Source of the DNA: Parvularcula lutaonensis
Lineage (GTDB): Bacteria; Pseudomonadota; Alphaproteobacteria; Caulobacterales; Parvularculaceae
NCBI RefSeq assembly: GCF_014651915.1
Contig: NZ_BMXU01000001.1
Coordinates: forward strand, 434,001-498,000
DNA: 64,000 nucleotides
Direction of reading: 5' to 3'
Shown: piece by piece, positions 1 through 64,000 of the stretch
Numbering within the stretch: the stretch's first letter is position 1
Layout of the letters: every line of letters starts with the position of its first letter
The notes under the pieces: model-generated
The model's input: only the letters and a program-made list of their open reading frames with translations
Databases searched by the model: none
What the model was told of the DNA's origin: nothing
Program-made: the position numbers and the translations under genes

Positions 1-1
1 C

Positions 2-1744
2 GATTCCGCCGGGATCGCGACGGTCCTTGACGGCAAGGTCCACCGGCGCCGTGCCGTGGGCAAGCTGCGCGCGCTCGAAGACGTGCTCGAAAAGGAGCCC
101 CTGGCAGGGCACACGGGCATCGGTCATACCCGCTGGGCAACCCATGGCCGACCCACGGTGTCGAATGCGCACCCCCACGGCAGCGAGAAGGTCGCCGTCG
201 TCCATAATGGCATCATTGAAAACTTCAGTGAGCTGAAGGAAGACCTCGTTGCCAAGGGTGTCAGTTTCGAAAGCGAGACTGATACGGAAGTCGTTGCGCG
301 CCTTATAGAGTGGGAGCTGTCGCGCCTCGAGGATCCGCAGGCAGCGTTCAGCTCGGCCCTCAAAGCCCTTGAGGGCGCCTTCGCGCTGGGCGTGATCTTC
401 GCCTCGCAGCCCCAGACGCTTTATTGCGCGCGCAGGGGCAGTCCGCTGGCGATCGGTCGCGGCGAAGGGGAGATGTATATCGGCTCTGACGCTCTCGCAT
501 TGGCGCCGTTCACCCGCCGCGTGACCTATCTCGAAGAGGGCGACTGGGCCGTCCTGGGACTCTCCGGGGCTGTGATCTATTCCGCAGGCGGAACGCGGGT
601 AGAACGCAAGGAGACGCTTTCCGATGCCTCGGCCGCGCTCGTCGGCAAGGGACGTCACCGGCATTTCATGGCCAAGGAGATCGAAGAGCAGGCCGAAGTC
701 GTCAGCCATGCCCTTGCAACTTACCTCCTCCCTGCCGAAGGCAAAATCGAACTCCCCGAGGGAGGCATCGACTTCTCGAAAGTCTCGAGGCTGACAATCT
801 CGGCGTGTGGTACGGCGTTTTATGCCGGGCTGATTGCCAAATACTGGTTGGAGAGCTGGGCCCGTCTACCGGTCGAAATCGATATCGCCTCGGAGCTTCG
901 CTACCGCGACGTGCCTTACCAGAAAGGCGACTCGGCACTTTTCATCAGCCAGTCCGGAGAGACGGCCGACACGCTCGCGGCCATGCGCCATGCCAAGGCG
1001 TCAGGCGTGAAGGTGGGCGCCATTCTCAATGTTGTCGAAAGCTCGATGGCCCGCGACGCCGATGCGATCTATCCGATCAAGGCGGGGCCGGAGATCGGTG
1101 TCGCCTCGACGAAAGCCTTCACCTGCCAGCTTGCGACGCTCGCTTGTATCGCGATCGCAGCGGGTCGCCAGCGCGGGCACCTGACCGAAGCCGACGAGAA
1201 GCGGCTGGTGCATGAGCTTCTCAAGATTCCAAGGCTGATGGCCGATGTTTCGTCCAAGGAGCGCGACCTCGAACAGCTTGCCCTGGACCTCGTGCCGGCG
1301 TCGGACGTCATCTATCTCGGACGCGGCGTGAGCTTCCCGCTCGCCCTCGAGGGCGCGCTGAAGCTCAAGGAAATCAGCTATATCCATGCGGAGGGTTATG
1401 CCGCTGGCGAGTTGAAACACGGGCCGATCGCGCTCATCGACGAGCATGTCCCGGTCGTCGTGATCGCTCCTGACGATCAACACTTCGAGAAAACCGTCAG
1501 TAACATGCATGAAGTCATCGCGAGGGGCGGGAAATGCATCCTGTTGTCGACAAGCGAAGGTCTTGAGAAAGCCAGGGCTGATGACGAACTCCTCGGGAGC
1601 TTCGCCATGCCTTCTGTCGAGCCTATGCTGGCGCCGCTTGTCTACGCTGTGCCGATCCAGCTCCTGGCTTACTACACCGCGGTACATAAGGGCACGGATG
1701 TCGACCAGCCGCGGAATCTCGCCAAGTCCGTCACGGTCGAGTGA
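2..1744 (+). CDS. glmS: Glucosamine--fructose-6-phosphate aminotransferase (isomerizing), 5' end missing
   Basis: GlmS makes glucosamine-6-phosphate from fructose-6-phosphate and glutamine, the first step towards UDP-GlcNAc for peptidoglycan and LPS. The reading frame is open from the window edge and its first residues (DSAGIATVLDG) match the family near residue 30, so the start codon and the catalytic N-terminal Cys lie outside the window. About 580 residues are visible. The glutaminase half shows TRWATHG and HNGIIEN. The two SIS sugar-isomerase domains show SACGTAFYAG, SQSGETADT and VASTKAF. The protein ends in the classic NLAKSVTVE, so the 3' end is intact. lpxC follows after about 100 bases and consumes UDP-GlcNAc made downstream of GlmS. 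Confidence 0.97.
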   Translation, partial: DSAGIATVLDGKVHRRRAVGKLRALEDVLEKEPLAGHTGIGHTRWATHGRPTVSNAHPHGSEKVAVVHNGIIENFSELKEDLVAKGVSFESETDTEVVARLIEWELSRLEDPQAAFSSALKALEGAFALGVIFASQPQTLYCARRGSPLAIGRGEGEMYIGSDALALAPFTRRVTYLEEGDWAVLGLSGAVIYSAGGTRVERKETLSDASAALVGKGRHRHFMAKEIEEQAEVVSHALATYLLPAEGKIELPEGGIDFSKVSRLTISACGTAFYAGLIAKYWLESWARLPVEIDIASELRYRDVPYQKGDSALFISQSGETADTLAAMRHAKASGVKVGAILNVVESSMARDADAIYPIKAGPEIGVASTKAFTCQLATLACIAIAAGRQRGHLTEADEKRLVHELLKIPRLMADVSSKERDLEQLALDLVPASDVIYLGRGVSFPLALEGALKLKEISYIHAEGYAAGELKHGPIALIDEHVPVVVIAPDDQHFEKTVSNMHEVIARGGKCILLSTSEGLEKARADDELLGSFAMPSVEPMLAPLVYAVPIQLLAYYTAVHKGTDVDQPRNLAKSVTVE

Positions 1745-1842
1745 GCGAACCCGCGGTTATGTAACAGCGCGAAACAGAACCTCACTTCGGTTGGCCGGGT
1801 TAGCCATACATAAGTCACACTAGAGGGCTTAGGGGTAATCCG

Positions 1843-2766
1843 ATGTTTGACGAGCCGGCCAACGATATGAGGGCAGCTGCCACCGTGCGCGAGATCGTGC
1901 GCCTTTCGGGCGTGGGTCTGCATACGGGCGAGGTCGCTGAGCTTGTCATCGAGCCTGCTCCGGCAGGGGACGGCATCCGTTTCATCCGTTCCGATCTTGA
2001 AGGCCCGGTCGCCGACCGGACGATCCCGGCCGATCCTGCGCTCGTCACCAAGACCCAGCTCGGCACGGTCCTGACCAACGCGAACGGCGCTTCGATCTCG
2101 ACTGTCGAGCACCTGATGGCCGCCTTTGCGATGCTCGGCATCACGGATGCCGATGTCTTGTGTTCGGGACCCGAGGTCCCGATCCTCGATGGTTCGGCCA
2201 AGGATTTCATCGCGGCGATCCAGCGTGCCGGGATCCATGTCTCCCCGCACACCGTAGAAGCCGTTGCACCGAAAGAGGCCGTGTCGGTCGAACTCGGCGA
2301 TTGCTGGGCCGTGGCCGAGCCGCTGCCTGAGGGAACGGGCGCCGAGCTCCTTCTCGATGTCACCATCGAGTTCGACCATCCGACCATCGGCCTCCAGCGC
2401 ATTGTCATCGAGGGCGACCGCGACACCATCATGAAGGAAGTCGCCGAAGCCCGGACCTTCACGCTGCTCGAGCATGTCGAGGCCCTGCGCGAGATGGGAC
2501 TGGCCCGTGGCGGTTCGCTCGAGAATGCCATTGTCCTCAACGCGGCCGGCGTGATGAACGAAGGCGGCCTGCGGATGGAGCGTGAGTTCGTGCGCCACAA
2601 GGCGCTTGATCTCGTCGGGGACCTTTACCTTCTGGGGCTCCCGCTTGGTTGCAAGATCACGGCGCACAAGCCGGGTCACACGCTGAACACGATGCTCGCC
2701 AAGGCCCTGGCGGCCGAAGCCCGTGGCGAAGTTCAGGAAGATCTCCCTCTCGCCGCGACTGCCTGA
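1843..2766 (+). CDS. lpxC: UDP-3-O-acyl-N-acetylglucosamine deacetylase
   Basis: LpxC is the cytoplasmic zinc deacetylase that commits UDP-3-O-acyl-GlcNAc to lipid A synthesis. The 307-residue length fits the family. Zinc ligands are visible as His90 (VEHLMAAF) and His252/Asp256 (RHKALDLVGD), and the catalytic His is His279 in KPGHTLN. The LDGSAKDF motif is present near residue 115. The ATG at 1843 follows a purine-rich AGGGG about 10 bases upstream. The gene sits between glmS and bamD on the same strand, an envelope-biogenesis neighbourhood. LpxC is usually controlled by proteolysis; nothing in this sequence decides that here. Confidence 0.97.
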   Translation: MFDEPANDMRAAATVREIVRLSGVGLHTGEVAELVIEPAPAGDGIRFIRSDLEGPVADRTIPADPALVTKTQLGTVLTNANGASISTVEHLMAAFAMLGITDADVLCSGPEVPILDGSAKDFIAAIQRAGIHVSPHTVEAVAPKEAVSVELGDCWAVAEPLPEGTGAELLLDVTIEFDHPTIGLQRIVIEGDRDTIMKEVAEARTFTLLEHVEALREMGLARGGSLENAIVLNAAGVMNEGGLRMEREFVRHKALDLVGDLYLLGLPLGCKITAHKPGHTLNTMLAKALAAEARGEVQEDLPLAATA

Positions 2767-2874
2767 ACGGCTTGAGAACCTTTCACGACACGCCTTTTGC
2801 ATTTGCGCGCCCGTGACATTACACCGGGTGCGTCCGGGGTGTTTCTCGTCCGGTGGAGGCTTAGGGGCTGATTG

Positions 2875-3828
2875 ATGAAGTTCTCGCGTATTGCAGTCGT
2901 ATCCGTTCTTTCCCTCGCGCTCGTGAGCTGCGGGAGCCGGGACAAGACCGGGACCGACCGCTTCGCTTATGTCGAACAGCCCGTGGAGCAGCTCTACGCA
3001 GAAGGCGCCCGCGCCGTCGAGCGCCGCCGCTATGACGACGCCATTGCCTATTTCGCAGAGGTCGAGCGCCAGCACCCATATTCAGCCTGGGCACGACGAG
3101 CGATGCTCATGACGGCGTATACGGAGTATCTTACAGGCGACTTCGATGCTTCGATCGAATCGCTCGACCGCTTTCTTGCCATCCACCCCGGCAACAAGGA
3201 CGCCGGCTACGCCTATTACCTTCGGGCGATGAATTATTACGAGCGTATCCGCGATGTCGGGCGTGACCAGGATATTACCAAGAAGGCGCGCGATGCGCTG
3301 ATGGATGTCATTCGCCGCTATCCGGACACGGAATATGCCCGCGATGCGCAGCTCAAACTCGACCTGACTCGCGATCACTTGGCGGGCAAGGAGATGGATA
3401 TCGGCCGCTGGTACCTGCGTCGGAACCAGCACATCGCCGCAATCGGCCGTTTCAACAATGTCCTCGAGAACTATCAGACCACGGCGCATACCGAAGAGGC
3501 CCTTCACAGGATCGTCGAAGCCTATCTCGAACTCGGTCTGGTGGACGAGGCAAGGCGCCACGCGGCGATTCTTGGCTACAACTACCCCAACTCCCGCTGG
3601 TACCGGGATACCTATCGCGTCTTCACCAAGCATGGGCAGGAGCTCGAACTCAAACAAGCGGCCAATGATGCCGCCGGTGACGCGACAGATGAAGAGCTGA
3701 CGCCTGCGGAGCGTCTCGCGCGCTCGCGGGGGCCCGTCGATCTGGAGAACGCTCCGGAGATCGATGCAAGCGAAAACGATGTGACGCCGCCAGCGATCAC
3801 GCCGGGCGTTCCGTCGAACCCGCAGTAA
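2875..3828 (+). CDS. bamD: Outer membrane protein assembly factor BamD (ComL family lipoprotein)
   Basis: BamD is the essential periplasmic lipoprotein of the beta-barrel assembly machine and binds BamA. The N-terminus is a lipoprotein signal with lipobox LVSC and the acylated residue at Cys19. TPR helices follow between about residues 35 and 240 (for example DDAIAYFAEVERQHP and FDASIESLDRFL). The C-terminal 60 residues are Pro/Asp/Glu rich and probably disordered. At 317 residues it is longer than the E. coli protein (245), as is common in alphaproteobacteria. ATG 2875 is preferred over an in-frame TTG at 2872 because GGGG lies 8 bases upstream of it. Such a barrel assembly factor would serve the LptD barrel encoded further along. 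Confidence 0.95.
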   Translation: MKFSRIAVVSVLSLALVSCGSRDKTGTDRFAYVEQPVEQLYAEGARAVERRRYDDAIAYFAEVERQHPYSAWARRAMLMTAYTEYLTGDFDASIESLDRFLAIHPGNKDAGYAYYLRAMNYYERIRDVGRDQDITKKARDALMDVIRRYPDTEYARDAQLKLDLTRDHLAGKEMDIGRWYLRRNQHIAAIGRFNNVLENYQTTAHTEEALHRIVEAYLELGLVDEARRHAAILGYNYPNSRWYRDTYRVFTKHGQELELKQAANDAAGDATDEELTPAERLARSRGPVDLENAPEIDASENDVTPPAITPGVPSNPQ

Positions 3829-3949
3829 CCGTGCCATCTTAAGCCTCCAGTCGGTGTCCCCGGCGGGAGCGCGAAGCGGGGGCGTGGCAACTCTCCTGAA
3901 CGGAGCGGTCGGCATCGCCCTTGATGGCTGGCAGCAGGCGAGTGGGCAG

Positions 3950-3983
3950 AAAAAAGCCAGGCTGGAGCGGGTCCTGCCTGGCT
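3950..3983 (-). terminator. Rho-independent terminator downstream of purS
   Basis: Read on the minus strand, an 8-bp perfect stem (AGCCAGGC paired with GCCTGGCT, 3955-3962 and 3976-3983) is followed by six T. It begins about 36 bases after the purS stop, so it ends the purC-purS transcript. Confidence 0.85.
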
Positions 3984-4018
3984 CGACCGTTTGAACGGGA
4001 TGGTCCTCAAGCGATCGT

Positions 4019-4270
4019 TCAGGCCGCTTCCATGACTTCGATCAAATAGCTCTCCATCACCGGGTTCGCCAGGAGCTTGTCGCACATGGCTTTCGCTTTC
4101 TCTTCGGCCTCAGCCGCAGAGGATGCGTCCTTGATGTCGAGTTCGATGAGCTTGCCCTGGCGGACATTCTCTGCGCCTTCGAAGCCCAGGCCGTGCAGCG
4201 CGCCTTCGATCGCCTTGCCCTGCGGGTCGAGGACCCCGTTTTTCAGGGTGATCAGAACACGAACCTTCAT
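4019..4270 (-). CDS. purS: Phosphoribosylformylglycinamidine synthase subunit PurS
   Basis: PurS is the small dimeric subunit that bridges PurL and PurQ in the FGAM synthase complex of de novo purine synthesis. The 83-residue protein begins [20 protein letters not shown] and ends [10 protein letters not shown], the normal PurS length and motifs. Its ATG overlaps the purC stop by 4 bases (ATGA), so translation is coupled to purC. A strong terminator follows, so purQ and purL are not in this transcript and must lie elsewhere, although many alphaproteobacteria keep purC-purS-purQ-purL together. Confidence 0.95.
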
Positions 4271-5058
4271 GACGGAGCCTTTCCGTTGGAGCTAACGAGC
4301 TTTGGGCCGGACTTGTCTCCCGTCCCCTCATCGTCATTGCGGAGGATACCGAGGCGGCGGGCCACCTCGCGATAACCTTCCACGACATTACCGAGATCCT
4401 TGCGGAACCGGTCCTTGTCCATGATCTCGCCGGTTTGGAAGTCCCACAGCCGGCAGCTGTCGGGGCTGATCTCGTCGGCGAGGATCAGGCGGACCATGTC
4501 GTTCTCGTACTGACGACCGAATTCGAGTTTGAAGTCGACGAGACGGATGCCGGCGGCTGCGAAGAGGCCCGACAGGTAGTCGTTCACGCGCAGTGCATAG
4601 GCCATCATGTCGTCGATTTCCTGCGGGCTGGCCCAGCCCCAAGCGGTGATGTGGTCCTCGGAAACCATCGGGTCGCCGAGCTTGTCGTCCTTGAAGTAGA
4701 ATTCCACGACCGAGCGGGGGAGGGGCTCGCCCTCTTTCAGGCCCAGCTTCTTGCAGATCGACCCGGCGGCGACATTGCGCACGACGACTTCGAGCGGGAT
4801 GATCTCGACCATGCGGATCAGCTGCTCGCGCATATTGATGCGCTTGATGAAGTGGGTCGGGATGCCGATCCGCTCCAGACCGGTCATGATGAACTCGGAG
4901 ATCCGGTTGTTGAGGACGCCCTTGCCCTCGAGAACGGCGTGCTTCTGGTTGTTGAAGGCGGTGGCGTCGTCCTTGAAGAACTGGACGAGCGTCCCGGGTT
5001 CGGGGCCCTCATAGAGGATCTTGGCCTTGCCTTCGTAGATCTGCTTGCCGCGGGCCAT
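4267..5058 (-). CDS. purC: Phosphoribosylaminoimidazole-succinocarboxamide synthase (SAICAR synthetase)
   Basis: PurC joins CAIR and aspartate with ATP hydrolysis to form SAICAR. The 263-residue protein starts [18 protein letters not shown], the canonical nucleotide-binding start. It continues with [15 protein letters not shown] and [11 protein letters not shown] (catalytic and Mg-binding region). The ATG at 5058 is preceded by AAGGAGCC. A longer in-frame extension to 5163 is possible but does not look like PurC and would use up the divergent promoter region shared with the DUF1476 gene. It is first in a two-gene operon with purS. Confidence 0.97.
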
Positions 5059-5225
5059 AGGTTTTGGCTCCTTCGAGAAATGCGTGAGGGGCGCGGGGCG
5101 GGCTTTCGCCACCCGTCGCGCCCCGGAGCCCGCGCTGCTACCACGGCTGACGCTGCACCGCAAAGCGCTTTGACGGGAGGCACAACACTCCTAGGTAGGG
5201 GCGAGTTTATGGGAGAATCGCCACG

Positions 5226-5540
5226 ATGACGACGTTCGACGATCGCGAAAAAGCTTTCGAAGCCAAGTTCGCGAAGGATGAAGATCTGCGCTTCAAGGTC
5301 GAGGCCAGGCGGGACAAGATTGTGGCCCATTGGGCAGCCGAGAAGCTCGGCAAGACCGGCGATGAGGCAGAAGAGTACGTCAGGTCGATCATCCGGGCCG
5401 ACCTCGAGGAGCCTGGCTCCGATGACGTGTTCAGGAAGCTGCGCGCCGACCTGCCAAAGGCGGACGTGAGCGACGCGGAAATCCGCAAGGCAATGGCCGA
5501 CGCGCTCGCCAAGGCGATGGATGAATTCCGGACGAGCTGA
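5226..5540 (+). CDS. DUF1476 family protein, F1-ATPase zeta (inhibitor) subunit
   Basis: DUF1476 proteins include the alphaproteobacterial zeta subunit that blocks ATP hydrolysis by F1F0-ATPase, described in Paracoccus. The 104-residue protein is highly charged and helical. It begins MTTFDDREKAFEAKFAKDED, where the N-terminal segment is the expected inhibitory region, and continues with FKVEARRDKIVAHWAAEKLG. No membrane segment or signal is present, so it is cytosolic. It is divergent from purC across a 167-base gap that must hold both promoters. The family call is clear; inhibitory activity in this organism is inferred. Confidence 0.9.
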   Translation: MTTFDDREKAFEAKFAKDEDLRFKVEARRDKIVAHWAAEKLGKTGDEAEEYVRSIIRADLEEPGSDDVFRKLRADLPKADVSDAEIRKAMADALAKAMDEFRTS

Positions 5541-5568
5541 GCTCTCCCAACAGGACAGGAGACACTCA

Positions 5569-6345
5569 GTGTCTAAACGACTTAAAGGCAAGAAGGCCTT
5601 CATCACCGGCGGTGCGCAGGGCCTCGGCCTCGCCATGGGCAAGCGCTTCATGGAAGAGGGCGCTGATGTGGTGCTCACGGACATCCAGCTCGACAAGGTG
5701 GCGGAAGAGGCTGAAAAGATCGGCGCTGCCGCGGGGATCGAGCACGACGTGACCGATCCTTTCGCGTGGAAGGCCGCCCTTGAGGCCGCCAACGAAGCGA
5801 TGGATGGCATCAACGTCCTCGTCCACAATGCAGGCATTGGCAGCTTCGGCAATGTCGAGACCGAGACCTATGAGATGTACCGCAAGGTCTGCGCCATCGA
5901 CATGGACTCGGTGTTCATCGGCACCCAGGCGGCGATGCCTTACCTGAAGGAACACCAGCCAGCCTCGATCATCGTGATTTCATCCGTGGCCGGACTGATG
6001 GCCGATGGCAACTTCCTCAGCTACAACACGGCGAAGGCCGGCGTTGCGATGATGACGAAGTCGATCGCGCTCCACTGTGCCCGTAACGGGATGCAGATCA
6101 CGGCGAACTCGATCCATCCCGTCTTTACACGGACGGCCATCATCGATCCGATGATCCAGCTCAAGGGTTCCCAGGAAGAGGGCGAGAAGGCGCTCACCCG
6201 CAACATCCCGATGAAGCGTCTCGGCGAGCCTGAGGAGGTCGCGGCGATGGCGACCTATCTTGCCTCCGACGAGGCCAAATTCGTGACGGGATCGGAGTTC
6301 AGGATCGACGGCGGTATCACGGCCTGCGGGCTCGGTGCGAAGTAG
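5569..6345 (+). CDS. Short-chain dehydrogenase/reductase (SDR) family oxidoreductase
   Basis: This is a classical SDR of 258 residues that uses NAD(P)(H) on an unknown alcohol or ketone. Visible motifs are the cofactor loop TGGAQGLG (13-20), the NAG motif (87-89), catalytic Ser in VISSVAG (138-139) and Tyr152/Lys156 in SYNTAK. A GTG start at 5569 is chosen because AGGAG lies about 9 bases upstream. An in-frame ATG at 5521 would overlap the DUF1476 gene and add a non-SDR leader. The Asp in VLTDIQ after the second strand suggests NAD preference. The substrate cannot be assigned from context. Confidence 0.9.
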   Translation: MSKRLKGKKAFITGGAQGLGLAMGKRFMEEGADVVLTDIQLDKVAEEAEKIGAAAGIEHDVTDPFAWKAALEAANEAMDGINVLVHNAGIGSFGNVETETYEMYRKVCAIDMDSVFIGTQAAMPYLKEHQPASIIVISSVAGLMADGNFLSYNTAKAGVAMMTKSIALHCARNGMQITANSIHPVFTRTAIIDPMIQLKGSQEEGEKALTRNIPMKRLGEPEEVAAMATYLASDEAKFVTGSEFRIDGGITACGLGAK

Positions 6346-6356
6346 CTCCTCAGCGC

Positions 6357-6379
6357 TCCCCACGGCTTGACCGTGGGGG
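6357..6379. terminator. Hairpin between convergent genes, possible terminator
   Basis: A 9-bp perfect stem (CCCCCACGG with CCGTGGGGG, loop of 5) lies 12 bases after the SDR stop. There is no T-tract on either strand, so it may stall or protect the transcript rather than end it by itself. Confidence 0.4.
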
Positions 6380-6453
6380 CCGGGCCGCCGTCGCGTTCCA
6401 CCCTCGACCTTCGGGCGGTAGGCGCCACGGTCCAGCCGAGAAGAGCGCGATAG

Positions 6454-7200
6454 TCAAAGAAGCGACCCCTGCTCAGGTCTCCGCACCTTGAGCGGGGGAC
6501 CATCCTCCCGCCTTGCGGCCTCGATTTCAGCCGAGTACCGAATATCCGGGTCGCGATCTGTCAGGAAGGGGATAAGCTGCACGTCGCGAAGCTCTTCCCA
6601 CTTCTTGCCCTTGAGGTCCCCGCGGGGTACGCGAGGGAGCTTGCCGGGAAGCTCCGTCCACGTCATGAGGTCGCTCGGACCCTTCATGTTCAGCATGTCG
6701 CGCAGGTGAAGCGCCGAAGTGTAGGCATCCGGATAAGCCCGGTGGACGGGCAGGGCGCGTTCGCGGTCCAGACCTTCAGGCATGCGCCAGTATTTCAGCA
6801 CTTGGTTCGAGAAGGACGGGCTGTCGGGGAAGCACCGCAGCGCTGTTTTCCATGTGCAGATCCAGGACATTCCGCCGGTCAGCTCGGGCGTGCAGAACCG
6901 GCTCTCGAACGAAACCCGGTGCGCCGCCAGCGCGATGCAGCCCTCACCGGGGCGCAGGATGTCCTTCGCGACGTCGCGCCATTTCGGTGCGCCCTTCACG
7001 TCCTCATCGGTGATGTGGTGCACGGCCTGCGTTACGGCGGGAATCGGCCGTTCGGGGTCGATTAGCATGCTGCCGTGCTCACCGCCGATCTCCCAGCGGC
7101 CGTCCACCTCCACGACATCCTGCCAGCCGATCTCGCACACTGCATGTGCAGGCGGGCGGGTGCCTGTGGTCTCGAGGTCGATGGTCCTGACAAAGCGCAT
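6454..7200 (-). CDS. DEDDh-family 3'-5' exonuclease (DnaQ/ExoX-like)
   Basis: A 248-residue DnaQ-fold exonuclease that would remove nucleotides from DNA or RNA 3' ends with two metal ions. Exo I is DLETTG (Asp8, Glu10). Exo II is AHRVSFESR (93-101), where the usual HNxxFD is changed so that the Asp position is Glu99. Exo III is HRAYPDA with His153 and Asp158. The C-terminal 80 residues are not a polymerase or helicase domain, which makes it ExoX-like rather than a DNA polymerase III epsilon subunit. It is divergent from the next gene across 62 bases. The Asp-to-Glu change could lower activity. Confidence 0.85.
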   Translation of the reverse strand: MRFVRTIDLETTGTRPPAHAVCEIGWQDVVEVDGRWEIGGEHGSMLIDPERPIPAVTQAVHHITDEDVKGAPKWRDVAKDILRPGEGCIALAAHRVSFESRFCTPELTGGMSWICTWKTALRCFPDSPSFSNQVLKYWRMPEGLDRERALPVHRAYPDAYTSALHLRDMLNMKGPSDLMTWTELPGKLPRVPRGDLKGKKWEELRDVQLIPFLTDRDPDIRYSAEIEAARREDGPPLKVRRPEQGSLL

Positions 7201-7262
7201 GCTGGCGGCGATTTTCCTTCAGGTGTTTGCTGCTACGCTCAGCCTAACACGGGAGGGATGTC

Positions 7263-7925
7263 ATGTTTGCAGGACACTACGCCGCTGCCTTCGCGGGCCG
7301 CGCCGCAGGGCCGATGGTCCCGCTTTGGGTGCTCTTCATCGCGGTGCAGTTCGTGGACTTTATCTGGGCCGGATTTATCCTTGCGGGCATCGAAACGGCG
7401 CAAATCGTGCCGGGTTTCGCCCAAGCTTCGAACCTAGATCTCTCTTTCATGCCGTACACCCACAGCTTCGTCGGCTCGCTCGTCTGGTCGGTCGTTTTCG
7501 CCGGTGGCTACGTCCTGCTGGCGAGGCCGCAGGATCCCTGGCTCGCCGCGCTGGTTACAGGCGGAGCGGTGTTTTCGCACTGGCTGGCGGACCTGCTGGT
7601 CCACCTGCCGGACCTGCCTATCGTCTTCGGTGAGCCGAAGGTCGGGTTCGGGCTCTGGAGGAGCCTTCTCTGGTCGCAGGTGCTGGAGGTCGGCCTGCTG
7701 ATCGCAGGGACGTTGTGGTACGTCCGCGTGACGGAACCCAAAGGGTTCCTCGGCAAGGCCGCGCCGTGGATCCTCCTGGCTATTCTCCTTGGCATGCAGA
7801 CGATCAGCCATCTGCCTGCGGAGGAGTATCCGTCGATCGAAGGCTTCGCTGTTCAGGCGCTGCTTGCCTTCACCGTTCTGGTCGTGGCCGCAGCATTCGT
7901 GGACGCCACGCGCCGGGCGCGGTGA
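7263..7925 (+). CDS. Polytopic inner-membrane protein, resembles YdjM-type membrane metal-dependent hydrolases
   Basis: A 220-residue membrane protein with about six hydrophobic segments (near residues 17-40, 62-82, 92-108, 133-155, 165-180 and 195-212). The pattern of conserved-looking polar residues in or near the membrane (GHY at 4-6, D31, HSF about 67, HWLADLLVHLPD about 104-115) recalls the YdjM/DUF457 family of membrane-bound metal-dependent hydrolases. The N-terminal MFAGHYAAAF fits that family. No function is established. Its stop codon is directly followed by the purB stop on the other strand, with no base between them. Confidence 0.7.
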   Translation: MFAGHYAAAFAGRAAGPMVPLWVLFIAVQFVDFIWAGFILAGIETAQIVPGFAQASNLDLSFMPYTHSFVGSLVWSVVFAGGYVLLARPQDPWLAALVTGGAVFSHWLADLLVHLPDLPIVFGEPKVGFGLWRSLLWSQVLEVGLLIAGTLWYVRVTEPKGFLGKAAPWILLAILLGMQTISHLPAEEYPSIEGFAVQALLAFTVLVVAAAFVDATRRAR

Positions 7926-9233
7926 TCAGCTTTCCCCGAACACCCGCTCGAAGATCACATCGACGTTCTTGGTGTGGTAGTTCATGTCGAACATCGCTTC
8001 GACCTCTTCCGCACTCAGAGCGTTCATCACCTCGTCGTCGGCTTTGAGATAGTCGAGGAACTGGCCACCTTCGTCCCAGACCTTGAGGGCATTGCGCTGG
8101 ACGAGGCGATACGCATCCTCGCGGCTGACACCGGCCTGTGTCAGCGCCAGCAGAACGCGCTGGGAGAAGGTGAGGCCACCGAGCTGGTCGAGATTGCGCT
8201 GCATGTTCTCGGGGAAGACCAGCAGCTTCTCGACGACACCCGCCAGGCGGTGCAGTGCGAAATCGAGATGCGTCGTTGCGTCCGGACCGATGCCGCGCTC
8301 GACGGAGGAATGGCTGATGTCGCGCTCATGCCAGAGTGCGACGTTCTCCATGGCCGGGATCACGGCTGAGCGGACGAGGCGGGCGAGGCCGGTGAGGTTC
8401 TCGGTCAGGATTGGGTTCTTCTTGTGCGGCATGGCCGAGGAGCCTTTCTGGCCCTTGGAGAAAAACTCGGCAGCCTCGAGCACTTCAGTACGCTGAAGGT
8501 GGCGGATCTCGGTGGCGAGGCGCTCTACCGACGAGGCAATCACGCCAAGCGTCGCGAAGAAGGCTGCGTGGCGGTCACGCGGGATCACCTGCGTGGAGAC
8601 CGGTTCCGGCTTGAGGCCCAATTTCTTGGCAACGTATTCCTCGACCCTGGGGTCGGTATTGGCGAAAGTGCCGACGGCGCCGGAGAGGGCGCAGGTGGCG
8701 ATTTCCTCGCGTGCCGTCTTCAACCTTGTCAGCCCACGGTCGAATTCTGCGTAGAATGTCGCGAGCGTGACGCCGAAGGTCGTCGGCTCTGCGTGGATGC
8801 CGTGGCTGCGTCCGATCTTGATCGTGTTCTTGTGCTCGAAAGCGCGTTTCTTCAGCGCTGCGAGAACCCGCTCCATGCCTTCGATCAGCATGTCCGACGC
8901 ACGGGTGAGCTGCACGGCGAACTGCGTGTCGAGAATGTCGGAAGATGTCAGCCCTTGGTGCACGAAGCGGCTGTCGTCGCCGATGAACTCGGCAAGGTGG
9001 GTGAGGAAGGCGATGACGTCGTGCTTGGTCTCCGCCTCGATCTCGTGGATTCGTTCGACGGAAAACTCAGCCTTCGAACCTTTCTCCCAGATCGTCTTCG
9101 CGCTCTCCTTCGGGATGACGCCGAGCTCGGCCATTGCCTCGGCTGCGTAGCCTTCGATCTCGAACCAGATCCGGTACTTCGTCGCGTCCGACCAAAGCTC
9201 GATCATCTGGGGGCGGGCGTAACGGGGAATCAT
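7926..9233 (-). CDS. purB: Adenylosuccinate lyase
   Basis: PurB cleaves SAICAR to AICAR and adenylosuccinate to AMP, so it acts both directly after PurC and in AMP synthesis. The 435-residue protein has the fumarase/aspartase signature GSSAMPHKKNPI with the flexible catalytic Ser loop, and the catalytic His region in GRSHGIHAEP. It starts MIPRYARPQMIELWSD, the usual PurB N-terminus. It is convergent with the membrane protein gene and lies about 2.9 kb from purC on the same strand. Confidence 0.97.
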   Translation of the reverse strand: MIPRYARPQMIELWSDATKYRIWFEIEGYAAEAMAELGVIPKESAKTIWEKGSKAEFSVERIHEIEAETKHDVIAFLTHLAEFIGDDSRFVHQGLTSSDILDTQFAVQLTRASDMLIEGMERVLAALKKRAFEHKNTIKIGRSHGIHAEPTTFGVTLATFYAEFDRGLTRLKTAREEIATCALSGAVGTFANTDPRVEEYVAKKLGLKPEPVSTQVIPRDRHAAFFATLGVIASSVERLATEIRHLQRTEVLEAAEFFSKGQKGSSAMPHKKNPILTENLTGLARLVRSAVIPAMENVALWHERDISHSSVERGIGPDATTHLDFALHRLAGVVEKLLVFPENMQRNLDQLGGLTFSQRVLLALTQAGVSREDAYRLVQRNALKVWDEGGQFLDYLKADDEVMNALSAEEVEAMFDMNYHTKNVDVIFERVFGES

Positions 9234-9284
9234 GGCGTTCGGTCCTTGTCATCTTGCGCGGTGCACCGCACACAAAGGAAGCGG

Positions 9285-9686
9285 ATGAACCCAAAGAGGC
9301 CGACGATCAAGACCCTCTACGACTGCATGAAGTGCCCGGCCTATTGCTGCTCCTACGAGCACATCCCGGTCACCGATCCCGACATCAAGCGGCTTGCGAA
9401 GCACTTCGACCTGAAGGTCGAGGATGCGCGGAAGAAGTTCACCAAGAAGGGTGATGCGGAGAACCCGCGCGTCCTGCGCCACAAGGCAGACGAGCATTTC
9501 GGCACGATTTGCAGGTTTCTCGATTCAGAGACCCGCGGCTGCACGATCTACGAGGCGCGGCCCGAGATCTGCCGTGATTTCCCGAACCGGAAGCGATGCG
9601 GCTACTACGAATTCCTGATCCACGAGCGTGAGACCCAGGAGGACGAGGAGTGGATTTCGACCACCGGGAACTACCCGGACCGATAG
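9285..9686 (+). CDS. YkgJ-family cysteine cluster protein (zinc/iron-chelating domain)
   Basis: A 133-residue cytosolic protein with the YkgJ pattern of metal-binding cysteines: CxxCxxxCC at Cys14, 17, 21 and 22, then ICRFLD, GCTIYEARPEICRDF and KRCGYYE. The family is predicted to chelate zinc or an iron-sulfur cluster; its biological role is not settled. ATG 9285 has AAGGAAG at a good distance, and it is divergent from purB across about 50 bases. It converges on the lysozyme gene, with 6 bases between the two stop codons. Confidence 0.85.
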   Translation: MNPKRPTIKTLYDCMKCPAYCCSYEHIPVTDPDIKRLAKHFDLKVEDARKKFTKKGDAENPRVLRHKADEHFGTICRFLDSETRGCTIYEARPEICRDFPNRKRCGYYEFLIHERETQEDEEWISTTGNYPDR

Positions 9687-9692
9687 CTGCTC

Positions 9693-10610
9693 CTAGCGCT
9701 TGTGGTTCCGCCAATCGTCAAAGCGCACGAGAATGACGTAGATCGCGGCGATGACCGCGATGACGCCTGCCGCGATGATGATGGCGTCCCAAGCCTCCTC
9801 CTGGTCCTCGAAGGTCGAGACAAAGACTTTCTCGGTTGTTTCGGTGACCTCTTCGGGCTCCGGCAGCGTGCCAGGATTGTCGGTCGGGGTTTCCTGAGCA
9901 GTCTCGTCGGTAGGACCGGAATCCCCAGGTGCTTCCGGTTCTGAGGAACCGTCCCCTTCGGACGCGGTTTCTTCCTCGCCGTCGTCATCATTGCGCATGA
10001 GCACGGAGCCTGCACCGACAGCACCCGCGACCCCCGCAGCAGCGGCACCGCCAACCGTCCGCGAGCTGCCGAGATTGGGCCTGCGCGGTGAGTTCTCCTC
10101 GACTGGAGCGCCCTTTGTCTCGTCGATCGGCGAGTTTTCTTCTTCGGCCTCTCTTGTGAGTTCTTCGAGCCCTTCGAGGAAAAGGGCGGCTTCGGCAGCG
10201 CGGCGCCTCTTGAGACCGTTCACGACCTTGCCGCCGGCCTTGTTCCACCACAGCATGGCCTCGGCTGCGCCTTCGTAATCCTTGTTGTTCAGCCGCTTGA
10301 TGAAGGTCGAGTTCCGCATCGCGTTGATGCCGATGTTGTAAGTGATCGATACCAGCGCATCGAACATGTTCTGGGTAATATCGACCTTCACCGCGCGCTC
10401 GACGGCTTCCTCGTACTGGCGGAGGTCACGGCGAAGGATTTCCTCCGCTTCCTGCTCGGTGATTTCCATGCCGGGGACGACTTCCGGCGGGCCAGCCATC
10501 GACGTATGGCCATATCCGATGGTCCAGACGCCGACGATGTCCTGATAGGCCTCGAGCTCGAGCCCTTCGAATTGCTTGATGAGCTCGAGCCCCCGTTCGG
10601 ATATCTTCAT
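9693..10610 (-). CDS. T4-type lysozyme (glycoside hydrolase 24) with C-terminal membrane anchor
   Basis: The first 145 or so residues are a GH24 muramidase that would cut the MurNAc-GlcNAc bond of peptidoglycan. The catalytic triad has the same spacing as T4 lysozyme: Glu15 (QFEG), Asp24 (AYQD), Thr30 (WTIGYGHT). NGLKRRRAAEAALF closes the domain. A long Glu/Pro/Asp-rich linker follows, broken by a Gly/Ala-rich stretch near residues 188-207. A single transmembrane helix lies near 275-296, followed by a basic tail (WRNHKR). No N-terminal signal peptide is seen. There is no holin, spanin or other phage gene nearby, so this looks like a domesticated cell-wall enzyme. The orientation of the lysozyme domain relative to the membrane is uncertain. 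Confidence 0.85.
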   Translation of the reverse strand: MKISERGLELIKQFEGLELEAYQDIVGVWTIGYGHTSMAGPPEVVPGMEITEQEAEEILRRDLRQYEEAVERAVKVDITQNMFDALVSITYNIGINAMRNSTFIKRLNNKDYEGAAEAMLWWNKAGGKVVNGLKRRRAAEAALFLEGLEELTREAEEENSPIDETKGAPVEENSPRRPNLGSSRTVGGAAAAGVAGAVGAGSVLMRNDDDGEEETASEGDGSSEPEAPGDSGPTDETAQETPTDNPGTLPEPEEVTETTEKVFVSTFEDQEEAWDAIIIAAGVIAVIAAIYVILVRFDDWRNHKR

Positions 10611-10819
10611 CAACTGCCCCTGTCACCAATCCACCAGCTATCGATATAGTAACACAATCGATGAAGGCGGTCAGCTTCTTCGGTTTAACGAATCCTGCAT
10701 AACTATTACGCGAAAATCCTTGAAGGTTTCACGAGCGGTGTTGTCCTCGACTGTCACCGCCGTTAATGGCTCACCGAACGGGCCACGTGTTGGCCGAGGG
10801 GCAAACCACGGAGGCGGCC

Positions 10820-11236
10820 ATGTCCGTCGCTGACAACGACGAATATCGTCCTAGCGCCGATGAACCGTTCATGAATGAACGGCAGCTCGAGTACTTCCGC
10901 AAGAAGCTGCTCGACTGGAAGGCGGACATTCTCGAACAGAGCAAGATGACCATTGGCCAGATGCAGGACGCGACCCTGCATGCGCCTGACGTGGTCGACC
11001 GTGCCTCGTCCGAGACTGACCATGCGCTGGAACTTCGAACCCGAGACCGCCAGCGCAAGCTGATCGCCAAGATTGACGCGGCGCTCAGGCGGATTGACGA
11101 AGGCGAGTACGGTTACTGCTCAGAGACCGGAGAGCCCATTTCGCTCGAACGGCTCGAGGCGCGACCGACCGCGACCATGTCGCTGGAGGCGCAGGAGCGC
11201 CACGAGCGGCGTGAGAAGGTGCATCGCGACGACTGA
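10820..11236 (+). CDS. dksA: RNA polymerase-binding transcription factor DksA (cysteine-poor type)
   Basis: DksA inserts a coiled coil into the RNA polymerase secondary channel and works with ppGpp on promoters of rRNA and amino-acid genes. The 138-residue protein has the coiled coil with tip motif DVVDRAS (Asp57 and Asp60 correspond to the essential tip aspartates). The zinc-finger region keeps only one of four cysteines: Cys100 remains, while Thr103, Met120 and Ala124 stand in the other positions (YCSETG, TATMSLEAQ). This pattern is usual in alphaproteobacteria. ATG 10820 is chosen over one at 10766 because CGGAGG lies 5-6 bases upstream. Confidence 0.93.
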   Translation: MSVADNDEYRPSADEPFMNERQLEYFRKKLLDWKADILEQSKMTIGQMQDATLHAPDVVDRASSETDHALELRTRDRQRKLIAKIDAALRRIDEGEYGYCSETGEPISLERLEARPTATMSLEAQERHERREKVHRDD

Positions 11237-11303
11237 CGCGCTTGGCGTTGGTCCGGGGCACGATAATTGCGTCGGCGAGTTCCGACGATTGAGGGTGGAT
11301 ATC

Positions 11304-11948
11304 ATGCGCATTATTGGCGCTTTCGCGCTTTTCCTAGGGGCCGCGGGCCTCACTGCCTGTTCGACTGCGGGATCACCTTTCACCCGCTACGAGGCGCCGC
11401 CGAGCGAAGGCGTCGACACGACGACCCTGCAGGACCAGGAATACCCTGAATATGTGATCGGGCCTTATGACTCTCTGACGGTCTTCGTCTGGCGTGCGCC
11501 GGAGCTTTCCGCGCAGGTGCAGGTCCGGCCCGACGGTCGTATCTCGACCCCGCTGGTGGAAGACATCATCGCCGCGGGCAAATCGCCGACGCAACTGAGC
11601 GCCGAGCTCGAAGACAGGCTCGGCCAATATGTCCGCAGCCCCGAAGTTACCGTCATCGTCAGCGGTTTCTCCTCGACTTTCGACCAGCAGGTCCGGGTCC
11701 TTGGCGAGGCGCAGCAGCCTTCGGCAATCCCGTACCAGGCGGGCATGACTGTTCTCGACGTGATGATTTCAGTCGGCGGCCTCACCGATTTCGCAGCGGG
11801 CAACCGGGCCAAGCTGATCCGCGGCCGTGGCGAGGACAAACAGACCTACCGCCTTCGGCTCGGTGACCTTCTGCGGAATGGCGATGTCAGCGCCGACGTC
11901 GCGCTGCAGCCGGGTGACGTGATCCTGATCCCGGAAGCCATCTTCTAG
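11304..11948 (+). CDS. Polysaccharide export lipoprotein (Wza/EpsA-like; PEP-CTERM-associated type)
   Basis: A 214-residue periplasmic lipoprotein of the polysaccharide export (Poly_export plus SLBB) family that forms or gates the outer-membrane exit for exopolysaccharide. The signal peptide ends with LTACS (lipid on Cys19). The export domain starts EYVIGPYDSLTVFVW, followed by VQVRPDGRISTPLV and one SLBB-like unit (VRVLGEAQQP to LIRG). It ends in the usual ALQPGDVILIPEAIF. It is the first of three closely spaced genes that match the set found next to exosortase/PEP-CTERM polysaccharide loci. Confidence 0.88.
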   Translation: MRIIGAFALFLGAAGLTACSTAGSPFTRYEAPPSEGVDTTTLQDQEYPEYVIGPYDSLTVFVWRAPELSAQVQVRPDGRISTPLVEDIIAAGKSPTQLSAELEDRLGQYVRSPEVTVIVSGFSSTFDQQVRVLGEAQQPSAIPYQAGMTVLDVMISVGGLTDFAAGNRAKLIRGRGEDKQTYRLRLGDLLRNGDVSADVALQPGDVILIPEAIF

Positions 11949-11985
11949 CAGGGGACCTGCGGCACAGCTTGAGAGGGAGCGTACC

Positions 11986-13974
11986 TTGACCTCATCCCGA
12001 CGATTACTTCTCTCCGCCGCCTTGCCGGCGCTTCTCGTTGGGACGGCGCAGGCGCAGCTCCAGCAGGGCCAGAACCAGCCAGGCCAGACCGGAGGCGTCC
12101 AGGCGCCGACGGTCCAGCCCTCAAAGGGGACACCTGCCGTTTCGGGCGGGCGTCAGGGGCGCTCGCTCATCAACAGCTGGTCGCTCGATCTTTCGCTGAA
12201 CTACACGGACAATTTCGCCCGTATCCAGGAGGGCGACTATGAGCGCCGCTTCCTGCTCGACGGCCAGGCCTTCGCTTCTACCCTTGAGGACGTGACCCTG
12301 CCCGACGGCACGACGGTACAGGCGGTGGTCCCGGTCAGCGATACGGTGCCCCTCGAGAAAATCGGCAAGCTCTTCGCTTCGGCCTCCATGTCGGGGGCCT
12401 CGGTGATGAGCCGTCCGGGCATGCGCGGGCTCCTGCGCGGCACGGTCCGCGTAGGGCATTATTTCGACGGCACGACATTCGCCGAGGAAGTCGAGGACGA
12501 TATCCAAGGCAACCTGCCCGCGATTCTCGACCAGGTCCCGCAGGGGGTGACGATCGAGCCTGTCGTCGGGGGCCGCGGCGCCTTCCGGGAGACCTTCGTC
12601 GATCCGAACATCTCCGGCATCGCGCAGGTGGATATCGTCGACAAGCTGCTCTTCATCGAAGGCGGCGGCTTCGTGACCGAGCAGCAGCGCGGCAATGGCG
12701 GGTTCCTGACCCAGCAGCAGGCCGGCCAGAACTTCGGCGAGATCATCGTCGGCGGTTTCTTCATCAGTCCGGGCTCGCGGATCGACCTTCCGTCCCAGCA
12801 GGCGGTGGAGCTGCGGCTGCGCAACTCCTCGGTGGTCGTGATCGACGAGGTCGACGATCCCAATTTTGGCGGCACCGTGCCCCAGCTCGGCGACAGCGTC
12901 AGCAACGAGGCGCGGATCGCCTATTCGAGCGGCAGCCTGCTGCCGAAGCTCGGTTTCTCGACCGAGGTCTTCGCGCGACGTTTCGAGGAAGAGGGCACGG
13001 ACACGCGGCCTGAACAGACGCTCGACCAGTTGAGCGGCAGTGTCGCCGTCAACTATGACGTCAATCCGCGTTTCTCGCTTCTTGGCGTCGTCGGCTATGA
13101 CGATGCGGAGATCGCCTCGACACCTGCACCGCTCGTCGATCCACTCGACCCGACGGCGCCTCCAACGCCGCAGCCCGAGACGACGAGCGATATTTCCGGT
13201 GCCTTTTACACGGCAGGTTTCTCGCTGCGTTCATCGAAGGGCAGCTCGATCTCGCTGAGTGTCGGCGAGCGTTTTAACGGGACGCAGATCAACGGCGACC
13301 TGCGCTGGATCATCACTCCGCGCATGCGCGCCTCCGTGGGCGTCAACCGGCGGCTGTCCTCCGGCCTGCAGGAGCTTCAGGAGCAGCAGGTCCGACTCAA
13401 TAATGTCGGCATCAATTTCATCGAGCAGCTGCGTTCACAGAACATCGCGTTCTCGGACCGGGACGTCCAGAGCCTGGTCAATGTCGGTTTTGGCAATGCG
13501 GCACAGATCAGCCAAGGCGACCTGACAATCCGCCCGATCACGAACGTAAACGCCAATCTCAGCGGCAATGCCGGTCGCACGAGCTGGGCGATCAACAGCT
13601 TCGTCATCATTCCGGAGAAATTCGACCCCAATCCCGATGATGGGATCGAGCCGGGCGCGCCGAGCAAGCGGATTTCGGTCGGCGCGCAGGTGAGCCGCAA
13701 TCTCAACCGCCGCCTTCGGGTCGGTGTCCAGGCCAGGTCGCTTCACCTCATCGCGGATGAGGACAGCACCAATCCCTTCGACCGCGATGCGAGCGAGTTT
13801 CTTTTCGGCGTCACGGCTGGGTACGCGATCAATCGCCGCTGGGCGGTGACGGCCGGATACAGCCACCTTCGTCGCGACGTGGACGAAACGGGTGGGCCGC
13901 TTTCCCTCTTCGGTGGCACGCCTTTTGATTTCCAGGAGAATGTGGTCCGCGTGGGTACGCGACTGACGTTCTGA
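11986..13974 (+). CDS. Outer-membrane beta-barrel protein, PEP-CTERM system-associated type
   Basis: A 662-residue exported protein with signal peptide RRLLLSAALPALLVGTAQAQ. A Gln-rich linker follows, then many amphipathic strands (SWSLDLSLNYTDNFAR near the start, FSLLGVVGYDDAEI, RWAVTAGYSHLRRD) ending VRVGTRLTF with a C-terminal Phe, as in outer-membrane barrels. The layout matches the barrel family paired with PEP-CTERM polysaccharide export. The start is a TTG at 11986, supported by GAGAGGGAGC about 8 bases upstream and a clean signal peptide. A role in letting exopolysaccharide cross the outer membrane is inferred from neighbours. Confidence 0.8.
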   Translation: MTSSRRLLLSAALPALLVGTAQAQLQQGQNQPGQTGGVQAPTVQPSKGTPAVSGGRQGRSLINSWSLDLSLNYTDNFARIQEGDYERRFLLDGQAFASTLEDVTLPDGTTVQAVVPVSDTVPLEKIGKLFASASMSGASVMSRPGMRGLLRGTVRVGHYFDGTTFAEEVEDDIQGNLPAILDQVPQGVTIEPVVGGRGAFRETFVDPNISGIAQVDIVDKLLFIEGGGFVTEQQRGNGGFLTQQQAGQNFGEIIVGGFFISPGSRIDLPSQQAVELRLRNSSVVVIDEVDDPNFGGTVPQLGDSVSNEARIAYSSGSLLPKLGFSTEVFARRFEEEGTDTRPEQTLDQLSGSVAVNYDVNPRFSLLGVVGYDDAEIASTPAPLVDPLDPTAPPTPQPETTSDISGAFYTAGFSLRSSKGSSISLSVGERFNGTQINGDLRWIITPRMRASVGVNRRLSSGLQELQEQQVRLNNVGINFIEQLRSQNIAFSDRDVQSLVNVGFGNAAQISQGDLTIRPITNVNANLSGNAGRTSWAINSFVIIPEKFDPNPDDGIEPGAPSKRISVGAQVSRNLNRRLRVGVQARSLHLIADEDSTNPFDRDASEFLFGVTAGYAINRRWAVTAGYSHLRRDVDETGGPLSLFGGTPFDFQENVVRVGTRLTF

Positions 13975-13984
13975 CGGAGGTGAC

Positions 13985-15217
13985 ATGATGAGGGCGCAAC
14001 AAGGCAACATGGCCGCGCCCTTCGCCGTGGCCCGCAAGGCGGGGTTCCTCTTCCGCACAAGCGCCATGCGACGCGTCTTCGATGCCCTCGACCACGCATT
14101 CAACCAGCGCGTTTTCCCGGTGATCCTTGCGGGTTCCGAGGGTATCGGGAAGCGCACGGCCCTGCACGCCTGGGTCGAGGAAGCCCGCACTTCGGACGAC
14201 GCCGTGATCGCGCTCAGGGCCGACATGCTCGTTTCCGGGGACATGGCTGAAGCGATCCTCGCAGGCTTCGGCCTCGCTCCCGTCCCGGGATCACCGGCCA
14301 AGCTCGCCCTTCAGGATTATCTCGAGGATTGTGCCGAAGCGGGACGCCGCACGGCTGTGCTTGTCACCGACCTGCACCGTCTTGAGCCGCAGGCCGTGGA
14401 TGCGCTGGTCGCGCTGACCGTCCGGCGCGCGCAGGGTGGGATTTCCCTGCCACTGATCGCCACGACTGATGATGTCGATGCCGCCAGCGCTTTCCCGGCG
14501 CCGCCGCTGATGCTCGGCGGGATGTTGACCGATGAGATCGAGTCCCTCGCCGACCAGCTTTTCGGTGGCCGGATGCGCCTGTCGAACGACGCCGCCGAGG
14601 AAATCCGGAAGCGCACTGGCGGCGCGATCGCGAAAGTGGGGCCGATGCTGGATGAAGCCCATGCACGCGCCACCGGCGAGGGCGTGGGACGGATCTCGGT
14701 CCGGCATCTCGACGATGCGGAGCCCGCTGGCGGTGCTGACGCGCCCGAGCCTGAGCGGCCAGAGCAACAAGGCGCGCGCCCGAAAGCCATCCCGACGCCC
14801 GACGACATTGAGAAAGCGCTGCTCGCGCTTGATGAGCCTTCGCAGCAGAGAGCCGACGAACCGGCCGGCACGCGCGCCGAACCAGCCGATGAGCGGCAGG
14901 CGGACGAGGACGCGCTCGATGCGCGGCTCGAACGCTCGCTGGCCGTCGATTTTCCGAAGATCGAGCTGCGCCAGCCGAAACTGCCCGAGGACGGGCCTGC
15001 CAATGATCCGAAAGCGGGTCTCGACCCGGCCGTCATCGAAGGGCTCAAGGGTATCGCGAAGGAGCTCGCATCGCTCCAAGGCCATCTCGCCTATATCAGG
15101 ACCGAGACCGAGGCGCTGCAATCTGCGGCTGCAGAGCGTCGCCGGCGGGTGCTCAAGGCATCGGAAGATTTCGTGAAATCACTGCGCGAACCCGTTGATC
15201 GGGCCTCTGGGGAGTAG
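13985..15217 (+). CDS. ExeA/GspA-like AAA ATPase of the polysaccharide export cluster
   Basis: A 410-residue protein whose N-terminal 240 residues form an ATPase. Walker A is GSEGIGKRT (50-58), Walker B VLVTDLH, and a sensor-like SLPLIATTDD follows. This resembles the ExeA-type ATPase that accompanies PEP-CTERM polysaccharide loci. The C-terminal 170 residues are Glu/Pro/Ala-rich and end in a coiled coil (KELASLQGHLAYI onward), unlike the short family members. GGAGG lies just upstream; ATG 13988 is an equally good start. Spacing of 10 bases from the barrel gene supports one operon. Confidence 0.7.
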   Translation: MMRAQQGNMAAPFAVARKAGFLFRTSAMRRVFDALDHAFNQRVFPVILAGSEGIGKRTALHAWVEEARTSDDAVIALRADMLVSGDMAEAILAGFGLAPVPGSPAKLALQDYLEDCAEAGRRTAVLVTDLHRLEPQAVDALVALTVRRAQGGISLPLIATTDDVDAASAFPAPPLMLGGMLTDEIESLADQLFGGRMRLSNDAAEEIRKRTGGAIAKVGPMLDEAHARATGEGVGRISVRHLDDAEPAGGADAPEPERPEQQGARPKAIPTPDDIEKALLALDEPSQQRADEPAGTRAEPADERQADEDALDARLERSLAVDFPKIELRQPKLPEDGPANDPKAGLDPAVIEGLKGIAKELASLQGHLAYIRTETEALQSAAAERRRRVLKASEDFVKSLREPVDRASGE

Positions 15218-15246
15218 TCCAGACGGTTAAACTCGGTTAACCTTCG

Positions 15247-15265
15247 CCCCGATCAGACATCGGGG
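15247..15265 (+). promoter_or_regulatory. Hairpin covering the presumed ribosome-binding site of the next gene
   Basis: CCCCGAT (15247-15253) pairs perfectly with ATCGGGG (15259-15265) around a 5-base loop. The GGGG of the right arm is the only Shine-Dalgarno-like sequence before ATG 15274. The hairpin could limit translation or end transcription of the upstream operon, although no T-tract follows. Confidence 0.4.
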
Positions 15266-15273
15266 TGTTCAGT

Positions 15274-15705
15274 ATGATCCGCATTATTCTCCCACTCGCC
15301 ATGGCCATCGTGGCCTTCTTCGGTCCTTGGGCAGGGGGCTCGACCGGTTCCGAATACGCCAGCAACACGGTCGAATGCCTCCTCGACGTGAAACTGCCGA
15401 CAGCGCCGGAGTGCCGGCCGGACGGCTCGCTCAATGACCAGCTCATCGGCTACACCGTCGCAGGGGGCGCCGCGGCGGCCGTTCTTTCCGTGCTCGGTCT
15501 TCTGCCCTTCGTGGGTCGGCTGACGAGCCTCGGGGTTCTTGCCGCGGGGGCCGCGGGCCTCGGCGCTGCCGGCCTCACGGCCTTCGGCGCGATGGGCGAG
15601 CAGGGCCTCACAGCCGTCGGCTGGGGTGCCTGGGCGACCCTTGCCCTTGCTGTTCTCACCATTTTCGCCGCGATCAACGGGATCCGCGGCGAGGGCGAGA
15701 ACTAG
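15274..15705 (+). CDS. Small polytopic membrane protein of unknown function
   Basis: A 143-residue protein with four hydrophobic segments (about residues 2-19, 58-78, 83-105 and 115-135). There is a short periplasmic or loop region between the first two that holds two cysteines (VECLLDV and PECRPDG), which could form a disulfide. The rest is Ala/Gly/Leu rich. It matches no family I recognise. It follows the export-cluster ATPase by 56 bases on the same strand but may have its own promoter. It converges on hemF, with only 2 bases between the stops. Confidence 0.7.
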   Translation: MIRIILPLAMAIVAFFGPWAGGSTGSEYASNTVECLLDVKLPTAPECRPDGSLNDQLIGYTVAGGAAAAVLSVLGLLPFVGRLTSLGVLAAGAAGLGAAGLTAFGAMGEQGLTAVGWGAWATLALAVLTIFAAINGIRGEGEN

Positions 15706-15707
15706 CC

Positions 15708-16574
15708 TCAGCGCCAGGTGGCGATCGGCGGCAGGCTCGAGAGAATCGATTTCACATTGCCGCCGGTCTTCAGGCCGAAGGTCGTGCCACGGTCGTAGAG
15801 CAGGTTGAACTCGGCGTAGCGGCCGCGGCGGAACATCTGTTCCTCGCGGTCAGCGTCGGTCCATGGCTGGTCCATGCGCTTCGCGACGAGTGTGGGGTAG
15901 GTTGAGAGAAAACCTTCGCCAACTGCTTTTGTCAGCGCAAAATCAGCACCCCAGTCGCCAGTGTTCAGGTGGTCATAGAAGATGCCTCCGACCCCCCGCG
16001 GTTCATTGCGGTGGGGTAGCCAGAAATACTCGTCGCACCATGCCTTGAAGTGCGCGTAGTCTCCTGACGGGCTTTTGGCGCAGGCTTCCTCCATGCCCTT
16101 GTGGAACGCGATGGTGTCTTCGTGCTCCTGGGTCCGGTAGCGGTCCAGCATCGGGTTGAGGTCACCGCCGCCTCCGAACCAGGTCTTCGTCGTGCAGACG
16201 AAGCGGGTGTTCATGTGCGCCGCGGGCGCATGGGGATTCCGTGTGTGGGCGATCAGGCTGATTCCCGCCGCCCAGAAGAGCGGGTCCTCCTCGGCACCCG
16301 GAATCTGTTTCCGGAATTCCGGCGAGAACTCGCCATGGACCTCGGAGAAATGAATGCCCGCTTTTTCGAAGACGCGGCCACGCAGCATGCCCATGCGGCC
16401 GCCGCCCTGATTCGGGCCGCGCTCCCATTCTTCGAGGTCGAAGCGCCCAGCCTCCATGTCCGCGTAGAGCGGCCCTGCGTCGTCCTCGAGCTTCTCGAAG
16501 GCCGCGATCAATTGCTTCTGAAGGGACTTGAACCAGGCACTGGCGGTACGCTTACGCTCGTCGAGATCGGTCAT
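15708..16574 (-). CDS. hemF: Oxygen-dependent coproporphyrinogen III oxidase
   Basis: HemF converts coproporphyrinogen III to protoporphyrinogen IX using O2, a late step of haem synthesis. The 288-residue protein carries family motifs [32 protein letters not shown], and [16 protein letters not shown] near the C-terminus. Length and motifs are complete. Its presence implies aerobic haem synthesis, fitting the cytochrome bc1 operon 1.2 kb away. It follows trmL on the minus strand with about 50 bases between. Confidence 0.97.
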
Positions 16575-16623
16575 GGGGCTGCGATAGCGGACGTTCTAAG
16601 CCGGAACCAATCAGGAAAATATC

Positions 16624-17067
16624 TTACCTGAAGAGTCCGAGCTGTCGGCTCGCCTCGGCGAGCGCGATGGCTCCCGCGACACTGACATTCAGGCTTCGGG
16701 CCGAAGGGGCGAGAGGGATGCGGACCCGTTCGTCGGCGCGGTCATGGACGTGTTCCGGCACGCCGGCGCTTTCCTGTCCCAGAAGGATGATGTCGCCGTC
16801 TTCAAATGCGACGGCATCGACCGGTTTATCCGCGTGAGTCGTCAGCAGGACCCGGCGGCCCGGAACTTCGGCTTCGAAGCATTCCCAGTCACGATGGCGC
16901 TTCAGGGAGGCGTCATAATCCATGGCGACGCGGCCAATATCGCGGTGCCGCCAGGGAAAGCCACAAGGCTCGATCACATGGAGAGGAACGCCGAAACAAG
17001 AGGCGATCCTGATTGCCGCTCCTAAGTTTGCGGCAATTTCCGGTTGGTAGAGCGCCAGTCTCAACAC
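16624..17067 (-). CDS. trmL: tRNA (cytidine(34)-2'-O)-methyltransferase
   Basis: TrmL is a minimal SPOUT methyltransferase that 2'-O-methylates the wobble base of tRNA-Leu using S-adenosylmethionine. The 147-residue protein starts LRLALYQPEIAANLGAAIR and contains LLGQESAGVP and PLAPSARSLNVSVAGAIAL, the knotted SAM-binding site. A GTG start at 17067 (next codon TTG) is used because no ATG fits. It is divergent from petA across about 120 bases. Confidence 0.92.
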   Translation of the reverse strand: MLRLALYQPEIAANLGAAIRIASCFGVPLHVIEPCGFPWRHRDIGRVAMDYDASLKRHRDWECFEAEVPGRRVLLTTHADKPVDAVAFEDGDIILLGQESAGVPEHVHDRADERVRIPLAPSARSLNVSVAGAIALAEASRQLGLFR

Positions 17068-17185
17068 GTCGCGCGACCTCCCGGCACATGGACTTTTCGG
17101 GGTCTATCCGTCACCTGCGCTCTAGACCTTGCGGGCGCTTAGTGGCATGCGCGAGCGAAAATTTGAAAAGGAATTCTGGACGACG

Positions 17186-17794
17186 ATGAGTTCCACGTCA
17201 GAAACCACCACCGGCCCCAAGGGCGACTGGGTCCAGCCCGACAGCTCCGAGCCGACGAAACGCGATTTCATTCACCTGCTTGCGGGCGGACTGGCCGCTG
17301 CGGCAGGCGTCGGAATCGTCATCCCCCTCGTTGCGCAGCTTGCCCCCGATGCGGCGGTTCGCGCGCTCGCGACCAAGGAAGTCAGTGTCGCTGGCGTCGA
17401 GCCTGGACAGGCGGTCAAGACGATCTGGCAGGGCAAGCCGGTGTTCATCCGGCGCCTGACCGAGGCCGAGCTCGAAGCCGACGCCCAGACGCCGCTCTCG
17501 GCGCTCAAGGACAAGGACGCCCGCAACGCCAACATCCCGAACGGGCTCGCCACGGTCGAGAACCGAACCGTCGACGGCGGTTTCGTTGTCGTCACCGGTG
17601 TCTGCACGCACCTTGGCTGTGTCCCCCTGGGCACCGAGCCCGGCGAGAACCGCGGCGACTATGGCGGCTGGTTCTGCCCCTGCCACGGGTCGCACTACGA
17701 CAGCCTCGGGCGCATCCGGAAAGGTCCGGCGCCAGACAACCTCACGGTGCCGCCGCTCGAATTCATCTCCGACACCACCATTCGCCTGGGGTAA
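17186..17794 (+). CDS. petA: Ubiquinol-cytochrome c reductase iron-sulfur (Rieske) subunit
   Basis: The Rieske protein of the bc1 complex passes one electron from ubiquinol to cytochrome c1. The N-terminus is cytosolic, followed by the twin-arginine-like KRDFIHLLAGG and one membrane anchor (about residues 28-52). The cluster sites are CTHLGC (Cys140, His142, disulfide Cys145) and CPCHGS (Cys164, His167, disulfide Cys166). An Ala-rich hinge lies at QLAPDAAVRALA. The ATG at 17186 gives the usual 202 residues; an ATG 39 bases upstream is possible but unlike the family. First gene of petABC. Confidence 0.96.
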   Translation: MSSTSETTTGPKGDWVQPDSSEPTKRDFIHLLAGGLAAAAGVGIVIPLVAQLAPDAAVRALATKEVSVAGVEPGQAVKTIWQGKPVFIRRLTEAELEADAQTPLSALKDKDARNANIPNGLATVENRTVDGGFVVVTGVCTHLGCVPLGTEPGENRGDYGGWFCPCHGSHYDSLGRIRKGPAPDNLTVPPLEFISDTTIRLG

Positions 17795-17797
17795 GAT

Positions 17798-19111
17798 ATG
17801 TCTCACGAAAGCACATACGTTCCCTCTACCGGCATAGAGAAATGGATCGACGAGCGCCTGCCGATCATCCGGCTCGGCTATGACAGCTTTGTCGATTTCC
17901 CGACGCCGAAGAACCTGAACTACTGGTACACCTTCGGCGGCATCCTCGCGATCTGCCTGATGGTCCAGATCGTGACCGGTGTCGTGCTGGCCATGCACTA
18001 CACCGCGCATACGAGCCTCGCCTTCCAGTCGGTCGAAGAGATCATGCGCGACGTGAACTATGGCTGGCTGATGCGTTACACGCACGCCAACGGCGCCTCG
18101 ATGTTCTTCATCGCGGTCTATGCGCACATCGCGCGCGGCCTCTATTATGGTTCGTACAAGGAGCCGCGCGAGATCCTCTGGATTCTCGGCGTGGTGATCT
18201 TCCTCCTGATGATGGCGACTGCATTCATGGGCTACGTCCTGCCGTGGGGCCAGATGAGCTTCTGGGGCGCGACGGTCATCACCTCGCTGTTCTCGGCGAT
18301 TCCCGTCATCGGTGACCCGATCAAGACGCTGCTGTGGGGCGGCTTCTCGGTCGACAACCCGACCCTCAACCGCTTCTACGCGCTGCACTACCTGCTGCCG
18401 TTCCTGATCGCGGGTGCCGTGATCCTGCACATCTGGGCGCTGCACGTGCCGGGGAACAACAACCCGTCGGGCGTCGAAGTGAAGGACGTCAAGAAGGACA
18501 CGGTTCCGTTCCACCCGTACTACACGGTGAAGGACGGCTTCGCGATCGTCGTCTTCCTCCTGCTGTTCGCGACCTTCGTGTTCTACATGCCGAACGCGCT
18601 TGGCCACCCGGACAACTACATCGAAGCGGACCCGCTCGTGACCCCGGCGCACATCGTTCCCGAATGGTACTTCCTGCCGTTCTACGCGATGCTCCGCGCG
18701 ATCGACTTCAACTTCCTCTTCATCAACTCGAAGCTCGGCGGCGTGATCGTCATGTTCGGCTCGATCCTCATCTGGTTCGTGCTGCCCTGGCTTGACCGTT
18801 CCAAGGTGCGCTCGATGCGCTACCGTCCGATCGCGAAGCAGTTCTTCTTCCTGCTGATGATCAGCTTCTTCGCGCTCGGCTATCTCGGCGCGATGCCGGC
18901 GGAAGGGATCTACGTGGCGCTGGCGAAGGGCTTCACGCTCTACTATTTCGCCTACTTCCTGGTGATCCTGCCGGTGCTCTCGGTCACGGAGACGCCGTTG
19001 CCGCTGCCGAAGTCGATCAGCGAAGCGGTGCTCGCCGACAAGAACCAGAAGGGCAAGGCGAAGAGCCCGGCCCCCATCACCGGCGGCGCCCAGCCGAGCC
19101 CTGCGGAGTAA
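17798..19111 (+). CDS. petB: Cytochrome b subunit of the bc1 complex
   Basis: The 437-residue haem b protein holds the quinol-oxidising and quinone-reducing sites. Eight or so membrane helices are visible. Haem-ligand histidines lie in [19 protein letters not shown] and in the helix with [15 protein letters not shown]. The Qo motif [13 protein letters not shown] is intact. A C-terminal extension ([18 protein letters not shown]) is polar and alphaproteobacterial in style. It starts 3 bases after the petA stop and ends just before petC, so petABC is one transcript. Confidence 0.97.
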
Positions 19112-19117
19112 TTGAGA

Positions 19118-20074
19118 ATGCTGAAACGTCTCCTCAGCGCCGCGGCGATCGCTGCGGCAGCCCTCCCGATGGCGGCCGGTGCCGCCACCGGCGGGACCAA
19201 GCCTCTCAAGGACAAGGAATGGTCCTGGGAGGGTCCGTTCGGCCGCTACGACAAGCCTCAGCTCCAGCGCGGCTTCCAGGTCTACCGCGAGGTTTGTGCC
19301 AACTGTCACTCGCTGAAGCTCGTGGCGTTTCGTCACCTCGGTGAGAAGGGTGGTCCTTTCTACGTTGAAGAGTGTCCCGAAGAGCTTGGCCTCGGCGAGA
19401 GCACGGATTGTTCGGTTCCTTCGCAGAACCCGATCATCAAATCGCTCGCGGCTGAATACACGATCACGGACGGCCCGGACGAATTCGGCGACATGTTCGA
19501 ACGCCCCGGCCTGCCGGCTGATTACTTCCCGTCGCCCTACGCCAATGTGCAGCAGGCGACGGCAGCCAATGGCGGCGCCTATCCGCCGGACCAGAGCCTG
19601 ATCGCCAAGGCCCGGCCGCACGGCCCCGACTATATCTACAGCCTGCTGACGGGTTATCCGGACGGCGAGCTGAACACGATCGAAGTCCCGCCGGGCAACT
19701 ACTATAACCCGTATTATCCCGGTGACACGCTCGGCCTCATGAAGGAAGAATACCTCGATGAGGAGGGCCACCTTCTCGAGGACAAGATCCGCGAGGACGA
19801 AAAAGAGGGTTACGTCTCGAAAGAAGGCTACATCTATGGCGGTGCCTTCAAGATGGCTCCGCCGCTGTCGGACGGTATCGTTACCTATGAAGACGGCTCG
19901 CCCGAGACGGTGTCTCAGTACGCTGAAGATGTCACCGCGTTCCTGCAATGGGCTGCCGAGCCCAAGCTCGAGGAGCGCAAGGGCATGGGCACCTATGTGA
20001 TGGCCTATCTCTTTATCTTCGCTGGTGTGACTTACGCCTCGTACCGCCAGGTCTGGCGCAACGTCGAGAAGTAA
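19118..20074 (+). CDS. petC: Cytochrome c1
   Basis: The 318-residue c-type cytochrome has a signal peptide ending near AAG, haem site CANCH (Cys60, Cys63, His64), a probable axial Met in FKMAPPL, and a C-terminal anchor (YVMAYLFIFAGVTYASY). An acidic insert (about residues 210-240, LDEEGHLLEDKIREDEKEG) is longer than in mitochondrial c1. ATG 19118 has GGAG 9 bases upstream and is preferred over the overlapping TTG at 19112. Last gene of petABC, followed by a strong terminator. Confidence 0.96.
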   Translation: MLKRLLSAAAIAAAALPMAAGAATGGTKPLKDKEWSWEGPFGRYDKPQLQRGFQVYREVCANCHSLKLVAFRHLGEKGGPFYVEECPEELGLGESTDCSVPSQNPIIKSLAAEYTITDGPDEFGDMFERPGLPADYFPSPYANVQQATAANGGAYPPDQSLIAKARPHGPDYIYSLLTGYPDGELNTIEVPPGNYYNPYYPGDTLGLMKEEYLDEEGHLLEDKIREDEKEGYVSKEGYIYGGAFKMAPPLSDGIVTYEDGSPETVSQYAEDVTAFLQWAAEPKLEERKGMGTYVMAYLFIFAGVTYASYRQVWRNVEK

Positions 20075-20099
20075 GACGTCACCGCATCCAAGCAACGAA

Positions 20100-20135
20100 G
20101 CCGCGGAGAGCGACCTCCGCGGCTTTTTTCTTTTT
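20100..20135 (+). terminator. Rho-independent terminator of petABC
   Basis: A 9-bp perfect stem (GCCGCGGAG with CTCCGCGGC, loop of 6) is followed by TTTTTT, C and TTTTT. It starts 26 bases after the petC stop. Confidence 0.93.
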
Positions 20136-20184
20136 GGACTGGCGGGTGGGTTTGCTACTCCGGCCCGATCACCAGGAGGGCACC

Positions 20185-21069
20185 ATGACCGAACAGACCC
20201 GCGAAACCTGCCTCGCCATTTTCGGCGGCTCGGGCATTTACGAGATGCCCGGCCTGACGATCGAGGAAGAGCGCGAGATCGAGACGCCATGGGGGATGCC
20301 CTCGGCTCCAGTAACCATCGGTAGACTGAACGGTGTCCGTGTTCTCTTTCTTTCCCGGCATGGCAAGGGCCACACCATCCCGCCGTCCGAGCTTAACGCA
20401 CGCGCCAACGTCGCGGCAGCGAAGATGCTGGGAGCCACGGACATGCTCAGCCTCTCCGCCTGCGGATCGTTCAGGGAGGAGCTGGCTCCGGGAGACTTCG
20501 TGGCCGTCGACCAGTTCGTCGATCGTACGAAGGGACGCACACCGAGCTTTTTTGAAAGCGGCTGCGTCGCCCATGTCTCGATGGCGCACCCAGTCTGCTC
20601 GCGCCTGACCGAAGAAGCCGCTCAGGCTGCGGAAGCGGCCGGTGCCAGGGTCCACCGCGGCGGCACCTATCTCGTCATGGAAGGCCCGCAATTCTCGACC
20701 AAGGCGGAGAGCGAGCTTTACCGCTCGTGGGGCATGGACGTCATTGGCATGACCGCCATGCCGGAGGCCAAGCTCGCCCGCGAGGCCGAGCTTCCCTATG
20801 CGATCCTCGGCATGGTGACGGATTACGACTGCTGGCACGAGGATGAGGGGCCGGTCGATGTCGCTTCGGTTCTCGCCATTCTCGCCCAGAACCGCGATGC
20901 GGGCCAGCGCACCGTTGCCGAGATTGCCAGGATGATCGGGCCTGAGCGCACGCCAAGCCCTGACGGCATCGAGACCTGTCTCGATTTCGCTATCGTGACG
21001 CCTCCCGAAGCTCGCGACCCGCAGGTCCTCCGCAAGCTGAAGACGATCGCAGGCCGCGTTCTGGGCTAG
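20185..21069 (+). CDS. mtnP: S-methyl-5'-thioadenosine phosphorylase
   Basis: MtnP splits methylthioadenosine with phosphate into adenine and methylthioribose-1-phosphate, recycling the polyamine by-product. The 294-residue protein has the phosphorylase motifs IFGGSGIY, SRHGKGHTIPP, YLVMEGPQFSTKAE, GMTAMPEAKLARE and TDYDCWHE. The MTAP-type residues after GMTAMPE favour methylthioadenosine over purine nucleosides. A strong AGGAGG precedes ATG 20185. It converges on the copper-chaperone-like gene and the two overlap by 4 bases. Confidence 0.93.
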   Translation: MTEQTRETCLAIFGGSGIYEMPGLTIEEEREIETPWGMPSAPVTIGRLNGVRVLFLSRHGKGHTIPPSELNARANVAAAKMLGATDMLSLSACGSFREELAPGDFVAVDQFVDRTKGRTPSFFESGCVAHVSMAHPVCSRLTEEAAQAAEAAGARVHRGGTYLVMEGPQFSTKAESELYRSWGMDVIGMTAMPEAKLAREAELPYAILGMVTDYDCWHEDEGPVDVASVLAILAQNRDAGQRTVAEIARMIGPERTPSPDGIETCLDFAIVTPPEARDPQVLRKLKTIAGRVLG

Positions 21070-21476
21070 TTTCTCCGAACCGGGAGTTCGATCACCTCGA
21101 CGGCGCCGCTTTCGAAAATGAGCGTTACCTTGCGCTCCTCGCCCTCCTCGAAACCTTCATCGAGACCGATGAGCATCAGGTGATCGCCGCGCGGTGCGAG
21201 GACCAGCGGCTCTCCCGCCTTGACCTCGAACCCTTCGACCCGTCGCATGCGCATGACGCCGTCGGTCTCGGTATTCGTATGCAGTTCGATCCGCTCGACG
21301 CCTTCGATCTCGGCGTTGATGAGGCGGTCATCGCTGTCGCGCGTCACCGTCAGGTAGGCCGCCGTCATCATCGCTCCGTCGGCTGGCAGGCGGATGAAGC
21401 CTGTGGGAGCATCGTCGCCCGACCCGCAGGCAAAGAGAGTTATGCTCGCGACAAGGGAAAGGATGACGGCGCGCAT
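21066..21476 (-). CDS. PCuAC-type copper chaperone-like lipoprotein
   Basis: A 136-residue exported protein with lipobox LFACG (Cys17) and a PCuAC-like cupredoxin-fold domain. The copper motif appears as His in RIELHTNTE, Met in DGVMRMRRV, and the distal pair in RGDHLMLIGL, the expected H..M..H.M pattern. Such proteins carry Cu(I) to cytochrome oxidase. An assignment to that role here is inferred from motif only, since no oxidase or Sco gene is in the window. Start ATG 21476; longer in-frame extension lacks signal-peptide character. Confidence 0.78.
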   Translation of the reverse strand: MRAVILSLVASITLFACGSGDDAPTGFIRLPADGAMMTAAYLTVTRDSDDRLINAEIEGVERIELHTNTETDGVMRMRRVEGFEVKAGEPLVLAPRGDHLMLIGLDEGFEEGEERKVTLIFESGAVEVIELPVRRN

Positions 21477-21582
21477 GGCGGCTCCACATGGTTGGACAGT
21501 TGACGTCGGCCCTACGAAACCGCAGGCCAGCGCGAAACCCATAAATGGGCGCGGGGGACCGTGCCCAGCCGAAAGGAGCACC

Positions 21583-21807
21583 ATGGACACTCAAGAAGTT
21601 GCGAAGCTGCAGAATTTCCTGCGTCGCCGTTTCAATGACCAGACTCTCACCGTACGCGCGCGTCCGAACAAGGATGACAGCGCCGAAGTCTACATCGGCG
21701 AGGAATTCATCGGCGTCCTGAGCCGTGACGATGAAGACGAGGACCTGTCCTACGACTTCCACATGGCTATCCTCGACGTCGATCTCGACACCATTGGCTC
21801 GGCCTGA
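21583..21807 (+). CDS. DUF3126 family protein
   Basis: A 74-residue acidic cytosolic protein of the alphaproteobacterial DUF3126 family, function unknown. It begins MDTQEVAKLQNFLRRRF and includes VRARPNKDDSAEVYIGEEFIG. AAAGGAG lies 6 bases before the ATG. Its 3' end overlaps the proposed start of the uracil-DNA-glycosylase-like gene by 14 bases, suggesting translational coupling. Confidence 0.85.
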   Translation: MDTQEVAKLQNFLRRRFNDQTLTVRARPNKDDSAEVYIGEEFIGVLSRDDEDEDLSYDFHMAILDVDLDTIGSA

Positions 21808-22432
21808 GCCACTTTCGGCGTTTCGCAAGGAGCTATCGGCCTGCCGCCATTGCGAGCGGCATGGCCTGATCCCCGAGGCGCGTCCCGTCTTCCAACTGCC
21901 CGAAGGCGCGCGCATCGGCATTTTCAGCCAGGCGCCTGGCAACCTTGCCCATCAGGGCGGCATGCCCTTTCTCGATCCCTCGGGCGTCCGCCTGCGCCAG
22001 TGGCTCGGGGTGAGCGAAGCCCAGTTCTACAACAGCGGGTCCTTCGCCATCGTCCCGATGGCTTTTTGCTTTCCAGGCTATGACGGGACCGGGAAGACAG
22101 GGAAGGGCGGCGATCGCCCGCCGCCCAGGGTTTGCGCCGAGATCTGGCGGGAGCGGGCGCTCGAGCATCTGCGGGGAGACCTCGACCTCGCCCTCCTGAT
22201 CGGCAGTTACGCGCAGGCCTGGCACTTGGGCGGTGCCCGCCGGAAGACCCTGACCGAGACCGTGCGGGCGTGGCGCGACTATCCGCGAGATCCTGCGACC
22301 GGAGCGAAGCTCTATGTCCTGCCGCACCCGAGCTGGCGGAACACAGGGTGGCTGAAGAAAAACCCGTGGTTCGAGGAAGAGGTTGTCCCGGCGATACGGG
22401 CCGACGTGCGCCGGGCGCTGGAGCGGACATGA
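21794..22432 (+). CDS. Uracil-DNA glycosylase family protein
   Basis: A roughly 212-residue protein of the uracil-DNA-glycosylase superfamily, in the subgroup with an N-terminal ACRHC segment. Visible blocks are IFSQAPGNLAHQGGMPFLDP (the PG and DP motif region), a Cys/Pro-rich VPMAFCFPGYDG, LLIGSYAQAWHL, and the C-terminal leucine-loop-like VLPHPSWRNTGW. Base-excision activity has not been shown for all members. No good ATG fits; TTG 21794 gives a compact start overlapping the DUF3126 gene, while an ATG at 21725 would run deep into it. The start is therefore uncertain. Confidence 0.75.
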   Translation: MARPEPLSAFRKELSACRHCERHGLIPEARPVFQLPEGARIGIFSQAPGNLAHQGGMPFLDPSGVRLRQWLGVSEAQFYNSGSFAIVPMAFCFPGYDGTGKTGKGGDRPPPRVCAEIWRERALEHLRGDLDLALLIGSYAQAWHLGGARRKTLTETVRAWRDYPRDPATGAKLYVLPHPSWRNTGWLKKNPWFEEEVVPAIRADVRRALERT

Positions 22433-22456
22433 AAAAGCCCGGCACGGGGCCGGGCT
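22432..22456 (-). terminator. Rho-independent terminator for the acidic membrane protein gene
   Basis: On the minus strand a 7-bp stem (AGCCCGG with CCGGGCT) is followed by TTTTTC. It lies 29 bases beyond the stop of the gene at 22485 and directly after the stop of the convergent gene. Confidence 0.8.
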
Positions 22457-22484
22457 CCATCTTCACGAACTGGAAGAGCCGTGC

Positions 22485-22820
22485 TTAGCGCGTCGGTTCG
22501 TCGCCATCGTTCTCTTCGACATCGACATCGACGTCGCCTTCGACGTCCACATTGAGACCTTCATCGTCCGTGATTTCGGTCTCTTCGCCGTCGGCATCGT
22601 CTTCCGGCACGTCAATGCTGACAGTCGGGACTTCAACGGTCACTTCCTTCGTACCGGTGGTGACTTCCGGACCGCGAACCTCGACTTCAGGAAGTTCAGC
22701 GCCTTCAACGTCGACGTCGACTTCCGGCATCTTGCCGCCTCCGACATCGGTATCGAACAGGAACGTGTATCCGAGGAATGCGAGGACCACGACCACGACA
22801 GCAGCTACAATTTTTCCCAT
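22485..22820 (-). CDS. Small single-pass membrane protein with acidic Val-Asp/Glu repeats
   Basis: A 111-residue protein with an N-terminal membrane helix (residues 4-20, IVAAVVVVVLAFLGYTF). The rest is a strongly acidic tail built from imperfect repeats of the form VDVDVEG, VEVRGPEV, VTVEVPTVSIDV and VEGDVDVDVEE. No Cys or catalytic motif is present. The repeat pattern suggests an extended beta-prone or disordered periplasmic tail that could bind cations. Family unknown. It has its own terminator, supporting a real gene. Confidence 0.7.
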   Translation of the reverse strand: MGKIVAAVVVVVLAFLGYTFLFDTDVGGGKMPEVDVDVEGAELPEVEVRGPEVTTGTKEVTVEVPTVSIDVPEDDADGEETEITDDEGLNVDVEGDVDVDVEENDGDEPTR

Positions 22821-22948
22821 GACAAACCCCTTTCGTGTGTTGTCTTGCCCCCTCTAACACTGAGGTAACGATCGAGTTCGGACCCTTGCTGCTTCTCCGG
22901 CATTTTAGGAAACTTCGCGACTCCTTGTGAGGTTTGTTTCAAGACCCG

Positions 22949-24784
22949 TCAGGCCTGTTCGAATTCTTCACGCGCGCGTGTGGAAGACTGCTGCTTCCAC
23001 AGACGTGCATAAAGGCCCCCCTTGCCGAGAAGCTCCTCATGCGTTCCTTCTTCGGCCACGACCCCTCCGTCCACCACTACGATCTTGTCCGCATCTATGA
23101 TCGTGGACAGCCGGTGCGCAATGACGATGGACGTCCGGCCCGAGGCAAGCGCGTTCAGGGAGGTGAGGATTTCTGCCTCCGTTTCACTGTCGAGTGCTGA
23201 GGTTGCCTCGTCCAGGATCAGGATCGGCGGGTTCTTGATGATCGTCCGTGCAATCGCCACCCGTTGCTTCTCCCCGCCGGAGAGCTTGAGGCCCCGCTCA
23301 CCAACCAGTGTTTCGTACCCATCGGGCAGGCGGGAGACGAACTCATGGATCTGCGCCATCTGCGCCGCGCGCTCGATCTCGTCCTTCGTCGCTTCGGGTC
23401 GCGGGTAGCTGATATTGTAGGAGATCGTATCGTTGAACAGCACCGTGTCCTGAGGAACGACACCGAGGTTCCGCCTGACGCTGTCCTGCGTGACGTCGCG
23501 AATGTCGGTCCCGCCGATCGTGATCGCGCCTTGGGTGACATCGTAGAAGCGGAAGATCAGCCGGGCGATGGTCGACTTGCCTGCGCCGGACGGACCGACG
23601 ATTGCTGTTTTTTTCCCAGCTTCGGCCTCGAAGCTCAGCCCTTTGAGAACCGCGCGCCGCGGGTCATAGCCGAAATGCACATCGTCGAAGCGGACGGAGC
23701 AGGCATCGACGTCGAGATCCTGCGCACCCGGAGCATCCTTCACCTCGGGTTCGATCTTCAAGAGGTCGAACATCTTCTCCATGTCGATGAGTGACTGTTT
23801 GATCTCGCGATAGGCAAAGCCGAGGATGTTCAGCGGCTGGTAGAGCTGCATCATGATAAGGCTCACGCCAGTCACCTCGCCAATGCCGTAACGGCCTTCC
23901 GCGACCCCGAGCGCCGTGATGCCGAGGGCGGCGACCATTCCGCCATTGACCACGGCAGCCTGGCCGATGTTCACCCAGGCGAGGGAACGGTTCGAGCGGA
24001 TCGCGGCGTCCTGGTAGTCCTCGAGTGCCTTGGAGAAGCGCTCGGTCTCCCGCTTCTCCGCCCCGAAGAGCTTCACCGTTTCGAAGTTGAGAAGCGCATC
24101 CACTGACCGCGACGAGGCGAGCTGGTCCTTCTCGTTCATCTTCCTACGGAACTTCAGCCGCCATTCGGTCGACGCGATCGTGAACCAGAAATAGCCGATC
24201 ACCGTCACGGCCGCGATGAGCGACAGCGCGATCTCGTAGCGGGCCGCGAAGATCACGCAGACATAACCGAGCAGGATCAGGGTCGGCCCGATATTGAAGA
24301 GGAGGAAGCGGAACAGAAAGTCGATCGACCTGTTCCCCCGCTCCATGATCCGCGACAGGCTGCCGGTCTTCCGTTCGAGGTGGAAGCGCAGCGACAGGTT
24401 CTGCAGGTGGCGGAAGACATCGACGCCGACCTCCCGCTGCGCCGTCTGGCCAACCCTGGCGAACAGGAATTCGCGCAGGTTCGGGATGACCACCGACAAG
24501 AAGCGCAGCACGCCATAGCCGATGATGAAGCCGAAGACGCTGGCGATCGCCGCGCCCGTCATGTCCGTCTCGGCGAGCCTGTTGATACCGTCTGCCAGCA
24601 CGAGGGGCGCCTGAACGGTGATGAAAGTGCCGAGCAGGATGACCAAAAGGGAGAGGATGATCCGCAGCTTGAACCCCGGCCGTCCTTTCCTCCACAGATA
24701 GGGGAGCAGGAGGCGGAGATTGCCGAGCTGTTCGGCCAGCGTCGTTTCGCGGACCTCTTCGAGTTTCCGGGCTGAGCCTTGCAT
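22949..24784 (-). CDS. Atm1/HMT1-type ABC exporter, fused membrane and ATPase domains
   Basis: A 611-residue half-transporter that works as a dimer. Six helices occupy residues 35-330, including the Atm1-like FHLERKTGSLSRIMERG and NFETVKLFGAE. The ATPase has Walker A GPSGAGKST, signature LSGGEKQRVA, Walker B ILILDEATSALD and switch AHRLSTI. Atm1-like proteins export glutathione-linked metals or sulfur species for iron-sulfur metabolism and metal tolerance. It stands alone downstream of lptD on the same strand, where many alphaproteobacteria have surA-pdxA-rsmA. Confidence 0.9.
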   Translation of the reverse strand: MQGSARKLEEVRETTLAEQLGNLRLLLPYLWRKGRPGFKLRIILSLLVILLGTFITVQAPLVLADGINRLAETDMTGAAIASVFGFIIGYGVLRFLSVVIPNLREFLFARVGQTAQREVGVDVFRHLQNLSLRFHLERKTGSLSRIMERGNRSIDFLFRFLLFNIGPTLILLGYVCVIFAARYEIALSLIAAVTVIGYFWFTIASTEWRLKFRRKMNEKDQLASSRSVDALLNFETVKLFGAEKRETERFSKALEDYQDAAIRSNRSLAWVNIGQAAVVNGGMVAALGITALGVAEGRYGIGEVTGVSLIMMQLYQPLNILGFAYREIKQSLIDMEKMFDLLKIEPEVKDAPGAQDLDVDACSVRFDDVHFGYDPRRAVLKGLSFEAEAGKKTAIVGPSGAGKSTIARLIFRFYDVTQGAITIGGTDIRDVTQDSVRRNLGVVPQDTVLFNDTISYNISYPRPEATKDEIERAAQMAQIHEFVSRLPDGYETLVGERGLKLSGGEKQRVAIARTIIKNPPILILDEATSALDSETEAEILTSLNALASGRTSIVIAHRLSTIIDADKIVVVDGGVVAEEGTHEELLGKGGLYARLWKQQSSTRAREEFEQA

Positions 24785-24841
24785 CGGTGGAACTTAAGCG
24801 CTCATCACCGCATTGCGACCCGCGACATCAGGCAGCAAGGA

Positions 24842-27055
24842 TCAATTGAAGCCCAGCACCTGCACCCGGAACAGCAGCTCGCGATCCTGCTGGAACCCAG
24901 GCACGGTGGAATCGTCGAAGCGGTAGAGGATCGTCATGCCTGCGCAGCGGTTCGCGAGCCTGAGCGCGAGCTGCGTATTGGTGGTCGAGCCGCTGTCGAG
25001 GTTCTGGGCCTGGCTATAGGCGAGGTTGATGTTCTTCGTCACTTTGAGGGCGGCGGAAACAACGAGGAATTCGTCGAGCACCTGGTCGGTTTCGAAGTCG
25101 TCGCTCTCGATACGGAGGTAATTGAGCCGGCCCGACAACCGGCCCAGCCTCCCGCGCACGAGGGATTCGACGCGCCGGAAGGAGCCCGTGTCGTCGTCGA
25201 TGCGGAAACGGTTGTCGATCGCGAAGTTGCTGCCGAGGTTCACGTCGACAGCGCCGACGATGTCTGATTGGACCTCCCCGATGCCCGTATTGTCGTTGAA
25301 GGCGTCGCTCGACTTGGCCCTGAACTGCCCACCGACCAGCGTGTTCACGGTGACGCCCTGGCCGAACGTGGCAGTCGTCGAGACGCCAGCATTGACGCGC
25401 TGCCCGCCCTCCCAGAGATCGAGCCCTGTCGCCTTGTTGTAGTCGAAAAGCGTCACCGTATCGAACTGGAAGAACTGGCTGTCTTCGTTGAAGACGTCGT
25501 CTGCGAAGCTCTCGTCAGGGCTGACGACAGCCTGGACGCGCGGCTCGATGATGAAGCTCGCATTCTCGCCGATCCTCGCCAGCGGATAAGACCACTCCGC
25601 ACCGACAGTCGGCAGGAAGCGCGAGACCGAGAAGCTCTCCTCGTTGCCGCCGCGCGGGAACATCATTCTGCATGCGTCGTAAGCGCGGTCGTCGACATTG
25701 CAGGCTTGCGTGCCAAGGTCCGCATCGCGGTATGTGTAGAGATCGCCGCGCAGCTCACCGAAGGTCTCGAAGCGGTGCCCGCCGCGTGTCAGCTTCACCC
25801 GTTCGTAGCGCAGGTGGCCCGAACCGCGCATGGAATCGAGGCCATCATCGCGGAGGAGGGTGAGGAAACTTCCGCCGAGGGTGAAATTGCCTCCGAGCCC
25901 GTCGAAGTAGCGCTCATGGCGGATGCGGGGCAGGGCCTGCGCCGTGAACGCCTGGTCCTCGCGGACCCGCAGCGTCTGGAAAAGCCAGGCCGAAACATCG
26001 GTAAACGAATTTTCTGTCCGCCGGTCGAAGGTCAGGTTGCTCTCGAGGCGGTCGGGGCGAAGGATGCCGATTTCCTCCTGCAACTCGCCATCGGGCTCGA
26101 GGTCATAGATCAGGAGGTAGCCCTGGTCCGACACGGCATCGACGTCAGCTTCCAGCGTCCACTGCGCGGGCAGCTCGCGGCGGTACTTGCTGAACCAGTG
26201 CCAGCGCACATTGTCCGGGTTACCGCCTTCCGCGCTGAGATCGTTGGTGGGCTTGATGATCCCGGCCTGGACGATGGCCGAGGAGTTCCAGGTGTTCCGC
26301 CGGTATTCGCCCTTCCATTGTGTCCCCAGGAGTTCGAAGTGCCGCGGCGAGAAGGTGAAATCCTGATAGTCCGAAATGGCCCAGTAGTAGGGCACCTCGA
26401 CCTCCGTTCCGCGGACGGAGGAGCTCCCGATCTGCGGCGCGAGGAAGCCCGATGCGCGATCCACCGAAGGGTCGGGGACCTGCACGTAGGGCACATACAT
26501 GGCCGGGACGCCGTAAATCTCGAGGAACGCGTCCCGGAAGGTGAGTTTCTTCTTGTTCTCGTCCTGTATGACCCGGCGTGCCTTCAGCTGCCAGGTCGGC
26601 CGGTCGCGACGCAGTCCTTCATCGCATACCCGGCACAGCGTGTAGGTCGCCTTGCGCAGCTCATTGGTGCCTGACTCCCGCCTGATCGCGGTCGCAGCGC
26701 CAAGCGTGCCGTTCGGAGGCAGTTCCGCGGCGAAGGCTGCAACGATACCGTTTCGCAGGTCGCTGGACAGCACCACGTCCTCGCCGAAGAAAAGCTGTCC
26801 GTCCTCGGACCTGACGGCGACATTGCCCTGCGCGGTCACGGTGTCGGCGGCAATGTCGTAGACGACACGGTCGGCACGGAGGAATTGCGCCCCGGAAGCA
26901 GCGCGCACATCGCCCTCTGCGATCAGCGGGCCATCTTCAAATTCGCGGTAGATCCTGTCGGCTTCGAGCAGGACATCGCCTTCGCGCACCGTTTCCACGG
27001 GCTCGGCCTGCACCGTGATGGCTGAGCTGAAGAGGAGGAGGAACGCAGCGAGCAT
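24842..27055 (-). CDS. lptD: LPS-assembly protein LptD
   Basis: LptD is the outer-membrane barrel that inserts LPS into the outer leaflet with LptE. The signal peptide MLAAFLLLFSSAITVQA is followed by an OstA-type beta-jellyroll (about residues 25-140, VLLEADRIYREFEDGPLIAEG) and a large barrel domain. Cysteines in TLCRVC, QACNVDD, YDACRM and NRCAGM could form the disulfides needed for maturation. ATG 27055 is chosen because AGGA lies about 9 bases upstream; an in-frame ATG 21 bases earlier would only lengthen the signal peptide. It follows lptG by about 75 bases. Confidence 0.94.
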   Translation of the reverse strand: MLAAFLLLFSSAITVQAEPVETVREGDVLLEADRIYREFEDGPLIAEGDVRAASGAQFLRADRVVYDIAADTVTAQGNVAVRSEDGQLFFGEDVVLSSDLRNGIVAAFAAELPPNGTLGAATAIRRESGTNELRKATYTLCRVCDEGLRRDRPTWQLKARRVIQDENKKKLTFRDAFLEIYGVPAMYVPYVQVPDPSVDRASGFLAPQIGSSSVRGTEVEVPYYWAISDYQDFTFSPRHFELLGTQWKGEYRRNTWNSSAIVQAGIIKPTNDLSAEGGNPDNVRWHWFSKYRRELPAQWTLEADVDAVSDQGYLLIYDLEPDGELQEEIGILRPDRLESNLTFDRRTENSFTDVSAWLFQTLRVREDQAFTAQALPRIRHERYFDGLGGNFTLGGSFLTLLRDDGLDSMRGSGHLRYERVKLTRGGHRFETFGELRGDLYTYRDADLGTQACNVDDRAYDACRMMFPRGGNEESFSVSRFLPTVGAEWSYPLARIGENASFIIEPRVQAVVSPDESFADDVFNEDSQFFQFDTVTLFDYNKATGLDLWEGGQRVNAGVSTTATFGQGVTVNTLVGGQFRAKSSDAFNDNTGIGEVQSDIVGAVDVNLGSNFAIDNRFRIDDDTGSFRRVESLVRGRLGRLSGRLNYLRIESDDFETDQVLDEFLVVSAALKVTKNINLAYSQAQNLDSGSTTNTQLALRLANRCAGMTILYRFDDSTVPGFQQDRELLFRVQVLGFN

Positions 27056-27130
27056 CGGTGGTCCTGAAATATGCAATCGGGCCTTAGAAGGATTTCGTTA
27101 ACCGTCCTTCACCGCGAATCGAAAGGGCTT

Positions 27131-28234
27131 TCAGCCGTCTTCCCGGAAAAGAATGAGCGTCATCCCGACAAGCAGTGTCACCAAAGGCGGCGTCCAGGCT
27201 GCGATCCGCACGGGGATAAGGCCTGCTTCCCCGATGGCCTGGCTGAACTGCACGAGGATGAAGGCGAGGAAACCCGCAGCGATCCCCTGAAGGATCAGCT
27301 TCGCCGTCCCGCCTCCGCGGGAATGGATGGGCAGGGCAAAGACACAGGCAAGCACCGCCATGGAGGCGAGCTTGAGCGGGGTCGCAATCAGCTCGTGCAG
27401 GCGCAAGGCATAGGGCTCGAGCGGTATCCCCGCATCGCCGATCCGCTTCATCAGCCTGGGCAGGTTCCAGATGTTGAGCACCTCGGGCCGCTTGCCGGTT
27501 TCCGCGAGGTCTTCGAGCGCGAAGCTCATCGGGAAGGCGCGATCGCCCACGGGTTGCGACAGCTCACCGCCGGGGACCGAGCGCGATGCATCCCGCAGGG
27601 TCAGCGTGCCGCCGTCGAGCACGGCTTCGTCCGCATCGAAGCGCTCGATGAAAGTGCCGTTCTCGGTCTTCCGCCAGACCACTGCCTCGGTCAGCCTGCC
27701 GGTCTCGATATCGATATCGTCGGCATGAAGAATCAGGACGTCGCCCCCGGCCTGCGGCTGGCGCAGCCAGACCCCGTCGCGGAAAATCCTTGGGGTCTCC
27801 GCACGCAGGCCACGATATTCGGCAAGCTTGTTATCCGCCGCATAGGCCATTTTCGTGGTGATCGGATCGACGATCGTGACGAGCGCGACGCCCAGGGCCA
27901 GAGCCAGCCAGACTGGCGCGCCAATGATCCGCCAGACCGAGAAACCTGCGGCCCTGAAGACAGCGATTTCGAGGGATCGCGCCAATTGGGCGAACGCCAT
28001 CAGCGTGCCAAACAGCATGATGAAGGGCGACAGGATCATAAGGAGCTGCGGGGAGCGGAGGAGGGTGAGCTGCGCCGCGGCGAGGGGACCAGCACCCGGG
28101 TACTCGCTGACCTGCCGGAGCGCCTCGAGGAAATCGATCGACATGGTGAGACCGAGCGAAGCGGCGCCAAGGACGAGGACGGCCTTCAGCGTCCTACCCA
28201 TCAGGTAGCGTTCTGCAGGGGTCAGGCCGATCAT
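27131..28234 (-). CDS. lptG: LPS export ABC transporter permease LptG
   Basis: LptG pairs with LptF in the inner membrane to pull LPS out with the LptB ATPase. The 367-residue protein has three N-terminal helices, a periplasmic beta-jellyroll (about 130-260) and three C-terminal helices (TPLKLASMAVLACVFALP onward). Its ATG overlaps the lptF stop by 4 bases (ATGA), so the two permeases are translationally coupled. LptB is not in the window. Confidence 0.93.
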   Translation of the reverse strand: MIGLTPAERYLMGRTLKAVLVLGAASLGLTMSIDFLEALRQVSEYPGAGPLAAAQLTLLRSPQLLMILSPFIMLFGTLMAFAQLARSLEIAVFRAAGFSVWRIIGAPVWLALALGVALVTIVDPITTKMAYAADNKLAEYRGLRAETPRIFRDGVWLRQPQAGGDVLILHADDIDIETGRLTEAVVWRKTENGTFIERFDADEAVLDGGTLTLRDASRSVPGGELSQPVGDRAFPMSFALEDLAETGKRPEVLNIWNLPRLMKRIGDAGIPLEPYALRLHELIATPLKLASMAVLACVFALPIHSRGGGTAKLILQGIAAGFLAFILVQFSQAIGEAGLIPVRIAAWTPPLVTLLVGMTLILFREDG

Positions 28235-29388
28235 GCCCGTGCCCCGGCATGTCCGAAGAGGTCGTGCTGGCCCTCCGGCGCACGGCGGGCTTGGAGCGAG
28301 AAGCTGCGCGGATTCATGAGAGCCAAGCTTGCGATGACGATGGCGGAAATGGGAACCGCATATTGGGTCCAGTTGAGGCTTGGATTGTCGGATGCAAGGC
28401 TCTGGGCGACGAAGCCGAGAATGCGGATCAACCCAGCCACCGCCGATGCGTAGAGAATCCTCTGCCCATAGCCGCGCCTGCTCGTTGTTGCCGTGAGCAT
28501 GAACACGGCGGCGATCAGGACGAAGGCGATCGAGTAAAGAGGTGTCGCCAGCCGCGCATGGGCCTCCGCGAGGAAAATCAGGCGATGCTCCTGATTGTAA
28601 GGACGGTTGAGATCGGGATTGAACAGCTCGCCCAAATAGCGCTCCGATGTCTCCCAAGGTTTGTTGACCGGACGACCGTTCGTAAACCCCTCAAGCCCGA
28701 CATTCGTGTTGTCGAAGCGAACGATCTCGATCTCGCCAGTCTCGGGATCAGGCCATTGCGCAGTGCCCTTGAGCAAATAGAGGCGAGGCCCAGCCTCGGT
28801 TTGCGTGAAGAGACCGTTCTCGGCGGTGTAAGTGACCGGTCGTTCGGGATTGCGTTCGTCATGGATGTGGACCCCCACATACTGGTCGCCCGGCCTGACG
28901 TCCTCGGCATAGAAGGTGACGCCGCTGGTGACACGCGCGAAGACCTGATCCCGGACGAGCGACGAGGCGATATTTGACCGGACGTCCCAGACGGTTTCGC
29001 GGAGCTGGCGGTAGCTCCGTGGCTGGAGGTCGAGGTTGATGATGTAGACCGCCCCCGCTGCGAGGATTCCCAGCAGCAACAGCGGCCGGGCGATCCGGAA
29101 CCGGCTCGCCCCCGCTGCGCGCATCACCGGGATCTCCGAGTCGACCATCAGGACGTTCAGGACATAAAGACACGCAGCGAAGAGAGCGACGGGGATCACG
29201 ATCCCCACCAGGCTCGGGATCAGCAGCACCGTGATCTTCAGGAACGCTGCCAGCGTTCCGCCATCATCCACGATAATGTCCATGCGCTGCAGCACCTGCG
29301 TCAGCCATGCGACCGCTGTCGTGCAGACCAGGATGAGGAGGAAGGGCAGGAGAGCTGCGCGAAAAATGTAGCGGTCGAGACGGCTCAA
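28231..29388 (-). CDS. lptF: LPS export ABC transporter permease LptF
   Basis: LptF is the second permease of the LptB2FG extractor. It begins LSRLDRYIFRAALLPFLLIL and has six helices around a periplasmic domain, with SEIPVMRAAGASRFRIARP at the cytosolic coupling region. The best start is TTG 29388, which matches the family N-terminus. An ATG at 29469 would add a charged non-family leader and overlap the pepA promoter. 385 residues. Divergent from pepA. Confidence 0.92.
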   Translation of the reverse strand: MSRLDRYIFRAALLPFLLILVCTTAVAWLTQVLQRMDIIVDDGGTLAAFLKITVLLIPSLVGIVIPVALFAACLYVLNVLMVDSEIPVMRAAGASRFRIARPLLLLGILAAGAVYIINLDLQPRSYRQLRETVWDVRSNIASSLVRDQVFARVTSGVTFYAEDVRPGDQYVGVHIHDERNPERPVTYTAENGLFTQTEAGPRLYLLKGTAQWPDPETGEIEIVRFDNTNVGLEGFTNGRPVNKPWETSERYLGELFNPDLNRPYNQEHRLIFLAEAHARLATPLYSIAFVLIAAVFMLTATTSRRGYGQRILYASAVAGLIRILGFVAQSLASDNPSLNWTQYAVPISAIVIASLALMNPRSFSLQARRAPEGQHDLFGHAGARA

Positions 29389-29503
29389 GCGGAAACCCCG
29401 AAAGACATGGACGTGAAGAAAGGGAGGTTCCCCTTCCGGCCCGGGACGCCTAGCACGCCCTGAACCCATGGCACCACGCCTTCACGAGACGGGAGATGAC
29501 ACG

Positions 29504-30952
29504 ATGGAATTAAACTTCACCAACCAGGTTCCCGAAAGCGGCATGATTTACGTGCCGGTGGCGAAGGACGGGGAGATCGTCCTGCCGGGCACGCTCAAGG
29601 GCGCGGAAGCCGAGGTGAAGCGCGCGGCGAAGGCTTCGGACTTCTCCGGCAAGCCGGGCCAGTCGGTCACGGTCGCCGGTCCCGAGAAACTGCCCAATGC
29701 GACCATCGTCCTGCTCGGCGCGGGCGAGATCAACGCCGACGACGCCCTGGCCATGCAAAAGCTCGGCGGCAAGGCCTCGGCTCCTTCGGTGAAGAAGGCC
29801 CGCTCGATCGCCATCGTCGCTCCTCCGGGTGCGGCAGCGCAGGTTGCCTATGGCGCCGCCCTGCGTGCCTATACATTCACCAAATACATGAAGAAGGCCG
29901 AGGCCGACGAGCTGCCGAAGCTCGAGAAGATCACCATCATCACCGACGACAAGGCGGCGGCTGAGGATTACGCACCGTTGGGCGCAGTCCTTGAAGGGGT
30001 GAACCTCGCCCGCGATCTCGTCTCGGAGCCGCCGAACATCCTGTACCCGGAAAGCTACGCCCTGCGCTGCAAGGAAGAACTCGAGGGCCTGGGCGTCGAT
30101 GTCGACATCCTCGGCGAGAAGGAACTCCGGAAGCTGGGCATGCACATGATGCTCGGCGTCGGCCAGGGCTCGGTGCGTGAGAGCCAGCTCGTCGTCATGC
30201 GCTGGAACGGCGGCGGTTTGGAGAAGCCGGTCGCCTTTGTCGGCAAGGGCGTGACCTTCGATACCGGCGGCATTTCCCTGAAGCCCGGCGCCAATATGGA
30301 CGAGATGAAGATGGACATGGGCGGCTCGGCCGCCGTCGTCGGTGCCATCCGTGCGCTCGCTGGCCGCAAGGCTAAGGTCAACGCGGTCGGTCTCATCGGC
30401 CTCGTCGAGAACATGCCTGACGGCAACGCCCAGCGACCGGGCGACATCGTCGATACCATGTCGGGCCAGACGGTGGAGATCCTGAACACCGATGCCGAAG
30501 GCCGCCTCGTCCTCGGCGACGTGCTCACCTACACCCAGGAGAAGATCAAGCCGCAGGCCATTGTCGACCTCGCCACCCTGACCGGCGCGATCATCATCGC
30601 GCTTGCCTATGAATATGGCGGCATGTTCACCGAAGACGATCAGCTTGCGGAGGCTCTCTCGAAAGCCGGCAAGGAGACGGGTGACGAGCTCTGGCGGATG
30701 CCGCTCGGCGACGCGCACCGCGAGATGATCAAGTCCGACGTGGCCGACATGAAGAACATCGGCGGCCGGGACGGTGGCTCGTCCTCGGCGGCGGCATTTC
30801 TTTCGCGCTTCGTCGAGAAGGGGACGCCCTGGGCGCATCTCGACATCGCGGGCACGGCCTGGATCAAGAAAGACACGGACACCAACCCGAAAGGCGCCAC
30901 CGGCTTCGGCGTGCGCCTTCTCGACCAATGGGTTCGTCAGTACGAGAAGTAA
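29504..30952 (+). CDS. pepA: Leucyl aminopeptidase (M17 family)
   Basis: PepA removes N-terminal residues from peptides with two metal ions. The 482-residue protein has an N-terminal Rossmann-like domain and the M17 signature NTDAEGRLVL. Metal and substrate sites appear in GKGVTFDTGGISLKP, MKMDMGGSAAVVGA and ADMKNIGGRDGGSSSAAAFL. GGGAG precedes ATG 29504. PepA proteins can also bind DNA, but no evidence for this exists here. Divergent from lptF, a common alphaproteobacterial arrangement. Confidence 0.95.
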   Translation: MELNFTNQVPESGMIYVPVAKDGEIVLPGTLKGAEAEVKRAAKASDFSGKPGQSVTVAGPEKLPNATIVLLGAGEINADDALAMQKLGGKASAPSVKKARSIAIVAPPGAAAQVAYGAALRAYTFTKYMKKAEADELPKLEKITIITDDKAAAEDYAPLGAVLEGVNLARDLVSEPPNILYPESYALRCKEELEGLGVDVDILGEKELRKLGMHMMLGVGQGSVRESQLVVMRWNGGGLEKPVAFVGKGVTFDTGGISLKPGANMDEMKMDMGGSAAVVGAIRALAGRKAKVNAVGLIGLVENMPDGNAQRPGDIVDTMSGQTVEILNTDAEGRLVLGDVLTYTQEKIKPQAIVDLATLTGAIIIALAYEYGGMFTEDDQLAEALSKAGKETGDELWRMPLGDAHREMIKSDVADMKNIGGRDGGSSSAAAFLSRFVEKGTPWAHLDIAGTAWIKKDTDTNPKGATGFGVRLLDQWVRQYEK

Positions 30953-30962
30953 CCACCGCCGG

Positions 30963-30994
30963 AAAAATCACCTCTCCTCTGAGGAGAGGTGATT
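30963..30994 (-). terminator. Terminator between convergent pepA and GlcG-like gene
   Basis: A perfect 13-bp inverted repeat (AATCACCTCTCCT with AGGAGAGGTGATT, 3-base spacer). On the minus strand it runs into TTTTT, ending the GlcG-like gene. It is also placed 13 bases after the pepA stop and could protect that mRNA end. Confidence 0.85.
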
Positions 30995-31004
30995 GGCGCA
31001 GCTT

Positions 31005-31466
31005 TTACGGCCTGTCTTTCAAACCGGCCCTTGCAATGCCCGCCCGCGCGCACCTTGCGTCCTCGACGGCCGGGGCTCCGGAGACGCCGACACCGCCGAG
31101 AAGGACGCCGTCCTTCGAATAGACCGGCACGCCGCCCTCGATAGGCGTCCCGCCGGAGGAAAGGGCAAAGCCGAGACGGCCTTCGGAAACGGCGTCGGCC
31201 AGTCCCTTGGTCTCCGACCCCCAGCGGGCCGAGTAATCGGCTTTGGCCTTGGACAGATCGGCGGGGCCTTGGCGCAGGCCATCCATCCTGCGGTAACCCA
31301 CGAGCTGCAGCCGGTCATCGACCACGGTGACGGCGACGGAGAGATCGTTCTCCGTCGCATAATCGTGGCATCCGGAGAGAATGGCCTGGGTCGAGGCATC
31401 GTTGAGGCGGACGCTCGCATCCTGCCAGGCGATGGAAAGCGCTGCGATCGCGAGGGTGGTCAGCAT
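31005..31466 (-). CDS. GlcG/HbpS family haem-binding-like protein
   Basis: A 153-residue protein with a short N-terminal hydrophobic segment (MLTTLAIAALSIAWQ) that could be a signal peptide. The GlcG/HbpS domain shows VAVTVVDDRLQLVGYRRMDG, then GFALSSGGTPIEGGVPVY and LLGGVGVSGAP. Members bind haem or sit beside oxidoreductases and stress sensors; the ligand here is unknown. It is 83 bases downstream of the GH5 gene on the same strand and could be co-transcribed with it. Confidence 0.82.
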   Translation of the reverse strand: MLTTLAIAALSIAWQDASVRLNDASTQAILSGCHDYATENDLSVAVTVVDDRLQLVGYRRMDGLRQGPADLSKAKADYSARWGSETKGLADAVSEGRLGFALSSGGTPIEGGVPVYSKDGVLLGGVGVSGAPAVEDARCARAGIARAGLKDRP

Positions 31467-31549
31467 GGTGGTCTCCCTGAAACGGCGGTGCGAGGGGAGC
31501 CTTCCCGCCGTCTCCGGTCAATCGCTGCGCTGCTGAAATCAGGCGGCGA

Positions 31550-32545
31550 TCATTCCGCTGTCAGGCCCAGCGCTTCGAGGGCATCTTTGTCCCAGCCCTT
31601 GCCGTCCTCGTAGAGGGCGAAAGTGTTGGCGTAGGACCAGATGCACCAGGCGATGCCTTTCTCCGACATCGCTTTGGTGACGGCGCCGAGATATTTGACG
31701 CGCTCCTTGTTCTTGACCGGGCTGTTGACCCCGACCTCGCCAAGGAAGACCGGGTGCCCTGTCGCCTCGGCGAATGTCGCCGCAGTTTCCGTCGCGCGGG
31801 CGAGCTCTTGGCGGTCAGCCTTGCTGCCCCAGCCACGGGTGCCCTTGGGCATGGCATCGCCCAGCCACTCGGCCTTCTGGTGGGTGAAGCTGAACGGGTC
31901 GTAGTAGTGGAAGGAGTAGACGATGTTGTCATCGGGCGGGGCGATGTTGCTGCCGAGGCTCCGGATCCCCGACCAATCCTCGCCCATCAGGATCACGATG
32001 CGATCGGGATTGCTTTCCCGGATCGCGGCGACGCTCGCGGCCTGGACCTGCTGCATCAGTTTTCCGGTCAATTCGCCATTCGGCTCGTTCAGGGTCTCGA
32101 ACCAGAGGTTGTCCGAGCGGTCGGCGAAATGTGGGGCGATCTGCCGCCACAGGCCGATGAGCCTGCGGGCGTGGCCGCGGGGGTCGCGCATCATCTCCTC
32201 GTAGTGGTGGACGTTGAGGACGACGTTGAAACCCATATCAAGCGCGGCATCGACGATCGTCTCGACCTCTTCCATGAAATCGGGCTGGATCGTGTACGGA
32301 GGTTCCTGCGCGGCATAGTCGCTCCAGCGCACGGGTATGCGCACGGTGTCGAATCCTGCGGCCTTGATCCGCTCGAGATCATCGACCCGCATGCGTCGGC
32401 CGCCCCAATTCTCGCCCTTGGGCGTCTCCAGCGAATTGCCGAGATTGACGCAGCGTTCGGCGTCGTAAGCGGCGGCCTTCTCCTGCGCCGCCACCGGGCT
32501 CGCCGCTAATGCGACGAGGGCCGCTCCCACCATGAATGTCCGCAC
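31550..32545 (-). CDS. Exported glycoside hydrolase family 5 (cellulase-like)
   Basis: A secreted 331-residue endoglucanase-type enzyme. The signal peptide is cleaved after SPVAAQ. The GH5 barrel shows TVRIPVRWSDY, NVVLNVHHYEE (His113-114), acid/base Glu154 in LNEPNG and nucleophile Glu270 in LGEVGV. It would cut beta-1,4-glucan or a related chain; the exact substrate is not readable. A GTG start at 32545 is supported by GGGAGG 7 bases upstream. A promoter overlapped by two LacI-type palindromes lies directly before it, suggesting sugar induction. Confidence 0.9.
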   Translation of the reverse strand: MRTFMVGAALVALAASPVAAQEKAAAYDAERCVNLGNSLETPKGENWGGRRMRVDDLERIKAAGFDTVRIPVRWSDYAAQEPPYTIQPDFMEEVETIVDAALDMGFNVVLNVHHYEEMMRDPRGHARRLIGLWRQIAPHFADRSDNLWFETLNEPNGELTGKLMQQVQAASVAAIRESNPDRIVILMGEDWSGIRSLGSNIAPPDDNIVYSFHYYDPFSFTHQKAEWLGDAMPKGTRGWGSKADRQELARATETAATFAEATGHPVFLGEVGVNSPVKNKERVKYLGAVTKAMSEKGIAWCIWSYANTFALYEDGKGWDKDALEALGLTAE

Positions 32546-32567
32546 CTGATCCTCCCTTTTTGAAAGT

Positions 32568-32595
32568 ATGATAACGTTGTCAGGATTTCGTGCAA
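32568..32595 (-). promoter_or_regulatory. Predicted sigma-70-type promoter of the GH5 gene
   Basis: On the minus strand TTGCAC (32595-32590) and TATCAT (32573-32568) are separated by 16 bases. They resemble -35 and -10 boxes ending about 22 bases before the GTG start. Both boxes lie inside palindromes. Confidence 0.55.
32569..32582. promoter_or_regulatory. LacI-family-like operator O1, overlapping the -10 box
   Basis: TGATAACGTTGTCA is a 14-base palindrome with one mismatched pair and an AACGTT centre, the form used by LacI-family repressors of sugar genes in alphaproteobacteria. The regulator is not in the window. Confidence 0.6.
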
Positions 32596-32603
32596 GCGCT
32601 TGC
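32592..32603. promoter_or_regulatory. LacI-family-like operator O2, overlapping the -35 box
   Basis: GCAAGCGCTTGC is a perfect 12-base palindrome with the AAGCGCTT core typical of LacI/GalR operators. Its centre is 22 bp from that of O1, about two helical turns. Confidence 0.55.
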
Positions 32604-32626
32604 GACCGCGCAAACGCAAGGCGGGG

Positions 32627-34549
32627 TCATCCCTGAGGGTGGAAGTGGTCGTAGATCCGCTGCGCCATGGCTTCGGAGATGCCGTCCACGGCCATCAGGT
32701 CCGTTGCCTTGGCGCGGCTCACGCCCTTGGCGGAGCCGAAATGGTGGAGGAGGGCCTTTTTCCGCGCGGCCCCGATCCCCTCGATCGCGTCGAGCGGGTT
32801 GTTCGTGATCTGCTTCGTTCGCTTCGCACGCTGGGCGCCGATGGCGAAGCGGTGCGCCTCGTCACGAAGCCGCTGGATATAATAGAGAACCGGCGAGCGG
32901 GGTGGCAGCATGAAGGCTGGCTTGCCCGGTACGAAGAACTGCTCGGCCACCGCGCCCGCCGAGCGGTCCGCTGTCTTCCCTCCGCGAGCGTCTTCGCGCC
33001 GTGCCTTCGCGATCGAAAGCAGCATGATCTCGCCGCCTTCGAGGTCCGGCCCGACGCGGATGCCCGCGTCCTCCATCGCCTGCTTGGCAGCCGAGAGCTG
33101 GCCGATGCCACCGTCGATCACCACCAGCCCAGGCCAGTCGTCCTGGCCCGGAGCGCTTTCCTTGACGAGCCGTGAAAACCGGCGCTGCAGGACCTCGCGC
33201 ATGGCGCCGAAGTCGTCCCCCGCGGCAACCTCCGGGTCCTTGATGTTGAACTTGCGGTACTTGTTCTTCTCGAAGCCTTCTTCGCCCGAGACGATCATGG
33301 CACCGACCATCCCTGTGCCGCCTATATGCGAGTTGTCGTAGCATTCGACGCGGGTAGGCGAGGCCGTCAGCTCGAGCGTCTCGCAGAGAGCCTGCATCAG
33401 GCGCTTCTGGCTGGCCGTGTCCGCGAGGCGTCGCGCAAGGGCTTCGCGGGCATTGACCAGCGCGTGGCGAACAAGCTGCCGCTTCTCGCCGCGCTGGGGC
33501 ACGGAGACCTCGATTTTCCTGCCCGTCTTGATCGACAGGGCTTCCGCCAGCAGATCCTGGTCCGCGATCGGCTGGTTCAGCATGATTGACTTAGGCGGCA
33601 TGTGGCCGTCATAGAACTGCGTCAGGAAGGCGCCGAGGATATGCGCTGGCAGGTCCTCTTTGTCCGCCTTCGGAAAATAGGCGCGCGAACCGAGGTTTTG
33701 TCCCGCACGGAAGAAAAAGGCCTGCACGCAGCACTGACCGCCTTCGGCATGGACTGCGAAGACATCGGCTTCATCCACGGATCCCGGATTGATGCCTTGG
33801 CTCTCCGTCAGGTGCGCAATGGCCCTGATCCTGTCCCGGAGCCGTGCTGCGCGTTCGAAGTCCAGCTCCTCCGCCGCCTCTTCCATTTCTCTGGAGAGCG
33901 CTGCCGTCACTTCGCGATTGCCCCCGCGCAGGAAGGTCGTCGCCTCGCGAACGAGCTGGGCGTATTCGGCCTTGTTCACGACGCCCGTGCACGGAGCAGC
34001 GCAGCGCTTGATCTGGTGGAGGAGGCAGGGCCGGTCGCGGTTCTCGAACACGCTGTCGTTGCAGGAGCGCAGGAGGAACGCCTTCTGCAGTGTGTCGATC
34101 CCCTTGTTCACTGCGCCCGCCGAAGCGAACGGCCCGAAATACTCGCCCGGCCGTTTTTGCGCGCCGCGGTGTTTGAGGATCTGCGGGAAGTCGTGGTCCT
34201 TGGCGATCAGGATCGAGGCGAAGCTCTTGTCGTCCCGCATCAGCACATTGTACCGTGGACGGAGCTGTTTGATGAGGTTCGCTTCGAGGAGAAGCGCCTC
34301 GGTCTCCGTGTCCGTCACCACGAACTCCATCGCCGCCGTCTCGGAGATCATCCGGGCGATGCGGTTCGTATGCCCGTTCAGGGTGGCGTAGTTGGCGACG
34401 CGGTTCTTGAGGCTTTTCGCCTTGCCGACATAGAGGACGTCGCCCGCCTCGTTGAACATGCGATAGACACCGGGACGCTGCGGCAGGCGTTTCACCTGGT
34501 CGGCGATCAGCTCCGTGCCACGCAGCTTCTTGTTGATGTAATCGCTCAT
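32627..34549 (-). CDS. uvrC: UvrABC nucleotide excision repair subunit UvrC
   Basis: UvrC makes both cuts around a DNA lesion marked by UvrA and UvrB. The 640-residue protein has the GIY-YIG nuclease ([20 protein letters not shown]), a UVR motif ([17 protein letters not shown]), the RNase H-like nuclease ([35 protein letters not shown]) and a C-terminal double HhH ([30 protein letters not shown]). All parts are complete. It is upstream of the GH5 gene on the same strand but separated by that gene's own promoter. Confidence 0.97.
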
Positions 34550-34603
34550 CGGGTTCCGGGTTCTCGGCGGATTCCGGCCTATAGCGAAGCGGGCGCGGCG
34601 GCT

Positions 34604-37600
34604 CTAGCCCACGAGGCTTGCTTCTCCGTCAGATCGCCTGCCCTTGACCTTGTGCCGCACCCACTCCTTGGCGCGGCGCAGGCCGGAGCGCGCACGGGCG
34701 TGGAGCGCTGCCATCGCCGGGACAACGAACATCAGGACAATGGTGCCGAACAGGATACCGAAACCCAGCGACACAGCCGTCGGCTTCAGGAAGGCCGCCT
34801 GCACTGAATGCTCGAGAACGATCGGCGTCACACCGAAGAACGTGGTCAGCGAGGTGAGAATGATCGGCCGGAAGCGCCCGACCGCAGCATCCACAATGGC
34901 TTCGGTCCGCTCGAGCCCCTTGCGCATGTTCTCATTGATGTAGTCGACCATCAGGAGAGCATCGTTGATGATGACCCCCGAAAGGCCAATGATCCCGAAG
35001 ATCGACAGCAGGCTGATGTCGAGATTCAGGAAGGCGTGACCCCACAGCGCACCGATAAGGCCGAAAGGGATCACCGAGAGAACGATCAAGGGCTGGGTAT
35101 AGCTCCTGAATGCCAGTGCCAGCAGGGCGTAGATGCAGAACATCGCCAGGATGAAGTTGCGGTAGAGCGCGGGCAGGGCGCGGGCCGACTCCTCCTGCTC
35201 GCCGCCAGGCGCGACACGGACCTGCGGGTAGTCCGCCGCGATGTTTTCCCAGGCTGGGCCGAGAATCTGCGCAGTGACTTCGTCCGCCGTTGTGATCGCT
35301 CCGTCGATGTCGGCCGAGAGAACGAACACCCGCTGGCCATCGACCCGCGTGATCGAGGCGGGAGCCTGGCCGATCGAGATATCGGCCACCGCGCTGATCG
35401 GGATGGCGGTACCGTTGACGATGATCTTCTGGCGCTTCACGTCTTCTATGGTGCGGCGTTCATCCTTAGGCAGACGAACACGGACCTCGATTTCCTCGCG
35501 GTCCCTCTGGACACGGACGGCCTCTGCACCGAAGAAGGCGGCGCGTACGGCGCGGGCAACGGTTTGCAGGTCGATGCCATAGGACACCGCTTCAGGCAAA
35601 AGGCGCACCTGGACCTCGTCCGTCGTGCGGAACCTGTCATCGGAGACGTCGAAGACCCCCCTGATGCTTTCCAGCTCGTCCCTGAGTTTCCCGACCACTT
35701 CGCGTGCAGCCTCTTCGTCGCGCGAGAGGACCCGAATCTGCACCGGCAGGCCGCCGCCCGTCAGGTCGAAGCTGAAGGTCAGCTTCTGCGCCCCGGGAAT
35801 GGGACCTGTCGCCTCGCGCCAGGCTGCCTCGAACTGCTCGGCGGTGAAGTTCCGGATCGCGGCATCCTGGATCTTCACATCGATATTGGCGAAGTTGGGG
35901 GCGGCACCGCCAGAGGTTTCGGTGCTCCCGATGCCCGGTCCGGATACGGACTGCCCGAGCGACCAGAAGATGCTCTCAATGACCTTTTCTTCGGGGGTTC
36001 CCGAGCGTTTAGCGACGACCTTCGCGGCTTCTTCGGCGGCGGCCAGGATCTGGTCGACGGAGCGCATGGTCTGGACTTCCGATGCGGCCTCGGCGAGCTG
36101 GAGCTGCGCGGTGACGTAATTCCCTTCGATCTCGGGGAAGAAGATCGTCTTGATCCGCCCGCTGGAGAACAGCGCGAAGGTCGCGATAAGGATCGCCAGG
36201 GCGAAGAGTAAGGTGGCGAAGGGTTTCGACGCCGCGAAGGTGATCCAAGGCCTGAGCTGGTTGTCGCTGAACGCGTCAAGGCGCTTCGCTGTCCAGTTGC
36301 GCAACGGATCCGTGTACCGCCGGATCGAAATCCTGCCCGGCGGCCTGTCGTGAAGGTGCGAAAGGTGTTGCGGCAGGATGAAGAAGCTCTCGATCAGTGA
36401 CATCACCAGGACGGCGCACACGACGAAGGCGATGTCGCCGATGAACTGGCCCACCGTGGACGGGACGAACATCAGGGGCAGGAACGCAGCCACCGTTGTC
36501 GATACCGAGAAGAAGACCGGGGAGGCGACGCGGATCGTGCCACGCTTGGCCGCTTGCTTGGTGTCTTCCTCGCCTTCCTCGATGGTCGCGTAGATGTTTT
36601 CGCCGACCACGATGGCGTCATCGACCACGATCCCGGTCGCAAGGATGAAGCCGAAGAGCGAGAGCTGGCTGATCGCGATACCGGCCGCGGCCATCGGGAT
36701 GAAAGCGCCGAAAAAGCTGATCGCCACACCCACCCCCACCCAGAAGGCCACCCGGACGTCGAGAAAGAGGAGCAACAGGACGAGGATCAGCATGAAACCG
36801 ATGATCCCGTTGGAGATGAGGAGGTTCACCCGGTCCCGGAGGCCTGTCGACTGGTCGCGGAAGAGGTTCGCTTCCACACCCGGCGGAAGGGTTTCGTCGG
36901 CCTCCGCCAGCACCGCCTTGACCTCCTCGATGATCGCGAAGACCTGCTCGTCGCCCACGCGAAAAACATTCAGACCCACGGCCGGATGCCCGTCGAAGCG
37001 GGAGAGAATCGGGGTTTCGGCCAGTCCGTCCGTGATGTTGGCGATTTCCTGCAGCAGGACCGGCGCCTTTTCCTCCGAAGTCAGGATGGAAATCTTGCCG
37101 AACTCCGAGCCGACTTCGGCCTCGCCCAGGGTGCGGACGAGAAGCCTGTTCCGGTCGCCCTCGATCTCCCCACCGGAGAGCTCCAGAGATCGCGCGCGGA
37201 TCCGCGCGGCAATGTCTTCGAGGGACAGGCCGAGCGATTCGAGCCGGGCCGAAGGTATCTCGATATCGATCAGGTATTCGGGCACGCCGACAATCTCGAC
37301 ACGGCTGACGGCGTCCGAGGCGATGATGCGGGACCGTACCCCGTCGGCGATCTTCTTAAGATCGATCGCGTCCCGGTCACCCCACAGGACGACTTGCGCG
37401 ATGACCTCCTCGCTTTTGACCTCGGAAATCTGCGGTTCTTCGGCGTCAGCCGGAAAGACCGTAATCTGGTTGACCGCATTGCGGATATCGTTGGCGAGCT
37501 CGGGTGTGTCTTCGCCGAAATCCAGGAAAACAAGGACGTTGGCGACATTCTCCGCGGCGAGCGCATCCACCTTGCGCACGCCCTCGAGGCCCTGGACCTG

Positions 37601-37810
37601 CTCCTCGATGGGTTCCACGATCCCTTCCTCGACCTCTTCGGGCGAAGCGCCGGGGTAGGGGACCGTGATGTTCACCGCATACGGATTGACGTCGGGAAAA
37701 AGCCTCACGGTCAGTGACCGCGCGCTGACAAGGCCTGCCGCGACCAGGAAGATCGCCAGCAGGTTCGCGGCGACGCGGCTGTCGACGAACCAGCGGATCA
37801 GCTTGTTCAT
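34604..37810 (-). CDS. RND-family efflux permease (AcrB/MdtC-like)
   Basis: A 1068-residue proton-driven inner-membrane pump with 12 helices and two large periplasmic loops. The N-terminus (MNKLIRWFVDSRVAANLLAI) and FPDVNPYAVNITVPYPGAS are typical. Helix 4 carries the proton-relay pair in GIVVDDAIVVGENI. The second half mirrors it with GLSGVIINDALLMVDYIN. The substrate is unknown. Its ATG overlaps the stop of the upstream fusion-protein gene by 4 bases, so the two form one coupled unit. Confidence 0.94.
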   Translation of the reverse strand: MNKLIRWFVDSRVAANLLAIFLVAAGLVSARSLTVRLFPDVNPYAVNITVPYPGASPEEVEEGIVEPIEEQVQGLEGVRKVDALAAENVANVLVFLDFGEDTPELANDIRNAVNQITVFPADAEEPQISEVKSEEVIAQVVLWGDRDAIDLKKIADGVRSRIIASDAVSRVEIVGVPEYLIDIEIPSARLESLGLSLEDIAARIRARSLELSGGEIEGDRNRLLVRTLGEAEVGSEFGKISILTSEEKAPVLLQEIANITDGLAETPILSRFDGHPAVGLNVFRVGDEQVFAIIEEVKAVLAEADETLPPGVEANLFRDQSTGLRDRVNLLISNGIIGFMLILVLLLLFLDVRVAFWVGVGVAISFFGAFIPMAAAGIAISQLSLFGFILATGIVVDDAIVVGENIYATIEEGEEDTKQAAKRGTIRVASPVFFSVSTTVAAFLPLMFVPSTVGQFIGDIAFVVCAVLVMSLIESFFILPQHLSHLHDRPPGRISIRRYTDPLRNWTAKRLDAFSDNQLRPWITFAASKPFATLLFALAILIATFALFSSGRIKTIFFPEIEGNYVTAQLQLAEAASEVQTMRSVDQILAAAEEAAKVVAKRSGTPEEKVIESIFWSLGQSVSGPGIGSTETSGGAAPNFANIDVKIQDAAIRNFTAEQFEAAWREATGPIPGAQKLTFSFDLTGGGLPVQIRVLSRDEEAAREVVGKLRDELESIRGVFDVSDDRFRTTDEVQVRLLPEAVSYGIDLQTVARAVRAAFFGAEAVRVQRDREEIEVRVRLPKDERRTIEDVKRQKIIVNGTAIPISAVADISIGQAPASITRVDGQRVFVLSADIDGAITTADEVTAQILGPAWENIAADYPQVRVAPGGEQEESARALPALYRNFILAMFCIYALLALAFRSYTQPLIVLSVIPFGLIGALWGHAFLNLDISLLSIFGIIGLSGVIINDALLMVDYINENMRKGLERTEAIVDAAVGRFRPIILTSLTTFFGVTPIVLEHSVQAAFLKPTAVSLGFGILFGTIVLMFVVPAMAALHARARSGLRRAKEWVRHKVKGRRSDGEASLVG

Positions 37811-38994
37811 TGCATGGTCTCTTGCAGGGATGCCGAGCGGGAAACCGGGGTAACCTTCAGGCCCTCCGCCTCCTCGGTCAGGGCCGTCAGGACGATCCGC
37901 TCATCCCGCAGGTCGGTCGCCGTTCGGAAAATCACATCGGTATCGGTTCGCTGGACTGGCGTGACCGGAACCATGCGCAGCCTGTCTTCTTCATCGAGGG
38001 CCCAGACGAAGCGCTCTTCGCGCACGGTGCCCAATGGCGCCGCGAAGAGCTGCCCGCTGATTTCAGCAGGAATTTCGACGGTGACGAAGTCATTCGCGAA
38101 CGCCCCGCTATCGCTTGCAAAGGCGTCGGGCACTTCGATGACGACGGGGACGGTCCGGCTCTGCCGGTCCACGGATTGACCGAAGCGCTTCACCCTGCCG
38201 GTGAGCGTTACGTTGCTGGCACTGGCGCGGCTTGGCTTGACGATCACGTCGAGCGGACGGTCACTGTTCGATGCGGCGCGACGGACAGCCTCGGCATCCC
38301 TTGGCAGCAAGCCAAGCAGGATCTCCGCCGCGCCAGTATCGAAGATGGTGGCAGCGGCCATGCCAGGTTGCACCAACCTCCCCAGGGCGACGTTCTCCGA
38401 GATCACCGAGGCATCGAAGGGCGCCGTGACACGCGTGTCCTCCAGGCGCTTTCGCGCTACCGTCAGCGCCGCTCCGGCCTGGCCGACCCGAGCGCGGGCG
38501 CTGGCGAGGGCGGCATCGGCTTGCTGCCTGCGTGAGGTCGCCGTGGCGCCGATTTCCTCGAGCCGCTTCTGGCGCGCAGCTTCCGCTTCGGCCCGGGCGA
38601 GTTCGGCCTTTGCCGCTTCGAGATCCGCTGCTGCCCGTTCAAGATCCGCCTCGAAAGTCCGGGGATCGATCCTGAACAGAAGCTCGCCCTTGGCGAACCG
38701 GCCGCCCGGTTCGAGCTTGGGGGAGACTTCGACCACCTTGCCGGAGACCTCCGGCATGACATCGACTTCGGCCTTGGGTCGCAGGAAGCCTTCTTCGACC
38801 ACCGAGAGTGTTTCCACCGGGCGGGCGCTCACGGTCTCGACCAGCGGGAAGGATTCTTCGCGCGGTGGCCGGGCATTGTCCCGCGCCTTCGCGACCACGC
38901 CCGCGCCAAAATAGATCAGCAAACCAAGACCCAGTGCGCCTAGGGCGATGACGACCCACCGCATGCCGCTACTGTCTTCTTGGGTCAGGTCCAT
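37807..38994 (-). CDS. RND efflux periplasmic adaptor (membrane fusion protein)
   Basis: A 395-residue adaptor that links the pump to the outer-membrane channel. One N-terminal membrane anchor (MRWVVIALGALGLGLLIYFG) is followed by a lipoyl half (VMPEVSGKVVEVS), a coiled-coil hairpin (ADLEAAKAELARAEAEAARQ to ASARARVGQAG), the second lipoyl half (VTAPFDASVISENV) and beta-barrel and membrane-proximal domains. ATG 38994 is supported by GGAGG 8 bases upstream. Confidence 0.93.
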   Translation of the reverse strand: MDLTQEDSSGMRWVVIALGALGLGLLIYFGAGVVAKARDNARPPREESFPLVETVSARPVETLSVVEEGFLRPKAEVDVMPEVSGKVVEVSPKLEPGGRFAKGELLFRIDPRTFEADLERAAADLEAAKAELARAEAEAARQKRLEEIGATATSRRQQADAALASARARVGQAGAALTVARKRLEDTRVTAPFDASVISENVALGRLVQPGMAAATIFDTGAAEILLGLLPRDAEAVRRAASNSDRPLDVIVKPSRASASNVTLTGRVKRFGQSVDRQSRTVPVVIEVPDAFASDSGAFANDFVTVEIPAEISGQLFAAPLGTVREERFVWALDEEDRLRMVPVTPVQRTDTDVIFRTATDLRDERIVLTALTEEAEGLKVTPVSRSASLQETMQ

Positions 38995-39072
38995 TAGTTG
39001 GTCCTCCGGGACGCTCAACCTACCCTTACCAACTCAGTGCTAGGGGAGCGTAAAATTCCAAGGGTTTTGCAG

Positions 39073-40521
39073 ATGCAGAAATACCTAATGCTCGTGCTCG
39101 CGATGACGCTCTCGGGATGTATCGCGGTGGGGCCGCGCTACAACGAACCGGGCGTTGAGGGCCTGCAGGAAGGGTATGTCTACGGCGGTGAGGATGTTTT
39201 CGCCGCTGGCGAGGAAGCTGACGCTAACCCGGTGTGGTGGAGGGCCTTTTCCGACCCTCGCATCGGCGAAATGGTCGGCCTGGCCCAAGCACAAAATCGT
39301 GACCTCCGGGCCGCGTTTTTCCGGCTCGAGGCGGCTGAGGCCCGGGCTGGCGCAGCGCGCCGGGCGCTTTTGCCGCAAGGCGGCACCAGCTTCGCCATCA
39401 CGCGCCAACAGCAGCCACGGGCGGCCTTTGCCGGCTTCGGTGGCGCTGCGGGGCAGCAGCCTCAGCAGCAGGGCGGGGCGCCCGAATTCACCCTGTACCA
39501 GGCCCAGGCCCAGGCAAGCTGGGAGGTCGATCTCTTCGGCCGCCTCCGCCGTCAGGCACAGGGCGCCAGCGCGCGCGCCGAGCAGCAGGCTGAACTGCTC
39601 CGCGATGCCCAGCGGCTGACGACCGCGCAGACCGTCGATACCTTTCTCGTGCTGGTCGAGGCGCTGAACCGGCGGCGGGTGGCTCTCGACAACCTGGCGC
39701 TGCAACAGCGGACACTGGCCCTGACCGAACAGCTTTACGAGTTGGGAGAGATCCCGCAGCTCGACCTGTTCAGGCAGCAGACCCTGGTGAACACCACCGC
39801 CGCGCAGGTGAAGCAGCTGGAAAACGCTGCCGCCGATGCCACGGCGTCGATGGCGCTCCTCGTCGGCATGACCGTGCCGGACTTCCTCGCCCGGTTCCCG
39901 GATCTCATCGACAAGGACGTCGCACCGCCAATCCCGAGCGCGGAAGGCGCGATCGTCCTCGCCGAGCCGGCAGAGGTCCTGCGGAAGCGCCCTGACGTTA
40001 TCGCCGCGGAACGCCAGCTCGCAGCGGAGACCTACGACATCGGGGTGGAAACGGCCGGCCTCTTTCCCCAGGTCAGCCTTGTCGGCTCAGGTGGCCTGAC
40101 GGCGCTCGATTTCTCTGGCCTCGGCGAAGACAATGCCGTGGGCTATTCGGTGGGGCCGCAGATCAGCTGGCAGATCCTGAGCTACCCGCTGCTCCTCAGG
40201 CAGCGGGCCGCGGCCAGCGCCGAAGCGCGCGCGGCTCTCGCCAATTACGAACAGACCGTGCTCCGCGCACTGACCGAGACTGACCGGGCGCTGGCGGTTC
40301 ACTCTGGCGCGGTGGAGCAGGCGGTGCTGCTGAGTGACGCCGAGCGCACCGCCACCCGCGCGGCCGAGCTGACGGCAATCCGCTACCGGGAGGGTGCCGA
40401 CAGCCTCCTCAACCTCCTCGATGCCCAGCGCACCGCGCTCAGCATTCAGGACCAGGCCGTCACGGCCAAGGTGGCGGCTCTGAGGACGAGGGCTGCCGTT
40501 CACCGGGTGCTTGCCGACTAG
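39073..40521 (+). CDS. Efflux outer-membrane channel lipoprotein (NodT/OprM family)
   Basis: A 482-residue TolC-like channel with lipobox TLSGC (Cys16) and the family start GPRYNEPG. Two repeats carry the helical barrel and beta strands: PVWWRAFSDPRIGEMVGLA, then SWEVDLFGRLRRQAQGASAR, and later ISWQILSYPLLLRQRAAASA. A Gln/Gly-rich insert (residues about 110-135) widens the first hairpin. The gene is divergent from the adaptor-pump pair, with a 78-base shared promoter region, so all three parts of a tripartite pump are here but in two transcripts. Confidence 0.92.
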   Translation: MQKYLMLVLAMTLSGCIAVGPRYNEPGVEGLQEGYVYGGEDVFAAGEEADANPVWWRAFSDPRIGEMVGLAQAQNRDLRAAFFRLEAAEARAGAARRALLPQGGTSFAITRQQQPRAAFAGFGGAAGQQPQQQGGAPEFTLYQAQAQASWEVDLFGRLRRQAQGASARAEQQAELLRDAQRLTTAQTVDTFLVLVEALNRRRVALDNLALQQRTLALTEQLYELGEIPQLDLFRQQTLVNTTAAQVKQLENAAADATASMALLVGMTVPDFLARFPDLIDKDVAPPIPSAEGAIVLAEPAEVLRKRPDVIAAERQLAAETYDIGVETAGLFPQVSLVGSGGLTALDFSGLGEDNAVGYSVGPQISWQILSYPLLLRQRAAASAEARAALANYEQTVLRALTETDRALAVHSGAVEQAVLLSDAERTATRAAELTAIRYREGADSLLNLLDAQRTALSIQDQAVTAKVAALRTRAAVHRVLAD

Positions 40522-40629
40522 AAGCGGAACCCGGCGTGCGAGATCAGGAAGCTTCCAAGGCACCCGACCGGGTGTCCGGCGCGTTTGCGCCGCCCCATCG
40601 GAGCGCCCCCGGCGCGCGAGATCAAAGGA

Positions 40630-40706
40630 TGGTAGGGGCGGAGGGACTCGAACCCCCAACCTAGCGGTTATGAGCCGCCAGCTCTAACCAATTGAGCTAC
40701 ACCCCC
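40630..40706 (-). tRNA. tRNA with CAT anticodon (tRNA-Ile2 or elongator tRNA-Met)
   Basis: A 77-base cloverleaf including an encoded CCA. The acceptor stem is GGGGGTG with CGCCCCT, the D arm GTAGCTCAATTGGTTAGAGC, the anticodon loop CTCATAA with a 5-bp stem, and the T loop TTCGAGT. The anticodon is CAT. The first pair is G-U rather than the unpaired C-A of initiators, so it is not the initiator. The CTCATAA loop recalls tRNA-Ile2, read as isoleucine after lysidine modification; the acceptor end looks more like elongator Met. The isotype is left open. Confidence 0.93.
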
Positions 40707-40891
40707 GAACCCGAAGCGCGGGACGGTCTCCCTAGCATCAGCCGCACTGTTCTCAAGGAAAAGAGCTTCCTCCGATGCGCTTTCCTGCTGGCTCTCGACA
40801 GGGCAGCCCGGTGTGGGGGTCCGCTTGGTGATCGTCGGATTGACCATGCGCCGCAGCATGTTCTGGCCTTCGCGGCTTTGGACCTGTAACG

Positions 40892-40918
40892 GTCTCCTCA
40901 ACTGAGAAAAGAGGAGAC
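40892..40918 (+). promoter_or_regulatory. Hairpin that buries the fadA ribosome-binding site
   Basis: GTCTCCTC (40892-40899) pairs perfectly over 8 bp with GAGGAGAC (40911-40918) around an 11-base A-rich loop. The right arm holds the GAGGAG Shine-Dalgarno for fadA, whose ATG is 5 bases further on. Confidence 0.6.
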
Positions 40919-40923
40919 GCTTC

Positions 40924-42135
40924 ATGACTGAGGCCTTCATCTACGACGCCGTGCGCACCCCGCGCGGCAAGGGCAAGCCGGACGGCTCGCTTCACGAAAT
41001 CACCCCGGTACAGCTTGGCGCGCAGGTCCTTCAGGCCCTCCGCGACCGCAACGAGCTCGACACCCGTTATGTCGACGACGTGATCTTCGGCTGCGTGTCG
41101 CCGGTGGGCGAGCAGGGTGCCGACATTGCCCGCACGGCGGTGCTGCAGGCAGACTATGCGCAGACCACCGCGGGTGTGCAGATCAACCGCTTTTGCGCCT
41201 CGGCGCTCGAAGCCACCAACATGGCTGCCGCGAAGGTCATGTCCGGTGAGGCCGACATGGCTATCGGCGGCGGTGTCGAAGCGATGAGCCGTGTACCGAT
41301 GGGTTCAGATGGCGGCGCCATGGTTTCCGACCCGGCCGTCACCTTCAAGAACTACATCGTCCCGCAAGGGATCTCGGCCGACCTCATCGCGACCAAGTAC
41401 GGCATCAGCCGCGACGACGCCGACGCCTACGCTGTCGAGTCGCAGAAACGCTCGGCCAGGAGCTGGGAAGAGAACCGCTTCGAAAAGTCCGTCGTCCCGG
41501 TGAAGGACGTCATTGGGATGACGGTCCTCGACCATGACGAGAACATCCGTCCGCAAACCGACATGCAGAGCCTCGCGGGCCTGCCGCCGGCCTTCCAGGG
41601 CCTGGGCGAGATGATGCCGGGCTTCGACAAGGTCGCGATCCAGAAATACCCCGAGCTCGAGCGGATCGAGCACATCCACACCGCGGGCAACTCCTCGGCG
41701 ATCGTCGACGGTGCTGCCGGCATCCTCATCGGCAACGAAGAGATGGGCAAGAAGTTCGGCATGAAGCCCCGTGCACGGATCAAGGCGATGGCCTCGATCG
41801 GTTCGGAGCCGACCATCATGCTGACGGGTCCCGAATTCGTTGCCAAGAAGGTCCTCGAGCGCGCGGGCATGTCGAAGAATGACATCGACCTCTGGGAGCT
41901 CAACGAAGCCTTCGCCTCGGTCGTCCTGCGCTTCATGCAGGCCCTCGACATCGACCACTCGGACATCAATGTCTGCGGCGGCGCGATTGCGATGGGCCAC
42001 CCGCTGGGCGCGACTGGCGCGATGATCCTCGGCACGGTCCTCGACGAGCTCGAGCGCACCGGCAAGTCGACCGCTCTCACCACGCTGTGCATCGGCGGCG
42101 GCATGGGCACGGCCACGATCATCGAGCGCGTCTAA
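40924..42135 (+). CDS. fadA: Acetyl-CoA C-acyltransferase (3-ketoacyl-CoA thiolase)
   Basis: The thiolase cleaves 3-ketoacyl-CoA with CoA in the last step of beta-oxidation. The 403-residue protein has nucleophile Cys91 in [10 protein letters not shown], the base His in GHPLGATGA and the second Cys in [10 protein letters not shown] near the C-terminus. ATG 40924 follows GAGGAG. The partner fadJ lies one gene downstream on the same strand, so the pair forms an oxidation unit with an unrelated hydrolase gene inserted between. Translation may be limited by the hairpin over its ribosome-binding site. Confidence 0.95.
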
Positions 42136-42192
42136 TTGGGATCGCTGTCCAGCCGGGCGGTCCCGCCCGGCCCGGACGGCGGGGAGACTGGA

Positions 42193-43155
42193 ATGACCGT
42201 ACGCAAACTGTCTGTCGTTGCTTCTGCCCTCGCCCTGTTGGGCGTGGCGTCGGCACAGAACAGCGCATGCAATGCGAACACCGACTATGCGATCGGCCTT
42301 CACGGCGGTGCGTATACGAACGGTGAGAACATCAGCCAGCAACAGATGACCTATATCCGCGAGCTGGCTGCCCAGGTGAACCGCAGGCTGCAAAACGGTG
42401 CGACGGCTGTCGACGCCGTGGAGCTGGCCGTCGGGGCGATGGAGGAAAGCGGGCTCTACAATGCTGGCCGTGCTTCCATCACCAATCAGGAAGGCTATGT
42501 CGAGAACGACGCCTCGATCATGGATGGATCGGACCTCAATGCAGGTGCCGTCGGTTCGCTGATCAACACCCGCTCGCCTGTCCATGCGGCCCGCCTTGTC
42601 ATGGACAAGTCGCGGCACGTCATGGTCGTCGGCGACCGGGGCGAGGCGTATGTCCGCGAGCTGGGTGCAGAGGAAGCGCCGAAAGGCTGGTTCCTCAAGG
42701 CCGGTTCGGAGAAAGACGAGCACGGAACGGTGGGCGCGGTCGCGCTTGACCGTTGCGGCAATATCGCGGCAGCGACTTCCACCGGCGGTTATGACGCCAA
42801 GGTTCCCGGCCGGCTGGGTGATGTCCCGGTCATCGGCGCAGGGACCTATGCGGACAATATGGGTGCGGCGGTCTCCGCCACCGGTCACGGCGAATGGTTC
42901 ATTCGCCACGCCGCGGCACACTCGATCTCCCTCCTCGTGGAAGGCGGCCTCTCGGTGCAGGATGCATCCGAAGCCGTCCTCGAACGCATGGCCAGAAAGA
43001 ACGGTCTTGGGGCCGTGATCACGCTGGACCGGCAAGGCAACTTCGCCGCTCCGCACTCGACGCAAGGCATCATCCACGCCTTCGCCAGCGACGACACCCA
43101 GGCCTATTCGAAGAAAACCAGCGCAGAGCCCGTGGGCCGCGCGAACCAGGAATAA
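42193..43155 (+). CDS. Exported isoaspartyl peptidase/asparaginase-like Ntn hydrolase
   Basis: A 320-residue precursor with a signal peptide (VRKLSVVASALALLGVASAQ). The enzyme self-cleaves before Thr179 (DEHGTVGAVALD) to free the catalytic Thr. Other family blocks are AIGLHGGAYT, AVDAVELAVGAMEESGLYNAG and STGGYDAKVPGRLGDVP (oxyanion and substrate loop). Relatives hydrolyse isoaspartyl dipeptides, asparagine or glycosylasparagine. It lies 57 bases after fadA and 12 before fadJ on the same strand, so it is almost certainly co-transcribed with fatty-acid genes, which its chemistry does not explain. Confidence 0.88.
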   Translation: MTVRKLSVVASALALLGVASAQNSACNANTDYAIGLHGGAYTNGENISQQQMTYIRELAAQVNRRLQNGATAVDAVELAVGAMEESGLYNAGRASITNQEGYVENDASIMDGSDLNAGAVGSLINTRSPVHAARLVMDKSRHVMVVGDRGEAYVRELGAEEAPKGWFLKAGSEKDEHGTVGAVALDRCGNIAAATSTGGYDAKVPGRLGDVPVIGAGTYADNMGAAVSATGHGEWFIRHAAAHSISLLVEGGLSVQDASEAVLERMARKNGLGAVITLDRQGNFAAPHSTQGIIHAFASDDTQAYSKKTSAEPVGRANQE

Positions 43156-43167
43156 GGGGATAATCCC

Positions 43168-45363
43168 ATGAGCTACGAAAGCTTCAAGATCGAAACCGAT
43201 GCCGACGGCATCGTCACCATGACCATCGACCTGCCGGGCAAGTCGATGAATGTCTGGGACCAGAACCTCATCGCGGACTTTGAAAAGTTCGTGGACGAAT
43301 TTGTCTCGAATGACGACATGAAGGGACTGGTCATCACGTCTGGCAAGGACAGTGGCTTCCTCGCGGGTGCCGACCTGACCATGCTCGGCTCGATGCCGAA
43401 AGATGCGACCCCGGAGCAAATGTTCGAGGCAAATTACGGCCTGCAGAAAGCGCTCCGCAAGCTGGAGACCGGCGGCCAGGACGTCAAAGCGCTGCAAAAG
43501 GGACAGGCCCATGCCAAGCCCGTCGCGGCTGCGGTCAATGGCCTCGCCCTCGGAGGCGGCATGGAACTGGCGCTTGCCGCGCATTACCGCGTGGCCTCCG
43601 ACAGCCCGAAGGTCCAGTTCGGCCAGCCTGAAGTGCAGGTCGGCCTGATCCCGGGCGCAGGCGGCACCCAGCGCACGATGCGCCTCGCCGGCGTCCAGAA
43701 CGCGATGCAGATCTGCACCCAGGGCAAGCCGATGAAGGCCGACGCCGCCAAGGCCATGGGCATCGTCGATGAAATCGCTCCGCATGAAGAGATTGTCGCC
43801 AAGGCGAAGGAATGGGTGAAAGCCAACCCGAAAACCGCGGCGCGCTGGGACCGCAAGGGCTTCAAGATCCCCGGCGGCGCAGGCGCCATGGACCCGAGGG
43901 TCGTGCCGATCTTCGCTGGGTCCTCCGCCATGGCCCAGGGCCAGACCTACCACAACTACCCCGCCGTCGAGCGTATCCTCTCGGCGATCTATGAAGGCTC
44001 GATCGTCCCGATCGATGTCGGCCTCCGGATCGAGAGCAAGTATTTCGTCAAGTGCCTGATGGAGCCGCAGGCGAAGAACATGATCCGTACGCTGTTCATC
44101 AACAAGACGGCGGCGGAAAAGGGCGCAGCGCGCCCCAAGGGTATCGAGAAGCAGGTGATCAAGACCCTGGGCGTCCTCGGTGCCGGCATGATGGGCGCTG
44201 GTATCGCCTACGTCTCGGCTAAAGCGGGGATGAAGGTCGTCCTCCTCGACCGCGACATGGAGAGCGCCGAGCGGGGCAAGGGCTACTCGGTCAAGCTGAA
44301 CGAGAAAGCCATCTCGCGCGGCAAGCTGACGAAAGAGAAGTCGGACGCGATGCTCGACCTCATCATGCCGACTGACAAGGTCGAGGACCTCAAGGATGTC
44401 GACCTCATCATCGAGGCCGTCTTCGAGGATCCGGCGGTGAAGAAAGACATCACCGAGCGCGTCGAAGCCGTCATCCGCAAGGATGTCATCTTCGCATCGA
44501 ACACTTCGACCATCCCGATCAAGAACCTTGCGAAGAACTTCACGCGTACGGAAGACTTTATCGGCATCCACTTCTTCTCGCCTGTCGACAAGATGCCTCT
44601 GGTCGAGATCATCACGCCGGAAGGCTGCGGTGACAAAGCCCTCGCCACGGCTCTGGACTACGTGCAGGCGATCAAGAAGACGCCGATCGTCGTCTCCGAC
44701 ACCCGCGGCTTCTACTGCAACTCGGTCGTCATGCCCTACCTCAACGAGGCGGCGCTGATGGTCAAAGAGGGCATCAATCCCGCGCTCATCGAGAACTGTG
44801 CCGTCCACATGGGCATGCCGATTGGCCCGCTCGCGCTGATGGACGAAACCAGTCAGGAGCTCGGCTGGCGGATTGCCCAGGCGACCATGAAGGAGATGGG
44901 TGACGATTATCAGCCCACGGGAGTCGAAGACCTGCTCAAGACCTTCGTTGAAGATCTCGGGCGCAAGGGCAAGAAAGTCGGCAAGGGCTTTTACGACTAT
45001 CCCGAAGGCGGCAAGAAGCACCTCTGGAAAGGTCTCTCGGAGTACTTCCCCCTGCGCGAAGACCAGCCGACGCCGGAAGAGGTCAAGGAACGTCTCCTCT
45101 ACATCCAGCTTGTCGCTGCATCGAACATGTATGCCCAGGACGTCGTCCATGATCCGCAGTCGGCCGATCTCGGCGCTATCTTCGGCTGGGGTTTTGCTCC
45201 GTGGACGGGTGGTCCGATGAGCTACATCGACACCATCGGCGTGGACGAGTTCGTCCGTATTGCTGACAGTCTGGCCGAGAAGTACGGTTCGAAGTTCTCG
45301 CCGCCCGCGAAGTTCCGCGAGATGGCCGAGAAAGGCGAGAAGCTCTACAACGACGCCGCGTAA
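43168..45363 (+). CDS. fadJ: Fatty-acid oxidation multifunctional protein (enoyl-CoA hydratase / 3-hydroxyacyl-CoA dehydrogenase)
   Basis: A 731-residue fusion enzyme that does the hydration and NAD-linked oxidation steps of beta-oxidation. Residues 1-190 are a crotonase domain with catalytic Glu133 (ALGGGMELALA) and Glu155 (QPEVQVGLIPGAGG). The dehydrogenase half has the NAD site LGAGMMGAGIAYVSAKAG near residue 335, IFASNTSTIPI and the catalytic His in IGIHFFSPVDKMPLVEII. The C-terminal domain ends FREMAEKGEKLYNDAA. It pairs with fadA. FadB and FadJ cannot be told apart from sequence alone; fadJ is used for its alphaproteobacterial style. Confidence 0.94.
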   Translation: MSYESFKIETDADGIVTMTIDLPGKSMNVWDQNLIADFEKFVDEFVSNDDMKGLVITSGKDSGFLAGADLTMLGSMPKDATPEQMFEANYGLQKALRKLETGGQDVKALQKGQAHAKPVAAAVNGLALGGGMELALAAHYRVASDSPKVQFGQPEVQVGLIPGAGGTQRTMRLAGVQNAMQICTQGKPMKADAAKAMGIVDEIAPHEEIVAKAKEWVKANPKTAARWDRKGFKIPGGAGAMDPRVVPIFAGSSAMAQGQTYHNYPAVERILSAIYEGSIVPIDVGLRIESKYFVKCLMEPQAKNMIRTLFINKTAAEKGAARPKGIEKQVIKTLGVLGAGMMGAGIAYVSAKAGMKVVLLDRDMESAERGKGYSVKLNEKAISRGKLTKEKSDAMLDLIMPTDKVEDLKDVDLIIEAVFEDPAVKKDITERVEAVIRKDVIFASNTSTIPIKNLAKNFTRTEDFIGIHFFSPVDKMPLVEIITPEGCGDKALATALDYVQAIKKTPIVVSDTRGFYCNSVVMPYLNEAALMVKEGINPALIENCAVHMGMPIGPLALMDETSQELGWRIAQATMKEMGDDYQPTGVEDLLKTFVEDLGRKGKKVGKGFYDYPEGGKKHLWKGLSEYFPLREDQPTPEEVKERLLYIQLVAASNMYAQDVVHDPQSADLGAIFGWGFAPWTGGPMSYIDTIGVDEFVRIADSLAEKYGSKFSPPAKFREMAEKGEKLYNDAA

Positions 45364-45371
45364 CCATTCCT

Positions 45372-45430
45372 GCTCCTGGCTTTCAGGAGCGCTTGGATAG
45401 CTGCGGAGGTGATGACCAAGCCATCACCTC
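45372..45430 (+). ncRNA. Two tandem hairpins after fadJ, possible 3'-UTR small RNA (with the following terminator)
   Basis: GCTCCTG pairs with CAGGAGC (45372-45390, 7 bp, loop 5) and GAGGTGATG pairs with CATCACCTC (45406-45430, 9 bp, loop 7). With the terminator at 45462-45495 they form a compact structured unit of about 125 bases directly after the fadJ stop. Confidence 0.35.
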
Positions 45431-45461
45431 TGCACTCAGGGATCTCTTCGACGAGGTCATG

Positions 45462-45495
45462 CCCCAGGCCGAGGTCACGCTCGCCTGGGGTTTTT
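45462..45495 (+). terminator. Rho-independent terminator downstream of fadJ
   Basis: CCCCAGGC (45462-45469) pairs perfectly with GCCTGGGG (45483-45490), followed by TTTTT and CG. It likely ends the fadA-fadJ transcript or a small RNA processed from it. Confidence 0.8.
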
Positions 45496-45918
45496 CGTGT
45501 CAGCCTAACGGCCCCAGGCCCTGTGTCGCCTCGATCACAGGCTATCGCGACCGCTGCAACCCCCAGCATTCGGAGGGTGCCGCGTGTGCCGGACAATTTC
45601 CGCACGAGACCAAGGGAACCGGGATGAAGCTGAGCCATGCTGAAATCCGCCCTTGTCCCCCAGCCAAGGGTGCCCTTCGGGTCTGAGCGAGCGTGCACGC
45701 TCAGGCGAAGCTCTCTTGAGCAACTTGCGAGGTGTCGGTTTGGATCGCGCCGTCATCATCGAGGGTCAGCGCCGCCGGGTTTGGCCAGGCGTGCTGAAGC
45801 CTCAGACCATTTGGGAGACCTGATGGCCCACCGATCCTCGCGCTCGCCATCACCTCAACCATCCGCTATCACACCAAAGGTCTCTCGAAATGAGCGAGGG
45901 TGCTCAAGCGCGCAGGTC

Positions 45919-46401
45919 ATGGTTGATTTTCCCCAGACCACCGGCTGGAGGCAGACATCGGACCACGAAAGACGCAAATCCGTCCGCATTGCGCTTTTGC
46001 TCGCCGCATTTGGCGCAATCATGATCGCCGCATCGTTTGTGTTCCATCGCATGGACAATGCCTTCTTCGCATCGGCTGTTCCGACGACGGCGACCATCAC
46101 GGAAAAGCGTAAAGCCATAAAGCTCGATGGCGGGGGAGCCTTGAGGCTCGACTATGCCTTCGAAATCGACGAACGGGAGGCTGTCGGCGGCGACTTCTGG
46201 GGAGGGTCGGAGCGTGCGTTCGATGCGCTCGAGATCGGCGACACGGTCGAGATCGCCTATGTCATCATTGATGGTGGAAGGAGCTATGACAGCAGGCTCG
46301 TTACAGGCGCTCAGCTCGGGTTTCCCTACGGCATAGCGGGGATCGGCCTCGTCATGTTGGGCGCCGGGGCAGTGCTTGCCGTGCGGGCCATGCGCAAGTA
46401 G
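45919..46401 (+). CDS. DUF3592-like membrane protein
   Basis: About 160 residues with two membrane helices (IALLLAAFGAIMIAASFVF and GFPYGIAGIGLVMLGAGAVLAV) around an extracytoplasmic beta domain. That domain begins ASAVPTTATITEKRKAI and includes LDYAFEIDER and VEIAYVIIDGGRSYDSRLV. This matches the general plan of DUF3592 proteins, whose function is unknown. ATG 45919 has AGG 4 bases before it, a weak site; starts further upstream in frame exist but add a low-quality Arg/Ser-rich leader. Confidence 0.65.
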   Translation: MVDFPQTTGWRQTSDHERRKSVRIALLLAAFGAIMIAASFVFHRMDNAFFASAVPTTATITEKRKAIKLDGGGALRLDYAFEIDEREAVGGDFWGGSERAFDALEIGDTVEIAYVIIDGGRSYDSRLVTGAQLGFPYGIAGIGLVMLGAGAVLAVRAMRK

Positions 46402-46609
46402 CGACGAGACCACCTCGAAAACCGGCAATGTGACTCGGGCAGTCGGAAGCTAACTCTGATCCTCGGCCACCAATACCGAGTGGTTAAACCCTGCCGATTC
46501 TCACGTTACCGTTAGACCCCTGATGGGGTCAGGCTCGGCTCGAAAGGGTGAACACATCTTCCGTCCGTGCCCGTCCACGGTGACAGGTCCCGATCAACGC
46601 GTGCCGAAA

Positions 46610-46665
46610 AATCCGTAAAACAAGCAAAGCCCCGGCAGCGTCCTTGGCGACCGCTGCCGGGGCTT
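46610..46665 (-). terminator. Strong hairpin ending the structured RNA candidate
   Basis: On the minus strand a 14-bp perfect stem (AAGCCCCGGCAGCG with CGCTGCCGGGGCTT, loop 11) is followed by the T-rich TTTGCTTGTTTT run (the first two T belong to the stem). No protein gene on that strand precedes it. Confidence 0.7.
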
Positions 46666-46796
46666 CTGGCGCATATTCCTCAGGGCGGGTCCACCCCCTC
46701 GTGGACCATAGGAACGCTGCCGGCGCAGAACCAAGACTGATGGATGCGTTCTGTGGACGGCGATAAAGTCAGCAAGCGCCGGCTCTCGCCCCGGCA
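46652..46796 (-). ncRNA. Candidate structured RNA with a closing stem that competes with its terminator
   Basis: Read on the minus strand: P1 5' arm TGCCGGGGC (46796-46788), then GCCGGCGC with GCGCCGGC (46783-46776 and 46726-46719) enclosing CAGAAC with GTTCTG. Next comes GGTCCAC with GTGGACC (46707-46701 and 46694-46688), then the P1 3' arm GCCCCGGCA (46663-46655). All stems are perfect and nested into a three-way junction. The P1 3' arm is also the 5' arm of the terminator that follows, so the two folds exclude each other. It matches no RNA family I can name. Confidence 0.5.
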
Positions 46797-47018
46797 CCAA
46801 CTGACCAAGTCATATCTGTGTCCCACCCACCAGTTGCTCGGTTCAGCGGTTACTTCTCGCAATGAGTTCGAGGGGTGTAGGCAGTCATTCCCGAACTCGA
46901 TTATCCGAAGCCGTGTCAGATTTGACCGTTCGCCTCCAATTGCATTGTAAAATTCCGACACTCGGGCAAGAGAGGGGTGAAATCAGCCGGCGTTGAGGGG
47001 AGTGGCGGCTTTAGCGGA

Positions 47019-47861
47019 ATGAAATTCCACTATTTTCATGTCGGAAGTTCGGTCGCTGACGCGCTGAGCAGTTTTTATGATTTCGCCACGTCGGCGGAGG
47101 TCAACGATATCTTGCGCGCCGACATACCGAATCTGCGCTTCGTCATGGACGGTTCGCTGACAGTGGACCTCAGTGGCGAAACCGAGACCTTCGCTGCCGG
47201 GTCGGTCATCGTCTGTGGTCCGACCTTCCATGCATGCAACATCACGCTGGCCGCGGGAACGCGGATATTCGGAATGTCCGTGCTTCCGCTCGGCTGGGCG
47301 AGGCTGTTCCCGGACGGCCGCGACGTCCTGACCAACAGGTTCTGCCAAGGGCAAGACTGGCTCTGCGATGAGGCCATGGACTCGGCCCGAAGCCTCATGG
47401 GCAGCAAGGACGTCCGTGAGCGGATGGAGGCTGTAACAAGGCTTGTCATTGCCCAGCGCAATGACGACGCGCGGGTGAACGCCGATTTCCTGGCCGCGGC
47501 GGACGATTGGCTGAAGGCTCCGGGCGAGTTCGATGTCGAGAACCTTGTCGAGCGCACAGGCCTTTCGCACCGCCAGGTCGAGAGGCTTTGCAAGTCCTAT
47601 TTCGGCGCGGGTCCGAAAAAGCTCTTCCGGAAGTTCCGTGCACTGTACGCCGCCAACCAGATGATGTGGCAAGGTGTCTCCGACTGGCGAAAAGTTGCGG
47701 CCTCGACCTATTACGACCAGGCGCACTTCATCCGGGAGTTCAAGGCCTTCAACGGCCAGACCCCGCGGGAATTCCTGTCCGAAGGCCCCACGCTTGCGCG
47801 CCTCATTCTCGGCGAGCGCCAGCTTACGGGTCATCCGAACACCTTCACCGTCATCAGTTAA
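47019..47861 (+). CDS. AraC-family transcriptional regulator
   Basis: A 280-residue regulator. The N-terminal half is a cupin-like sensor (LTVDLSGETETFAAGSVIVCG). The C-terminal 100 residues form the two-helix-turn-helix AraC domain: FDVENLVERTGLSHRQVERLCKS split as the first HTH, then KVAASTYYDQAHFIREFKAF and TPREFLS. The ligand and target genes are unknown. ATG 47019 is preferred to a GTG 42 bases earlier since the family begins near MKFHYFHVGS. The next gene follows 35 bases later. Confidence 0.88.
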   Translation: MKFHYFHVGSSVADALSSFYDFATSAEVNDILRADIPNLRFVMDGSLTVDLSGETETFAAGSVIVCGPTFHACNITLAAGTRIFGMSVLPLGWARLFPDGRDVLTNRFCQGQDWLCDEAMDSARSLMGSKDVRERMEAVTRLVIAQRNDDARVNADFLAAADDWLKAPGEFDVENLVERTGLSHRQVERLCKSYFGAGPKKLFRKFRALYAANQMMWQGVSDWRKVAASTYYDQAHFIREFKAFNGQTPREFLSEGPTLARLILGERQLTGHPNTFTVIS

Positions 47862-47896
47862 CCGTCACGCGGCACGGCGTTTGCACTTCGTTCAGC

Positions 47897-48295
47897 ATGA
47901 GACTGGACCCTGACATGATGATCGAGGCTCTGGAGGGACGCACCTGGGCCATTGCCCGAACCGTGAAGCGCGAGATCGATGCGGTCGCGCCCTTTGCGGA
48001 GTGCGGCCTTGCCATGGGCGTTCCGACCTGGTCGGTGCACCACCGCGTTGTCTCGCTCATACCCTTCCCGGCCAAGTGCAATCTTCATTTCTGGCAAGGC
48101 GAGCGGCTCGAAGCGCTGGTCCCCGGCAGGCTCAGGGGTACCAATGCCGGGAGCATCCGCTTTCTCGAACTGCATTCCATGCTCGACGTCGACGGCGATG
48201 TCCGCGCACTCATTCGTGAAGCCTTCAGCCTGACCCTCAGCGACCTTGCAAAGGAAGAGGCGGCGAGGGAAAGCAACGCAGCTTTGCAATTCTGA
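47897..48295 (+). CDS. DUF1801-like protein
   Basis: A 132-residue soluble protein whose middle part (MGVPTWSVHHRVVSLIPFPA and CNLHFWQGERLE) resembles the YdhG/DUF1801 fold, a small frataxin-like domain of unknown role. It ends in a charged helix. No strong ribosome site precedes ATG 47897, so it may be translated by coupling to the AraC gene. Confidence 0.6.
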   Translation: MRLDPDMMIEALEGRTWAIARTVKREIDAVAPFAECGLAMGVPTWSVHHRVVSLIPFPAKCNLHFWQGERLEALVPGRLRGTNAGSIRFLELHSMLDVDGDVRALIREAFSLTLSDLAKEEAARESNAALQF

Positions 48296-48369
48296 AGCAG
48301 TCTTTCCTGTTGTTCTCGCGGTCGATCGCGCCAACTTTTCCTCGCGCAACAGTCACGAGGGAAAGCCTC

Positions 48370-48969
48370 ATGAAACTTCTCACCACTTCGCTCATCGCCG
48401 CGGCGAGCCTTGTCTCGATCGCGCAGGCACAGGACGTGCCGAGCGGTGAATACAAGCTCGACCCGGCCCACACGACCGTCATCTGGGGCGTGAACCACGC
48501 GGGCTTCTCGCTTTACCGAGGAAGTTTCGACAGTGTCGACGGAACGCTGATCTGGGACGCGGAGAACCCGACCAAAAGCAGGCTCTCCGTTTCCATCGAC
48601 GCCAACTCGGTCGATAGCCCGGAAGCCGTGAGCCATGATGGCAACGCGAACTTCCAGGAAGACATTGCAAAGAACGCCCTCGGCGCGGAAACCCAGCCCG
48701 TCATCACCTTCACCTCGAAGCGTCTCGAGCGCACGGGCGATACGACCGGCGTGATCTATGGCGATCTGAGCTTCAACGGGAACACCGGTCCGGTGGAGAT
48801 GCAGGTTTCTCTCACCGGCTCGGGCGATTTCATGGGCACGCCGAAGCTCGGTTTCTCTGGCGAGACCACGATCGACCGGACCAAATGGGGCTCGAACGCC
48901 TGGACCCAGTTCGGCATCGGTACGGATGTCACGATCTCCATTCAAAGCGAGTTCGCCAAGGCGGACTGA
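48370..48969 (+). CDS. yceI: YceI-family periplasmic protein
   Basis: A 199-residue exported lipocalin-like protein. The signal peptide (LTTSLIAAASLVSIAQAQ) is followed by the YceI start GEYKLDPAHTTVIWGVNHAG. Middle and end motifs are FQEDIAKNALGAETQPVITF and TTIDRTKWGSNAW. YceI proteins bind isoprenoid lipids such as polyprenyl quinones in the periplasm; the role is unclear. It has its own promoter region and terminator. Confidence 0.93.
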   Translation: MKLLTTSLIAAASLVSIAQAQDVPSGEYKLDPAHTTVIWGVNHAGFSLYRGSFDSVDGTLIWDAENPTKSRLSVSIDANSVDSPEAVSHDGNANFQEDIAKNALGAETQPVITFTSKRLERTGDTTGVIYGDLSFNGNTGPVEMQVSLTGSGDFMGTPKLGFSGETTIDRTKWGSNAWTQFGIGTDVTISIQSEFAKAD

Positions 48970-48990
48970 CGTGAAGTCCAACCCATCGGG

Positions 48991-49018
48991 AAAGCCGGGC
49001 CTCCGCCCGGCTTTTTTC
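48991..49018 (+). terminator. Rho-independent terminator of yceI
   Basis: AGCCGGGC pairs with GCCCGGCT over 8 bp with a CTCC loop, followed by a run of six T. It starts 22 bases after the yceI stop. Confidence 0.92.
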
Positions 49019-49102
49019 GTGCGCGGTGAACGAGGTGGCTTGCCTAGGTCAGGCGATGGGGCCACGCTCTTTCCTGACATATCGGGGAAGGGACAAAGGC
49101 CG

Positions 49103-49717
49103 ATGTTTCGTATTCTAGCTGGTGTCGCCGCGGCGGCGGCAAGTCTGTTGGGCGCAGCCTCCGCGCAGATGGCGAATCCGACCGGGGTGATGCCGAATTT
49201 CGACCCGCAAACGGTGAAGCCGGTGATCGAGGAACTCGGCGGAACCGCGGAGGTCCTGCAGGACGGCGACTTCGTGGCGATCGGCGTCATCTGGCCCGAC
49301 GGCGTGCGGTACCTGATGTACCCGACCGTGTGCAACGACTTCGGCCGGGAGTGCCGTGGCCTGTCGATCCAGGGCCTGTTCGAGGCCGGGAACATGCTCC
49401 CCGGTGCGGTGAACACCTTCAACCAGCAGGGCACCATTCCGAAGGCTGTCCATGAAGGCCAGCGTGTCACGCTTTACCATTATCTTGTTGCTGACCATGG
49501 TTTCCTGCGCGGGAATTTTGAGACCCATATGGGCATCATGCATTTCTCGATCGGCCGCTACCTGCAGTTCATCAACGGCGCGAGTCCGGCGCAGTCCGTA
49601 TCGCTGGCCCTAAGCAAGAACTCCGGCCACACCCGCCGGGTGGAGGCGGTGCCGGATCTTCACACCGGAAGCATCCCGCCCAGCTTCACGCCGCCCAAGG
49701 GTTACTACAACCGCTGA
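49103..49717 (+). CDS. Exported YbjN-domain-like protein
   Basis: A 204-residue protein with signal peptide (LAGVAAAAASLLGAASAQ). A YbjN-like fold follows: VIEELGGTAEVLQDGDF, a strand pair ending in the conserved Cys pair region (PTVCNDFGRECRGLSIQG), and NTFNQQGTIPKAV. YbjN proteins are put forward as type III chaperone-fold regulators, but exported ones are uncharacterised. Two cysteines could form a disulfide outside the cytosol. Confidence 0.7.
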   Translation: MFRILAGVAAAAASLLGAASAQMANPTGVMPNFDPQTVKPVIEELGGTAEVLQDGDFVAIGVIWPDGVRYLMYPTVCNDFGRECRGLSIQGLFEAGNMLPGAVNTFNQQGTIPKAVHEGQRVTLYHYLVADHGFLRGNFETHMGIMHFSIGRYLQFINGASPAQSVSLALSKNSGHTRRVEAVPDLHTGSIPPSFTPPKGYYNR

Positions 49718-49726
49718 TATTATGCG

Positions 49727-50824
49727 CTAGCGGACCAGGGTCAGCTTCTTCGCGGCCCTGGTCACGCCGGTGTAGAGCCAGGCCATCCTGTGCTCCCGGA
49801 AGGCGTAGCTTTCGTCGAAGAGCATGACGTCGTCCCATTGGCTGCCCTGCGCCTTGTGCACTGTGAGGGCGTAGCCGAAGTCGAACTCGTCCGAGTTCCT
49901 CTTTTTCGGCCAGGGGATGTCCTTGGCCTCCTCGGTGAAGAACTCAGGCAGGACGGCGACTCTCGCCGCACGGCCCCCGTCTTCGGGCAGGAGGTCCATT
50001 CTCAGCATGCCTCTTTTCTTGCCGTTGCGCTGCTTCACGGTCCACATGGAGCCGTTGAGGAGGCCTTTTTGCTTGTTGTTCCGCAGGCAGACGAGGCGTT
50101 CCCCGACGCAAGGCTCGATCCCTTCGAAGTCCTGCCGCTCGCGCAGGCGTTCGTTGTAGCGGCGGCGAGTGCGGTTGGTGCCGACGAGGACCTGGTCCGC
50201 TTCGAGGACAGAATCGGGGTCGATCTCGCGCTTGCCGATGACCTTGGCCTCGCCGTAGTCACCGAAGTCGGGGATCTCGCCTTCGCGGATCTGCATCGAG
50301 AGCCGGACGATAGGGCTTTCCTCCGCCTGCCGATGAACCTCGGTCAGCATGACGTCAGGCTCTTCCTCGGTGAAGTAGCCGCCGCCTTTGACGGGCGGGA
50401 GCTGGGCCGGATCGCCGAGGACGAGGACCGGCGCGCCGAAGGAGAGAAGGTCGCGGCCAAGCTCTTCGTCCACCATCGAGCATTCGTCGATGATGATGAG
50501 CGAGGCTTCGCCCGCGGGCGCGTCGCGGCGGATGGTGAACATCGGGCTTTCGCCGGGGTCCTCATCCTCCGCCACGGCGGGGCGGTAGATCAGGGAGTGG
50601 ATCGTCTGTGCACCCTCGCAACCCTTCTGCCGCAGGACGTGGGCTGCCTTGCCGGTGAAGGCACCGAAGACGACGTCGCCGTCAACCTGCTGCGCCAGTT
50701 CCTTGGCGAGGGTGGTCTTACCCGTGCCCGCGAAACCGAAGAGGCGGAAAACCTGATCGTCGCGCTTCTTCAGCCAGTGGCTGGCAGCTTTCAGGGCGTC
50801 GTCCTGCTGGGGGGACCACTTCAT
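49727..50824 (-). CDS. Short SF1B DNA helicase (RecD2/Dda-like ATPase)
   Basis: A 365-residue ATP-dependent helicase. Walker A is GFAGTGKTT (30-38), Walker B IIIDECSMVD, motif III GDPAQLPPV and the C-terminal UvrD-like motif TVHKAQGSQWD, ending WLYTGVTRAAKKLTLV. It lacks the long N-terminal part of RecD2 and the other subunits of RecBCD, so it resembles phage Dda or stand-alone RecD-like helicases. It follows a YbjN-like gene convergently. Confidence 0.85.
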   Translation of the reverse strand: MKWSPQQDDALKAASHWLKKRDDQVFRLFGFAGTGKTTLAKELAQQVDGDVVFGAFTGKAAHVLRQKGCEGAQTIHSLIYRPAVAEDEDPGESPMFTIRRDAPAGEASLIIIDECSMVDEELGRDLLSFGAPVLVLGDPAQLPPVKGGGYFTEEEPDVMLTEVHRQAEESPIVRLSMQIREGEIPDFGDYGEAKVIGKREIDPDSVLEADQVLVGTNRTRRRYNERLRERQDFEGIEPCVGERLVCLRNNKQKGLLNGSMWTVKQRNGKKRGMLRMDLLPEDGGRAARVAVLPEFFTEEAKDIPWPKKRNSDEFDFGYALTVHKAQGSQWDDVMLFDESYAFREHRMAWLYTGVTRAAKKLTLVR

Positions 50825-51011
50825 CCGGGGGTGCTCCTGTGAATCCGAGAGTGGGCGGAACGTAAGGAGAACCTTCGGTTGTGTCCAGCGGGCGGGGATG
50901 GATAGTTTGGGAGTTTTTGCTGCGTGCGTGGGCGCAGGAGGCGAGCCGGGGTCCGCGGCCTTCTTTCTCTCATTCCGGGGCGGGCAACGCCCGAGCCGGA
51001 ATGACAGCTCT

Positions 51012-51419
51012 CTATTGGCCGACGCGGACGAGGGTGACTTCGACGTCTTGCGGGTACTCTTTACGCTGATTGACCAGCTCTTCGGTCGTGATGGCGACTT
51101 CCAGCTCGCTGTCGGAGAGCCAGCGCATGCCGGCGATGACCTGGCCGGGTTCGTCCTGGATGGCGATGGCGTTGCCGAACTCGTTGGGCAGGTCGAGGTC
51201 CGCGGCGAGGATCGAGATGTGGGCCGAGGTGCGGATTTCGCTGCCGCACTGGCGCTCGAACAGGACGGCCTTCACCTCGCCGGAAGGGGCGAGGGCGGTC
51301 TGGACGACCTCGTTCTCGCACTCGGCGAACTGGAAGTTCGAGACGTTGTAGATCGTCGTGCCGAGGATGAGCAACGCGAGAGCAGCGAAGATGAGGAGGA
51401 TGATGCGTGTACGGTTCAT
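51012..51419 (-). CDS. Small membrane-anchored protein of unknown function
   Basis: A 135-residue protein with one N-terminal membrane helix (IILLIFAALALLILGTTIY). A mostly beta extracytoplasmic domain follows with two cysteines (AECENEVV and ERQCGSEI). The pattern (charged small domain with GEVKAVLFERQCG) is seen in uncharacterised proteins. Its ATG overlaps the xthA stop by 4 bases, so it is translated with xthA. Confidence 0.7.
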   Translation of the reverse strand: MNRTRIILLIFAALALLILGTTIYNVSNFQFAECENEVVQTALAPSGEVKAVLFERQCGSEIRTSAHISILAADLDLPNEFGNAIAIQDEPGQVIAGMRWLSDSELEVAITTEELVNQRKEYPQDVEVTLVRVGQ

Positions 51420-52210
51420 GCGATATTGATCCAAACAGGAACGTGGTCTGACGGTTTGACGTCTCCGTTGCCGGTCTCGGGATCCCGGACATCAGCATCG
51501 ACGCCTGCTTCTTCCAAGCGGTCGGCGGCTTCGGGGGAGAGGAGGAGGTGGTCGATCTGGAGGCCGTGGTTCTTCTTCCACGCGCCGCCCTGGTAGTCCC
51601 AGAAGGTGTAGTAGGGCTCCTGCATCAGGGCGTGGACGGCGCTGGTGAAACCGATGGCCTTCATGCGGCGAAAGGCGGCGCGGACCTCGGGGCGGAAGAG
51701 GGCGTCATCGGCCCATCCCTTGGGGTCATAAACACCGTCTGCAGACGGAATGATGTTATAGTCGCCCGCGACGCAGAAGGCTTCCTCCCGAGAGAAGCGG
51801 TCCTCCATGTGCCGTATCAGGGCTTCGATGAAAGCGAGCTTGTAATCCCACTTCGGACCGGGGGCGGGGTTTCCGTTCGGCATGTAAAGCCCACCAACGC
51901 GGATGGGGTCCGTGTCGTCGGGGATGATCGTGCCTTCGATATAGCGGGCCTGGTCGTCCTCGAAATTGGGGAGCCCCTTTATGACATCCTCGACCGGATG
52001 CTTGGAGAGGAGCGCAACACCATTATAGGTCTTCTGTCCGTATACGAAGACGTTATAGCCGCGCTCCTCGAAATCGCCTGTGGGGAAGGCTTCATCGACG
52101 CATTTGATTTCCTGGAGCACGCAGACATCAGGCTTCGCTTCGTCGAACCAGTCGAGAATGCGCGGCTTTCGGGCCTTGATCGAGTTGACGTTCCAAGTGG
52201 CGATTTTCAC
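51416..52210 (-). CDS. xthA: Exodeoxyribonuclease III
   Basis: XthA cuts DNA at abasic sites and trims 3' ends in base-excision repair. The 264-residue protein starts at GTG (VKIATWNVNSIKAR). Key residues are in LQEIK (metal Glu), YMPNGNP, VAGDYNII (Asp and Asn) and KPSDHVPVW (catalytic Asp-His). The GTG overlaps the MAPEG stop, so it is the middle of a coupled three-gene set. Confidence 0.95.
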   Translation of the reverse strand: MKIATWNVNSIKARKPRILDWFDEAKPDVCVLQEIKCVDEAFPTGDFEERGYNVFVYGQKTYNGVALLSKHPVEDVIKGLPNFEDDQARYIEGTIIPDDTDPIRVGGLYMPNGNPAPGPKWDYKLAFIEALIRHMEDRFSREEAFCVAGDYNIIPSADGVYDPKGWADDALFRPEVRAAFRRMKAIGFTSAVHALMQEPYYTFWDYQGGAWKKNHGLQIDHLLLSPEAADRLEEAGVDADVRDPETGNGDVKPSDHVPVWINIA

Positions 52211-52629
52211 GCAGCACCCCCGAGCATCATCCCGCCAAGGTGCCACCACATGAAGACGACCGCGAAAAGGCCGATCCCGAAAACACCTGCGCGCAAGGGG
52301 ACGAAGTTGAATGTGCAGTGGATGGCTGCGTGGACCAGGCGGCTGATCGCGAAGACCCATGCCGCGGTTACGAGGGCTGGAGTGACGAGGTTTGCGCCGA
52401 TGGCAACTGCGACCGCTGCGTAAAAAAGGACCGGCAGCTCGAATTGGTTGGCGACGTTCTGGGCGATGAGCTGCGGCGTCCGGGCGTATTTCTCTTTCGA
52501 GCCCGCGAGGACAGCCTTCTTGACCTCGGGATCGGTCGCGGTCTGGGCGACGCGGGAGGTGACGAGGATGACGTAGAGGACCAGGGTCAGAGCGACCTGG
52601 ATCAGAAGAGGGGCGGCGATCGCAGACAT
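52207..52629 (-). CDS. MAPEG-family membrane protein
   Basis: A 140-residue protein with four membrane helices (residues about 8-25, 65-82, 86-103 and 115-135). MAPEG-style residues are seen in NQFELPVLFYAAV and SRLVHAAIHCTFNFVPLR. The family includes glutathione-dependent enzymes; bacterial members often lack known substrates. First gene of the MAPEG-xthA-small protein unit. Confidence 0.85.
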   Translation of the reverse strand: MSAIAAPLLIQVALTLVLYVILVTSRVAQTATDPEVKKAVLAGSKEKYARTPQLIAQNVANQFELPVLFYAAVAVAIGANLVTPALVTAAWVFAISRLVHAAIHCTFNFVPLRAGVFGIGLFAVVFMWWHLGGMMLGGAA

Positions 52630-52686
52630 CGGGAACTCCTACAGCTTTGCAGGAGCCCTAACGGAGATCGCGCGAGCTTGGGAAGC

Positions 52687-53031
52687 TCAGATGCTGAAAC
52701 TGGTGCCGCAGCCGCAGCCGGACTTGGCGAGCGGGTTGTCGATCTTGAATGCCGCGGCGATCAGCTCATCGGCGAAGTCGATGACCGCGCCGGGCATGTA
52801 TTGCTGGGAAATCGCGTCGATCAGGATGGTGGCACCATCGCGGGAGAGCACGAGGTCGTCGTCGCCTTTTTCCGTGGTGATTTCAAAGTCGTACTGGAAG
52901 CCTGAGCATCCGCCCCCAAGAACGGCCACGCGCAGCATGGAGCCCTCGGGCTCGCTCGCGAGAATCTCCGCCACGCGCTTGGCCGCACGGTCGGTCATGG
53001 TGATGGGCTTGGTTTCGGTTTCGACGTCCAT
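52687..53031 (-). CDS. erpA: Iron-sulfur cluster insertion protein ErpA/IscA family
   Basis: A 114-residue A-type carrier that passes iron-sulfur clusters to apo-proteins. The three cysteines are Cys42 (GGGCSGFQY), Cys106 and Cys108 (GCGCGTSFSI). The A-type motif is complete. It is 57 bases upstream of the MAPEG gene on the same strand and divergent from the chemoreceptor gene. Confidence 0.93.
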   Translation of the reverse strand: MDVETETKPITMTDRAAKRVAEILASEPEGSMLRVAVLGGGCSGFQYDFEITTEKGDDDLVLSRDGATILIDAISQQYMPGAVIDFADELIAAAFKIDNPLAKSGCGCGTSFSI

Positions 53032-53051
53032 GGGGAAGAAATAGGCGCTGT

Positions 53052-53074
53052 TTCAGGCGAGATAAAGGCCTGAA
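53052..53074. promoter_or_regulatory. Inverted repeat in the erpA-chemoreceptor divergent region
   Basis: TTCAGGC (53052-53058) and GCCTGAA (53068-53074) form a perfect 7-bp inverted repeat with a 9-base spacer. It lies 21 bases upstream of the erpA start and could be an operator or a short hairpin. No regulator is assigned. Confidence 0.3.
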
Positions 53075-53152
53075 CGCGTGCTGCGATCTCGCATCAACCC
53101 TAATTTAGGTGCTCTCCTGTAACGCGGCTCTTCAGGGTTGGAGAGCATAAGC

Positions 53153-56100
53153 GTGACTTTTGACAGAGCACTTACAGTCGGAATCCGTCTCACCGCGGGC
53201 TTTCTCGCGGTCTCGTGCATCGCCGCAGGCGCCGTTATGGCGACAGGCGGTGCCCCGTGGGCTGCCCTGACGGGCGTGATTTTCGGCGTCCTGGCCCTCG
53301 CCGCTGCCAGTTGGACGATGGTCTCTTCTGGCGCGATGTCCAGAGGGTTTGCGGCTGAGAAAGCGCTGGCCGAGGAGCTTGAGGCTGCCGCGACGGAGGC
53401 GGCTGCTGCGCGGGATGAGGCCGCGGCGAGAGCCGAAGCGTGCGAGGAAGCTCTGCGGTCCGCAACGGCGGTCGCGGATGCCGCGTCGCGGAGCGTCGCC
53501 CAGATGGTGTTCGGCGCGGATGGGCGCGTTCTGACGGCTTCGGAGGAAGCAGCTGTATTGATGGGCCGCGATGAGACGTCGCTCCCCGGCGAGCCACGCG
53601 AGGCGCTGGTCGAGGATGGCGCCTTTGACGGCATCTGGGACGCGGCCATTGATACCGGCCGGGCGTCTGGCCGGGTGAAGATGGGCGAGCGGGTTGTCGC
53701 GGTATGGCTGTCGACCACGGAAGAAAAAGAGCGCCGCATCGTGGCGCAATTCGTAGATGTGACGGACGAAATGCGCGAGCGCGCGGCCCTCGAAGCGGCC
53801 AAGGCCGCTTTCGACACCGCGCCAGTGGCCCTTGCCACTGTCGATGGATCGGGCGCTGTCGTGGAGAGCAATGCGGCTTTCGCCGCTGCAGGCTATGACC
53901 GGTTCGCGGCCGCAGAAGGGCTGGTCGAGCGGGACGGTAGGGCTGTGCTGGTCGAGCGCGTCGGGAACGTGGTCGCTGTCCGGGACGTGACCGAAGAGAT
54001 GCGGGCGGCTGCTCCTGCCGAGGCCATCGAGGCTTCTCTGGCCATGGTCCATCTTGATGCGGAAGGTTTCGTGCTCGACGCGAATGATGTCTTCTGCATG
54101 CAGATCGGTCGCGAAGCGGGCAGCGTGATTGGCAGCTCTTACGAGGCCTTGCTGGCCCACGAATCCGCGTTCGAGCTGGCTGCGGGCAGCCAGCGTCTGG
54201 CCCATGGCGATGTCTGGCTGGCCATGCTGTTTGTCCCGATGGGCGAGGGCTTCCTTGCGATCGGGCACGACGTGACGGCTGAAGTCGAAGCGGAGAATGC
54301 GCGGGCACAGGCCGCCAGCCGCGGCTTCGTGCGGGCGACACTCGATGCGGCGGGTATGATTGCCGATTGTAGCGAGGCTTTCGCAAGCGCGTTTGGTGGT
54401 TCCGTCGACGGCTTCGTGGGCCGGAGCTTCGCTTCCGTTGCGGGAGTTGAGCCGGAGAGTGGCGAGACCATCCGTGCCCGCATCGACAAGGCTGGCGAAG
54501 CGCGGGTGTTCGATATCGTCAGCGCCTCGATAGGCGAACACCGTGACGTGTTCTGCGTCGATGTCACCGATGCTGCTGTGCGTGAAGAGAAGCTCGCTGG
54601 CCGGGCGGGCGCGTTCGAGGCTGCTGCGCCTGCGATGATCGTCGTCGATGGCGCAGGTCGCATTTGCGCCGCGAACAATGCGGCCACCGAACAGGTCGGC
54701 ACGTTCTTCGATGGCGCCAGCATCATCGCTGGCGGACGGCTGGCGGACCTTCATGAGGACCTGGCGCCGCTTGTCGAAGCAGCGCGAGTGGACAGCGCTG
54801 GAGAGGCCGTATCAACCCTGATCGTCGGAGATCGGATGATCGGGGCGGCGGTCAACACGTTCGGTGATCGCAACGGGTTCGTCGTGACGCTGCGCGACGT
54901 CACGGACGACATGGAGAACCGGGCCTTCGTCGATACGCTCCATGCGCGCCGAGCGATCATCAAGTTCGACCCCGAGGGGAACATCCTGGAGGCGAACGGC
55001 AACTTCCTTGATGCGGTGGGGTATACGGAGGATGAAATCATCGGTCGTCATCATCGTATGTTCGTGCCGACAGACGAAGCCGCGCGTGAGGAATACAAGG
55101 CGTTCTGGCGGGACCTCGCAGCTGGCAAGACCAAGGCTGGCCTGATGGAACGCCGCCGCAAGGATGGCAGCGTCCTGTTCCTGCAGGCTGCCTACACGCC
55201 GCTGACCTCCAGCGACGGGACGATCGTCTCGATCGTCAAGACGGCTTCGGACATGACGGAGCAGGTGCTGGCTGAGCGCGAACGCCGGGCGGCGGAGGAA
55301 CAGCAGCAGGCGGAATATCGCACCGTTGTCGACCACCTCGCGACTGGCTTGAAGCGCCTGTCTGAGGGCGACCTGACCGTCGAACTGACCGAGATGTTCC
55401 CCGAGGCGTATATCCAGCTGCGCTACGACTTCAATGATGCCGTCGCAAAGCTTCGCGAGGCTGATGCGCTCCGTAAAAAGATATCCGGCGAACAGGATGA
55501 AGTGGTCGGACGGCTTGCTGCGGCTCTCAAGGGGCTTTCGGAAGGCGATCTTCTCGAAACGCTGGCCGAGCCGTTCCCTCCGCAATACGAACAGCTTCGC
55601 GTCGACTTCAACGCGGCTGTGGCGAACCTGCGCGAAGCCATCGAAGGCGTGTCCGAGACATCGCGGAACATTAGGTCGGGGGCTGACGAGATCAGTCAGG
55701 CCGCAGACGACCTGTCCAAGCGGACCGAGAACCAGGCGGCGACGCTGGAAGAGACTGCGGCCGCCCTTGACGAGATCACCGCGACGGTCCGCCAGACCGC
55801 TGAAGGCGCAACGCAAGTGAACCAGGTGGCCGATGACACCCGCGCCGAGGCGCACAATTCCGGCGAGGTCGTCCGTAGCGCCGTCGCTGCGATGGGTGAA
55901 ATCGAGAAGTCCTCGAGCCAGATCAGCCAGATCATCGGCGTGATCGATGACATTGCCTTCCAGACCAACCTTCTTGCACTGAATGCTGGCGTGGAAGCTG
56001 CGCGGGCGGGCGACGCGGGCCGCGGCTTCGCCGTCGTCGCGCAAGAAGTCCGCGCACTGGCGCAACGATCGTCGGAAGCGGCGAAGGAGATCAAGGACCT

Positions 56101-56608
56101 CATCTCCACCTCATCGGCCCAGGTCAGCCAAGGCGTGGACCTCGTCGGGCGGGCCGGGGATGCTCTTGGCGAGATCGTCGACCGGGTCGCCAATGTCTCA
56201 TCGCTGGTCTCCGAGATCGCGGCGTCAGCGCAGGAGCAGTCTGTCAGCCTTGCCGAGGTGAACGCGGCGATGAACAAGATGGACCAGGTGACACAGCAGA
56301 ACGCTGCCATGGTGGAGCAGTCGACGGCCTCGAGCCACTCGCTGGCACAGGCTTCTTCGATGCTGATCCAGAAGGTCGCCCACTTCAAGACGGGCGTGAC
56401 AATCGAAGCTCCGACCGGGAACGAGCCGCCGACATTCCACGATGATGGCTTCGACTTCCAAGAGGATTTCGGTGGTGATGGCTCTAGAGGATCCGAGGCG
56501 GAGCCGCCGGTCGTCAAGCAGCGTGAAGCTGCCCAGGCGTTCTTCGCTGGCGTCGGCGGTGCCGCTGAAAAGCTACAAGACGAAGACGATAATTGGGAAG
56601 AGTTTTAA
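53153..56608 (+). CDS. Methyl-accepting chemotaxis protein with six PAS-like units and NWEEF tail
   Basis: A 1151-residue chemoreceptor. Two helices (about 5-28 and 36-57) with almost no periplasmic loop anchor it. A coiled coil follows (66-110), then six PAS-like units, each closing with a D[VM]T motif at residues 202, 278, 373, 470, 582 and 700. The last unit ([20 protein letters not shown]) is the most canonical. Two HAMP-like repeats (724-770 and 784-830) precede the signalling hairpin ([20 protein letters not shown]). The tail NWEEF matches the CheR-tethering pentapeptide. It senses an internal signal, perhaps redox or energy. GTG 53153 follows GGAG; an in-frame TTG upstream is weaker. 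Confidence 0.93.
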
Positions 56609-56636
56609 GACGTTGGGCGCAAGAATGTAAGCGACG

Positions 56637-56669
56637 GGTCCGACGGGGCGATGCCCCGTTGGACCTTTT
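56637..56669 (+). terminator. Terminator-like hairpin between the chemoreceptor and cheB
   Basis: A 13-bp stem (GGTCCGACGGGGC with GCCCCGTTGGACC, one G-U pair, loop GAT) is followed by only four T. It lies 29 bases after the receptor stop and 32 before cheB, so it may reduce rather than end transcription into the operon. Confidence 0.65.
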
Positions 56670-56700
56670 GCGTTGAGTGAGAGAGCAAGGGGCACGGCCT

Positions 56701-57747
56701 GTGTCGTCCGTTAAAAAGAGTGCGATCAGGGTTCTGATCATCGACGACAGCGCCACCATGCGTGGGTTGATGGCGCACGCCCTGCAGAAGGACCCGGGTA
56801 TCGAGGTCGTCGGATATGCCGGCGATGCCTATGGTGCGCGCGAGGCAATCAAGACCCTGAACCCGGATGTCGTGACACTCGATATCGAGATGCCGCGCAT
56901 GGACGGTCTGACCTTTCTCGAGAAGCTGATGCGGCTGCGTCCGCTGCCTGTGGTCGTGGTGACGTCGAAAACGGAGTCTGCGGAGGAGATCGAGGTCTCT
57001 GCCCTGAAACTCGGTGCGGCGCATTGCCTGTTCAAGCCCGCGGGGGCTGCGGGAGCGTCGCTGTTCGACGCGCTTCCAGGCAAGATCCGGGAAGCGGTGC
57101 AACAGGGTGCCGAAGAAGCCCCGAGCGATCGGGACAGCTCGGTTGGCTCCGAAATCAATCCGAAGAAGCGTATTTTCCTTGGCGCGTCCACCGGGGGCGT
57201 GGATGCTCTGGTCTCGGTGCTTCGATCGTTTCCGCGGAACTGCCCGCCGACAATGATCGTGCAGCACATGCCGAAGAAGTTCATCCCGCTCTTCGCGCAG
57301 CGGCTCAACACGCTTTGTGCACCGACGGTGCAGATCGCACGCGGAGGGACCAAGATCGAGCCGGGCAGGATCCTGATCGCTCCGGCCGGGGAGCATATGC
57401 GCCTCAGCCGCCGCGACCCGGATATCTGCATTCTCGAGGACCGGCCGCCCGTAAATGGCTTCAGGCCATCCGTAGACGTTCTTTTCAAGTCCGCGGCAGA
57501 AGTGGTCGGGAAGCACTGCGTCGCGGCATTGCTGACGGGTATGGGGCGCGACGGGGCCGATGGGCTGCTGTCGATCAGGATGGCTGGGGGTGTGACGCTG
57601 GCCCAGGATGAAGAAACCTCCGTGGTCTGGGGCATGCCGCGGGTCGCCTATGAGCTTGGTGCCGTCGACCGGCCCCTGCCGCTGAGAAAAATCGCGGCGT
57701 CCCTGCTTGATCCGTGCAGGACCCCGGCGCTGCGAGATGCGTCATGA
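56701..57747 (+). CDS. cheB: Chemotaxis protein-glutamate methylesterase/glutamine deamidase
   Basis: CheB removes methyl groups from receptors when phosphorylated by CheA. Residues 10-125 are a receiver domain with phospho-acceptor Asp61 (VVTLDIEMP). The C-terminal esterase has Ser in FLGASTGGVDAL, His in IVQHMPKKF and Asp in TGMGRDGADG. GTG 56701 has AAGGGG upstream; a GTG 24 bases earlier is possible. Its stop overlaps the cheD ATG by 4 bases. Confidence 0.95.
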   Translation: MSSVKKSAIRVLIIDDSATMRGLMAHALQKDPGIEVVGYAGDAYGAREAIKTLNPDVVTLDIEMPRMDGLTFLEKLMRLRPLPVVVVTSKTESAEEIEVSALKLGAAHCLFKPAGAAGASLFDALPGKIREAVQQGAEEAPSDRDSSVGSEINPKKRIFLGASTGGVDALVSVLRSFPRNCPPTMIVQHMPKKFIPLFAQRLNTLCAPTVQIARGGTKIEPGRILIAPAGEHMRLSRRDPDICILEDRPPVNGFRPSVDVLFKSAAEVVGKHCVAALLTGMGRDGADGLLSIRMAGGVTLAQDEETSVVWGMPRVAYELGAVDRPLPLRKIAASLLDPCRTPALRDAS

Positions 57748-58247
57748 GGCCGGTTTCAGACTACGCGCGCGCCGGACGGCGCCCGCCGACACTTATTGGC
57801 GTCGGAGGCATCGCGTGGAGCGGCGACTCAGCGGTCGTCTACTCGACCCTGCTGGGGAGCTGCATCGCGGTCTGCCTGTGGGACAAGATGGCGATGAAGG
57901 GTGGGCTGATCCACTTCCTGCTCGCCAAGGCGCCGAGCGAGGATTGCGACGACACGCGCTATGGCGAGGTCTCGCTGCCGCTGCTCGTCAACAACCTGTG
58001 CGCCGTGGGCTGCATGAAGCACCGCCTGCAGGCCATTGTCGCCGGGGGAGCGGATCTCCTCTCCAATATGCAGCCGATCGGGACCGAGAACACCGAGTTC
58101 GCCCTTGAATGGCTGCGCAAGGCTGGCATCCCGATCATCAAGAAAGACTATGGCGGCAGCAATGCACGGCGGGTCCGCTTCTATCCGACCACAGGTCTTT
58201 GCGAAATCACGACAATCGAAGGCGCCACAGCTCCGCCGCGCGGTTAA
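57744..58247 (+). CDS. cheD: Chemoreceptor glutamine deamidase CheD
   Basis: CheD deamidates receptor glutamines and can be regulated by CheY-P or CheC in other bacteria. The 167-residue protein has catalytic Cys40 (TLLGSCIAVCL) and His57 (GGLIHFLL), followed by the family block MQPIGTENTEFALEWLRKAG and GGSNARRVRF. It starts at ATG 57744 within the cheB stop, giving translational coupling between the two receptor-modifying enzymes. Confidence 0.94.
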   Translation: MRPVSDYARAGRRPPTLIGVGGIAWSGDSAVVYSTLLGSCIAVCLWDKMAMKGGLIHFLLAKAPSEDCDDTRYGEVSLPLLVNNLCAVGCMKHRLQAIVAGGADLLSNMQPIGTENTEFALEWLRKAGIPIIKKDYGGSNARRVRFYPTTGLCEITTIEGATAPPRG

Positions 58248-58337
58248 AAGCAAAGTAACTGCAGTGCGCTACACGATCACCCTGAGAGAAGATCCGCCGC
58301 CTGGTGTGCGGTGACTTGGGCATGAGGGAATTGGGGC

Positions 58338-58652
58338 ATGAGCGAGGAGAGCGTCGGCTATTGCCAGATCACGCTTGATGCGAAGCTCGCGTCGCGGGCC
58401 GCTCCTGATCTTTATGCGCAACTTGCCAAGCAGCGCGGCAATACGCTCGTGCTCGATGCATCCAGGGTCGAGCAGATCGGCGTTCTCTCATGGCAGATCC
58501 TCGTGTCCGCAGCAAAGACGTGGACGAACGAGGGTAAAAGTTTCGAAGTCATCGACCCTTCGGTGGCTTTCACAGGCAGCGCAGCGGATCTCGGTCTCGA
58601 TCTCTCGCTGGTAGGTGTCGAGACCGACGGGGAGGCCGCAGGTGGCGCTTAA
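58338..58652 (+). CDS. STAS-domain protein in the cheS position
   Basis: A 104-residue STAS-fold protein. The usual phospho-site loop IDSSG is replaced by IGVLS (residues 47-51, within LVLDASRVEQIGVLSWQ), so the serine that anti-sigma kinases phosphorylate is missing. In Sinorhizobium the small CheS gene sits just before cheY1-cheA and helps CheA drain phosphate from CheY1. The position here is the same. A role in CheA-CheY signalling is inferred from that order. Its stop overlaps the next gene's GTG by 11 bases. Confidence 0.75.
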   Translation: MSEESVGYCQITLDAKLASRAAPDLYAQLAKQRGNTLVLDASRVEQIGVLSWQILVSAAKTWTNEGKSFEVIDPSVAFTGSAADLGLDLSLVGVETDGEAAGGA

Positions 58653-59007
58653 GATCCTAGCCGTTGAAGACAGCCTGACTGTCCGTACCATGATCGAGCA
58701 TGTCCTGAAGGACGCGGGCTTCGAGGTGCATCTGGCCGAAGACGGTCAGCACGGGCTGAAACGCCTGGCCGAGGTGCAGCCGGACGTCATCACCACCGAT
58801 ATGAACATGCCGGTGATGGATGGCCTCGGTTTCATCAAGGGTGTGCGTGCTGACGAACGATTCAAGATGACCCCGATCCTGGTCATTTCGTCGGAGACGG
58901 CGCCAGAGCTCAAGACCAAGGCCCGATCGCTCGGTGCTTCGGGCTGGATGGCGAAGCCGTTCCACGACGAGCGTCTCATCTCTGCAGTCAAACGCCTTGC
59001 GGCGTAG
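58642..59007 (+). CDS. cheY: Chemotaxis response regulator CheY (first copy)
   Basis: A single-domain receiver of 121 residues. Phospho-acceptor Asp53 (TTDMNMP), acidic pocket Glu9-Asp10 (AVEDS), the Ser in VISSET and Lys105 in MAKPF are all present. GTG 58642 is chosen since GGAGG lies 6 bases upstream and overlaps the STAS gene end. It precedes cheA by 9 bases. In two-CheY alphaproteobacterial systems this copy is often the phosphate sink. Confidence 0.92.
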   Translation: MALKILAVEDSLTVRTMIEHVLKDAGFEVHLAEDGQHGLKRLAEVQPDVITTDMNMPVMDGLGFIKGVRADERFKMTPILVISSETAPELKTKARSLGASGWMAKPFHDERLISAVKRLAA

Positions 59008-59016
59008 GCGGAGGAT

Positions 59017-61404
59017 ATGTCCGATCCGCTCGCAGAACTGAGGGAAACCTTCTTCCTCGAATGCGACGAGCTTCTCGAGAAGCTCGAGACGGACCTGCTT
59101 GCCCTAGAGCAAGGGGTCGAAGACGAGGAACTGGTGAACTCCGCCTTCCGCGCGGTCCACTCGATAAAGGGTGGCGCGGGGGCGTTCGGCATGTCCGCAA
59201 TCACGGATTGCGCCCATGTCTTCGAGACGGCGATGGACCATGTCCGGGCGGGGACGCTGAAGCTGGGTCCTGACCTCTGTGCGCTGTTCCTGCGGGGCAA
59301 GGACTGTCTTGCGAGCCTTATCCTCGCCGAGAATGGCGGTCCGCCTGCTGACGAAGCCGAGGTGAAGGCTGTCGAGGAGGCGTTCGACGAGGTCAATCCG
59401 AAGGAAGAGGAATTCGATCCCTCGGAGATTTTCAAGCCGGTCTCGCTGGCGGCGGACCTGGGCCTCGAGGTCGAGGCCGATGCTGCGGCAGAGGCAGATG
59501 CGGCCGCGACCGATCCGATGGATATCCTGGCCCAGTTCGAAGCGAGTGAGGAAGAGATTGCCGCTGCCGAAGACGCTGGGGCGGGCAAGGAACTGGTCGT
59601 CGTCTTTGCGCCAAAGGATGCGTTCTTCGCGCGCGGTAATGATGCTGCGCCGTTCATTCGTGAGCTGCACGATCTCGGCGATGCCGAGGTGATGCTTGAT
59701 GCCTCGCGCGTGCCGTCCTTTGATGACCTATCCGCGACAGGCGCCTATTTCGAATGGACCGTGTGCCTCGATCCGTCGGTGAACCCCTCGACAGTCGAAG
59801 AGATCTTCGAGTTCGTCGAAGAGGACTGCGTCCTGTCCATCGGCGAGAGCATCGGGCTGGCGTCCGAGGAGCCGGTGGCGAAAGAGCCCGAAGCAGATGT
59901 CTTCATCGACTTCGAAGCCGAGTTCGAGGCAGAGGATGGAGCGGCAGGAGAGACCGTAGCTCCTGCAAAGGTTGCCGAGGCGGAGGGCGAGTCTGAAACC
60001 GAGGCGAAGGAAGAGGCCGCGGAGCCGCAGATCATTCTGCCGAAGCCTGAGGACGTGCCCGATGTGGCGGCTTCCGAGGTTGCGGCGGATGCGAAGCCCG
60101 CCCCCGCCAACGACCAGCCGAAGCCCGTCGAGCAGAAGCCTGTTGTGGCGCAAGCTGCCCGGCCCGGAGGCGGTCCGAAGCCTGTCGTTCGGGTCGAGCT
60201 TTCCCGTGTCGACCGCCTCATCAACCTCGTCTCCGAGCTGGTCATCAGCCAGTCGATGTTGAGCCAGGCCGTCGAGGACCAGCACAAGCTGGCTGATAAC
60301 GAGAACCGCGCGCTGGCGTCCGGTCTCGATGAGTTCCGTGCACTGACCCGCGAGCTGCAGGAAAGCGTGATGGCGATCCGGGCGGAGCCCGTCCGCTCGA
60401 TGTTCATGCGCATGGGGCAGATCGCCCGGTCAGCGGCCCAGGTCTGCGGGAAGAAAGTCCGCCTGGTGACGGAAGGCGAGACGACCGAGGTCGACAAGAC
60501 CGTCATCGAACGCCTGACAGAGCCGCTGACCCACATGATCCGCAACTCCGTTGATCACGGCATCGAAGATGTCGAAAAGCGCATCGAGGCCGGCAAGGAT
60601 CCAACAGGAACGATCCATCTGTCTGCGGATCACCAATCCGGCAAGGTGGTCCTGACGGTGACAGATGACGGTGGCGGCGTGAACCGGCCCAAAGTCCTCG
60701 AAAAGGCGATCGAGAAGGGCATCGTGCCTGAGGGTGCGCAGCTCACCGATGCGGAGATCGACCAGCTTCTCTTTGCACCGGGCTTCTCCACGGCGGCAAC
60801 GATCAGCCAGGTGTCCGGCCGCGGCGTCGGCATGGATGTTGTCAAGCGCGAGATCAATTCGCTCGGCGGAAGGATCAGCCTGTCCTCGACTCCAGGCGAG
60901 GGAACGGTCTTCACCATCTCCCTGCCGCTCACCCTTGCGGTTCTCGATGGCATGGTCATCAAGGTCGCCGGGCAGACAGTCGTGGTTCCGCTTTCCGCCA
61001 TTGCCGAGAGCCTTCGCCCGGAGGCGGACGAAATCCAGAATATCGGCGATGGGGGCAAGTGCATCTTCGTGCGCGGGAACTTCGTGCCGATCCTCGATAT
61101 CGGGCTTTCGCTCGGCTACCGCGAGCCGATCGAGAGCTACGAGGGCAAGGTGATGCTGTTGGTCGAAAACGACCACGGCGGGCAATACGCCTTCGCGGTC
61201 GACGACATCGTCGATCAGCGACAGGTGGTGATCAAGGGACTGCAGGACAATTACGGCCGGATTGAAGGTGTCGCCGCGGCGACAATCCTCGGCGATGGCC
61301 AGATTGCCCTGATCCTCGACGTGAATGACCTGACCCAGGACGGCTCCGCTCTCGGCGCGCCGATCGGGATGGCAGGCCAGATGAAGGAGGCTGTCGGTGT
61401 CTGA
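59017..61404 (+). CDS. cheA: Chemotaxis histidine kinase CheA
   Basis: A 795-residue kinase that takes receptor signals and phosphorylates CheY and CheB. P1 is the Hpt domain with His48 (AVHSIKGGAGAFG). A second conserved domain (about 195-285, VVVFAPKDAFFARGNDAAPF) lies before a Glu/Ala-rich linker (about 290-385). P3 dimerises, P4 is the ATPase (MIRNSVDHGIEDVEKR, VTDDGGGV, SGRGVGMDVVK) and P5 is a CheW-like C-terminal domain. Its stop overlaps the cheW GTG. Confidence 0.96.
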   Translation: MSDPLAELRETFFLECDELLEKLETDLLALEQGVEDEELVNSAFRAVHSIKGGAGAFGMSAITDCAHVFETAMDHVRAGTLKLGPDLCALFLRGKDCLASLILAENGGPPADEAEVKAVEEAFDEVNPKEEEFDPSEIFKPVSLAADLGLEVEADAAAEADAAATDPMDILAQFEASEEEIAAAEDAGAGKELVVVFAPKDAFFARGNDAAPFIRELHDLGDAEVMLDASRVPSFDDLSATGAYFEWTVCLDPSVNPSTVEEIFEFVEEDCVLSIGESIGLASEEPVAKEPEADVFIDFEAEFEAEDGAAGETVAPAKVAEAEGESETEAKEEAAEPQIILPKPEDVPDVAASEVAADAKPAPANDQPKPVEQKPVVAQAARPGGGPKPVVRVELSRVDRLINLVSELVISQSMLSQAVEDQHKLADNENRALASGLDEFRALTRELQESVMAIRAEPVRSMFMRMGQIARSAAQVCGKKVRLVTEGETTEVDKTVIERLTEPLTHMIRNSVDHGIEDVEKRIEAGKDPTGTIHLSADHQSGKVVLTVTDDGGGVNRPKVLEKAIEKGIVPEGAQLTDAEIDQLLFAPGFSTAATISQVSGRGVGMDVVKREINSLGGRISLSSTPGEGTVFTISLPLTLAVLDGMVIKVAGQTVVVPLSAIAESLRPEADEIQNIGDGGKCIFVRGNFVPILDIGLSLGYREPIESYEGKVMLLVENDHGGQYAFAVDDIVDQRQVVIKGLQDNYGRIEGVAAATILGDGQIALILDVNDLTQDGSALGAPIGMAGQMKEAVGV

Positions 61405-61864
61405 CAAAGAGCTTGAGACCAATCGTCACTACACGGAAGTCATTGCCTTCAAGGTGCAGGAAGACGAGTACTGCGTGGATATCATGTCGGTGCGCGAGAT
61501 TCGCGGCTGGACGCCGGCGACGCGTATTCCGCACGCGCCGTCCTATGTCCGCGGCGTTATCAACCTGCGCGGCGCGGTGCTGCCGATCATCGACCTTGGC
61601 GCACGTCTCGGCTTTGGCCTGACCGAGCCGTCGGAGCGCAACGTCATTATCGTGGCCCAGATGGAGGGGCAGCTTTTTGGTCTTCTGGTCGATGCCGTCT
61701 CCGACATCATGACGATCACCTCCGACGACCTTCAACCTACGCCGAATATCGGCTCTGAAGAGGCGCGGACCTTCATCAAGAACGTCATCGCCCGCGAGGA
61801 GCAGATGATCCGGTTCGTCGACCTCAAGCAGATCCTTCCGCAACAAATGGCGCAGGTCGCTTAA
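61397..61864 (+). CDS. cheW: Chemotaxis coupling protein CheW
   Basis: A 155-residue SH3-like adaptor that links receptors to CheA. Conserved blocks are VIAFKVQEDEYCVDIMSVREI, VRGVINLRGAVLPIIDLGARL and FGLLVDAVSDIM. It starts at GTG 61397 inside the cheA stop region and ends 14 bases before cheR. Complete. Confidence 0.95.
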   Translation: MSDKELETNRHYTEVIAFKVQEDEYCVDIMSVREIRGWTPATRIPHAPSYVRGVINLRGAVLPIIDLGARLGFGLTEPSERNVIIVAQMEGQLFGLLVDAVSDIMTITSDDLQPTPNIGSEEARTFIKNVIAREEQMIRFVDLKQILPQQMAQVA

Positions 61865-61878
61865 GGGTCGGTTCTTCC

Positions 61879-62730
61879 GTGCTGCACAATCCGCGCGCTC
61901 CAGAGTTCGAGTATACGGACGAAGACTTCCGTCAGATCAAGGGCATGATCTACGACGACGCAGGCATCTTCATCCCGGATACCAAGATGAACCTCGTCTA
62001 TTCGAGGCTCGCGCGACGCCTGCGCGCGCTCGGCATGACGACGTTCTACGACTACGTCCTCCACGTACAGAGCAGGGCAGGCCGCGAAGAGCGCGGGCAC
62101 CTGATCAATGCGCTGACGACGAACCTCACGCATTTCTTCCGTGAGCCCCATCATTTTGAGACGGCGCGGAAGGAGCTCGTGCCGAAGGCCCTCGAGCAGA
62201 CCGAGAAGGGCGGGCGCTTCCGCGTCTGGTCTGCTGGTTGTTCCACCGGGGAAGAGGCCTATTCGCTGGCCATCACGCTTCTCGATGCGGCACCGGAGCT
62301 TGGCAAGCGGGACGTGATGATCCTCGGCACGGACATCGACTCAAACGTGGTCGAGAAGGCGACCAAGGGCGCCTATGAGAAGGATATCATCTCGCCGGTA
62401 GAGCCGCGCCTGAGGCAGCGCTTCTTCCAGACCGGGTGGGGCCCGAATGCCGACCGCTATGTGGTGGGTGACGAGCTGCGAGCGATCACGCAGTTCAAGG
62501 TCCTGAACCTGATGCAGCACTGGCCAATGACAGGGCAGTTCGATGCGATCTTCTGCCGTAATGTCGTCATTTATTTTGACGAGGCGACGAAGTCGGTCCT
62601 CTGGGACCGCTATGCGAACATCCTCAAGCCGGGCGGCCTGTTATTCATAGGGCACTCGGAACGCATCGGCGGCAAGGCGCGGGAGCGCTTTGAACCGGCG
62701 GGTCTGACGACGTATCGCAAGAAGGGCTGA
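61879..62730 (+). CDS. cheR: Chemotaxis protein-glutamate O-methyltransferase CheR
   Basis: A 283-residue SAM-dependent methyltransferase that methylates receptor glutamates. An N-terminal helical domain precedes the SAM domain (RVWSAGCSTGEEAYSLAI, ILGTDIDSNVVEKA, FDAIFCRNVVIYF). CheR of this type docks on the NWE-type pentapeptide found on the receptor in this window. It starts at GTG 61879. Last gene of the tightly packed operon. Confidence 0.95.
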   Translation: MLHNPRAPEFEYTDEDFRQIKGMIYDDAGIFIPDTKMNLVYSRLARRLRALGMTTFYDYVLHVQSRAGREERGHLINALTTNLTHFFREPHHFETARKELVPKALEQTEKGGRFRVWSAGCSTGEEAYSLAITLLDAAPELGKRDVMILGTDIDSNVVEKATKGAYEKDIISPVEPRLRQRFFQTGWGPNADRYVVGDELRAITQFKVLNLMQHWPMTGQFDAIFCRNVVIYFDEATKSVLWDRYANILKPGGLLFIGHSERIGGKARERFEPAGLTTYRKKG

Positions 62731-62861
62731 GAGGCCGTTCGGAGCCATTTTGGTTAGCCGATCGCGGAAATTCTGCGGCCTCTGTCAGGCTCGCATTAAC
62801 CCACGGTCGCTAAAGGGTAATTCTGGCCCATCCCTGGGGCCTTGGCAGGAGAGAGCCGAAA

Positions 62862-63266
62862 ATGTCGCTGGCGAAAGTGCTCAAAGTTCTGGTGGTCGAT
62901 GACATGTCGATCAGCCGTGGGCTGATCACGCAGACGCTTGCGTCCGTGGGTATCCAGAACATCCGGTATGCCGAGGACGGCAAGCAGGCCCTCGCGATGA
63001 TGCGTGAGGACCCGGCTCATCTCGTGATCTCCGACTATAACATGCCGAAAATGTCCGGCATCGACCTGCTCTATGCACTGCGCCAGAACCCGAAGACGCA
63101 GAAGGTCGGTTTTATCCTGATTACCGGCAAGGCGACCCGGACGATCCTCGAAGAGGGTGTTCACCTGAAGATGAACAACTACCTACTCAAGCCGTTCGAG
63201 CCGCCGCAGCTCATCAAGGCGATCCAGGACGTGTTCGGACCGCTCGGGGCATCGAAAGCGAGCTAA
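62862..63266 (+). CDS. CheY-like response regulator (second copy)
   Basis: A 134-residue receiver domain with Asp13-Asp14 (VVDDMS), phospho-acceptor Asp58 (ISDYNMPKMSG), Thr in LITGKA and Lys in LLKPFEP. It has no output domain. It follows cheR by 131 bases and probably has its own promoter. In alphaproteobacteria a second CheY often acts on the flagellar motor, and this copy could do so; that is inference. Confidence 0.9.
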   Translation: MSLAKVLKVLVVDDMSISRGLITQTLASVGIQNIRYAEDGKQALAMMREDPAHLVISDYNMPKMSGIDLLYALRQNPKTQKVGFILITGKATRTILEEGVHLKMNNYLLKPFEPPQLIKAIQDVFGPLGASKAS

Positions 63267-63327
63267 CGGGCGCGATTGTCCCGGCTGGGGGTCTGGCCTA
63301 GCTTGCCCGGACGCGAAGGGACATCGG

Positions 63328-64000
63328 ATGACCGCGACGGCCTTTGACAGCTTCGAGACCTACAAGGCGCGTAAGCGGTTCCTGAACCTCGACGGGATTC
63401 GCTTTCTCTGCATCTCGGCAGTGATCTGGCACCATGCGGGGATCGAGCTGCCTTTCCTGACGCAGCTGTTCAGCCGAGGGTTCCTGGGCGTCGATTTCTT
63501 CTTTGTGCTGAGCGGTTTCCTCATTACGACGCTGTTGCTGCGTGAGCGGGAACGCAAGGGGCGGGTGAGCTTCCGCGGTTTCTACTGGCGCCGGTTCCTG
63601 CGGATCATCCCTGTCTATTTCTTCGTCGTGACGGCGGTGACGGCCTATTACGGGATCGTGCAGGGACAGGCCGAGGCGCTGGAACGGGCGCCTTATTACT
63701 ACCTCTTCCTGTCGAACTTCATGCAGGGCGATACGCCGCTCCTGGCGCCGACGTGGTCGCTGTCGGTGGAAGAGCAGTACTATGTCCTCTGGCCGCTGCT
63801 TCTCGTGTTGATCCCGGCACGGTGGATCGTGCCGTTCCTACTCGCCATGATCGCGGTCAACGTGCTGATCATCATGGGCGCGTTCGATTTCATCGCCGAG
63901 GAGCCCTATCAGAGGGGGCTTTTCATCCTGACCCTGCCCAATGCTACTTATGCACCCATCCTGATGGGGTCTCTGGCGGCAATCCTGCTCAACCGGAAAG
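63328..64000 (+). CDS. Acyltransferase-3 family membrane protein, 3' end outside the window
   Basis: The first 224 residues of an integral-membrane O-acyltransferase (OafA/NolL type) that would acetylate a surface sugar. Family blocks are NLDGIRFLCISAVIWHHAG (with the conserved His), LGVDFFFVLSGFLI, FYWRRFLRIIPVYF and TWSLSVEEQYY. At least five membrane helices are seen. It has its own ATG after a 61-base gap and is probably not part of the che operon. The C-terminal half and the stop are cut off by the window edge. Confidence 0.92.
   Translation, partial: MTATAFDSFETYKARKRFLNLDGIRFLCISAVIWHHAGIELPFLTQLFSRGFLGVDFFFVLSGFLITTLLLRERERKGRVSFRGFYWRRFLRIIPVYFFVVTAVTAYYGIVQGQAEALERAPYYYLFLSNFMQGDTPLLAPTWSLSVEEQYYVLWPLLLVLIPARWIVPFLLAMIAVNVLIIMGAFDFIAEEPYQRGLFILTLPNATYAPILMGSLAAILLNRK

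Follow-up and report, generated by a model that had tools for sequence, protein, structure and literature searches.

Closest described systems

A terminator-like hairpin with no preceding gene on the same strand is the usual sign of an orphan terminator or of a candidate small RNA (sRNA). Orphan terminators have served to predict sRNAs in Sinorhizobium meliloti, another alphaproteobacterium (PMC2573895). The feature described here resembles them in its GC-rich 14-bp stem, its T-rich tail and the lack of an assigned same-strand gene, but differs in having a long 11-nt loop and a T tail interrupted by GC and G. With transcription-attenuating riboswitches it shares a long-range stem that has an arm in common with a terminator; unlike them, it has neither a downstream sense gene nor a conserved aptamer, and here the terminator is strongly favoured and the layout occurs at chance level. 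6S RNA (RF00013) is of similar length but gives no match at the feature, and the Pseudomonas rnk leader (RF01772) matches only weakly, mostly on the terminator stem-loop; that match is below the cut-off, and no rnk gene follows the feature.

A lineage-specific gap between two plus-strand genes

The window is the whole stretch of DNA that was analysed, 64,000 nucleotides of a Parvularculaceae genome (G000:C1:434001-498000), and coordinates below are window positions unless a contig or locus is named. According to codon-based gene calls, the feature lies inside a 617-bp gap between a DUF3592-like gene and an AraC-family regulator, both on the plus strand:

45997-46401, plus strand: DUF3592-like neighbour, 134 aa (weak Pfam match, E 0.05, below the cut-off)
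46937-46960, plus strand: 24-bp element CATTGTAAAA..CCGACA upstream of the AraC gene, 92% shared with genome G006 (L081 283-306)
47019-47861, plus strand: AraC-family regulator, the other neighbour (Pfam)

The claim in the original prediction that no protein gene lies before or after the feature on the minus strand agrees with these calls, which place no minus-strand gene in or beside the gap. Minus-strand coding potential is likewise absent, and we rejected a small minus-strand protein because the two ORFs there, of 68 and 93 aa, have coding scores lower than background.

The DUF3592-like gene has no relative in 61 other genomes of the family, which places the proposed RNA in a lineage-specific stretch; the gene may be a recent acquisition, together with the flanking gap. 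Among the named genomes with a close FadB relative, the nearest by FadB is Parvularcula mediterranea (92% amino-acid identity), with 85.5% nucleotide identity around fadB. A truncated DUF1801-like remnant with a coding score near zero occupies positions 45369-45686 of the plus strand, and the corresponding gene is intact in P. mediterranea, directly after fadB (L015 8246-8623). The 24-bp element is probably a promoter or operator of the AraC regulator and lies outside the proposed RNA. It is common to the window and G006 despite the fact that their AraC-type regulators are only 40% identical, and a related sequence seems to be present in P. mediterranea as well.

An orphan terminator on the minus strand

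The feature centres on a single perfect hairpin:

46627-46665, minus strand: intrinsic terminator, 14-bp perfect hairpin with an 11-nt loop, arms AAGCCCCGGCAGCG and CGCTGCCGGGGCTT (stem 46665-46652/46640-46627)

On the minus strand, this GC-rich stem runs directly into a T tract, as in an intrinsic terminator: the tail after GGGGC is TTTGCTTGTTTT, in which 9 of 12 positions are T. On the plus side the tail is weak (TTCTGGCG). Perfect hairpins of at least 14 bp are rare, with three, this one included, in the 864 kb on which our genome statistics were computed (fetched as stretches of this genome), and one of the three lies inside a gene. Because its loop is 11 nt long, the hairpin is absent from a standard scan (loops of up to 8 nt) and was left out of our strict terminator tally (loops of up to 10 nt). 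That tally, over the same 864 kb, places 28 of 36 terminators downstream of a same-strand gene and counts three orphans. The hairpin is thus an orphan intrinsic terminator, a genuine outlier that points to the minus strand. Elsewhere in the genome, three other strong terminators without a preceding same-strand gene (G000:C1:66005-66032, 247580-247607 and 573780-573805) are possible ends of further small RNAs.

A hairpin of this kind could also act mainly on the plus strand, ending the DUF3592-like mRNA or protecting its 3′ end as a bidirectional element, with no separate minus-strand RNA. We consider this possible, if somewhat doubtful: the hairpin is nearly symmetric and would form a stem on either strand, we noticed no further good terminator on the way from the stop codon to the hairpin, and the same gap of P. 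mediterranea has a strong hairpin after its preceding plus-strand gene, but the plus-side tail TTCTGGCGCATA is T-poor and the stop codon lies about 225 nt upstream, which is far compared with most of the intergenic hairpins listed.

The three-way junction occurs at chance frequency

Upstream of the minus-strand terminator, the original prediction placed four nested perfect stems in a three-way junction and interpreted them as an attenuation riboswitch or an RNA with a built-in switch. The stems are as follows:

46788-46796, minus strand: 5′ arm of P1 (9 bp), TGCCGGGGC, also within the 5′ hairpin described below
46655-46663, minus strand: 3′ arm of P1, GCCCCGGCA, also within the 5′ arm of the terminator
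46719-46783, minus strand: P2, 8 bp (46783-46776/46726-46719), enclosing the inner stem
46726-46753, minus strand: inner stem, 6 bp (46753-46748/46731-46726), reduced to 5 bp (46752-46748/46731-46727) when P2 is complete
46688-46707, minus strand: P3 hairpin GGTCCAC-GAGGGG-GTGGACC, 7 bp (46707-46701/46694-46688), predicted probability at least 0.98 in every transcript tested

All four are present, and the placing of the P1 3′ arm within the 5′ arm of a 14-bp terminator with a T-rich tail is confirmed, but P2 and the inner stem both use base 46726, so that they can form as 8 + 5 or 7 + 6 bp and not as 8 + 6. Counted as a perfect stem of at least 9 bp around side-by-side stems of at least 8 and at least 7 bp, the layout turns up at 13 loci in the 864 kb, or about once per 64 kb, so that a window of this size should contain one. 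When the upstream stretch was shuffled 5000 times with its dinucleotides kept, a procedure that does not preserve repeated words, a 9-bp P1-like complement to the terminator arm arose in 59 cases and the full layout in none. Repeated words are prominent here: the 3′ arm of P2 and the 5′ arm of the terminator form a direct repeat matching at 13 of 15 positions, and GCCCCGGCAGCG or its complement recurs in four of the arms, with 10 to 12 of its 12 positions matching. Since the arms are mostly variants of this one word, the stems and their alternative pairings are not independent, and the best explanation for the three-way junction is alternative pairing of repeated GC-rich words, not a sensing domain.

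Folding favours the terminator over a switch

Without the terminator, the upstream 153 nt fold no better than shuffled sequences (z -0.83) and rank 110th among 494 intergenic windows of the same genome. The whole 197 nt reach z -3.96, mainly owing to the terminator and to a second hairpin that had been overlooked in the original prediction:

46767-46806, minus strand: 5′ hairpin, 40 nt, 15 bp (7 + 8, with single mismatches), -26.1 kcal/mol

This hairpin folds better than 998 of 1000 shuffles, the other two matching it. In it, the 5′ arms of P1 and P2 pair with each other, which consumes both. Accordingly, the predicted probability of P1 before the 3′ arm of the terminator is made depends on the start of the transcript: a start at 46900 gives a value close to 0, one at 46830 at most 0.03, one at 46806 0.12-0.8, and one at 46800 or 46796 a value close to 1. 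In these models, the 5′ hairpin is predicted to block P1 in any RNA whose start lies upstream of roughly 46810. With the whole terminator made, forming the junction instead of the best fold carries a penalty of 10-24 kcal/mol.

These calculations bear on the proposal of a switchable RNA in which P1 competes with the terminator. The arm shared by P1 and the terminator and the near-certain P1 in an RNA that starts at 46800 and ends before the terminator 3′ arm speak for it; the chance frequency of the layout, the removal of P1 by the 5′ hairpin for earlier starts, the energetic advantage of the complete terminator, and the lack of a downstream sense gene to control and of any conservation speak against it. 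We regard such a switch as very unlikely, and in the folding models a constitutive terminator fits better. We consider it extremely improbable that a recent, species-specific minus-strand RNA begins beside the AraC control region and alternates between the 5′ hairpin and P1, which would tune read-through.

Promoter and RNA-family searches

Searching the window with Rfam 15 at the gathering score returned only a tRNA (40633-40706) and nothing at the feature, in keeping with the earlier failure to recognise a known family. The best sub-threshold match, rnk_pseudo, scored 25.4 bits, where the cut-off is 55. 6S RNA was rejected, as its covariance model has no match in the window; the genome's single 6S match lies elsewhere (G000:C1:1301037-1301194, 54 bits).

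Compared with intergenic DNA across this genome, the best promoter match on the minus strand is only average. A trans-acting sRNA would have the terminator and this average promoter match. A species-specific sRNA of this type, with a defined fold made up of the 5′ hairpin, the P3 hairpin and the terminator and with RNAs or proteins as its targets, would be consistent with the rarity of the 5′ hairpin among shuffles, with the z score of the whole region and with the orphan-terminator logic applied to the S. meliloti sRNAs (PMC2573895). With no homologue found and no distinctive promoter, we think it unlikely.

No homologue in the relatives searched

Searches of 62 family, 398 order-level and 385 class-level genomes gave no homologue of the feature. 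By blastn there was no above-chance match in 60 relatives or in the 398 order and 385 class genomes, single-sequence covariance models gave none in the family and genus, and plasmids, phages and viral contigs contained no match. Because the order and class samples were drawn from larger groups, and because covariance searches of more than 40 genomes use stricter filters, weak or distant relatives may have been missed. The blastn matches in relatives are 22-34 nt long; those that we inspected overlap coding DNA on one strand or the other, namely a nusA-like gene (L005, L007) or predicted ORFs (L004, L006), and we judged them to be chance. The best outside matches of the covariance models reach at most 25 bits, and in the two best a terminator-like palindrome is the main part matched. 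The original prediction looked to related genomes for paired base changes and named loss of the stems without compensating changes as a refutation. The outcome largely corresponds to that refutation: the relatives lack the sequence altogether, which leaves no paired changes to count.

P. mediterranea keeps the gene order fadB, DUF1801-like gene, AraC regulator, and its syntenic gap could not be aligned with ours beyond a weak similarity of 30 nt. A covariance placement in that gap was rejected, since it shifts with the search settings and leaves no collinear match. In G006 the regulator directly follows fadB, and the only stretch in common is the 24-bp element before the AraC gene, which acts as a positive control: even a short regulatory sequence can be recognised between genomes this far apart, but the proposed RNA cannot. 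A hairpin in the P. mediterranea gap (L015 8638-8669) has the same CCCCTC hexaloop (plus strand) as the one at window 46688-46707. This loop is unique within the 864 kb, and the stems of the two hairpins differ; its position does not fit a collinear arrangement with the gap's other weak similarity, and on this comparison the likeness is probably a coincidence.

What the hairpin may mean

The reading that we tentatively prefer, at a probability of roughly 45%, is that of an intrinsic minus-strand terminator in a lineage-specific gap, which would constitutively end a non-coding RNA if this strand is transcribed. The analysis shows the hairpin with its T tail, the computed energies and the lack of conservation; transcription, termination and any function that the RNA might have are inferred. 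The transcript would begin in the gap or near the control region of the AraC regulator, and the terminator would fire whenever the minus strand is transcribed, yielding a non-coding product of roughly 190-280 nt and stopping it before it could run antisense through the DUF3592-like gene. As the feature is unconserved in every relative searched, the minus-strand transcript may also be nonexistent or noise.

The feature matters little beyond annotation: it marks a probable transcript end in a poorly studied genus. It also argues for caution in calling RNA switches from raw sequence, as nested perfect stems of this kind arise about once per 64 kb in a genome of 60% GC.
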